NCBI GenBank assembly: GCA_001776545.1
Contig: MFBZ01000025.1
Location: forward strand, 1-40,691
DNA: 40,691 nucleotides
Direction: 5' to 3'
Origin: Candidatus Curtissbacteria bacterium RIFCSPLOWO2_12_FULL_41_16
GTDB lineage: Bacteria > Patescibacteriota > Microgenomatia > Curtissbacterales > GWA2-41-24
Shown: positions 1 through 40,691 of the stretch, piece after piece
Numbering within the stretch: the first letter of the stretch is position 1
Layout of the letters: each line of letters starts with the position of its first letter
The notes under the pieces: model-generated
Seen by the model: the letters and a program-made list of their open reading frames with translations, nothing else
The model's database searches: none
What the model was told of the DNA's origin: nothing
Program-made: the position numbers and the translations under genes

Positions 1-328
1 CTAAAACAGCAACAGGAATATCAAACCTACCTGCAAAGTTTTCAAGCTGAAAACATGCAAGTGCAATCAAGCTATCTTTAAATTTCCCTTGCTCCATGTT
101 GATTTGCCGATGTCCGTTTAAACCGAACTCAATGTATCTGTCTGCTTGCCTTGCAAGCTCTTCTTTAACCTTTGTTTCAGTTTTTGGGAATCTGTCAAAA
201 TCAAGGCAATCAAGCTGAAGTGCAGCTCGCAACTCGCGATACTGCCTGTCCAAAAGATCAAAGTGCTTATCACCGAGTTCCATCCGGGCAAGCACTTCAC
301 GATAATGTCTTTCCATATCGGTTGCCAT
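1..328 (-). CDS. hypothetical protein, 3'-truncated by window edge
   Basis: Reverse complement from ATG at 328 is open to the window edge (MATDMERHYREVLARMELGDKHFDLLDRQYRELRAALQLDCLDFDRF...). Absent from the ORF track because it lacks a stop in the window. Confidence 0.6.
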   Translation of the reverse strand, partial: MATDMERHYREVLARMELGDKHFDLLDRQYRELRAALQLDCLDFDRFPKTETKVKEELARQADRYIEFGLNGHRQINMEQGKFKDSLIALACFQLENFAGRFDIPVAVL

Positions 329-372
329 AATAATAGCGCGTAGTTTACATCGACTATAAGCCGCTTGTCAAA

Positions 373-1473
373 TCATCCCAGCTCCACAACCTTTACCTTC
401 TTGAAAATTTCTTTTGGTAGGGATTCGCGCTCGGCCGCCGTAATTATCGTCTGCTGTTTGCCGACTACCGATAAAACCGCTTCTCGATGTTCCCAATCGA
501 GTTCCGAAAATATATCATCCAAAGCCAAAATTGGCCTCTGCCCTCTTTTGACTGTAAAATATTCAAGCTCGGCAAGCTTGAGAGCCAAAACGCTCATGCG
601 CTGCTCTCCCCGCGAACCAAAAAATTCTAGATCTTTACCTTTTAGAAAAAACCTAAAATCATCCCGATGCGGCCCGGAAAGTGTCATGCCTGCAGCAATA
701 TCCCGTTCCCGATTTCTCAAAAGCTTTTCTTCCGAAAGTAAACTCTGCTTCAACTGCCAAGAAAAACCTGTCAGGGAAACATGAGACAAACCCGGTTTGT
801 AAATACCCTTCAAACCGGGTTTGGAGGAGTCGGTGGAACCGGATTTGGCGTAATCAGCTAGAAACTCGAAAAATTCCTCCCTTTTTTGGGAAATGTACTT
901 CCCATGCTCAAGTAACCGCACATCCCAAAAGGCAAGCTCACTCACCTTAGATTTCCCTTCAGCAATCCGTTGCAAGACTTTGTTACGTCTTGCGACAATC
1001 TTGTTATATGCCGAAACATTACGCCAATAATCTCTGTCAACAGAAGAGGGCAGGCTATCCAAATGGTGGCGCCTGACAGAAGGTGAACCATCCACCAGTT
1101 CCAAATCGAAAGGACCAAAGGCGATGATCGAAAAATACATGGTAAAATCGGCCAGTCTTTTTTTTATCGAATCAATAAGATACGCCTTTTTTAGATAAGT
1201 CTCATCAATTACCTGAAAATTGACAGTCAATCTCTTTTTCTCGCCGCCAACAACTTCTCCTTCAACTTTGGCTTCACTTTGCCCAAACTTTACTAAATCC
1301 AAATCAGTATCAACCGTGCGCAAGCGGCTGGCGGAAAGCAAACTCACAGCCTCCAAAATATTACTTTTGCCAGAACCGTTGGGACCGATTATCACAGTAA
1401 GGCTTGGGTCAAAGACTAGGTTTTTGTGGGCAAAATTGCGGAAGTTAATTAAGTTAAGGGAATCAATATACAT
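373..1473 (-). CDS. recF: DNA replication/repair protein RecF
   Basis: N-terminal MYIDSLNLINFRNF, Walker A GPNGSGKSN, C-terminal LALDDIFSELD and ABC signature-like LSGPHRDD; typical RecF length. Confidence 0.93.
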   Translation of the reverse strand: MYIDSLNLINFRNFAHKNLVFDPSLTVIIGPNGSGKSNILEAVSLLSASRLRTVDTDLDLVKFGQSEAKVEGEVVGGEKKRLTVNFQVIDETYLKKAYLIDSIKKRLADFTMYFSIIAFGPFDLELVDGSPSVRRHHLDSLPSSVDRDYWRNVSAYNKIVARRNKVLQRIAEGKSKVSELAFWDVRLLEHGKYISQKREEFFEFLADYAKSGSTDSSKPGLKGIYKPGLSHVSLTGFSWQLKQSLLSEEKLLRNRERDIAAGMTLSGPHRDDFRFFLKGKDLEFFGSRGEQRMSVLALKLAELEYFTVKRGQRPILALDDIFSELDWEHREAVLSVVGKQQTIITAAERESLPKEIFKKVKVVELG

Positions 1474-1478
1474 CGTTA

Positions 1479-1546
1479 CATTGTTAAATTGCTATATTGT
1501 TAAATTGAGAATCAAATCATCAATATAGCTAACAATGTAGCAATTT
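1479..1546. repeat. octanucleotide-type array with inverted arms (CATTGTTA/AATTGCTA/TATTGTTA/AATTG...CAATATAGCTAACAATGTAGCAATT)
   Basis: 8-nt periodicity, both arms inverted relative to each other, directly upstream of recF start. Confidence 0.7.
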
Positions 1547-2459
1547 AGGTTAGCCTTTGGCAATTTGGGCAAAAGTGTGCACTTCGCCCATCCATTTTTT
1601 CCCTAACAATCGGCGTTTTGCATCGCTCACAGGGCCTTCCGGTCATATGGTAAGCTTTGGCAAATGAAAGGTACAAACCTTTTTCCCCGCCGCTATCGAC
1701 AAATGCACTGGCAGAGGATCCGCCTTTCTCAATGGCAAGCTTTAAACTATCTTGAATCCCTTTATAAAGATTTCTAACCTCTAATTGCGAAAGGCTAACG
1801 GCTAATCTTGCCGGATGAATCTTGGCCCGCCAAAGCGCCTCATCGGAATAAATGTTGCCGATTCCGGATACAAAACCCTGATCCATCAAAAGTTTTTTAA
1901 TTCGTGACTGACCTCTAACCTCTAGCCTCTTCTTAAACTCCTCGAAACTAATTTCCAGCGGATCCGGCCCAAGTTCTTTCCCTATCGCTCGTGTCACTTG
2001 TTGCCTGTCACTTGTCACGATTTTAACCCACCCGAACTTGCGAATATCATTAAAATATAAATGCCCTCCGTTGGTGAAACTAAAAATCACCCGAGTCGTT
2101 TTATTCGGCACCGGCAAATTAAGAGGCGGAATAGGATGACCTCCGGCGATTCGGGTTTTTTCGTCCTGATAAATAAGTTGGCCGGTTAATTTGAGGTGGA
2201 TTAAAATTGGAAATTGGAAATTGGAAATTGGAAATTGGAAATTTATTAGGACCACCTTCCCTCGCCTCTCAACTCCCAAAACCTTAGCCCCTTTCAAATC
2301 CGCAATCGAATACTTTCCCTCCGGGCCAGAAGGCCCTCCAGGCCGGCGGCCCCAATCAAATTTCTTGGGCCAGTCGTACTCAATCGAATCGAGAACTAAA
2401 CCTTTAAGCTTTTTGTCAAGCTGATTTACAATAACAGTTACTTCCGGCAACTCGGGCAT
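1545..2459 (-). CDS. mutM: formamidopyrimidine-DNA glycosylase, with repeat-derived insertions
   Basis: MPELPEV start, QGFVSGIGNIYSDEALW, C-terminal zinc finger C-x2-C...C-x2-C (CERCKTPI...FCPNCQR). Confidence 0.95.
   Translation of the reverse strand: MPELPEVTVIVNQLDKKLKGLVLDSIEYDWPKKFDWGRRPGGPSGPEGKYSIADLKGAKVLGVERRGKVVLINFQFPISNFQFPILIHLKLTGQLIYQDEKTRIAGGHPIPPLNLPVPNKTTRVIFSFTNGGHLYFNDIRKFGWVKIVTSDRQQVTRAIGKELGPDPLEISFEEFKKRLEVRGQSRIKKLLMDQGFVSGIGNIYSDEALWRAKIHPARLAVSLSQLEVRNLYKGIQDSLKLAIEKGGSSASAFVDSGGEKGLYLSFAKAYHMTGRPCERCKTPIVREKMDGRSAHFCPNCQRLT
1991..2018. repeat. heptanucleotide array GTGTCAC-TTGTTGC-CTGTCAC-TTGTCAC inside mutM
   Basis: 4 units of 7 nt; same unit family at 39262-39289 and 11039-11059. 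Confidence 0.8.
2206..2241. repeat. heptanucleotide microsatellite (ATTGGAA)x5 inside mutM
   Basis: Five consecutive near-perfect 7-mers. Confidence 0.93.
2318..2351. repeat. GC-rich palindromic element inside mutM
   Basis: CCCTCCGGGCCAGAAGGCCCTCCAGGCCGGCGGCC, near-identical to 12939-12972. Confidence 0.8.
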
Positions 2460-2460
2460 A

Positions 2461-3237
2461 CTAAAGCTTAACTAAAGTCCCTTTTCTTTTTACCAAATTA
2501 AACATATAGGCAAAAAACAAAACCGTAAAAACGAAATAAACCAAATTAAAGAAAAGGCCGGTAAAAAACTCCTCTGAATCAAATTTACCGCTAGTCATTG
2601 CAAATCTCATTCCTTCAAAAACATGGGTGATAGGTAAAAACCAGGCAATTTTTTGTAAAACATTTGGCAAAATATCAACCGGATAAAAAACCGCAGTAAA
2701 CGGTTGCAGGAAAAAAGGCAGAATCCAAGTTAGGGGCCCAACAGTATGCCCCCAGCGCAAAATTATAGCTATATTGAAAATCCCCAGAACTGTAGCAAAA
2801 AGAACCAAATTAAACCACAACAAAACCAATGATACTCCAAGAGTCGTGATATGGAAATTATAAAAAATGCCAGCTATCGCAAGCATTACAAGGAAAGATA
2901 CAACGACTTTAACAATAGCAACAACAACCAAGCCGCCTATGTATTCCAAAATCGTAATCGGAGAAGCCAAAACATTCATTAAATTTTGCTCCCAAATATC
3001 AAACATAAAATCAACCCCGACAGCAGTACTCACTCTCTCAAAAACAACCCATAGAATCATGCCGCCCATTAAAAAAGCTGCAAGACCCGCAGAATTTAGC
3101 CCAATGTAAACAGAAACAAATCCCCACAGTAAAAGCCCAAAAATAGGGAATAAAAACATATCGGCAAATCTCTCTAGCTGATGCATAGTCAGAAAAATAT
3201 GCCTTAAAACAATCGCGTAAACTCTAGTAAAATTCAT
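2461..3237 (-). CDS. ABC-2 type transporter permease
   Basis: About 6 hydrophobic segments; overlaps adjacent ABC ATPase by 4 nt; ABC-2 permease-like pattern. Confidence 0.8.
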   Translation of the reverse strand: MNFTRVYAIVLRHIFLTMHQLERFADMFLFPIFGLLLWGFVSVYIGLNSAGLAAFLMGGMILWVVFERVSTAVGVDFMFDIWEQNLMNVLASPITILEYIGGLVVVAIVKVVVSFLVMLAIAGIFYNFHITTLGVSLVLLWFNLVLFATVLGIFNIAIILRWGHTVGPLTWILPFFLQPFTAVFYPVDILPNVLQKIAWFLPITHVFEGMRFAMTSGKFDSEEFFTGLFFNLVYFVFTVLFFAYMFNLVKRKGTLVKL

Positions 3238-4043
3238 GATTTTACCCTGAGCGAAGTCGAAGGGTTCCCTTTTCCTTCGATACCCTCCTTTAATGACCTT
3301 CTGGAAAGATGAATAAAAACCTCTCGTAGATTCGGCTCTTTTGCTTCTAATTTTAACTCTTGCTGGGTCAGCTCCAGGGGCGTACCCTGAGCAATCACTT
3401 TTCCGTGATTTATAAAAACTACCTTATCGGCAACCTGCTCAATCTCCCACATATTGTGAGAGGTATACAAAATACTTATCTTTTCTTCTTTCTGAATCTT
3501 TTTAATGAGCCTAATTCCACGATCAACAACATCAGGATCCATGGAAGCCATCGGTTCATCTAATAATAAAAGCCTTGGATGGTTAAGAAGAGATTTTGCA
3601 ATGCTGACTCTGGCTCTTTGCCCGAAAGAAAGTTCACGGATTCTTTTGTTCCTTAAATCAGAAACGTCAAATAATTCTAAAAGTTCAAGTATGCGTTTCT
3701 TTGCACTGCCCACTTGGTAAAGAGTGCTGTAAACCAAAAGGCTTTCATAAACACTCAGATTCCAAGGCATGTGATACTCTGCAGAACAATAATTTACCTT
3801 TTGCATAATTTCACTCCTATTTTTAATCAAGCCCTTTCCGAAAATTTTAATTTCACCGCCGTCTGGTTTAATCACGCCCAGGAAACAGTTAATAGTCGTA
3901 CTCTTACCTGCCCCGTTTGGCCCCAAAAACCCCAAAATTTCACCTTCCTCGATGGAAAAAGAAATGTTGTCAACCGCCACAAAATTCTTAAACTTTTTGA
4001 CCAAATTTTTAACTTCAAGCACAGGCACGTTATTTTTGCTCAT
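3234..4043 (-). CDS. ABC transporter ATP-binding protein; C-terminus ends in a palindromic repeat
   Basis: Walker A GPNGAGKST, signature LSFGQRARV, Walker B LLLLDEP, H-loop YTSHN; C-terminal GNPSTSLRVKS is encoded by the repeat at 3245-3264. Confidence 0.93.
   Translation of the reverse strand: MSKNNVPVLEVKNLVKKFKNFVAVDNISFSIEEGEILGFLGPNGAGKSTTINCFLGVIKPDGGEIKIFGKGLIKNRSEIMQKVNYCSAEYHMPWNLSVYESLLVYSTLYQVGSAKKRILELLELFDVSDLRNKRIRELSFGQRARVSIAKSLLNHPRLLLLDEPMASMDPDVVDRGIRLIKKIQKEEKISILYTSHNMWEIEQVADKVVFINHGKVIAQGTPLELTQQELKLEAKEPNLREVFIHLSRRSLKEGIEGKGNPSTSLRVKS
3245..3264. repeat. short palindromic element CCCTGAGCGAAGTCGAAGGG
   Basis: Inverted outer arms; encodes NPSTSLR at the ABC ATPase C-terminus. 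Confidence 0.85.
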
Positions 4044-4096
4044 ATAACCACTTATTCTACTCTACAAATGACGGAAAATTAAAGGTTTGGAAAAAG

Positions 4097-4546
4097 CTAG
4101 GCGGACTGAAGTTTAATAACTCGTCGGGCACCTGAAACAAGTTTGGAAATGGGAGTTGTTACAGAATTTGTACTCGAAAGCAAATCTTCCGGGGTCAAAC
4201 GAGAAGCTTCCGTAATATCCCCTGTTTGCTTTAAGGCTCTCAAAAATGCTACAAATTCAGGATCAGTCAGCCTCATCACATCAGGGCCCAAGTCACCTAT
4301 GCCCACCCTCTCTCGTAATTCGCCCTGGACTTGCCCAGCGTCTCTAAACTCACCTTGCGGGACTAAAGAACTCGCTATAAATACTGGACCCTCCTCTTCC
4401 TCACTGATCAGTTCTAGATACTTACCCTCGGTAAGACCCACATCCTCACTACCTACCCAATCTGGAAATCGATTTCTCAGGCAATTACTTAAATACGCTT
4501 CTAAATCGAATCTACCACCTCGTTCTCCTCCACCAAATCCAAGCAT
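4097..4546 (-). CDS. hypothetical protein
   Basis: 149-aa ORF in the dominant strand direction, no recognised family; competing plus-strand ORF is antisense. Confidence 0.5.
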   Translation of the reverse strand: MLGFGGGERGGRFDLEAYLSNCLRNRFPDWVGSEDVGLTEGKYLELISEEEEGPVFIASSLVPQGEFRDAGQVQGELRERVGIGDLGPDVMRLTDPEFVAFLRALKQTGDITEASRLTPEDLLSSTNSVTTPISKLVSGARRVIKLQSA

Positions 4547-4596
4547 CCTATATCCACTCTAACCCCCAATTTTGCCAAATTTCAAGAGGGGAAAAA

Positions 4597-5277
4597 TTAG
4601 GCTTTCTTCGCAAAAACCTGCAGCCAGTTTGTGGAAATTTTGGCTCTTTTAAATTTTGTTGCTTTAATTATCTTGAATCCGGCTTCCTCTAAGAAACTTT
4701 CCAGTTCAGACATTTGAAAAAACGAAAAAAATCTTTTGACTTTTTGCCCATGCTTCTCATCCTCCACTTCATTCTCGCCTTCGCCCTCTTTAACCGCAAG
4801 ATACAAAACTCCCTTCTTCTTTAAAATTTTGTAAATTGAGGACAAAACTTTGGGAATAAGCTTTTTGGGAATGTGTAGGAGCGAGGCCCTGGCGTAAACT
4901 CCATCAAAAGAATTTTTCGCAAACTTCATATTTGACATATCTCCTACAACAAACTTAGCTTTTGGTGCCTTAATTTGTGCCTCTTTGATCATCTTCGGAG
5001 AAAGATCCAATCCAACAACCGAGAGTCCTAAACCGGCAAGCATTTTCAACTGCACTCCGGAACCGCATCCTAAATCCAAAACTTTTGGCTTTTTCTTAAC
5101 TTTCTCAAACCGGGTTTGAAAATTGCCCCACAAACCCGGTTTGTTGCCTTGAATCATGGAAGCAAACTCCTCCAACTGAGCAACTCCCCAATCATGCAGG
5201 CTCTCGTCTTTACCCCAATAAACGGACAAATCGTCGTAAACTCTCTTTAAATCAGTTTTGATTTTTGAGTAAAGCAT
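4597..5277 (-). CDS. class I SAM-dependent methyltransferase
   Basis: Motif I VLDLGCGSGVQLKML; motif GVYARASLLHIPK. Confidence 0.88.
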   Translation of the reverse strand: MLYSKIKTDLKRVYDDLSVYWGKDESLHDWGVAQLEEFASMIQGNKPGLWGNFQTRFEKVKKKPKVLDLGCGSGVQLKMLAGLGLSVVGLDLSPKMIKEAQIKAPKAKFVVGDMSNMKFAKNSFDGVYARASLLHIPKKLIPKVLSSIYKILKKKGVLYLAVKEGEGENEVEDEKHGQKVKRFFSFFQMSELESFLEEAGFKIIKATKFKRAKISTNWLQVFAKKA

Positions 5278-5408
5278 AAGTTGTTATGCTGTTTAAGCCC
5301 GCAGCCCAAAAGAACCGCAAGCTCTGCTTAGCTTATATAACGCAGTAGCAAATAGGCAATTTCAATGATTTGAATTATTGAACTGTAAAGAAACTATCTT
5401 TCGACTCA

Positions 5409-5494
5409 TTACTTCACCCAAACATACTGATAAAAATCGGCTTCTTTTAACTTACTCCCCACAAACTTTAAGATCTCCATCTTAAATCTTTCTC
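5409..5494 (-). pseudogene. C-terminal remnant of a glycosyltransferase (duplicate of the 6153..7538 gene tail)
   Basis: Minus-strand frame reads RERFKMEILKFVGSKLKEADFYQYVWVK*, matching SIERFKREILKFVESKVE* at the end of the downstream-numbered glycosyltransferase. Confidence 0.7.
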
Positions 5495-6156
5495 GCTAAA
5501 ACAAGAGCATAATAGACAGGAATTTTCTTTTTACTTTTAAGATAACCCACAAACTTTTTCGTGGCTAAAATCTCAAAACCTAGATTTGCAAGTAGACTTT
5601 TGATCTCCCCAACAGTTCTTCTATAGACTTTGAAACTTATAAGCCTGGGGATTTTAGCAACTAAACCCTGCCCCAATGATGTCACCCTGTTACCTTGAAT
5701 CGGATGATCATTGATATATTCCTCAAAAGTAAAACACAAAAATCCATTCCTTTTAGTAACTCTTGCTATCTGCTCAAAAAGCTTTTTCAGGTCTTTAATA
5801 AACTCAAATATGCCAACTCCGATTACTACATCAAATGAATCAGGCTTAAAGTCCAAACTCTTAAGCCCCTTCTCAAGATCATGCTTGTGAGTTTTGATTC
5901 GTGGAAATTTCTTCTTTAAAACCTTTAACATTGCTTCAGAGATATCTAATCCTACAATAGTATGTCCTAGTTGATAAAATCTCTCAGAACTCTGTCCTGT
6001 ACCTATACCTAAATCTAAAATTTTTGATTGTTTGCCAAGTTTTGGCAATAATATTTTCGTAGACTCTTTGGCAGCCTTCCATTTAAATTCTCCGCCGGTT
6101 GCCTCATCATAAACTTTGGCCAACCGATCATTATATTGCTCAATTATCCGCTTCAT
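5482..6156 (-). CDS. class I SAM-dependent methyltransferase
   Basis: Motif I ILDLGIGTGQSSERF; overlaps the glycosyltransferase stop by 4 nt. Confidence 0.87.
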   Translation of the reverse strand: MKRIIEQYNDRLAKVYDEATGGEFKWKAAKESTKILLPKLGKQSKILDLGIGTGQSSERFYQLGHTIVGLDISEAMLKVLKKKFPRIKTHKHDLEKGLKSLDFKPDSFDVVIGVGIFEFIKDLKKLFEQIARVTKRNGFLCFTFEEYINDHPIQGNRVTSLGQGLVAKIPRLISFKVYRRTVGEIKSLLANLGFEILATKKFVGYLKSKKKIPVYYALVLARKI

Positions 6157-7538
6157 TCCACTTTACTCTCCACAAACTTCAAAATCTCCCGCTTAAAGCG
6201 TTCTATGGAAAATTTTTGCGCATGGGCTCGGATGAATTTTGGGTCGAAATAACCGCGCCTCTCAAGATCAATAAAATTGTTAATTGCCAAAGTTAAAGAT
6301 CCCGCAGTTGGCGGGTTAAAGTAAACACCAGTGCACTTGCCGCGGCCGGCTGTCCAGTCAATCACCGACTCGAGCACTCCCCCTTCCGCATTAACAATCA
6401 CGGGTTTGCCTGCCGCCATCGCCTCAACCGGCACCAAGCCAAAATCTTCCTGACTCGCCGCAAAAATCACCGCCCGGCAATTTTGATAGAGCCTGATCAA
6501 TTCTTCATCAGAAACTTCACCTAAAAATTCGATTGTTGATCTGTCCTCACTCCCGGAGTGTTCTCCGAGTGACTCCCTGACTTCACTCCGGGAGTGTTTG
6601 TCCAATTTTAACTCGACATCATTCTTTACCTTTTTTGACCGATCGGCCAAATTTGATGTAATGCCGGCAAGTTTTTTGAGGTTTTCAAGCTCTCTGCCCG
6701 CCCCCACAACTTTGAGCGGCAATCCCAGCTTGGCATAGACTTCTACTGCCACATCTACGTTCTTGGAAGCAACAAGCCGGGAAACAACGAGAAAATAACT
6801 GTTCATAGTTAATCGTAAATCGTTCATCGGGTTTTTCTTTTTCACCCAATTAACCAATAACGATAAACGATTAACGTCAACTGGCGGGTAAATCACCACA
6901 CTATCTCGTCGATAAAATTTTTTAATTCGTGCCTGAACTTCTTTTGAATTGGCAATAAACCAGTCAACTCTCTGCGCTGCTTCAAAGTCATAAACCCGCA
7001 AAAAATGATTAACCAAAAGCGCATAAACTTTAACCGGCCAATACCGTTGCCAATCGACTGAAGTTTTATATCCATAAAGATATCGTGGGGACGTATGACA
7101 ATAGCAAACCTCAACAGTTCGTTGAGACCCTGAGCGACCCTGAGCGATCCTGAGCGATCCTGAGCGAGCGTAGCGAGTCGAAGGGGAGTCGAAGGGGAGT
7201 CGAAGGGGAGTCGAAGGGTTTCTCTTCTTGAACCCTTTTGTCACATACCAACTTGAGGAGCCAATCACCACATCAAAGTTCGAAAAGTCAAAACTATCCC
7301 AGATTAAGGGTGCCAAAAATCTTAAGGGGCTGTGAAGATATCTACTAAAAAGGGGCACTTTCTGTGCCCAAGAAGTACGAATGTCTTTATTTTTAAACCT
7401 CTCGTAGGCCGACGATCCTTTTCTATAAAAAGCCGTGTAAATTGGGGCCTTGGGCCAAATCTCCGAAAGCGCCAAAAGCACCCTTTCTGCTCCTCCAAAC
7501 TCATTCAAATAATCATGAACCAGGGCTACTCTCATCAA
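6153..7538 (-). CDS. glycosyltransferase family 4, carrying several in-frame repeat-derived insertions
   Basis: N-terminal VALVHDYLNEFGGAERVL; C-terminal EDFGLVPVEAMAAGKPVIVNAEGG. Insertions RNPSTPLRLPFDSPSTRYARSGSLRIAQGRSGSQR, NRLSLLVNWVKKKNPMNDLRLTMN and KHSRSEVRESLGEHSGSED. Confidence 0.9.
   Translation of the reverse strand: MMRVALVHDYLNEFGGAERVLLALSEIWPKAPIYTAFYRKGSSAYERFKNKDIRTSWAQKVPLFSRYLHSPLRFLAPLIWDSFDFSNFDVVIGSSSWYVTKGFKKRNPSTPLRLPFDSPSTRYARSGSLRIAQGRSGSQRTVEVCYCHTSPRYLYGYKTSVDWQRYWPVKVYALLVNHFLRVYDFEAAQRVDWFIANSKEVQARIKKFYRRDSVVIYPPVDVNRLSLLVNWVKKKNPMNDLRLTMNSYFLVVSRLVASKNVDVAVEVYAKLGLPLKVVGAGRELENLKKLAGITSNLADRSKKVKNDVELKLDKHSRSEVRESLGEHSGSEDRSTIEFLGEVSDEELIRLYQNCRAVIFAASQEDFGLVPVEAMAAGKPVIVNAEGGVLESVIDWTAGRGKCTGVYFNPPTAGSLTLAINNFIDLERRGYFDPKFIRAHAQKFSIERFKREILKFVESKVE
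6548..6596. repeat. palindromic element CACTCCCGGAGTG...CACTCCGGGAGTG inside the glycosyltransferase
   Basis: Two 13-nt near-palindromes flanking TTCTCCGAGTGACTCCCTGACTT. Confidence 0.85.
6807..6878. repeat. heptamer-arm hairpin (AGTTAATCGTAAATCGTTCAT...CAATAACGATAAACGATTAAC)
   Basis: Each arm is a degenerate 7-mer array and the arms are inverted; homologous to 8261-8340 and 40471-40498. Confidence 0.85.
7128..7218. repeat. 4-fold nested palindromic element
   Basis: Left arms (C/T)CCTGAGCGA x4, centre GCGTAGCG, right arms AGTCGAAGGG(G) x4. Confidence 0.95.
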
Positions 7539-8698
7539 ACAAGCTTTAGCTGATCATCAGATTGGTTAACAGTTGACGGTTGACAGTTCACAGATTTTTT
7601 CTGCTTTTTATTACTGTGAACTGTTAACTGTGAACTATGAACTTGCGAAAGCTTAGCAACAATCGACTTAAATCCTAACCCCTCATACTCCATCCGGACC
7701 TTTCCCCAATCCGGCCTAAATCGTAAATCGTTAATCGTAAACCTGCCTGCTCCTCGAGTCTGAACGACCCCTCTCGGCCATGAGCTCGTCGTTCGAGACC
7801 CTGAAGGGTCCTCAGACCCTGAACGGGAGGCCGAATGGTCGGAGTCGAAGACCGGCAGGCAGGTCGTCAAATCAACATTACTGTCCAGCTCCACCAGCTT
7901 CTTGGCGGCAAGAGCAATATCGTGACCCGCTTCCAGCTTCTCTCTTATATGTAAAGGGTTCTCCTTGACATGCTTAAAAAGGTTTTCCAAAGTCTGGTAT
8001 TTTTGCAAAAGTTGGGCCGCTGTTTTTGGTCCAATGCCCAAAATCCCCGGCACATTGTCAGACGGATCACCAATCAACGATTTATAATCAACCATCTGGC
8101 ACGGTTCAATTCCATATTTTCCGCGAACTTCCTTCGCACCAACTAAAACACCCCATCCGGGTTTACCCTCCGTAACTTTAGTGAAGGAGGGCATTTGGAC
8201 TTTGACGTTGCCGTTGACTAGTTGGAGAACATCACGATCACCACTGAGAATAACAATGTTCATAGTTAATCGTTTATCGTTCGTCGGAATTTTCTTCTTT
8301 TTATTTTCCCTATTAACTATTAAAGATGAACCATTAACGAATCTCGACACTAGCGTCGCAATCAAGTCATCCGCTTCATACCCTTCCTTCTCGAAATATT
8401 TAATGCCAAAAGCGTCCAGAATTTTCTTAACCTTTGGCAGTTGCGGGTATAAATCTGGCGGCGGCGCCACTCTTTGGGCTTTATATTCTGCAAATTCAAT
8501 ATGGCGAAATGTCGGCGCGCCGGTATCAAAAGCACAACCAATATGATCTGGCTTCACCTCACCAATCGCCTTAATTAGCATATTGGAAAACCCAAAAACG
8601 GCGTTTGCCATCTCTCCCTTCTTATCCGTTAGGGGCGGCAAAGCATGATAGGCGCGGTGCAAAAGCGAATTGCCGTCAATCAAAAGTAATCTATTCAT
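7535..8698 (-). CDS. stand-alone 5'-3' exonuclease (PolA N-terminal domain type)
   Basis: MNRLLLIDGNSLLHRAYHALPP, EADDLIATL, ILSGDRDVLQLV, LIGDPSDNVPGILGIGPKTA; no polymerase domain in this ORF. Confidence 0.9.
   Translation of the reverse strand: MNRLLLIDGNSLLHRAYHALPPLTDKKGEMANAVFGFSNMLIKAIGEVKPDHIGCAFDTGAPTFRHIEFAEYKAQRVAPPPDLYPQLPKVKKILDAFGIKYFEKEGYEADDLIATLVSRFVNGSSLIVNRENKKKKIPTNDKRLTMNIVILSGDRDVLQLVNGNVKVQMPSFTKVTEGKPGWGVLVGAKEVRGKYGIEPCQMVDYKSLIGDPSDNVPGILGIGPKTAAQLLQKYQTLENLFKHVKENPLHIREKLEAGHDIALAAKKLVELDSNVDLTTCLPVFDSDHSASRSGSEDPSGSRTTSSWPRGVVQTRGAGRFTINDLRFRPDWGKVRMEYEGLGFKSIVAKLSQVHSSQLTVHSNKKQKKSVNCQPSTVNQSDDQLKLV
7565..7644. repeat. heptamer-arm hairpin (ACAGTTG-ACGGTTG-ACAGTTC...ACTGTGA-ACTGTTA-ACTGTGA-ACTATGA)
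   Basis: 7-nt periodic inverted arms around a T-rich loop. Confidence 0.85.
7717..7742. repeat. heptamer array TAAATCG-TAAATCG-TTAATCG-TAAAC
   Basis: Three units plus partial, in-frame in the exonuclease tail. Confidence 0.75.
7743..7866. repeat. composite palindromic element, long copy with extra internal insert
   Basis: CTCCTCGAGTCTGAACGACCCCTCTCGGCCATGAGCTC..GGCCGAATGGTCGGAGTCGAAGACC flanked by CCTGCCTGC/GCAGGCAGG. Confidence 0.9.
8261..8340. repeat. heptamer-arm hairpin inside the exonuclease
   Basis: AGTTAATCGTTTATCGTTCGTCGG...ATTAACTATTAAAGATGAACCATTAACG; encodes VNGSSLIVNRENKKKKIPTNDKRLTMN. Confidence 0.85.
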
Positions 8699-8802
8699 GT
8701 GAATATTTTATTCCCTTGATATATAATCTCGAAGAACGAAAGTTGAGCGTCGAGTTTAAACGTAGAATTTTAAATTATAAATTTTAAGTTTTTAATTAAT
8801 TC

Positions 8803-10755
8803 TTAGGCTCTAGCGGTTTTGATAAGATGGGCTTTTTTAAACTTCGTTTCGCCGTCGGAAACCGGCTTACCAACCAGCCTCTCAAACTCGTCTCGCTCAA
8901 GTGTCTCTTTTTCAAGTAAAGTCCCCGCCACTAAATCTAACTTTGCTCTGTGTTTTTGCAAAATCTCCTGGGCCTTTTTATGACCGTTATCAATTATCTT
9001 GGCAATCTCCCCGTCAATTTTACCAGCCAGCTCTGGAGAGACCTGACCCCCCTCGCCCATAAGGGTTGGCCAAACTCCAAACTGGGGTCGCGGGGCAAAG
9101 ATTGTCGGACCAAGATCACTCATCCCAAATTCGGTAACCATTTCGCGCGCTAAAGTTGAAGCAATTTCCAAATCGCTCGCTGCTCCTGTTGTAAACTCAT
9201 CAAAAATTAATTCCTCGGCGGCCCTTCCTCCAAGAAGCGTTGCAATCCGCTCTAAAAGTCTTGTTTTAGTCTCTGTGTATCTGTCTACGGACGGCGGCAC
9301 AAGAGTATGACCGCCGGTTATGCCGCGGGCAACAATTGAGATCCTATGCACCGGATCAACATGGGGCAAATAGTGGGCAGCCACGGCGTGGCCGGCTTCG
9401 TGGTACGCCGTCATTTTTCTTTCCTCCTCCGATTGCATCCTTTTTCTTTGTGGCCCTAATTTGACTTTAGTTGCTGCCTCCTCAAGATCTAAGTTATTAA
9501 TTTCGCGTCGCAAGTCTCTGGCCGCTAGAATCGCTGCTTCATTGAGCATATTGGCCAAATCCGCACCGCTATAACCGACAGTCCTTTTGGCAAGACTCTC
9601 AATATCCACTTCTTTATCAAATGGCTTACCTTTCATATGAATTTTAATAATCGCCTTTCTACCCTCGATATCCGGTAAATCAAGTACCACTCTTCTGTCA
9701 AATCTTCCAGGCCGGGTTAGGGCAGGATCCAAAAGATCTGGTCTGTTGGTTGCTCCCATCACCATCACATTGTCGTTTGGCGCAAAACCATCCATTTCCA
9801 CCAAAATCTGATTTAAGGTCTGTTCCCGTTCATCATGTCCCCCGGAAAAACCTAAACCTCGCATTCTGCCAATTGATTCAATTTCATCAATAAAAATTAT
9901 CGCCGGTGCCGTCTTTTTAGCCTGGGCAAATAAATCACGAACCCTTGCTGCCCCGACCCCTACCAACATCTCCATAAACTCTGAACCGGCAACCGAGAAA
10001 AATGGCACTCCCGCTTCTCCGGCCACAGCCCGGGCCAAAAGAGTCTTGCCCGTACCCGCGGGTCCCACCAAAAGCACCCCTTTGGGAGTTCTGGCGCCCA
10101 CCGCCCGATATTTCTCCGGATGTTTCAAAAAGTCGACAACTTCCTGAAGCTCTTGTTTGGCCTCGTCAACCCCGGCCACGTCGGCAAAAGTAATCTTGGA
10201 CATATCTCGCGTAAATTGGCGGGCCCGCGATTGACCAAAAGAAAAAACAGATGAGGCCCCTTCTCTTGCCTGCCTAAAAATCAAGAAGAAGAAGAATACC
10301 ATCAGTCCCAGTGGCAAAAGAGTAGTTAGGATTGTTATCCATGCCTGTGAGAAAGTACGGTCGCGCACCTCAATCGCTGTTGCTGTTGGATCAACCTTGG
10401 CTGCTTCCAATGCGGCAAACAAAGATTGGTTTTCTTCCTTGCGAGATGTATAAACTTGGCCGTCTTTTAACTTAACCGAAATTCTATCCCCGTCAATTTC
10501 GATTTTTTCAACTTTATTATCGCGAATATCAGCAATCATTTGAGAAAGTGGCTTATTGGGCAGAAATCGCGTTGAAGAACCCGAAGTAAAAACAAAAAAC
10601 CCAAAGAATATTAACCCCAGAATTGCATAGATTATAAAACCACGCCAAGAAGATTTTCCGCGAATTCTAGGTATTGAAACCTTTGGAACAGACGGCTTCA
10701 TCTGTTTGCCTCCCAAAATTTTTCCGCTGGAATTTTTATCTTGTGAATTGGGCAT
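8803..10755 (-). CDS. ftsH: ATP-dependent zinc metalloprotease FtsH
   Basis: Walker A GPAGTGKTLLA, SRH region TNRPDLLDPALTRPGRFDR, HEAGH zinc site, two N-terminal hydrophobic segments. Confidence 0.97.
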   Translation of the reverse strand: MPNSQDKNSSGKILGGKQMKPSVPKVSIPRIRGKSSWRGFIIYAILGLIFFGFFVFTSGSSTRFLPNKPLSQMIADIRDNKVEKIEIDGDRISVKLKDGQVYTSRKEENQSLFAALEAAKVDPTATAIEVRDRTFSQAWITILTTLLPLGLMVFFFFLIFRQAREGASSVFSFGQSRARQFTRDMSKITFADVAGVDEAKQELQEVVDFLKHPEKYRAVGARTPKGVLLVGPAGTGKTLLARAVAGEAGVPFFSVAGSEFMEMLVGVGAARVRDLFAQAKKTAPAIIFIDEIESIGRMRGLGFSGGHDEREQTLNQILVEMDGFAPNDNVMVMGATNRPDLLDPALTRPGRFDRRVVLDLPDIEGRKAIIKIHMKGKPFDKEVDIESLAKRTVGYSGADLANMLNEAAILAARDLRREINNLDLEEAATKVKLGPQRKRMQSEEERKMTAYHEAGHAVAAHYLPHVDPVHRISIVARGITGGHTLVPPSVDRYTETKTRLLERIATLLGGRAAEELIFDEFTTGAASDLEIASTLAREMVTEFGMSDLGPTIFAPRPQFGVWPTLMGEGGQVSPELAGKIDGEIAKIIDNGHKKAQEILQKHRAKLDLVAGTLLEKETLERDEFERLVGKPVSDGETKFKKAHLIKTARA

Positions 10756-10799
10756 GTTTAGAGGATAATTCTATCACCAAAAAGACCAAATTACCAGAA

Positions 10800-11819
10800 T
10801 TAAAAGTATTCCATTTTCATTGCTTTACGCACCAAATCTAATGTCTGCTGTGCTTCTTTTCTCGCCTTAGCCGTTCCCTCTTTCAGAATCTTATTAATCA
10901 GTTCCGGCTGCTTTTCAAACTCTGTCCGTCTCTGGCGGATCGGCTCTAAAAACTCCTCCAAAACTTCCACTAAAAATTCCTTCACCTCTACATCCTTCAC
11001 CGTCCCTTTCCGATATCTTTCTTTGTACTGCTCAGTCCGTGTCACGTGTCGCTTGTTACCTGCCTGGGACGCAAAAGCATCAAGATAAATAAACACCGGA
11101 TTATTCTCTACGTCTCCCGGCTCATCTCCGTGAATTCTAGCTGGATCCGTATACATACCCATTACTTTCTTCCTCACTTCTTCTGCTGAATCCGTCAAAA
11201 AAATCGCGTTGCCTGAAGATTTACCCATTTTCGCCTGTCCATCAGTCCCCGGAAGCGTGGGCACTTCCCCTATCAGTGGCTCTGGTATAGGGAAAACCTC
11301 CCCATAGGTGTTATTGAACTTAATCGCAATATCCCTTGCGTATTCAACGTGGGCTTTTTGATCCTTCCCCACAGGAACAAGATTTGCCCTAACAAGCAGA
11401 ATGTCGGCAGCCATCAAAACAGGATAATAAAAAAGACCGACTGTGTCCTGAAAACCTTGGTCTAATTTCTCTTTCAAGGCCGGCTGCCTGGCAATAAGCG
11501 GCCTGGGAGTTAAAACACTCAAAAAATAAGCAAGCTCCAACACCTCCGGCACTTTTGATTGAATAAAAAAGGTCACTTTTTCAGGATCTAAGCCGACTGA
11601 CAAATAACCTAACATTAACCCTCTGATGTTACCTTCAATCTGCTTTGTCTTATCAAAGTAAGTAGTCAGGGCATGCAAATCGACAATCGGGATAAACATC
11701 TCATACTCGTCTTGCAGTTTGACTCTGTTTCTAAGCGAGCCGACATAGTTCCCCAAATGGAAACTGTCATACGTTGGTCTGTCACCGGTAAGAATTCGCT
11801 TTCTAGTCATAAAGATCAC
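10800..11819 (-). CDS. trpS: tryptophanyl-tRNA synthetase
   Basis: LTGDRPTYDSFHLGNYVGSLRNRVKLQ, KMGKSSGN (KMSKS-like), C-terminal LDLVRKAMKM. The start could be GTG 11819 or ATG 11810. Confidence 0.93.
   Translation of the reverse strand: MIFMTRKRILTGDRPTYDSFHLGNYVGSLRNRVKLQDEYEMFIPIVDLHALTTYFDKTKQIEGNIRGLMLGYLSVGLDPEKVTFFIQSKVPEVLELAYFLSVLTPRPLIARQPALKEKLDQGFQDTVGLFYYPVLMAADILLVRANLVPVGKDQKAHVEYARDIAIKFNNTYGEVFPIPEPLIGEVPTLPGTDGQAKMGKSSGNAIFLTDSAEEVRKKVMGMYTDPARIHGDEPGDVENNPVFIYLDAFASQAGNKRHVTRTEQYKERYRKGTVKDVEVKEFLVEVLEEFLEPIRQRRTEFEKQPELINKILKEGTAKARKEAQQTLDLVRKAMKMEYF
11039..11059. repeat. heptamer array GTGTCAC-GTGTCGC-TTGTTAC inside trpS
   Basis: 3 degenerate units of the GTCACTT family. 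Confidence 0.6.
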
Positions 11820-11902
11820 CAGCTTGCCCCTCGAAGTCCTGAGTTTATCGAAGGACGAGGTGGGGTTGGCCTACCACCTGTTAAAATTCGCTTCTTATTC
11901 AT
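11816..11902 (-). pseudogene. partial duplication of the trpS 5' end fused to a palindromic repeat
   Basis: Minus-strand ATG at 11902 reads MNKKRILTGGRPT|PPRPSINSGLRGASW*; first 13 aa match trpS MTRKRILTGDRPT; the stop overlaps the alternative GTG start of trpS. Confidence 0.65.
11825..11866. repeat. palindromic element GTCCTGAGTTTATCGAAGGAC within CCCCTCG/CGAGGTGGGG arms
   Basis: Nested arms; member of the CCTGAG/TCGAAGG family. Confidence 0.85.
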
Positions 11903-12013
11903 AACTACCTCTTAGTATACTTTTGATCGGCGTTATCCTCAATCGGCAATGGATCAAAACAACTAAAAGTACCCCACTAATTGGCGAAGAGCCGGAACTC
12001 TAGTCAGACTTTT

Positions 12014-12469
12014 TTAAGTTAAATCGCAAATCGTGTATTGACCAACTGCCCTGACTAAATCCCCTAAATCCATTTCCAATCCATGCGTTAAATCTCCGGA
12101 GCCAAGATTAACTTTTTCCAGCCCCATTACTTTAGAATCAAAAATTACGGGCAGATTTGTCAGAATTGGACAAACCGCACCGATGGGCACACCGACAATT
12201 CTTCCTACCTCATCAGGCTTAGCTAACTCACTTTTGGAACCAAACAACCTTCTTACCTTCTTAAAATCAACCCGATCCCTACCTCTTGCCACCAAAGCTA
12301 CAAAACGGTTGTCAGAAATTCTAACAAGTAAAGTTTTAATAATTTCCTCAGGATTAACCCCGGCCGCAACAACATCCTCCACTCTAAAAACCTTCCCACT
12401 CAAGTCAATCAGGGTATATTTAAGATCCAATTTTTTGAGATAACCCTCAATCTGGACAAGAGTTGCCAT
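12014..12469 (-). CDS. YbaK/EbsC-like (aminoacyl-tRNA deacylase) protein
   Basis: Pattern VEDVVAAGVNPEEIIKTLLV...DFKKVRRLFGSKSELAKPDEV...GVPIGAVCPI...DSKVMGLEKVNLGSGDLTHGLEM typical of YbaK/ProX fold. Confidence 0.85.
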   Translation of the reverse strand: MATLVQIEGYLKKLDLKYTLIDLSGKVFRVEDVVAAGVNPEEIIKTLLVRISDNRFVALVARGRDRVDFKKVRRLFGSKSELAKPDEVGRIVGVPIGAVCPILTNLPVIFDSKVMGLEKVNLGSGDLTHGLEMDLGDLVRAVGQYTICDLT

Positions 12470-12472
12470 TTT

Positions 12473-12682
12473 TTAATGCAAACCTCTCTCTTTACAGCCT
12501 ACAAGATCTTCGCTTCTGGCCACGACTCCCATTCTTTCTTTATCAACCTCAACACTATCAATAATCATTTGACCATTCAAAGGCAGTTGACCCTCTTTAA
12601 CCCGTGCAATAATACCCCTTAGCTCCTCGGGGGATGCGTTAGCTAAAATTTCTCCAAGCCTTTCTGCCAGACCAAGATTCAT
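12473..12682 (-). CDS. hypothetical small protein
   Basis: 69-aa ORF preceded by an AGGAGGTGAAA Shine-Dalgarno-like sequence; sits between the mini-protein gene and ybaK. Confidence 0.5.
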   Translation of the reverse strand: MNLGLAERLGEILANASPEELRGIIARVKEGQLPLNGQMIIDSVEVDKERMGVVARSEDLVGCKERGLH

Positions 12683-12721
12683 AGATTTTCACCTCCTTAT
12701 AAATAAATTTGAACTCAAACA

Positions 12722-12922
12722 TTACCAAATGCTTTGTTTTACTCTCTTTGGGGCTTGAATTTTCATACCTTCAGGACACCAGACTTTACCAACTAAATCC
12801 GCAACTTCTCTAAGCTGCAAACCGTCACCGCTAGTTCTCAAACGATTATCCAGAATTCCATCCCGGATATGACATCCCGAACAGCTGCCGGTAGCACTTT
12901 GTAAACATCTCTCAGCCATCAA
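12722..12922 (-). CDS. Cys-containing mini-protein (MMAERCLQSATGSCSGCHIRDG...VWCPEG...)
   Basis: 66-aa ORF with AAAGGAGGTGATT Shine-Dalgarno just upstream; four Cys in a C-x7-C-x2-C...C pattern. Confidence 0.55.
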   Translation of the reverse strand: MMAERCLQSATGSCSGCHIRDGILDNRLRTSGDGLQLREVADLVGKVWCPEGMKIQAPKRVKQSIW

Positions 12923-12938
12923 AAATCACCTCCTTTTT

Positions 12939-12972
12939 CCTCCGGGCCAGAGGCCCTCTGGACCGGCGGCCA
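12939..12972. repeat. GC-rich palindromic element (CCTCCGGGCCAGAGGCCCTCTGGACCGGCGGCC)
   Basis: Near-identical to 2319-2351 inside mutM. Confidence 0.8.
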
Positions 12973-12973
12973 C

Positions 12974-12999
12974 AAAAAAACTCGCCCCTGTGGCGAGTT
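12974..12999 (-). terminator. rho-independent terminator-like hairpin (AACTCGCC acagg GGCGAGTT + U7)
   Basis: 8-bp perfect stem followed by T-run on the minus strand, located just before the mini-protein gene. Confidence 0.7.
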
Positions 13000-13206
13000 C
13001 CTGTGTGGTTTGTTTATTTAGGTCTTAACGAACCACTACATAACCCGCCGCTTTGCGAGTAAAGAAAAACTTAAAAAAGTTGTGTAGTGTCGTTCGTATA
13101 ATTAACATTTTTAATGCCTGCCCAAAAAAATTGTTAGCAACTCAGTCTGCCTATCTGCTAATCCGCCAACCGGCGGACACCTCAAAAGAGCATCACTCTA
13201 AAATTA

Positions 13207-13236
13207 AGTATAGCAAAGATTGTCAAGTCGAGTCAA
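13207..13236 (-). promoter_or_regulatory. sigma70-like promoter (TTGACT-18-TATACT)
   Basis: Minus-strand -35 TTGACT at 13231-13236 and -10 TATACT at 13207-13212 with an 18-bp spacer. Confidence 0.5.
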
Positions 13237-13263
13237 ATCAAGTTTTGTTAGCAAGAATATGTT

Positions 13264-13674
13264 TTAACTGCTAATCCCTTTCTTAACATAGCTTGCTATT
13301 TTCGCTCTGGCAATGGCAATATCACGGTTAATTTCAAGAACCATTTCTTGCGGATTTTTAAATCCCATAACCTTCCGAATATAGGAATAAATCTCAATCT
13401 CAAGTTTGCTTGGAATGGACAAACTGGCATTAAAATCTAAAAGATAAGCCTCGCAAGATATGTCATCCTCCCTAAAAGTCGGCCTTGGCCCAAAATGCAA
13501 AACTCCCCAGTAGGCCAAAGAGGAAGGAAAGAAAACTTTACAAACATAAATCCCCCCTCTCAGGTCCTTGACAGTCAAAGGATCGAAGTTAATCGTCGGT
13601 AATCCCAGCTTTTTTCCTCTACCGGCACCGGTAACCACTCTTGCTTTAACCCTAACTGGCAAAACCTGCTTCAT
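13264..13674 (-). CDS. riboflavin kinase, monofunctional (no FMN adenylyltransferase domain)
   Basis: GAGRGKKLGLPTINFDP, GIYVCKV, FGPRPTF, EIEIYSYIRK motifs of the RFK domain; only 136 aa. Confidence 0.85.
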   Translation of the reverse strand: MKQVLPVRVKARVVTGAGRGKKLGLPTINFDPLTVKDLRGGIYVCKVFFPSSLAYWGVLHFGPRPTFREDDISCEAYLLDFNASLSIPSKLEIEIYSYIRKVMGFKNPQEMVLEINRDIAIARAKIASYVKKGISS

Positions 13675-14156
13675 CGCTTAAAATTTGATAACAACTTCAA
13701 CATTTTCAAAGCAACCAAAGCCGCTTCCCTGCCTTTATTCATCTTATTGTTACCTGCCCTTTTTGCAGCCTGAGTCAAATTATAGGCAGCCAGAACCTCA
13801 AAAATTACCGGGATATTAAATTCCAAGGCCACATTCATGCATCCTCTCGCACATTCATTAGCCACAAGCTCAAAATGATAGGTATCCCCGCGAATAACAG
13901 CACCCAAAGCAATAATCACATCAGCCGCTTTTTTCTGGGCGATGATTCGAGCCACAACCGGAATTTCCAAAGAACCAGGAACCTGATATTGCTTTACATG
14001 AGCGCGCCTGACCCCGGCATCAAGAAGTACCGCCAGACAATGCTTTTCTAAACTTTCAGTAATCTCCCCATTAAATTCACTCCTAATAATGGCAATTTGC
14101 GATTTTTGCGCTACCGCCTTGGGGAGTATAGCCTCTTCAGTCTTTTTTTTTAACAT
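13671..14156 (-). CDS. ribH: 6,7-dimethyl-8-ribityllumazine synthase
   Basis: IAIIRSEFNGEI, VPGSLEIPVVA, ALGAVIRGDTYHFELV, GNKMNKGREAALVALKML. Confidence 0.94.
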   Translation of the reverse strand: MLKKKTEEAILPKAVAQKSQIAIIRSEFNGEITESLEKHCLAVLLDAGVRRAHVKQYQVPGSLEIPVVARIIAQKKAADVIIALGAVIRGDTYHFELVANECARGCMNVALEFNIPVIFEVLAAYNLTQAAKRAGNNKMNKGREAALVALKMLKLLSNFKR

Positions 14157-14751
14157 TTTGCCTTTTTAAACAACTCTTAATTAGTTTCTCCAGGTATTTT
14201 CCCAAAATATCTACCTCAATATTAACTCTGTCCCCCACCTTAGCCGAAGATAGCATTGTATGAGTCCACGTATAAGGAATAATGCCAACAGTGAAACGGG
14301 TGTCTTTGACCTCAATCACGGTCAGAGAAATCCCATTAATTGCAACTGATCCTTTCTCTATAATGTAACGGCTAAGTTTGTCAGAAACCTTAAAAGCAAG
14401 AATGTGGCTATTGCCTTCCTTCTTTATATTATCTACCGCTGCCACGCCATCGATATGACCCTGGACGATGTGGCCGGCAAATCTGTCAGTTGCTGAAATT
14501 GCCAACTCCAGATTTACCAAATCTCCAATGCCCAAAGTCCCCAGCACGGTCCGTTTTAAAGTCTCCGGCATAACCTCGACTCGAAAAGTATTGAAGTTTG
14601 GTTTGGCAATCACCGTCAAACAAACTCCATCAACAGCCACGCTATCACCTTTTTTAAGATTTTTGATCAAAGATCGATCCGCCTTGACTGTAATCAGGCT
14701 ATTCTGAAAACTTTTAATTTCCCCTAAATTGGAAATTATGCCGGTAAACAT
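14137..14751 (-). CDS. ribE: riboflavin synthase alpha chain
   Basis: MFTGIISNLGEI, duplicated lumazine-binding domains (DSVAVDGVCLTV / GSVAINGISLTV), VNLE...VNIEVDILGKYLEK. Confidence 0.95.
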   Translation of the reverse strand: MFTGIISNLGEIKSFQNSLITVKADRSLIKNLKKGDSVAVDGVCLTVIAKPNFNTFRVEVMPETLKRTVLGTLGIGDLVNLELAISATDRFAGHIVQGHIDGVAAVDNIKKEGNSHILAFKVSDKLSRYIIEKGSVAINGISLTVIEVKDTRFTVGIIPYTWTHTMLSSAKVGDRVNIEVDILGKYLEKLIKSCLKRQNVKKKD

Positions 14752-14788
14752 AGAGTTTAAGACTGGAAGTTAAAAATGATCCTCAAAG

Positions 14789-14860
14789 TGACGGCGGCAG
14801 GGATTGAACCTGCGACCTAGGGGTTATGATTCCCTCGCTCTACCACTGAGCTACGCCGCC
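14789..14860 (-). tRNA. tRNA with CAU anticodon (elongator Met, or Ile2 if lysidine-modified)
   Basis: GGCGGCG-TA-GCTC-AGTGGTA-GAGC-G-AGGGA-ATCATAA-CCCCT-..-GCAGG-TTCAATC-CCTGC-CGCCGTC-A cloverleaf; CCA not encoded. Confidence 0.93.
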
Positions 14861-14888
14861 CCGATTTTTGCATTTTATCAGATTCGAC

Positions 14889-14918
14889 AAAAAAAGACTC
14901 GACCGCTTGTGCCGAGCC
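14889..14918 (-). terminator. rho-independent terminator-like hairpin between the two CAU tRNAs
   Basis: Minus strand GGCTCG...CGAGTC stem followed by TTTTTTT. Confidence 0.55.
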
Positions 14919-15063
14919 CTCCTTTAAATCTTCTTTTTAATCCAACTTTCGCAGAAAGTTGAAAACGAGAAATGACGAAGCGTTTAAGTTTTCTTTAAAG
15001 AAAACGCTAAAGCGCAGTCCATTTCGAGTTGGTAGCGGGTCGCTCAATAAAATTAGCGAACCT

Positions 15064-15103
15064 CGCTACACTGAGCGAGTGTCAACGAGTCGAACGTGTA
15101 GCG
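15064..15103. repeat. palindromic element abutting/overlapping the tRNA-fMet 3' end
   Basis: CGCTACAC...GTGTAGCG inverted arms around CTGAGCGAGTGTCAACGAGTCGAA (relative of the CCTGAGCGA/GTCGAAGG family). Confidence 0.6.
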
Positions 15104-15169
15104 GGGGCGGGAGTCGAACCCACTTCTGGAGATTATGAGCCTCCCGAGATACCGTTTCTCCACCCCGCG
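15099..15169 (-). tRNA. initiator tRNA-fMet (CAU)
   Basis: CGCGGGG-TG-GAGA-AACGGTA-TCTC-G-GGAGG-CTCATAA-TCTCC-AGAA-GTGGG-TTCGACT-CCCGC-CCCCGCT-A; unpaired 1-72 position as in initiators. Confidence 0.92.
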
Positions 15170-15240
15170 TCGAGTCAAACTCGACTGCCAAGTTTGACTT
15201 GGCGATGCTTGAGAATTTTAACAAAAAGCGACCTTTGGGG

Positions 15241-15588
15241 TCAACTCCCGAAAAACAAATTCCGCCACTTCTGCCAGTTCGGTAATTCTCTCTGGTTTCC
15301 GGTTTCCTTTCTCCGCTCGACTTCTTCCCTCGGTACAATCACAACTACCTCACCCTCCTTAACCAAACCCAGTTTGTTTCTAATTTCACCTTCCGCAAAA
15401 TCGTTACTTTTTTTATACTCAAATTCCTTTTTTAAATTTTCATTCTCTTTTTTTAAATTTTCGAGTCTCTTTTCAGCCTCTTCCACCTCTTGGAAAGTTG
15501 TTCTGAAAGTCAAAATTTTTTTGGTGCTATTTATGGATAGAAAAATACTGACAATTACTGCCAAAATTAACAAAGAATTTCGCTTCAT
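15241..15588 (-). CDS. FtsB/DivIC-like septum formation initiator
   Basis: Single N-terminal TM followed by coiled coil (EVEEAEKRLENLKKENENLKKEFEYKKSND) and IRNKLGLVKEGEVVVIVP. Confidence 0.82.
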   Translation of the reverse strand: MKRNSLLILAVIVSIFLSINSTKKILTFRTTFQEVEEAEKRLENLKKENENLKKEFEYKKSNDFAEGEIRNKLGLVKEGEVVVIVPREEVERRKETGNQRELPNWQKWRNLFFGS

Positions 15589-15701
15589 GTTAATATTTTA
15601 ATCGACAAAAATACCTAAATCCCATAACTTTTCCTCTTGACAAGACCCATAGCCGGCAGTATACTGGTTTCACCCTTCCCACTGCTTCTTGTATTTAAAC
15701 T

Positions 15702-16577
15702 ATGAAAAAACTGGACGAAGCTCATAAAGAATTCATCGAGCATCTAAAAAACAGAAAGCGTGCCTCAGCTACCATCTTAGCATATGGTAAAGACATCGAG
15801 CAGTTGATTGGTTTTTTAGAGGAGTTGCAAAAAGCCCATGTCCACGAAATCACTGCTGATGATATTAAAAGTTTCTTGGCAAAGCTTACAAATACCGGTT
15901 ATACTCCAAAATCTGTTTCCCGTAAATTAAATTCCACTAAAACATTTTTTCGCTTCCTCAAAGTCCAGGAATATATTACCGATGACCCTGCCAACCTCGT
16001 TGATCATCCTAAATTTGACACAAAACCTCCAAGAATCTTAACCCCCACGGAATATCGGGCGCTTCGGGATGCCGCCAGAGACGACATTCGTATTGCTGCA
16101 ATTATTGAAATTCTTTTACAGGTAGGTATCAGAATCGGCGATCTTGCCAATCTTCATACCGACGATTTCTTTTTTGGGGAAAATTCTAAAGAAGGCCACC
16201 TTTATATTCGCCCGCAAGAAAACCGCCCCGAAAGAACTGTTCCTCTAAATAAATCGGCAGAGACCGCTCTTAAACGCTATCTGGAAGTTCGGCCAAAAAC
16301 GGTCAATAAAGCTCTTTTTGTGACCAAAACCGGTAAACCACTTCTTGTCAGAAACATCAGAACTGCCATTGATCGCTACTATAAAAAAGCAGGGATTGCC
16401 GGGGCCAAAATTAACGATCTAAGACACACTTGGGTTGCCCACCATCTGGCATCCGGCGCTTCTCTGGTTTTAATCAGTAAAATCGCCGGCCACAAACGTC
16501 TTTCTACCACCGAACGTTACCTAGCCTTAATCCAAACCCCCAAAGGCGAGGAAAAAGTTAAACTCGAAGAGCTTTAA
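15702..16577 (+). CDS. tyrosine recombinase XerC/XerD family
   Basis: N-terminal SAM-like domain, catalytic R (QVGIRIGDLANL), HTWVAHHLASG, LISKIAGHKRLSTTERYLAL. Confidence 0.93.
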   Translation: MKKLDEAHKEFIEHLKNRKRASATILAYGKDIEQLIGFLEELQKAHVHEITADDIKSFLAKLTNTGYTPKSVSRKLNSTKTFFRFLKVQEYITDDPANLVDHPKFDTKPPRILTPTEYRALRDAARDDIRIAAIIEILLQVGIRIGDLANLHTDDFFFGENSKEGHLYIRPQENRPERTVPLNKSAETALKRYLEVRPKTVNKALFVTKTGKPLLVRNIRTAIDRYYKKAGIAGAKINDLRHTWVAHHLASGASLVLISKIAGHKRLSTTERYLALIQTPKGEEKVKLEEL

Positions 16578-16732
16578 CCATTCCTCCCCCACAAACTCTT
16601 CACCCCATCCCACAAAAGAATTAAAATCATCGGGATAAGAAGCAGTCTCCAAAACCAAGAAGCAAAAAAGACAGCCACAATTCCGGCAATCGCTGCCGCG
16701 ATAAAAAGAGTTTTGACAAACAAGTTTTTCAC
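16574..16732 (-). CDS. small hydrophobic protein, GTG start (VKNLFVKTLFIAAAIAGIVAVFFASWFWRLLLIPMILILLWDGVKSLWGRNG)
   Basis: Read directly on the minus strand; 52 aa, ~2 TM, stop overlaps the xer stop; the ORF track lists a different, less plausible frame here. Confidence 0.6.
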   Translation of the reverse strand: MKNLFVKTLFIAAAIAGIVAVFFASWFWRLLLIPMILILLWDGVKSLWGRNG

Positions 16733-16790
16733 CTCGGAGGAGTCCTTCGGCCACCTCCGAGGTGTTACGGAGTGACTCCTCGGAGGTGAA
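16728..16790. repeat. palindromic element (TTCACCTCGGAGGAGT...ACTCCTCGGAGGTGAA) with an inner CACCTCCGAGGTG palindrome
   Basis: 16-nt inverted arms with one mismatch, plus central palindrome. Confidence 0.85.
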
Positions 16791-16887
16791 GTTGAAATAA
16801 AGTTTTGACTTTGATAGTATCATGCCAGAGGCATTTGGACAACCACGTCAAACGTGGGGGAGTCAAATTGCCTTTTTTTGGGGAAAA

Positions 16888-17250
16888 ATGTCAGTCAAAC
16901 ATAAAGCACAAGCATTAGTTATTCAATGCATCGATTTCAGATTTCAGGAACTAATCGCTCGAGATATTCAAAACCGGCAACTGACAGGCAAATTTGACAG
17001 AATTGCATACCCGGGTGCTTCCAAAGATTTAGAACGCGTAAGTCAAGCCGCCGAGACATCGCTGAAACTTCACGATCCCGACGAGGCTCTTATCTATGAA
17101 CATGAAGATTGTGGTGCCTATGGCCAGGATAATTCAATTGAAACTCACAGAGAAAATGCCGTTAGATTAAAGGCTTTTCTTGTCAATATAAAACCAGAAA
17201 TCAGAGTAATTACATTAATCGCTACTTTTGAGAAAATTGAAGAATTATAA
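16888..17250 (+). CDS. beta-carbonic anhydrase-like protein
   Basis: C-x-D-x-R (QCIDFRF) and H-x-x-C (EHEDCGAYG) motifs; the ATG at 16888 is more plausible than 16822. Confidence 0.75.
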   Translation: MSVKHKAQALVIQCIDFRFQELIARDIQNRQLTGKFDRIAYPGASKDLERVSQAAETSLKLHDPDEALIYEHEDCGAYGQDNSIETHRENAVRLKAFLVNIKPEIRVITLIATFEKIEEL

Positions 17251-17261
17251 TTAAGTTACCA

Positions 17262-17996
17262 ATGGAAATATCACTTGCTGCTGAAAAAATATTTTCAATC
17301 GGCCCCATACCGATTACCAACACTATCCTCACAACCTGGATCGTTACCATTATATTAATAGCCACAGCATATGTTGCGACCAAAAAAGTTGCTCTTGTCC
17401 CAACGGGCCTCCAGAATGTTGCCGAGGCGGCAATCGAAGCCTTTCAAGATCTAGTTTTCTCTGTCGCCGGCCAAAAAACAAGAGTTTTTTTGCCAATAGT
17501 TGCCAGTTTTTTCTTTTTTATTTTATTTGGCAATTATTTTGGTATCCTGCCTGGTATCGGCTCAATCGGTTTTTTCTTGCATCATAACGGCAAAGAAGTT
17601 TTTGTCCCGCTTTTCCGCTCCATCAATTCCGATTTAAACACTACTGTTGCCCTGGCTCTTGTATCACTTTTCACTACTCATTATCTTGCTATTCGCTATC
17701 TCGGCCTTGGTGGTTACTTGGGTAAATTCGTAAGCGTCAATCCGATCTTTTTTTTCGTTGGCCTTATGGAAATCGTCTCCGAAATAACAAAAATCTTCTC
17801 GCTTTCCTTTCGACTTTTTGGCAATATTTACGCGGGCGAAGTCCTCTTAACCACTGCCTCGACTCGCCTCTTTGCCTTTATTATTCCAATACCGTTTTAT
17901 TTTCTTGAGCTTCTTGTAGGCTTTGTTCAAGCCTTAATCTTTGCTATGCTAACACTAGTCTTTATGGTAATCTTAACGCAGAAGTCAGAACACTAA
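17262..17996 (+). CDS. atpB: F-type ATP synthase subunit a
   Basis: SLSFRLFGNIYAGEVLL and C-terminal ALIFAMLTLVFM. Confidence 0.95.
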   Translation: MEISLAAEKIFSIGPIPITNTILTTWIVTIILIATAYVATKKVALVPTGLQNVAEAAIEAFQDLVFSVAGQKTRVFLPIVASFFFFILFGNYFGILPGIGSIGFFLHHNGKEVFVPLFRSINSDLNTTVALALVSLFTTHYLAIRYLGLGGYLGKFVSVNPIFFFVGLMEIVSEITKIFSLSFRLFGNIYAGEVLLTTASTRLFAFIIPIPFYFLELLVGFVQALIFAMLTLVFMVILTQKSEH

Positions 17997-18020
17997 ATAT
18001 AATTTATAATTTTTACTTTT

Positions 18021-18103
18021 TATTGAAATTTAAATGTTTTAAATTGCAAAGAAAATATCAAAGATATTTTTAAAAATTGATTGAAAATTGAAAATTGAAA
18101 ATT
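18021..18103. repeat. AT-rich intergenic repeat, copy 1
   Basis: Reverse complement closely matches 39712-39795; contains hairpin AAAATATC-AAA-GATATTTT (18052-18070). Confidence 0.75.
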
Positions 18104-18117
18104 TACCAAGGAGGTGA

Positions 18118-18330
<213 letters not shown>

Positions 18331-18335
18331 CATCT

Positions 18336-18470
18336 GTCTTGACGGGTGGCAGTCGTGGAAGGGATTCCCGACAGCGCGCAGTCTCCATATGGACCACGAA
18401 AAGGAACATTGAAAGAAACTAAAAGACGAGCACTGACGGGAAGGAAACAACTGACAGGACCCGTCAAGAT
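18336..18470 (+). ncRNA. candidate structured RNA element between atpE and atpF
   Basis: 11-bp perfect closing stem TCTTGACGGGT (18337-18347)/ACCCGTCAAGA (18459-18469) plus inner TCGTGG/CCACGA stem and hairpin TCCATATGGA. Confidence 0.55.
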
Positions 18471-18482
18471 TACCAAAAATAC

Positions 18483-18986
18483 ATGCAAATTTTAAATAAT
18501 TTCGGCATTCAACCGGTTTTACTTTTGGCTCAAATAGTCAATTTTTTGATAATTCTCCTTCTTCTTAAAAGATTCTTCTACAAACCAATTGTAAAGATGC
18601 TGGATGACAGAAAGAAGAGAATTGAGGAGAGTCTAAAGAATGCCGATCTAATTGAGGAAAAGCTGGCCCAGACCGAGCAAAAATCGGTAAAAATTTTGGA
18701 GGAGTCGAGAACTGCTGCCTCCGCTATATTGGCTGAGGCTAAAAAAGAAGCTCAAAATATTTCCGACCAGGCAAATATTCAGGCAAGGGAGACAATAGAG
18801 GAGTCGGTCCTTCAAGCCAGGGTTCAAATTGAGGAGCAAAGAAAGCAAATGCGAAAAGGCCTGGAGCAGCAAACCCTTAGACTTGTTTCAATGGTAGTTG
18901 AGAAAGTCTTAGGAAGAAATCTAAGGGCTCGGGAAAAACAAAACTTGACACGTGATGCGGCCCAGGAAATCATCAGGGAAATCTAA
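18483..18986 (+). CDS. atpF: F-type ATP synthase subunit b
   Basis: N-terminal TM then long charged coiled coil; gene order. Confidence 0.93.
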   Translation: MQILNNFGIQPVLLLAQIVNFLIILLLLKRFFYKPIVKMLDDRKKRIEESLKNADLIEEKLAQTEQKSVKILEESRTAASAILAEAKKEAQNISDQANIQARETIEESVLQARVQIEEQRKQMRKGLEQQTLRLVSMVVEKVLGRNLRAREKQNLTRDAAQEIIREI

Positions 18987-19369
18987 TGAAGAATAAGAAA
19001 AGACTGCTCAAAATTGCCAAGTTTTGCTACAAGCAAAGCTTGACCGGCGGTTTTGTGGATTATCAAAAAGTCCGCAAAACACTAAAAAGGCTCTCTTTAC
19101 AAAAGGTTGTGGGTCTGAGAGCAATTCTAAGGGCTTACAAAAGATTGATTGAGGTAAAACTCAAGAAGGAAGAAGTTACTGTGGAGATAGTCGAAAAAAT
19201 AACAAACTTTGCGGAATTGGAGACGGAAATCCGTCAAAAAACAGGAGTCCGGAAGGTTACTTTTAGGATAAACCCCAAGATCACTTTTGGGGCAAGAATC
19301 ACCCATGGGGATTGGATCTGGGATTCAACGCTTTCAAGTAGGCTTCGGCAGATAGCAGGTAACGTTTGA
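18986..19369 (+). CDS. atpH: F-type ATP synthase subunit delta (short)
   Basis: C-terminal NPKITFGARITHGDWIWDSTLSSRLRQI typical of delta; position between atpF and atpA; only 127 aa. Confidence 0.85.
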   Translation: MKNKKRLLKIAKFCYKQSLTGGFVDYQKVRKTLKRLSLQKVVGLRAILRAYKRLIEVKLKKEEVTVEIVEKITNFAELETEIRQKTGVRKVTFRINPKITFGARITHGDWIWDSTLSSRLRQIAGNV

Positions 19370-19379
19370 CAATTGATTT

Positions 19380-21005
19380 ATGGGAATTATCGAGGAGATC
19401 GAAAAACAAATAGAGCAGACTAAGATCGCAACCACCCGCAAAAACGTAGGCAAAATTATCGAGGTCGGTGACGGGGTCGTCAGAGTCGAAGGACTTTCGG
19501 ACGTCGGATCGTCCGAGCTTGTCTCTCTTCCCAATAATGTTACCGGGCTGGCATTAAATCTGGAAGAGGATGGGGTTGGCGTCATTATTTTCGGCAACTG
19601 GACCAAACTGAAAGAGGGAGACGCTTGCCAGACAACCGGAAAAATTCTGGAGGTTCCGGTTGGTGAAGCTTTAGTCGGCAGAGTTGTTAACGCTTTAGGA
19701 GAACCACTCGATGGCAAGGGCCCCATTAGTACTAAAGCTCACTACCCTACCGAAAAGATTGCGCCGGGGGTAATTACCAGAGAATCGGTTAATACTCCCC
19801 TTCAAACCGGCCTTAAGGCGATCGACAGCATGATTCCGATTGGCAGAGGCCAGAGGGAATTGATAATCGGTGACAGAAGTCTGGGGAAAACGGCAATTTG
19901 TCTTGATACAATCATCAATCAAAAGGGCAAAGGGGTTATTTGCATTTATTGCGCAATCGGGCAAAAAACTTCCAAAATTGCTCAGGTTGTGGCCACTCTC
20001 GAAAAATACAGGGCCATGAACCACACAATTGTCGTTTCGGCATCTGCCAGTGACTCGGCAACTATGCAATATGTTGCCCCTTACGCAGCCTGTGCGATTG
20101 GGGAATATTTTATGGATCAGGGAAAAGATGCACTGGTTGTCTACGACGATCTCACTAAACATGCCTGGGCCTACCGTCAGCTCTCCTTACTTCTTAGACG
20201 TCCATCCGGCCGTGAAGCTTATCCCGGAGACATTTTTTACTTGCATTCCCGACTTTTGGAGAGAGCGGCTAAGATGAATAAGGATCATGGAGGAGGATCT
20301 TTGACGGCCCTGCCGATTATTGAAACGCAAGCCGGGGACGTCTCGGCTTACATTCCAACAAACGTTATCTCTATTACCGATGGTCAAATTTATCTTGAGG
20401 CCGAACTTTTCAATGCCGGCATCAGGCCTGCGGTTAATCCCGGACTTTCGGTCTCCCGTGTCGGAGGCGCAGCACAGACAAAAATGATGAAGCAGGTAGC
20501 AGGATCCTTAAGACTTGACCTTGCTCAGTACCGCGAACTTGCTACCTTTGCCCAATTCGGGTCAGATTTGGATGAGGCCACACTCTCCCGGCTTGAGCGC
20601 GGACGCCGGATTGTAGAGGTTTTAAAACAGCCCCAACTTTCACCGTTTGATATCACCTCGCAAGTGGTCATCCTCTGGGGGGTTAACAACGGTTATTTTG
20701 ACAAAGTTAACCTTGAGAAAGTTTCTGCTTTTGAGGAATCAGTCATAAGGACACTCGCAACCAACAAAAAGCTCAAAGATTACCTTGAGAAGGAGAGGCA
20801 AATAGACGATTTCGCTCAAAAAGAACTGGAGAAAATGTTCGGCTCACAACACTTCGTAAAACCCGCAGCCACTGACAGCACTGAAAATGCGCAAAGAAAT
20901 CAAAAGAAGAAACCGGTTGGTTCAGTGGTCGCCCGCCCACCAATGACCAAAGCCGCACCCTCCGCAAGGACAAAGCGAGTCAGACGGGGAAAAACTAAAC
21001 ACTAA
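19380..21005 (+). CDS. atpA: F-type ATP synthase subunit alpha with basic C-terminal extension
   Basis: [75 protein letters not shown]. Confidence 0.98.
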
Positions 21006-21015
21006 TTAACTAAAA

Positions 21016-21861
21016 ATGGCTCAAATCAGGGAAATCAGGAGAAGAATTAAGTCGATTCAAAGCACTCAAAAGGTGACCCACGCTATGGAGCTGGTGGCTG
21101 CTGCCAAAATGCGCAAAAGCCAATTTGCCGCCCTTGCCTCAAGGACTTATTCAACAAACCTTACAGAAATCCTTGAAGTGATAAGGGTCCATCCAAATGC
21201 TAGTCATCCACTCCTTTCTAAGAATGAGGCCGCGGCAAGATACATTATTTTGATTGGTTCGGATAGAGGGCTAGCCGGAGGCTTAAACATCAATCTCTTC
21301 AGAGAAATTTTGAGAAGCGAAGTTAAAGACGCAACCTATATAACTGTCGGCAAAAAAGCGACCGGTTTTGCCGCGAAAACCAACTCTCCAATTTTAGCCA
21401 GCTTCCAATCCGAAGAAAAGGCGCCTCTTGATTTGGCAAGAACTCTTACCAAGATAACAATTGAGGGCTTTCTAAAAGGTGAGGTTGGCGAGGTTTCTCT
21501 GCTCTATCCTCATTTCGAAGCAACAATTAAACAAACACCGAAATGGGTAAGGCTTTTGCCAATTGAGCTTGCGCTTGAAGAAACAAACGGTAAGGGCTCA
21601 AATGGGAATCTTTTGTTTGAACCAACTGCCGATGAAATTTTGGAGGCAATTCTGCCCCACTATGTTCTAACTTCTATTTATCAAATACTTTTGGAAACAA
21701 AGGCTTCGGAGCACAGCGCCAGGATGGTGGCAATGAAAAACGCAACAGACGCGGCCGGGGATTTGATTGACGATTTAACCTTGGCTTTTAACCAGGCAAG
21801 ACAAGAGGCAATAACCAAAGAACTGTTAGATATTGTAACGGCCCAAAGCGCACTGGAGTAA
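21016..21861 (+). CDS. atpG: F-type ATP synthase subunit gamma
   Basis: IRRRIKSIQSTQKVTHAMELVAAAKMRK, SDRGLAGGLN, C-terminal ITKELLDIVTAQSAL. Confidence 0.97.
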   Translation: MAQIREIRRRIKSIQSTQKVTHAMELVAAAKMRKSQFAALASRTYSTNLTEILEVIRVHPNASHPLLSKNEAAARYIILIGSDRGLAGGLNINLFREILRSEVKDATYITVGKKATGFAAKTNSPILASFQSEEKAPLDLARTLTKITIEGFLKGEVGEVSLLYPHFEATIKQTPKWVRLLPIELALEETNGKGSNGNLLFEPTADEILEAILPHYVLTSIYQILLETKASEHSARMVAMKNATDAAGDLIDDLTLAFNQARQEAITKELLDIVTAQSALE

Positions 21862-21921
21862 ATTTTTAATTTTAAATTTTAAATTTTTAAAATTGAAAAT
21901 TAATAGAAAAATGCCCACTAA

Positions 21922-23334
<1,413 letters not shown>

Positions 23335-23392
23335 TTTCCAATTTTCAGTTCTCAATTTTCATTTTTGAGATTTTTGAGAAAATAAGCTCTCT

Positions 23393-23430
23393 TATTGAAT
23401 TTTCAATGATTCAATGTTTGAAAATTGATA
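23393..23430. repeat. AT-rich intergenic repeat, partial copy
   Basis: Shares ATTGAATTTTCAATGATT with 39714-39731. Confidence 0.6.
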
Positions 23431-23476
23431 AATTGTAAAATTGACTGCAAATTAAAAATTTAAAATTTAAAATTAA

Positions 23477-23890
23477 ATGGCATTGCACCTGCAGATTATC
23501 ACTCCGGAAAAAATAGTTTTTGACGATGAGGTCGAGCAGGTCGGACTACCAACCACTACGGGACAAATAACAATTCTTGAAAAGCATGCGGATTTGGTTA
23601 CGCAAATTGAACCGGGTGAAATATTTCTTGAAAAAAACCACAGAGTCGCAAGAGTAGCCGCGGGCTTTGGATTTGCCCGGGTGGGAAAAGATAGCGTCAA
23701 AGTCTTAGTTGATCTGGCAACACCTGAAGAAGAAATCGAAGAGAAAAAAATTGAAGAAGCTAAAAGACAAGCCGAAGAAGCTATCAAACAAAAACATGCT
23801 TTATCCGAAGAGGAATACGCAACAGCCGCTGCCAACTTACAAAAAGCCCTGGTGCAGCTGAAGATCAAAAGAAGACACCGACGAGTTTAA
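23477..23890 (+). CDS. atpC: F-type ATP synthase subunit epsilon
   Basis: LQIITPEKIVFDDEVEQVGLPTTTGQITILEKHADLVT; terminal position in operon. Confidence 0.93.
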   Translation: MALHLQIITPEKIVFDDEVEQVGLPTTTGQITILEKHADLVTQIEPGEIFLEKNHRVARVAAGFGFARVGKDSVKVLVDLATPEEEIEEKKIEEAKRQAEEAIKQKHALSEEEYATAAANLQKALVQLKIKRRHRRV

Positions 23891-23924
23891 GGCAAAATTT
23901 TTAATTCCAATAAATTGAAAATTT

Positions 23925-24446
23925 ATGTATAAATCCATCGCCATCTCCGGACAGATTGCCGCAGGGTCCTCAACCGCTGCTAAGGCTTTAGCCGAGAGAC
24001 TCAACCTTGAATACCACTCCGCTGGGGATTTCTTTCGCCAATATATGCTCCAGCATAACATCCCCCTTTATGACAAGTCCCAAATCCCAGACGAACTCGA
24101 CCGAAAAATCGACCGTAAGTTGATTCAGCTTGCCGATCACGGCGGCGCAGTCATCGATGCCGACTATATCGGCTATTTCACCAGAAACATGCTCCACGTT
24201 TTAAAAGTCTTATTGACCTGCAACGAAGAAGAAAAAATCAGAAGAGCCGTCTCCCGGGTCCATACTCACAAAGAAACAGCCGAAGAAGTAAACAAGCGTC
24301 AAGAGGAGCTTTACAAAAAGTTCCATAAAATCTATTCCGCAGAAGATTATCTCAATCCAAAGTTTTTTGATCTGGTGATTGATACTACTAGAACTGGTCC
24401 AGAAAAAGTTGTCGAACAGATTTTAAAGAAATTTAGAGGAAATTAA
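23925..24446 (+). CDS. cytidylate kinase-like protein
   Basis: SIAISGQIAAGSSTAAKALAERL P-loop, GDFFRQ, DLVIDTT. Confidence 0.85.
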   Translation: MYKSIAISGQIAAGSSTAAKALAERLNLEYHSAGDFFRQYMLQHNIPLYDKSQIPDELDRKIDRKLIQLADHGGAVIDADYIGYFTRNMLHVLKVLLTCNEEEKIRRAVSRVHTHKETAEEVNKRQEELYKKFHKIYSAEDYLNPKFFDLVIDTTRTGPEKVVEQILKKFRGN

Positions 24447-24484
24447 GGATATTTAGGGAATTTAGAACATTAAGGTTATTAAGG
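24431..24484. repeat. tandem nonanucleotide array, 6 units
   Basis: ATTTAGAGG|AAATTAAGG|ATATTTAGG|GAATTTAGA|ACATTAAGG|TTATTAAGG. Confidence 0.8.
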
Positions 24485-24601
24485 AAAATGTGATCAACTT
24501 GTCAGCGACTATCAAGGACTAATAATTGGCATTAATAAATTCGTAAAATATATTATCAGGAAGAGAGATGCCACGAAAAAGTAATTCTTCAATATCCTCA
24601 A

Positions 24602-25573
24602 TTACCTAAATACCCTCCCACTAAGTCCAAACTTGGCATTCAAGGCTTTCAGAAAATGTTGCTTATCAAAATATCCAAACTTCACTCTATATCTCCCTCT
24701 TTCCACTTTCACACTTTGCCTGCCCGCCAAAGCCCTTCGGGTCTGAGCCTCAGGTCTTCGACTCCGACCATTCGGCCTTGAGCTCATGGCCGAGAGGGGT
24801 CGCTCAGACTCGAGGAGGTCGAAGACCTTGGCGTCGGCGGGACTTTGACTAATCTTTGTATGCTCCTGCCCATCAACAATTAAAGAAACATCATCGCCTT
24901 TTCTTACCTTAATCTCCACAACATCATTTGGTGAAAGAGCCACCGAAGGAATCGACAATCCAACAGCGTTGATCGGCGTAATCAAAAAACAATCAACCTC
25001 AGGCTCTACAATCGGCCCGCCGGCCGAAAGTGAATAAGCAGTCGATCCGGTTTGGGTCGAAACAATCACGCCATCCCCCACAATTTCTAAAAATTTTTGC
25101 CCGTTAACCGTAATTTCTAAATCAACCACCCGATACATCCCCTTGACTACGACTTCATTCAATGCCCGAAAATTTCCACCTTCGAGGTGGGCTTGTCCTG
25201 AGTTATATCGAAGGGCTCTGACTCCTCGAAGGTGGAAATTTTTGCTGATCCCGGCTTCGAGCGTCATTCGCTCCGAAATAAAATACTTACCATCGATCAA
25301 TTTCTCGATTGCTCCCTGCCACTCACTTCCCTCCGCCGCTGTCAAAAACCCAAGTGTCCCGGCATTAATCCCCACAAACGGCACATTAAGCTCAACATGC
25401 TCGCAAGCCGCATGAAGCAGTATTCCATCCCCACCAAGAGTAACAACGAGGTCCGACCTCGTCAAATTCGTATCCAAGACCTCATGGCCTCTGGTTTCCA
25501 GATACTTTTTGACCTTCTTAGCAAGGTCACGGGCTTTAGGGATATCTTCAGCCACAACAATCCCAAATTTCAC
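24602..25573 (-). CDS. NAD kinase with two in-frame repeat-derived insertions
   Basis: VVTLGGDGILLHAA, GINAGTLGFLT, GDGVIVSTQTGSTAYSLSAGGPIV, INAVGLSIPSV; insertions NFHLRGVRALRYNSGQAHLEGGNF and LLESERPLSAMSSRPNGRSRRPEAQTRRALAG. Confidence 0.93.
   Translation of the reverse strand: MKFGIVVAEDIPKARDLAKKVKKYLETRGHEVLDTNLTRSDLVVTLGGDGILLHAACEHVELNVPFVGINAGTLGFLTAAEGSEWQGAIEKLIDGKYFISERMTLEAGISKNFHLRGVRALRYNSGQAHLEGGNFRALNEVVVKGMYRVVDLEITVNGQKFLEIVGDGVIVSTQTGSTAYSLSAGGPIVEPEVDCFLITPINAVGLSIPSVALSPNDVVEIKVRKGDDVSLIVDGQEHTKISQSPADAKVFDLLESERPLSAMSSRPNGRSRRPEAQTRRALAGRQSVKVERGRYRVKFGYFDKQHFLKALNAKFGLSGRVFR
24719..24837. repeat. composite palindromic element, short copy inside NAD kinase
   Basis: Reverse complement contains CTCCTCGAGTCTGAGCGACCCCTCTCGGCCATGAGCTC-AA-GGCCGAATGGTCGGAGTCGAAGACC, as at 7743-7866 minus the internal insert. 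Confidence 0.9.
25169..25242. repeat. long nested hairpin element inside NAD kinase
   Basis: Perfect inverted AAATTTCCACCTTCGAGG/CCTCGAAGGTGGAAATTT enclosing TCCTGAGTTATATCGAAGGG. Confidence 0.93.
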
Positions 25574-26392
25574 CTAAAATACCTCCACAACTACTGCCGA
25601 AATATCATCCGGCTTTGCTCGAATATTCTCTTCCTTAGGAATCACTGAACGATTCTTTGCTTTCTCGACCAAAGCCTCCGCAACATCTCCACCCTCCGCT
25701 ACAACTTCTTCGATTTCTCTTGTGGTTAGATTATCATGAACACCATCAGAAGTCAGTATTATCATATCTCCCCTATTTAACTTTTCGCGATACAAATGAA
25801 CACCTATTTCCTGATCGGATCCAAGACTTTGTGTAACTATATTTCTCTGACGAAAAATTGCATAGTCGTATTTGTCAAGGTCGCTACCATCGGTATCATC
25901 AAACTCCTCTCTAAGAACAACCGGAATAAGACTATCATCCTCGGTAATTAGTCTCAAATTTCCCTCTCTAAGCAAATATGCCCTGCTGTCGCCGACGCTT
26001 CCTATAACCGCTGTCTTTCCATTGTCATCTTCTACTATTTTAACAATGACACAAGTTGTCGCCCCACCGGGAACCTTTTCGGAAACCACTCTGGATGCTT
26101 GCTGCAGTGTCTCTTTAATTTTCTTTTCTACTTCCTCAGATTTTAAGGCAGGGTCTAAATTTGAAAGATTCGTACTGATAACCTCTATTGCAATTCTACT
26201 TGCTAATTCTCCATGTTCCAATCCACCCACCCCATCCAGTACTGCTGCCCAATTTAAACCTTTTTCCTCTTCACCATAGGGGAATCCGATCGCATCCTCA
26301 TTTCTATCCGGATGTTTCAAGCTAGCAACCGTTTTTCCGGAAAATTTAAGCTTTAATTCTTTTTGAGGAAGTTGTTCTGAGCGTTGATCCAT
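25574..26392 (-). CDS. PP2C-family protein phosphatase
   Basis: AAVLDGVGGLEHGELAS, VGDSRAYLLREGNL, ILTSDGVHDNLT, PDDISAVVV. Confidence 0.92.
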   Translation of the reverse strand: MDQRSEQLPQKELKLKFSGKTVASLKHPDRNEDAIGFPYGEEEKGLNWAAVLDGVGGLEHGELASRIAIEVISTNLSNLDPALKSEEVEKKIKETLQQASRVVSEKVPGGATTCVIVKIVEDDNGKTAVIGSVGDSRAYLLREGNLRLITEDDSLIPVVLREEFDDTDGSDLDKYDYAIFRQRNIVTQSLGSDQEIGVHLYREKLNRGDMIILTSDGVHDNLTTREIEEVVAEGGDVAEALVEKAKNRSVIPKEENIRAKPDDISAVVVEVF

Positions 26393-26420
26393 AGCTAGAT
26401 TATACTTACAAGATGACCTG

Positions 26421-26492
26421 TGGGCTCGGAAGGAGTCGAACCTTCTGCATCGACTTTATAAGAGTCGCGTTCTACCGTTGAACTACGAGCCC
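26421..26492 (-). tRNA. tRNA-Ile with UAU anticodon
   Basis: GGGCTCG-TA-GTTC-AACGGTA-GAAC-G-CGACT-CTTATAA-AGTCG-ATGCA-GAAGG-TTCGACT-CCTTC-CGAGCCC-A; all four stems fully paired; anticodon TAT. Confidence 0.93.
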
Positions 26493-26494
26493 TT

Positions 26495-26539
26495 GAGCCA
26501 GATATAAGAGTAGTGCTCTAACCGCTGAGCTACTGGCCC
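26495..26539 (-). pseudogene. truncated tRNA-like fragment, UAU-like loop, T-arm missing
   Basis: GGGCCAG-TA-GCTC-AGCGGTTA-GAGC-A-CTACT-CTTATAT then directly acceptor-complementary CTGGCTC; no 3' anticodon stem or T-arm. Confidence 0.65.
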
Positions 26540-26553
26540 CATTCTTACCGCTT

Positions 26554-26590
26554 ATTTAAGAGTCCCGTTTTGCCGTTAAACTACGGATCC
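26554..26590 (-). pseudogene. tRNA 5'-half-like fragment
   Basis: GGATCCG-TA-GTTT-AACGGCA-AAAC-G-GGACT-CTTAAAT then sequence diverges; no 3' half. Confidence 0.6.
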
Positions 26591-26618
26591 TGATCAAGCT
26601 AATTTTAACAGGAAAAGT

Positions 26619-27002
26619 TTATGGAGCCAACTCCGGATGTTTGCCAAAAATGCCATTTATTGACGCTTTAATTTGTTTTTGCGTCTCTTTTGGACGAAAT
26701 GCGCCACGGCTTGCCCGCCGAACTAAATCCTGGAAATTTTCCGTGGCCTCCACCAACTCTTTAATAGCCATAACTTTTTCTTTTGCCTGCAAATCATCGA
26801 TATAAACACCGATTTTTTCTGAAGTCGGCCGTCCGTAAAGGTCAGCGGTGACCGACTTAAACCTTAGTCTAAAACCATTTTGGGCAATAACCCGCCAGAA
26901 TAAATTTTCTGGTTTGAATTCAAATTCTGCGGGCTCTAAGAACGCGACCGGGGAAACAACTCCTTCTTCTATTCGCTCGGTTAGCCGTGAATCAACCATC
27001 AA
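26619..27002 (-). CDS. hypothetical protein
   Basis: 127-aa ORF immediately after the TraG/HerA-like ATPase gene on the same strand. Confidence 0.7.
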   Translation of the reverse strand: MMVDSRLTERIEEGVVSPVAFLEPAEFEFKPENLFWRVIAQNGFRLRFKSVTADLYGRPTSEKIGVYIDDLQAKEKVMAIKELVEATENFQDLVRRASRGAFRPKETQKQIKASINGIFGKHPELAP

Positions 27003-27051
27003 ATCACCCTCCAGATTTCATTGCTAAAAACTACAGCCCTGCTTGCCTCGC

Positions 27052-29415
27052 CTACAATCGGGCCCGGTGCACAATCTCCGCGTCAACCACGTTGACGTCG
27101 CGGCCGTAGCGCAGGCGTGAGAGCTGCTTTATCATCTCGGCTATACGCACATCGCGCTCGACCTTTGATAAATCGCGGGTCGTATCTAAAGAAAAAGGCG
27201 GTACCGGTTCGTTTCTGACAATAGTCTTTACATAGGCCTGAAACCTTTCGACATTTATAAGATCAGTCTCATTAAAAACAGGCGTAAACTCGTGCTGCAG
27301 GTAATTGGCATCAGTCACCCCAACTCTAAAACTAACCAAAGTTCCCACGTTTCCAAAAACCGCGTTTTTAACGTCTTCTTCGATCTGTCCGATAAATTGG
27401 TTGGCTACTATTAAATTAAGTCTGAATTTCCTGGCCTCTGCCAAAATGTCGGCGAATGTTTCCGTGGCAAAGTTTTGAAACTCGTCAACGTAAAGGAAAA
27501 AGTCCGGCCGCTGCTCTTCGGCAACATCCTGCCTGCTCATGGCCGCAACCAAAATTTTAGGCACCAAAACCAGCCCTAAGAAGCTCGAATTTTCCTCGCC
27601 AACTCGCCCTTTGGAAAGATTGACAATTAAAATCTTTTTATTGTCCATAATATCGCGAAGATTAAAAGCGCTCTTTGACTGGCCGATGATATTCCTTATC
27701 ATCCGGTTAGTCACAAATCTGCCGAATTTGGAAACGATGTAGTCCAAAACTTCCGATTTATGGAAGTCAGCAGTCTGTGCGATCTGGTCTGTCCAATAAC
27801 GCCGCACCACCGGATCGTCAACCTTGGGGAGTAGTTCCTGAACAAACCGGGCATCAGTTAACACCCTAACTACTTCCACAAAAGTGTTGCCGGGCTCGGA
27901 CATAACTGTCAACATGGCATTTCTGATGGCATGCTCAAATCGCGGACCGATGATACCGGTTTTATGCGGATCATAAAGTTTGTACATTAAACCAACAATG
28001 TAGGTTGCCACAAAATGCTTCTCCTGCTCGCTTTGAGCCTCAAGCATATTCATGCCAATCGGCCGCTCAGTGTCTGCCGGGTTAAAGTAAATAACATCCT
28101 CGGCTCTCTCTGGCGGGATCATATTCAAAATATCCTCTGCCGCGTCTCCGTGAGGATCAATAAAAGCAACGCCTGCGCCGGAGCGAATATCCTGCATCAG
28201 CATATATTTCAAAAGCTCGGTCTTGCCGGTTCCCGTTTTACCGACAATGTAAACATGGCGCCTCCTGTCATCATCTGCGATATAGACTTCTTTAGTTGTT
28301 CCCCGATAAACACTTTTGCCCAAATGAAGCCCCGAAGCGGGAATTTGGGCCGGTGCCGGAGCACGCTTGGCATTAACCCAAAAGATACCGGGCGTTTCCA
28401 CGGTTTTATTGGGAAGATGAAAAACACCTGCCAACTCTTCGGCATTTAAAACTGAGGACTTACCAAAAATCGGCATGTACCTGTAGACAAAATCGACTAA
28501 AAATTGTTTCTTGAATCTTATCCCGGCAGTAGTAAAACCATTATATTCCGATGTAAACTGGGCAAAAGTTGATTTAATGTTGTCAACGTGAACCTTGGCA
28601 TCCTCATCAGTCTTGGCGGAAACCACAATTCTGACAACCACATCAAATCCGGCCTTTGAACACTTGTTTTCGATTGCCTCCATTTTCTTGGGATCCGGCG
28701 GTGTCTTGCCTTCGTTTTTTGGTGAAAGTTCTGCTTGTTTTGTTTTGGTAACATATCTTTTGCCTGCCGCTTTCCACTTTCCCGAAGCCGGCAAGGCCAA
28801 AATTTGCACAACCGCCCCCTCGCCAAGCTGCATTTTTGCCATTGCCGAGGTTACAGAAGATAAAGGGTCTGTTGCCAGTTCCTTGTAAGTTTTTATCGGG
28901 TAGTAACCTGCGCTTTTTAACTTCAAGGCAGCAAATGCCAGCTTGCCATCTTCAGAAAAAATATTATATTCTTCAAGTTCGCGAACATCTGCCCCGGGAT
29001 ATGCGCCATGAATTTGCTTTTCGACCAGATCCTGCAAGCTTTTTGAACATGAAACATAGAATTTAATTTCCTCGGGAAGCGCCACAATCTCTAAAGAAAT
29101 ATGGTCTTGAGGCTTTAAAAACGAAAGGGTGCCTCCTTTATAAATTGAATATAAAGAAGAAAACATTTGCTCTGCGGCATCGATTTTGATTTCGTTATCT
29201 CTGGGCACTGCGACCGAAAGCAATACAAAATCCAAAGACCTCTCTTCTCTGTCGCGATTTCGCATCCAAAGTATCCAGGCCCAGCCTACGATAAATGCTA
29301 AAAGTCCCAAAACTAAAAGGGCTAAGGCCAAAAAGCCCAAGGACCTTAAAAAAAGCTCAAAACCGCTTAACGCGTCAATTTGACCAACAGCGCGAGTTGT
29401 TTCTTCAATCGGCAT
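27052..29415 (-). CDS. TraG/VirB4/HerA-like DNA-binding ATPase (type IV secretion-related)
   Basis: N-terminal TM; Walker A VGKTGTGKTELLKYM; Walker B FFLYVDEFQNF; RKFRLNLIVANQFIGQI. Confidence 0.88.
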   Translation of the reverse strand: MPIEETTRAVGQIDALSGFELFLRSLGFLALALLVLGLLAFIVGWAWILWMRNRDREERSLDFVLLSVAVPRDNEIKIDAAEQMFSSLYSIYKGGTLSFLKPQDHISLEIVALPEEIKFYVSCSKSLQDLVEKQIHGAYPGADVRELEEYNIFSEDGKLAFAALKLKSAGYYPIKTYKELATDPLSSVTSAMAKMQLGEGAVVQILALPASGKWKAAGKRYVTKTKQAELSPKNEGKTPPDPKKMEAIENKCSKAGFDVVVRIVVSAKTDEDAKVHVDNIKSTFAQFTSEYNGFTTAGIRFKKQFLVDFVYRYMPIFGKSSVLNAEELAGVFHLPNKTVETPGIFWVNAKRAPAPAQIPASGLHLGKSVYRGTTKEVYIADDDRRRHVYIVGKTGTGKTELLKYMLMQDIRSGAGVAFIDPHGDAAEDILNMIPPERAEDVIYFNPADTERPIGMNMLEAQSEQEKHFVATYIVGLMYKLYDPHKTGIIGPRFEHAIRNAMLTVMSEPGNTFVEVVRVLTDARFVQELLPKVDDPVVRRYWTDQIAQTADFHKSEVLDYIVSKFGRFVTNRMIRNIIGQSKSAFNLRDIMDNKKILIVNLSKGRVGEENSSFLGLVLVPKILVAAMSRQDVAEEQRPDFFLYVDEFQNFATETFADILAEARKFRLNLIVANQFIGQIEEDVKNAVFGNVGTLVSFRVGVTDANYLQHEFTPVFNETDLINVERFQAYVKTIVRNEPVPPFSLDTTRDLSKVERDVRIAEMIKQLSRLRYGRDVNVVDAEIVHRARL

Positions 29416-29420
29416 ATTTC

Positions 29421-29494
29421 AGCGTCTAGTGAATTAGTTAATTAGCGTTTAGATAATAATTTCTAGACGCTAGACGCTAACTAACTAAACGCTT
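29421..29494. repeat. heptamer-arm hairpin (AGCGTCT-AGTGAAT-TAGTTAA-TTAGCGT...TCTAGAC-GCTAGAC-GCTAACT-AACTAAA)
   Basis: 7-nt periodic inverted arms in the gap between two CDS. Confidence 0.8.
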
Positions 29495-30029
29495 AATTCG
29501 CCCCCTTCCTAAATACCACCCTCATCGTATGCTTATGAGCTATCTTAATTAGTCTGCCGATCCAGATTGCCAATACCATCAGACTTGAAGCACCAACTAC
29601 CACTTTGTCAAAAACTTTCCCGGTCAATTTTGCCGAAAGTCCCCTCTTATAAGTCGCTCCAGAAATTGGTAAATCTAAAGTAGTACCACTTTTGACAACT
29701 TCTTCTGCCGCGGCCTGCGAACCATAAACCCCCACATCCTCAACGTCAGGTGGAATTTCCGGCTCTGGTTTTGCTTGTACAATCTCCTTAACTGACTCTT
29801 GAACTTTTCCAATCAATTCTTTGTCAAGTGCTTCTGCCGTCGTCTTAATTTCCGCCATAATCTTATCCTCATCACTTGCCTTTGGCTCTTGTTCTTTAGC
29901 CTTTGGTGCGCCGGGTGGCGCAACCGGCACATTCGCCGAAACCTTATCAGCTGCAGACACCGTTCCTTTTATTGAATCGTCACTTTGATCAGAAGAAACA
30001 CCAATCGGCAGATCAGTCGGGACAGACAT
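29493..30029 (-). CDS. hypothetical membrane-anchored protein
   Basis: 178 aa, charged/Pro-rich N-terminus and one C-terminal hydrophobic segment. Confidence 0.65.
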   Translation of the reverse strand: MSVPTDLPIGVSSDQSDDSIKGTVSAADKVSANVPVAPPGAPKAKEQEPKASDEDKIMAEIKTTAEALDKELIGKVQESVKEIVQAKPEPEIPPDVEDVGVYGSQAAAEEVVKSGTTLDLPISGATYKRGLSAKLTGKVFDKVVVGASSLMVLAIWIGRLIKIAHKHTMRVVFRKGAN

Positions 30030-30048
30030 TGAAGTAATTATATCTGAA

Positions 30049-30080
30049 ATTGTTGAATTGTTAAATTGTTAGATTGTTAA
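30049..30080. repeat. octanucleotide array (AATTGTTG/AATTGTTA/AATTGTTA/GATTGTTA)
   Basis: 4 units of 8 nt; same unit family as 1479-1546. Confidence 0.8.
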
Positions 30081-30093
30081 GAGGGCCCGCATC

Positions 30094-30909
30094 TCACTTC
30101 CGCCCTCCCCCCAAAAACAAAAAATCATAAACCAACCCAAAAAGTGCGCCTGTTGCCGGACCAACAATCCAAACTGTAATATCAGATGAGCCAGAAATCA
30201 AAAGCGGCCCCAAAGCCCTGGCCGGATTAAGGACTGCACCTGTCAATGGCCCCGCAAACACCCCGGCGATCAAAACAATTAACCCAACAGCCAGAGGCCC
30301 GAAACTAACCGACCCCCGCTTGTCAACAAGCGTTGCAAAAACTACAAAAACTAAAATTGCCGTCAAAGTTGCCTCAATCACAAGGCCTGTTTGATCAGAA
30401 ATTCCCGCCCCCAAAGCCGGACCTCCCAGCTTATATTGCAAAGAATCAGTACCAAAAATAAAAAGCAGAAGTCCTGCTGCCGTAAAACTGGCCAAAATCT
30501 GCGCGCACATATAAAAAACCGCCACTGTCCCTCTCACCTTTTGACTAAGCCACAGCGCCAAAGTCACCGCCGGATTAAGATGACCGCCGGAAATATTAAC
30601 CGTTGCCAGCATCATCGTGGTGATCGAAAGACCAGTCACCAAAGCTACCCCCAAAAGCCCCACCTCTCCAAAAAAAATATTGGTTAAAACCGCGCCGGAG
30701 GAGATAAACACAAAAACAAAAGTCCCCAAAAACTCCGCCACATAGGCCCGCCACGGGCTAAGCCAAGTTTTTAAAAATCGCCAGGAACCCACACCCCGAT
30801 TAGACCACTTTAAGGGAAAAATTGTCAACGACAAAACTATTGATACAACTGGTAGAATAAAAAGAGGAACAAAGATGAAACTCTTTATTTTGAGCGAAGC
30901 GAGAATCAA
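30094..30909 (-). CDS. MIP-family aquaporin/glycerol facilitator
   Basis: Two NPA boxes SGGHLNPAVTLALWL and GAVLNPARALGP; multiple TM. Confidence 0.94.
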   Translation of the reverse strand: MILASLKIKSFIFVPLFILPVVSIVLSLTIFPLKWSNRGVGSWRFLKTWLSPWRAYVAEFLGTFVFVFISSGAVLTNIFFGEVGLLGVALVTGLSITTMMLATVNISGGHLNPAVTLALWLSQKVRGTVAVFYMCAQILASFTAAGLLLFIFGTDSLQYKLGGPALGAGISDQTGLVIEATLTAILVFVVFATLVDKRGSVSFGPLAVGLIVLIAGVFAGPLTGAVLNPARALGPLLISGSSDITVWIVGPATGALFGLVYDFLFLGGGRK

Positions 30910-30945
30910 ACAATGAAACTTTTTATTGACAGCGCCAACCCGCTC

Positions 30946-31644
30946 TCAAATCTTAACTGCTTCAGGTACTACCGCGGGGACCGCCCAGACGCTGCCATCG
31001 CCGTAGCCACGGCCCCAGTCAACGACGTACAGCTGATAGCCGGGATCGACGAACCGACCAACATCGGCAACGCCGGAGACAAACGTTTGATCGGGAGTCC
31101 TTGCGTATAAGCCTACTAATAATTTCTGGCCTCTTTCTTTTTGGTGTTTAATGTCCAGTTGGGTCCAAAATAGTGCGTGATGCATCACTGCTTTAACTCC
31201 AGGAACTGCCAGGGTTTTGGCAAAGTCAGTTTCAATCATTCCTTTTTGGCGTTCCATGAGAAGATTATTGCTTTTGGGAAGAGCTACTGCATGGCCATTT
31301 TTATCAACAAAAACCGCTGTTTCAAAATAAACGGGGAAGGTCAGATTTCTTAAAGATTCGGATTCGGTGACATAACCAAAGTAAGGGCGATCCTGTTCAT
31401 ACTGCATTCCAACCGATATAAGACCGGAGACCTGGTAGACAACAATGTCTTTGGCACCTTCTATCTCGCAAGTTTTAGCGCGAATAGCTTGACGCTGTTC
31501 GCCGCTTAACGTAAATGTGGGGATTTGAGATCTTTCCAAATCGCCCCGCATTTGCGCAAGATAAGCTTCTATTAGCTCTTTTTCCGAGGGAGGAATCCCT
31601 TGCCGACTTGCGATTCTTTGGCCTTCCTGAACCCACTCTTGCAT
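30946..31644 (-). CDS. hypothetical protein
   Basis: 232-aa ORF, dominant strand, no recognised motif. Confidence 0.65.
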   Translation of the reverse strand: MQEWVQEGQRIASRQGIPPSEKELIEAYLAQMRGDLERSQIPTFTLSGEQRQAIRAKTCEIEGAKDIVVYQVSGLISVGMQYEQDRPYFGYVTESESLRNLTFPVYFETAVFVDKNGHAVALPKSNNLLMERQKGMIETDFAKTLAVPGVKAVMHHALFWTQLDIKHQKERGQKLLVGLYARTPDQTFVSGVADVGRFVDPGYQLYVVDWGRGYGDGSVWAVPAVVPEAVKI

Positions 31645-31826
31645 ATTGTTGTGGATTATAGAGCTACTATGGGTTGTTTGTCAAGTTTGTTTTTTTCTCA
31701 TCAAATCAACAAACACTCGCAGTGAATTTAACAGGAGGGAGAGATTACCGCAACAATATATATGATACTTTTAATCAACCGCTTTACTGAACATTACCTT
31801 TTCCTTGTAAGATATAATAACTAGCG

Positions 31827-32753
31827 ATGAAAATACCCCAATTTTTCCTTGGTGTTGACGGTGGAGCCACCAAAACCGAGGCAGTCCTGGTTGACCAAAA
31901 TAGAAAGATCATCGACCAAGGACAGGCTCAAGGGTCAAATACGGCTATTTTTGGTCTGACTGAATCAGCTAACCAAGTCGCCTTAGCCGTAAAAAGAGCG
32001 CTTGGAACAAAAAAAATTAAGATTTCCGCAAGCTATCTCGCCTTGGCTGGTGTCAATACCAGGGATGATAACAAAAACTGGCAACGGGCAATCAAAAATC
32101 ATCCCTATCTCTGTCAGGTGTTAGACAACCCCAAAATTGTTAATGATACAGCGGCTGCCCTCCGTTCCGGCACCACTGACAAAAATGCCATCGTTGTTAT
32201 TGCCGGCACCGGCTCCAACTGCTATGGCCGAAATGAAAAAGGTCAGGAAGCCAGAAGCGGTGGCGCTGACCACATTTTGGGAGATGAAGGCAGCGCCTAT
32301 GACATCGGATCAAATATTCTACATAGCGTCGTCAAAGCGCTTGACGGCCGAGGCCCAAAAACAGTTCTCGTTAATTTGCTATTTGAAAAACTCAAAATCG
32401 AAAGTCTTGACGGTCTTCATCGGCTCGTTTACAAAAAGCCCTGGAACAAAACCGATATCGCGCAAGTTGCTCCCCTTGCCGAAATTGCCGCTGAAAAAAA
32501 TGACAAAATCGCTATCGGAATTATTAAAAGCGCAGCCGATGAGCTGGCTTTGATGATCAAGGCAGTTGCCCAAAAGCTAAACTTAGAGAAAAAACCCTAT
32601 ACAATCGTCAAAAGCGGCAGTGTCTTTAATATGCCAAAAATTGGAAACCTCCTTGAAAAAGAAATCCTTAAATTCAGCCCTTATGCTAAATTCACCATGC
32701 CCAAAGTTAGTGCCGCTACTGCCGCCGCCTATTTAGCGCAAGAAGGAATTTGA
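31827..32753 (+). CDS. BadF/BadG/BcrA/BcrD ATPase family, N-acetylglucosamine kinase-like
   Basis: FLGVDGGATKTEAVLVD, NDTAAALRSG, VIAGTGSNCYG, GGADHILGDEGSAYDIG. Confidence 0.9.
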   Translation: MKIPQFFLGVDGGATKTEAVLVDQNRKIIDQGQAQGSNTAIFGLTESANQVALAVKRALGTKKIKISASYLALAGVNTRDDNKNWQRAIKNHPYLCQVLDNPKIVNDTAAALRSGTTDKNAIVVIAGTGSNCYGRNEKGQEARSGGADHILGDEGSAYDIGSNILHSVVKALDGRGPKTVLVNLLFEKLKIESLDGLHRLVYKKPWNKTDIAQVAPLAEIAAEKNDKIAIGIIKSAADELALMIKAVAQKLNLEKKPYTIVKSGSVFNMPKIGNLLEKEILKFSPYAKFTMPKVSAATAAAYLAQEGI

Positions 32754-32767
32754 AGGGACTTTCTAAC

Positions 32768-33325
32768 TTAGCTGGGTGTATTTTCCGGTCCGCGGTTTCG
32801 GTAAGTTCTAATGAAATCTTTCACTTTATTTTCGTCTAGCTGATCCAGCTTAAGCACTCTGCCCCAGCCAACTAGTGCAATTATCGTCTCGTTTTTATCC
32901 CTTGGGGCAAGTACCACTTTCCAATCATCTTCGCCAACAATTTCTTTAAGCTTATTCTTTACCTCATCAGAAACGTCACTTTTGTAGGAGATCCAAATGT
33001 GTCCATGCTCTAAATTATGAATCAGCTGCTCGTCGGGCAAAGATGAATCATAAACACCGTTTTTGGCAGGATTTGACCAGTGAGGGCCGGAACTCGGGGG
33101 GTTAGATTTGTAGCCCGACCCAGCCGTCCCGCCGGCTATATGGTTGCGGCCAACAATATCGTACTCGACTGTTCCTTCAACTGATTTTGATACTGCAACG
33201 GGGCGAGCATCCTCCGTCCCCTCCTTCATTCCTTCCGTCCCCTGACTTTTGGATAGAAACCACACCCCCGCACCCACCAAAATAAAAGTCGGTATTAAAA
33301 ACCAAGCCAAAATAGGAACTTTCAT
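32768..33325 (-). CDS. DUF3105-type membrane-anchored protein
   Basis: N-terminal TM; SNPPSSGPHWSNPAKNGVYDSSLPDEQLIHNLEHGHIWISY. Confidence 0.82.
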   Translation of the reverse strand: MKVPILAWFLIPTFILVGAGVWFLSKSQGTEGMKEGTEDARPVAVSKSVEGTVEYDIVGRNHIAGGTAGSGYKSNPPSSGPHWSNPAKNGVYDSSLPDEQLIHNLEHGHIWISYKSDVSDEVKNKLKEIVGEDDWKVVLAPRDKNETIIALVGWGRVLKLDQLDENKVKDFIRTYRNRGPENTPS

Positions 33326-33373
33326 ACCTCAATTAAGGCCTTAAAGTACTACACTCTACGAATTTTTGCAAGT

Positions 33374-33778
33374 TTACTCAACGTCAATCTGCCCGAACTG
33401 GCTGGGATTTAAATGGTTGTGGTATTTTCTTGTCCCGGCCGTAGTAAGCGTCACTGATTTTGTCTCTCCCGGAGCAATTGTTCCAATATTAAATTCCGGA
33501 TAAAGCGTATGCACCGGATGAGGTGCCGAATTCACCTGAATATTAGCGGCTGTGCTGTTTTTGACACTAACCGTTTGGCCCACTTTAACCTTAATCGGGC
33601 TTGGGGCAAAACCGCCGTCAGAATAAGTGATTACGTTTTCTTGCGGCACCGGTAACCCTTGCTGCTGCTCTGCCGGTCCGGTTGTGGTAGCTGGCGTTTT
33701 ATAAAGATTGCAGGCAGAAAGGACAAGCGCACCAGACAAAACCGCTCCAATTAAGTAGCATTTTTTGAAATCCAACAT
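33374..33778 (-). CDS. cupredoxin-domain lipoprotein lacking the canonical Cys ligand
   Basis: Lipobox LSAC; VGQTVSVKNSTAANIQVNSAPHPVHTLYPEFN...TRKYHNHLNPSQFGQIDV. Confidence 0.8.
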   Translation of the reverse strand: MLDFKKCYLIGAVLSGALVLSACNLYKTPATTTGPAEQQQGLPVPQENVITYSDGGFAPSPIKVKVGQTVSVKNSTAANIQVNSAPHPVHTLYPEFNIGTIAPGETKSVTLTTAGTRKYHNHLNPSQFGQIDVE

Positions 33779-33904
33779 TCTTTCACCTCCTAGGATTCTG
33801 CTATTCTATCAAAAACTATACCTATTTCAAACACCCAAATTCACCAGTCAAGCTAACATAATTTTTGCCATACAGTTTATTCCAAGATGCGGAAGAAAAT
33901 ACCA

Positions 33905-34013
33905 TGGCCTTTAGGCCTTCGACCGTGAGGTCTTCGACTCCGAGGCTCAGATCTTCGATTCCGAGATCGTCACTCAGATTCGAGGAACTCGAGGAGCTCA
34001 GACCGAATCGGCC
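33905..34013. repeat. composite palindromic element spanning the 3' end of the aldolase gene
   Basis: Nested GGTCTTCGACTCCGAGGCTCAG / CTCAGATTCGAGGAACTCGAGGAGCTCAGACC arms; supplies the stop codon of 33998..34978. Confidence 0.8.
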
Positions 34014-34978
34014 GTATGTAGTTTATTGGCACTCCCAAAAACCTCAATTTTGGCCTCAACAACCGCTGCCACTGCTAAAATTACCTCCGGCATCAATTTA
34101 TACATCGTATATTCATTTGGTTGCTCTCCCAACTTCTCCGTCAATGCGTCACGGTATGCCAGCCGAATTTCCGTATTGACGTTAACCTTGACAATCTTAC
34201 CCACTTTTATTGCCTCCTTAACTTGATCTGCCGGTATACCAGAACCCCCATGCAGCGAAAGAAAAGTGTTGGGCAGAACCTCTCGAATCTTTGCTAAAAG
34301 TCCAAAATCCAAAGGCGGTTGATTAGGAAAGGTGCCATGGACATTGCCAAAAACCGCAGCATATATATCCACATTAGTCTCTTCTACAAACCTTGCTGCT
34401 TGATCTGGACTTGTATAAGATTTTTTAAGAGTCTCTAAATCTATTTGCTCGCTATGAACCTCGCTTGCGCCCGACAATTTATCAATTTCGCCCTCGACCA
34501 AGAGGCCCTTCGCATGCGCTGCCGCAACTACCTTTTTAGTATTTTCAACATTTTCCTCAAATTCCGAATCGGATCCATCGAAGTGAATAAGACCAAAACC
34601 CGCCATTGACTGACTATCACCTCGGATGGTGGCAGTCCCGAGCTTGTCGAGGGACATGACTCCTCCGAGGTGGACTGACTCGACTTGAGACGTGTTAATC
34701 GCCGCCAAACAGTCCTCAACTTTTCTCGCATGGTCTAAATTTAAAAGAATCGGAACATGGTATTCTTCTCTGGCATTGGTAACCAAATCCAAAATATTTG
34801 CCAACCCAAAATACCCCGCCTCCCCTGGCGAAAATTCCACTATCACCGGCGACTTTTTATTTTTACCGGCCACACATATCGCCTTAAAAATCTCCAAATT
34901 ATCAACATTAAACGCACCAATAGCAAAGCCCTCTTTTTTAGCCTTCGCAAACCACTCTCTAGCAGTCATATTAGTCAA
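33998..34978 (-). CDS. class II fructose-bisphosphate aldolase family
   Basis: FAIGAFNVDNLE, LNLDHARKVEDC, LVEGEIDKLSG, GNVHGTFPNQPPLDF, LSLHGGSGIP, VNVNTEIRLAY; C-terminal HTADSV* encoded by a repeat. Confidence 0.93.
   Translation of the reverse strand: MTNMTAREWFAKAKKEGFAIGAFNVDNLEIFKAICVAGKNKKSPVIVEFSPGEAGYFGLANILDLVTNAREEYHVPILLNLDHARKVEDCLAAINTSQVESVHLGGVMSLDKLGTATIRGDSQSMAGFGLIHFDGSDSEFEENVENTKKVVAAAHAKGLLVEGEIDKLSGASEVHSEQIDLETLKKSYTSPDQAARFVEETNVDIYAAVFGNVHGTFPNQPPLDFGLLAKIREVLPNTFLSLHGGSGIPADQVKEAIKVGKIVKVNVNTEIRLAYRDALTEKLGEQPNEYTMYKLMPEVILAVAAVVEAKIEVFGSANKLHTADSV
34618..34673. repeat. nested palindromic element inside the aldolase
   Basis: CACCTCGGA/TCCGAGGTG outer arms enclosing GTCCCGAGCTTGTCGAGGGAC. 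Confidence 0.88.
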
Positions 34979-35222
34979 ATGAAAAGAAAATAATAACTAA
35001 AGGCGTAAGAATAGATAGTACCCAAAATGATATTCTGAAAATTGTTTTTTTAGATCTTCTGATGAACAAGTAAACCAAGATCATAAGCTCTATCAATAAA
35101 AATATTGATAAAACATCATGACTATTACCGAGAAAACCAACTCTGTAGTTGTAAAATACATAAATTACAATCAGAAACAGATCTACAAACATCAATAACG
35201 CTTCGAGAACTCTCGCTATCAT
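34971..35222 (-). CDS. hypothetical membrane protein
   Basis: 83 aa, highly hydrophobic; 8-nt overlap with the aldolase start. Confidence 0.6.
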   Translation of the reverse strand: MIARVLEALLMFVDLFLIVIYVFYNYRVGFLGNSHDVLSIFLLIELMILVYLFIRRSKKTIFRISFWVLSILTPLVIIFFSFD

Positions 35223-35223
35223 T

Positions 35224-35673
35224 TTAAAAAGGATTAACGACTTTTATCTCAGAAAAACTAGCAAAATCCTGCTCATTTGCAGTATAGATCGTTTTGATTC
35301 CATTGGAAAGCATCGTTGCAACCAAATAAACATCGAAAATCCTTCGGCCAAGAATATTTTTGCCATCTATCAAATACATAACCGTCAGTAATTCGTTACC
35401 GATCGGTACTATCAGCTCGAATGGGGATATTAAAAATCTCTTAATCTCCAAAGTCGCTTCCTTAGGAGTGACCGAATTTTTATACTTGGCTCGATTAGTT
35501 ATAGTGGAATAAAACTCAAGCAAATTTTGAGGAGTTATCGCCGCTTTTAATTTGCCATCATTGACTAATTCCTGGAGTCTTTTTGCTTTCTTGTAGAATG
35601 GAGACTTGCCATCATGCGCGTAGACTAAAATGTTGGTATCAAACAGTACCCAATCCTCATCAGAGCCAATCAT
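35224..35673 (-). CDS. PIN-domain toxin (VapC-like)
   Basis: LFDTNILVYAHDG N-terminal PIN Asp motif, ...IFDVYLVATMLSNGIKTIYTANEQDF. Confidence 0.9.
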   Translation of the reverse strand: MIGSDEDWVLFDTNILVYAHDGKSPFYKKAKRLQELVNDGKLKAAITPQNLLEFYSTITNRAKYKNSVTPKEATLEIKRFLISPFELIVPIGNELLTVMYLIDGKNILGRRIFDVYLVATMLSNGIKTIYTANEQDFASFSEIKVVNPF

Positions 35674-35890
35674 AAATCTCTTCTCGCCTTAAAGTACCCT
35701 TAACTCCCAAAGGGAAAGTCTTAAATTTAACCTTCCGTTTCTTTGGCCGTTCACCCAAAAGATCTTTTCTCAAAGCTTCAGTAATCACCTGCTTTAAATT
35801 TTTATCTTCCTCTAGTGCTTTTTGTTTCGCCCGTTTTAGAAGTTCTTTATCAAGTTCAATTGTAGTTCTTGCAGTCTGCATACTTGTCAC
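35660..35890 (-). CDS. antitoxin (VapB-like)
   Basis: TARTTIELDKELLKRAKQKALEEDKNLKQVITEAL N-terminal DNA-binding pattern; overlaps PIN gene by 14 nt. Confidence 0.85.
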   Translation of the reverse strand: MTSMQTARTTIELDKELLKRAKQKALEEDKNLKQVITEALRKDLLGERPKKRKVKFKTFPLGVKGTLRREEIYDWL

Positions 35891-35916
35891 ATATTAACAC
35901 ATTCACATATTTATGT

Positions 35917-36327
35917 CTACACTTTCACCCTCTTTTCCCTATACTCCGAATAAATCTTTAGGCCCCAAAAACCGTTGACTGCTGCAGCTATTAGATAGGG
36001 AAACCAAAAAAGGGATTTCAGGGTCGTATCAATACCTCCAATCTCAAAACCTTCAAGTACAAAAACTGCGATCACGCTAAATTCAAAGATTGAAATTAAA
36101 GTCACCAAAGCTGCCGCCCGAACTGTGCCTACAAACCACAAAAACACCGCTGGCCCAAACATTAAAATCCCCAAAACCATCCCATTGAAAAAAATACGGC
36201 TAACCGCATAGTCCCAGATGTTTAAGAAAATGAAGATAAAAAATAAATTAAGTTTTAGCAGATTCTGCGCAGGTTTTTTGGAAATTTTGAATACAGCCTT
36301 AATTTTTTTATTAAGCATAAATATCAC
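35917..36327 (-). CDS. hypothetical membrane protein
   Basis: 136 aa, ~4 hydrophobic segments; overlaps rpiB start region. Confidence 0.7.
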   Translation of the reverse strand: MIFMLNKKIKAVFKISKKPAQNLLKLNLFFIFIFLNIWDYAVSRIFFNGMVLGILMFGPAVFLWFVGTVRAAALVTLISIFEFSVIAVFVLEGFEIGGIDTTLKSLFWFPYLIAAAVNGFWGLKIYSEYREKRVKV

Positions 36328-36767
36328 GTCTCAATTTTCTTTATTTTCTCGATTCTTCTTGCATGCCTTCCGCCTTCAAATTTGGCCTCAAGCCAGGCAG
36401 ACACTGCCCTTTTGGCATCATCAGACGACAAAAATCTGGCTCCAAGAGAAAGAATGTTGGCATCGTTGTGCTCACGGGCTAATTTTGCAATTTGTGGATT
36501 TGGACTATTGATAACCGCCGCTCTTATCCCTTTTACTTTATTGGCCACAATCGCCTCTCCTTGCCCACTTCCCCCAATTACTATTCCCAACGATCCGGGA
36601 TCGTCAACAACCCTCCTGGCACAAGGATAAATAAAATCGGGATAGTCGTCAGCCTCATCTAACTCAAATGCTCCCATATCCTCCACTTCCAGTCCTTTCA
36701 CCCTTAGATATTGAATCAGCTGTTTCTTTAAATAAAATCCGGCATGGTCCGAAGCGATATAAACCAT
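36324..36767 (-). CDS. rpiB: ribose-5-phosphate isomerase B
   Basis: IASDHAGFYLKK, DYPDFIYPCARRV, GIVIGGSGQGEAIVANKVKGIRAAV, HNDANILSLGARFL. Confidence 0.93.
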   Translation of the reverse strand: MVYIASDHAGFYLKKQLIQYLRVKGLEVEDMGAFELDEADDYPDFIYPCARRVVDDPGSLGIVIGGSGQGEAIVANKVKGIRAAVINSPNPQIAKLAREHNDANILSLGARFLSSDDAKRAVSAWLEAKFEGGRHARRIEKIKKIET

Positions 36768-36811
36768 CTATTCTAGATTACAAGGTTGGAAGGATTTGGT
36801 GCAAATGGGAG

Positions 36812-38098
36812 TCACCCAATCAATTGCTTTAAATCAAAACTTAGATCAGATAATCGGTCTTTATGCGAAGCGATATCCACTCTATTTTTAACTGCCGTGG
36901 TCAATGGTGAAACCTCGGCTGGATTATTAATAACTGTCGCCCCCACAATGCGCGTTTGAGAATTATACTTTTTGACAAAGATCCTAGTTATTTTACTATC
37001 CTCCACTGACCCTCGAACAACAATTTCATCCACAAAATCCTCTTCTGTCATTCCGATAAATGAACAAGAAGATCCAAAAAAATTAATTGTGTAGGCGGAA
37101 ACGGCCTCAAATGCTGTTCGCACATCGCACATTGTCTTGGCAACAACAGCGCCTTGAGTCGTTGCATTTCCCCAAGTACCAACAATATGGGGGACTTGAA
37201 TTATCAGATCATAAAAGCTAACACAATCTCCGGCCGCATAAACATCGGGGATGCTCGTCTCAAGATATTCATTTGTGACAATTCCGCCATCAATTTTCAT
37301 GCCACTATCATTTAGCCACTCCAGATCGTTTCTTATACCAATACCGATTCCCACCAGATCCGCTTCGTACTTCTTGCCAGATTTGGTTTTAACTGTCCCA
37401 ACAACCCGTTTTAGGGTCCGACCCTCAAATTCCTGGACCTGGTCTCCAGCGACTACTTTAATCCCATTTGCCTCAAGCAAATTCCGCAGGACTCGACTGG
37501 ACTTTTCATCCAACCGGGTTCCCCAATAGTAAGGGGCTCCCTCCAAAATCACTGTCTCAATTCCCTTTTCTTTAAAGCTATGAGCAAACTCCAAACCAAT
37601 AAAACCGCCACCTATTATTACTCCTCTTTTAGCTGTCTTAGCAGCCTCGATAATCGTATCGGCATCGCCAATCGTCCACATGTAGGAAATGTTTTCAAGA
37701 TCAGCCCCGGGCACATTCAGCCTTATCGGGGATGCACCGGTTGCTATGAGGAGCTTTTTATAAAGGAAGGTTTCGCCATTTGCCAATTCGACTTTCTTTT
37801 GATCCGGTATAAGTTTTGCAGCTTTTGAATTCCCAACCAGTTCTATTTGGTTTTCCCGATACCACATGGGGTTTTTTAAAAATAATTGTTCCCTTGTTAT
37901 CTCTCCTCTTATGTAATTTGGCAGCAAAACGCGCGAATAAAGCCGGTAATTTTCGCCGGAAAGAATTGTAATTTTGGCGTTGGGATTTAGAGTTCTGATA
38001 ACGCCCGCCGCGGTGGTCCCCGCCGCCCCGCCACCGATTATCAGAAAATCAGTCTGTCGGGTCATGGATTTCTCACATCGATATCCCCGGAATACCAA
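36812..38098 (-). CDS. FAD/NAD(P)-dependent pyridine nucleotide-disulfide oxidoreductase
   Basis: LIIGGGAAGTTAAGVIR, LLIATGASPIRLNVPG, GVIIGGGFIGLEFA, DVYAAGDCVSF; probable true start at MTRQTDF (38065). Confidence 0.92.
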   Translation of the reverse strand: MVFRGYRCEKSMTRQTDFLIIGGGAAGTTAAGVIRTLNPNAKITILSGENYRLYSRVLLPNYIRGEITREQLFLKNPMWYRENQIELVGNSKAAKLIPDQKKVELANGETFLYKKLLIATGASPIRLNVPGADLENISYMWTIGDADTIIEAAKTAKRGVIIGGGFIGLEFAHSFKEKGIETVILEGAPYYWGTRLDEKSSRVLRNLLEANGIKVVAGDQVQEFEGRTLKRVVGTVKTKSGKKYEADLVGIGIGIRNDLEWLNDSGMKIDGGIVTNEYLETSIPDVYAAGDCVSFYDLIIQVPHIVGTWGNATTQGAVVAKTMCDVRTAFEAVSAYTINFFGSSCSFIGMTEEDFVDEIVVRGSVEDSKITRIFVKKYNSQTRIVGATVINNPAEVSPLTTAVKNRVDIASHKDRLSDLSFDLKQLIG

Positions 38099-38798
38099 GA
38101 AGATTCAAGACCTCGCCTGCCAAAAAGCCAATCCCCGCAGCGATAAGTCCTATTATTATTGTCTCGACAACTTTTGAACCAAGGCCGTCTTTATTAAGCC
38201 ACCAGCGCATCAAACCAATAAGTCCCATTACCACTAAAGAGGTGAAAATTGATGCTATAAGGGCACGATTTACAGGTCGCAAGAATATAAATGGCAAAAG
38301 AGGTGGTATCCCTCCCAGTAAATAGAAAAAACAAACTAAAACTCCGGCTATCCTAGGCGATTCTTCTTGTGTCAAACCGAGTTCATCCCTCATCATAACT
38401 TTTAGCCAAAGTTCGCGATCTGATGTCACCTTTTTGGTCAAAACTTCTACGGTTTCTTTATCGAAACCCATATTAGTGTAGATCTCGCGGATTTCTTGGC
38501 GCTCTGCTTCGGGCTTATTTTCGATCTCCCAGAGTTCAATCTTCTCCATTGCTTCATAATGTTCATCCTGGGATTTAACCGCAAGGTAATTACCTAAGGC
38601 CATTGAAGCTGCACCAGCAACAATAGTCAGTGCTCCGGCAATAATAATGACACTTTGATTAGCTGTACTGCTGGCAATTCCTACCAAAAAACCAATGGCG
38701 GTCACCACGCCATCGTTGGCGCCAAAAACAATATCCCTTAAGAACTGCCCGCTTGCGGGATGCTGCGGTTCCCGCCCGGCAATAGATCTTTGCGGCAT
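38073..38798 (-). CDS. VIT1/CCC1-family transporter
   Basis: LRDIVFGANDGVVTAIGFLVGIASS, GALTIVAGAASMALGNYLAVKSQDEHYE. Confidence 0.92.
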   Translation of the reverse strand: MPQRSIAGREPQHPASGQFLRDIVFGANDGVVTAIGFLVGIASSTANQSVIIIAGALTIVAGAASMALGNYLAVKSQDEHYEAMEKIELWEIENKPEAERQEIREIYTNMGFDKETVEVLTKKVTSDRELWLKVMMRDELGLTQEESPRIAGVLVCFFYLLGGIPPLLPFIFLRPVNRALIASIFTSLVVMGLIGLMRWWLNKDGLGSKVVETIIIGLIAAGIGFLAGEVLNLLGIPGISM

Positions 38799-38853
38799 GA
38801 AACAATTCTAACATTTCAGGAAGTAGAGGTCTTGGCAGCAATCAAAAACATGA

Positions 38854-38940
38854 CCCCTCGACTTCGCTCGGGGTAAACTACGCTGGCGGCTTGCCCGCCA
38901 AAGCGAAGGCGGCGGCGGGAGGCCTGAGCGAGGCAGGAAG
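38854..38940. repeat. palindromic cluster CCCCTCGACTTCGCTCGGGG plus GGCGGCTTGCCCGCCAAAGC...GGCGGCGGGAGGCCTGAGCGAGGCAGG
   Basis: Inverted arms; intergenic between VIT1-like and ferredoxin genes. Confidence 0.75.
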
Positions 38941-39008
38941 ACTAAAGATCGAAGATAGATGCATTTCGCCGAGCGTTTTTTGATGTTGCCAAGACGTCAA
39001 AGCTTCCG

Positions 39009-39260
39009 CTACGGGTATTCTTGCTCTCCGGTTTCCTCGTCGACCAAAATAATCGCTTTTGTGGGGCAAGATTCGGCGGCAAGTTTTACCATTTCCGGCG
39101 GATCGCCTTCCCCATCCAAAAGAATAGCCTTATTTTCGCCATCCAGCGCAAAAGTTTTCATGGCCAGAGCAACACAGCTTGCAGCACCAATACATAAATC
39201 TCGATCGACCGTTATTTTCCACATTTTCTTACTATTTCCGTTTGGCTGATTATCAGACAT
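39009..39260 (-). CDS. small ferredoxin (probably [3Fe-4S]-type)
   Basis: ITVDRDLCIGAASCVALAMKTFALDGENKAIL...AAESCPTKAI; only three cluster Cys. Confidence 0.88.
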   Translation of the reverse strand: MSDNQPNGNSKKMWKITVDRDLCIGAASCVALAMKTFALDGENKAILLDGEGDPPEMVKLAAESCPTKAIILVDEETGEQEYP

Positions 39261-39261
39261 C

Positions 39262-39289
39262 TTGTCACTTGTTACCTGTTACTTGTCAC
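39262..39289. repeat. heptamer array TTGTCAC-TTGTTAC-CTGTTAC-TTGTCAC
   Basis: 4 units of 7 nt spanning the sufU stop codon. Confidence 0.88.
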
Positions 39290-39649
39290 TTTTCTTACGG
39301 CCTCAAGCGCCAAAAACGCACATTTTAACCTTGCCGGCGGAAATCCTGAGCTTGCCGAAGGACCGCCAATTAGATTAAGCACATCCTGTCCCGTTATCTT
39401 AGAAAGAATAGAGATAGGCTTATTCTTAATCGCTTCAGAAAGCATCGAGGCGCTAGCTATGGAAATCGCACAGCCGTTTCCAATAAACAAAACTTCCTTG
39501 ATTCTATTATCGCGTATTCGAAAATAAAATGTAACCTCATCTCCACACAAAGGATTAATCTGTTCAATTACCACATCAGCCCCCTGCATTACGCCAAAAT
39601 TTTGAGGGTTTTGCCAATGCTCTAAAATTTCTTCGCGGTATGGATCCAT
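39272..39649 (-). CDS. SufU/IscU-like Fe-S scaffold, with repeat insertion GPSASSGF
   Basis: YREEILEHWQNPQNFG, NPLCGDEVTFYFRI, GNGCAISIASASMLSE, PPARLKCAFLALEAV. Confidence 0.92.
   Translation of the reverse strand: MDPYREEILEHWQNPQNFGVMQGADVVIEQINPLCGDEVTFYFRIRDNRIKEVLFIGNGCAISIASASMLSEAIKNKPISILSKITGQDVLNLIGGPSASSGFPPARLKCAFLALEAVRKVTSNR
39344..39362. repeat. short palindromic element TCCTGAGCTTGCCGAAGGA inside sufU
   Basis: Core family with GGCGG/CCGCC outer arms; in-frame. Confidence 0.85.
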
Positions 39650-39711
39650 AGCTTAAATTTTCAATTTTTAATTCTTACTTTTTGATTTATCAAAAATACG
39701 CTTTGGTATTT

Positions 39712-39795
39712 TCATTGAATTTTCAATGATTTAATTTTTCAAAATATCTTTGATATTTTCTTTGCAATTTTAAACATTTAGATTTCATTAAAAAT
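39712..39795. repeat. AT-rich intergenic repeat, copy 2
   Basis: Matches reverse complement of 18021-18103; hairpin AAAATATC-TTT-GATATTTT at 39741-39759. Confidence 0.75.
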
Positions 39796-39808
39796 TTCAA
39801 ATTAAAAA

Positions 39809-40691
39809 TTAGATTTTGAAAGTCTTTTTTACTTTCAATATTCCTTCCACCAACCTATCTATCTCCTCCTTCGTATTGTACAGATAAAAACTCGCTCTTG
39901 CAGCTGAACTAATACCCAAAAATTCCATTAAAGGTTGAGCACAATGATGACCGGAACGAATGGCAATTCCCTCGGAATCCAGTATTGATGCCACATCATG
40001 AGCGTGAATATTACCGATATTGAAGGAAATAACCCCACCCCTTGCGGTCGGATCACGAGAGCCTAGGATCTTAACTTCAGGAACCGTCTCTAGCTTCACA
40101 AGGGCACCCCTTGTCAGCTCAATTTCGTGCTTACGGATATTCTCTATCCCAATTCTCTCCAAATAATCAACCGAGGCCGCAAGTCCAACCGCCCCGGCAA
40201 TATTTGGCGTTCCTGCCTCAAATTTCCAAGGCAACTCGTTCCAGCTTGATCGATCAAAACCCACCTTCGAAATCATCTCACCTCCATATAAAAAGGGGGC
40301 AGTCTCCTCCAAAATTTCTCGTTTCCCCCATAAAACCCCAATTCCTGTTGGCCCCAACATCTTATGTCCAGTAAAAACATAGAAGTCGCAGCCAATCGAA
40401 TCTATATCAACCGGCATATGCGGCACCGCCTGTGCCCCATCGATCAGTATTTTTGCTTTGGGCGCTTCCCGATGAACGATTAACGATAAACGATTAACGT
40501 CATTTATCGTCCCAAGAACATTGGACACATGAAAGAAAGTGGCCAATTTCGTTTTTTTAGTTAACGCTTTCTTAAATGCCAACTCATCCAATTCTCCATT
40601 CTCACCGACCGGTCGAAGACCTCTTCGAGCCTGAGCCTCAGAGCCGAAGGCCTGAGCTTGCCGAACGGGCACAATTTTCAAAACTGCCCCG
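39809..40691 (-). CDS. SufS/Csd-type cysteine desulfurase, 5'-truncated by window edge, with repeat insertion
   Basis: FHVSNVLGTI, ILIDGAQAVPHMPVDIDSIGCDFYVFTGHKMLGPTGIGVLWGK, AIRSGHHCAQPLM; frame open to the window edge (GAVLKIVPV...). Confidence 0.93.
   Translation of the reverse strand, partial: GAVLKIVPVRQAQAFGSEAQARRGLRPVGENGELDELAFKKALTKKTKLATFFHVSNVLGTINDVNRLSLIVHREAPKAKILIDGAQAVPHMPVDIDSIGCDFYVFTGHKMLGPTGIGVLWGKREILEETAPFLYGGEMISKVGFDRSSWNELPWKFEAGTPNIAGAVGLAASVDYLERIGIENIRKHEIELTRGALVKLETVPEVKILGSRDPTARGGVISFNIGNIHAHDVASILDSEGIAIRSGHHCAQPLMEFLGISSAARASFYLYNTKEEIDRLVEGILKVKKTFKI
40471..40498. repeat. heptamer array GATGAAC-GATTAAC-GATAAAC-GATTAAC inside sufS
   Basis: 4 units of 7; shares TGACGTTAATCGTTTATCGTTA with 6859-6880 (minus strand). 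Confidence 0.85.
40609..40672. repeat. composite palindromic element inside sufS
   Basis: GGTCGAAGACCTCTTCGAGCCTGAGCCTCAGAGCCGAAGGCCTGAGCTTGCCGAACGGG; encodes extra RQAQAFGSEAQARRGLRPV. Confidence 0.85.

Follow-up and report, generated by a model that had tools for sequence, protein, structure and literature searches.

Nested palindromic modules inside genes of a Curtissbacteria genome, with nearly every stage of stacking still present

How do two copies of a large composite palindrome, lying in different genes of one contig, come to differ by a discrete block near their centres? The question was raised by the window, i. e. the whole stretch of 40,691 nucleotides analysed here, which is one of the 30 contigs of a Candidatus Curtissbacteria genome (995,255 bp, 94% complete, 41.6% GC, coding share ~ 86%), and it bears on the site choice of REP-like palindromes and on the reasons for which composites form. 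All contigs of the genome were analysed, beyond the window alone. The first-pass annotation had placed one copy at 7743 in an exonuclease gene and the other, inverted, at 24719 in a NAD kinase gene, and both were indeed found there: identity is 97% over 38 nt in the left arms and 100% over 26 nt in the right arms, and both gene names were confirmed by family matches (PF02739/PF01367 and PF01513/PF20143). An Rfam search of the window returned tRNAs only. The copy in the exonuclease gene was resolved into five levels, L0 (outermost) to L4:

7535..8698, minus strand: host gene, 5'-3' exonuclease (Pol I N-terminal type), 387 residues
7742..7863, plus strand: complete stack of five levels, 122 bp, lying in the exonuclease ORF and missing in orthologues of ten genera
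7742..7749, plus strand: L0 left arm CCTGCCTG; the empty L0 is CCTGCCTGCTGGCAGGCAGG, at C10:206
7750..7769, plus strand: L1 (F1) left half CTCCTCGAGTCTGAACGACC; copies with L1 only occur at C10:752 and C16:65167, and other Patescibacteria have them in 26 contigs
7770..7787, plus strand: L2 left half CCTCTCGGCCATGAGCTC; L1 and L2 without further levels at C15:16664 and at window 24753
7788..7827, plus strand: L3 hairpin of the CGTTC...GAACG type, the loop of which holds L4, 40 bp; L3 without L4 at C15:26794-26838
7805..7822, plus strand: L4, AGGGTCCTCAGACCCTGA, 18 bp, with the direct repeat GACCCTGA on both sides
7828..7838, plus strand: L2 right half AGGCCGAATGG
7839..7853, plus strand: L1 (F1) right half TCGGAGTCGAAGACC
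7854..7863, plus strand: L0 right arm GGCAGGCAGG

The L3 arms in this stack are GTCGTTCGAGACCCTGA/ACGGG, and fold prediction for the 122-nt DNA gave a single nested hairpin (dG -32.0, z -3.3). GTAG/CTAC was not found within 7742-7863; L1 has CTCC/GGAG only. The modules form short imperfect palindromes at 8–10 places in the genome. Since raw 8-mer counts of CCTGCCTG in genes are mostly chance, paired arms were used instead. An outer pair CCTGCCTGC/GCAGGCAGG, which had been assigned to both copies, is present in the 7743 copy only, the 24719 copy being bounded by CCCGCC...GGCGGG; and the proposed nesting of at least three levels is real but goes further, to five, in the 7742-7863 stack.

The same genome retains filled and empty states of these levels. 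L0 alone was found at C10:206, L0+L1 at C10:753 (with a variant at C16:65167), L1+L2 at C15:16664 and window 24753, L1+L2+L3 at C15:26768-26853 and L1–L4 at C19:40341, C1:6105 and window 7743, where the L1–L4 block is 98% identical. Nearly every intermediate of the stacking is thus still present in the genome, and the net steps along the series from L0 to L4 amount to 33, 30, 21 and 18 bp. From these preserved states, the order of insertion, the target and the structure of the ends can be read directly. The extra DNA of the 7743 copy, described as about 38 bp inserted cleanly and exactly into the centre, is real, but it amounts to 40 versus 1 bp (39 bp net) and comprises two nested steps (21 + 18), since the copy at C15:26768-26853 carries the first 21 bp only. 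Its junction lies 3–4 nt from the geometric centre and falls, in one copy, within the loop at the tip of the L2 hairpin (ATGAGCTCRA). Gradual divergence, named beforehand as the observation that would speak against insertion, was not seen; the copies differ in discrete blocks.

Insertion into a pre-existing palindrome stood up at or near the centre and generalised beyond this pair: 14 curated filled/empty steps were verified verbatim, letter by letter, and 13 of the 14, in a set picked post hoc, are multiples of three (binomial p 6e-6 versus one third). A systematic search for filled/empty pairs with a score >= 28 gave 46 matched pairs, not all independent, in which 22 junctions coincided with a palindrome centre of arm score >= 5, compared to 4.4% of random genome positions, and the step length was divisible by three in 35. 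No direct repeats were found at the L0/L1, L1/L2 and L2/L3 junctions, so that insertion is the simple reading there. The L3/L4 difference of 18 bp, however, is bordered by the 8-bp direct repeat GACCCTGA; slipped deletion from L4 to L3 explains this last step equally well as insertion, and its polarity is ambiguous. Two related elements were found in the window:

7128..7218, plus strand: self-nested element, in frame in the ORF 6153-7538; four left halves CCCTGAGCGA followed by four right halves AGTCGAAGGG(G)
33925..34005, minus strand: composite of the same modules, at or slightly past an ORF end

The former consists of the unit pair CCTGAGCGA/AGTCGAAGG with 21 bp per turn, and its order LLLLRRRR (4:4) is as repeated central self-insertion predicts. 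Its ORF looks like a glycosyltransferase, a name given from the sequence only. Relatives of the latter at C6:51342, C29:24226, C28:46156 and C16:16814 differ by blocks of 15, 30, 36 and 66 bp.

Next, the copies inside genes were compared with orthologues. In the exonuclease the insert comprises 41 amino acids, in frame, at residues 279-319 of 387, absent from the orthologues in ten genera. It is made up of the 122-bp stack plus one adjacent extra base, by which the frame is restored relative to the orthologue of genome G011. The empty site is repeat-like here and less clear than that of the NAD kinase, the features of which are:

24602..25573, minus strand: host gene, NAD kinase
24719..24841, minus strand: 123-bp in-frame insert; outer CCCGCC...GGCGGG, then GGTCTTCGAC, then L1+L2
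24753..24817, minus strand: L1+L2 core, with AA at the centre where the 7743 copy has L3+L4

Both inserts amount to 123 bp net, or 41 codons. Residues 244-285 of the NAD kinase are absent from orthologues in nine genera. In two relatives the empty site reads ATTAGTCAAAGTCAAAGTGTG, CAAAGT|CAAAGT, and exactly 123 bp lie between the two units in our genome; a target-site duplication was not found by comparison with this empty site. The insert was modelled as disordered (pLDDT < 50 at 245-283) between the beta strands at 236-241 and 287-301. In LeuRS (C15:15218-18019) an L1+L2 copy at residues 479-510 is absent from orthologues, and copies were also found in DnaX and MurE, both named from their sequences without a family search; the DnaX copy lies in a variable linker and is the weaker case. 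Using gene calls by a hexamer scorer, seven of the nine paired L1 loci were located within ORFs > 150 aa. Stop-codon avoidance by the modules was no stronger than in shuffles. Reduced, densely coding genomes can therefore absorb mobile DNA inside essential proteins such as NAD kinase, 5'-3' exonuclease and LeuRS.

LeuRS also holds AAACCCGGTTTG-type REPs, which are read as KPGLE repeats; REPINs of this type lie inside ORFs > 150 aa in 15 of 18 cases in this genome.

To see how far the L1 module is distributed, 85,462 species genomes were scanned for L1 with 2–32 bp between its halves. The pattern matched 26 contigs, all but a few of them labelled Patescibacteria (three MAG contigs are labelled merely "bacterium"), spanning Curtiss-, Levy-, Woese-, Davies-, Roizman-, Woyke-, Wildermuth- and Peregrinibacteria, and L1 was almost invariant. 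Its surroundings and contents vary: the outer host is CCTGCCTGC/GGCAGGCAGG in some contigs and ACACACC/GGTGTGT in locus L144, three lineages carry different cargo at the L1 centre, and loci L141 and L148 (the G011 locus) have a different hairpin at the very centre. Within different outer hosts the L1 block holds cargo of 0, 27, 30, 51 or 69 bp, so that the unit is defined by the ends of L1. ACC|TCGGAG is the entry point for modules of the F2 type (TTCGGCTGAGCTCACGGCCGAA and its kin) in L1 as well as in the CACCTC REP. An assembly artefact was ruled out because independent projects yielded MAGs containing L1 and because reading frames are maintained across the inserts. Complementarity of the flanks of all L1 copies was considered as proof of centre targeting and rejected, as it holds for a subset only: an arm score >= 4 was reached by 31% of the copies versus 8% in the null, and 25 of 36 copies have no directly adjacent complementary flanks (arm score < 4). 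Many of the latter adjoin or sit between CTGAGC...GTCGAAGG units.

Taken together, the stack probably consists of several families of REP-like miniature mobile palindromes, each inserted at or near the centre of the next outer one. Modules of 18–35 bp would land at or near the hairpin loop of the next-outer palindrome; they may move as single strands and could land preferentially in the loops of hairpins that extrude while the DNA is replicated. The enzyme would be a Y1 (HUH) transposase of the RAYT or IS200-IS605 kind acting in trans. The persistence of copies in genes would be due to step lengths nearly all divisible by three and to the location of the encoded peptide in surface loops. Most likely the elements are selfish, and we propose no host function. 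A broader proposition, that mobile hairpins of Patescibacteria target the loops of other hairpins, including their own, so that central stacking has no fixed limit and life in an ~ 86% coding genome keeps the steps frame-neutral, is put forward tentatively and is open to doubt.

Other routes to such a series have to be weighed against stepwise insertion. Palindromes might have been seeded once and, without any transposition into loops, recombination or gene conversion might later have exchanged the centres of arm-sharing copies; the long arms common to several copies and the 98% identity of the L1–L4 block at its three loci would fit such an exchange. But the L1 arms measure 15–20 nt and recur in unrelated outer palindromes and different bacterial classes, which leaves little homology for conversion; moreover, F2 uses one and the same 9-mer to enter L1 and the CACCTC REP, which are unrelated, and no prior palindrome was present at the NAD kinase and exonuclease sites. 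We therefore regard cargo swapping as unlikely. The series might also be read in reverse, large stacks shedding their tips via slipped deletion across hairpins. L3 is indeed derivable from L4 by slippage at the 8-bp repeat, but the lack of such repeats at the three outer junctions, the phylum-wide occurrence of L1-only copies and the three different cargoes at one L1 centre make this direction quite improbable for the series as a whole.

Insertion at centres would be accounted for as well if an SbcCD-like nuclease cut the hairpin tips and the break was sealed with a captured short palindromic fragment. SbcD was not found in this genome (E 0.001), which is 94% complete, and near-invariant, reused modules would be left unexplained, so that we give this route very little credence. 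A function at the RNA level, such as terminators or processing hairpins driving convergent hairpin growth, finds a parallel in the short TTCGACTTYGCTCA core with its variable yet complementary arms. Yet most L1 copies lie within ORFs and not at gene ends, and the steps consist of whole, discrete blocks rather than of base-by-base covariation; an origin of this kind is extremely improbable.

As candidate movers of the palindromes, Y1 transposases were searched in this genome and its relatives. Seven Y1_Tnp genes were found in the genome itself, and 50 of 59 relatives have Y1 genes. Most of the seven are flanked by their own palindrome pair or REP family, as are most of the ~ 40 Y1 genes of the family, in line with the description of RAYT genes flanked by their own palindrome pair (PMC2817692). 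The L0–L4 modules flank none of the seven own or about 40 relatives' Y1 genes. RAYT-linked REPs serve as hosts in some stacks (C8, C2, C4). TnpA-REP is described to cleave at CT or CA (PMC8266576). Because no target duplication was seen and the landing sites are hairpins, a RAYT-like single-stranded DNA mechanism would be the best available candidate for moving the modules.

Among the Y1 loci of the Curtissbacteria family (L179-L218), nearly each gene is flanked by a perfect palindrome pair that differs from gene to gene and is often followed by TTGACA, and these loci make up a rich set of new RAYT/REP pairs. The Y1 transposase gene at C19:19556-20305 has no obvious flanking palindrome pair; a CACCTC REPIN lies in the purH-like ORF immediately upstream.

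The stacks resemble the REP/REPIN system of RAYT/TnpA-REP in that they are built of short dispersed imperfect palindromes in a genome and family having Y1 genes with their own palindromes. They differ from it, since L0–L4 flank no RAYT found here and carry no GTAG, the nesting is several levels deep with the intermediates kept, and the copies are mostly intragenic, not extragenic. REPs within other palindromes were described for A. variabilis GTAG-15, T. roseum GTAG-23 and H. neapolitanus CGTC-1, and intragenic REPs are in frame, many of them in DNA-repair genes (PMC3733652). Rickettsia palindromic elements (RPEs) are palindromes of about 100–150 bp, in frame in unrelated housekeeping genes and absent from orthologues (PMC10969869). 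In-frame insertion into genes whose orthologues lack the insert is common to RPEs, intragenic REPs and our elements, but the latter belong to another phylum, have other sequences and form a resolvable stack of separate modules; they extend the Rickettsia case of in-gene palindromes to the candidate phyla radiation. MITEs likewise are short non-coding mobile palindromes, unlike which the resolved NAD kinase insertion has no target-site duplication. The SDRs of Nostoc-type cyanobacteria are very short mobile repeats located inside other repeats. They are alike in being repeats inside repeats, and in-frame gene stacks are not known among them. SDRs have been named as a comparable class (PMC3116915). 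A literature search for nested bacterial palindromes and for the module sequences, which covered few subscription papers, gave nothing direct: neither a multi-level series with intermediates nor a description from Patescibacteria was found. REPs inside palindromes and in-frame palindromes such as RPEs are thus known singly; the multi-level resolved series adds a variant to these known kinds.

Two other kinds of repeats were observed in the window. AT-rich repeats of the TTAATCGTAAATCG type are located at 6801-6831, 8265-8286 and 40468-40498, some of them in frame within genes. One corresponds to residues about 123-147 of the exonuclease, where G009, G011 and other orthologues have different low-complexity filler. 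Finally, a pair of 84-nt inverted repeats at 17995-18078 and 39733-39816 is 89% complementary.
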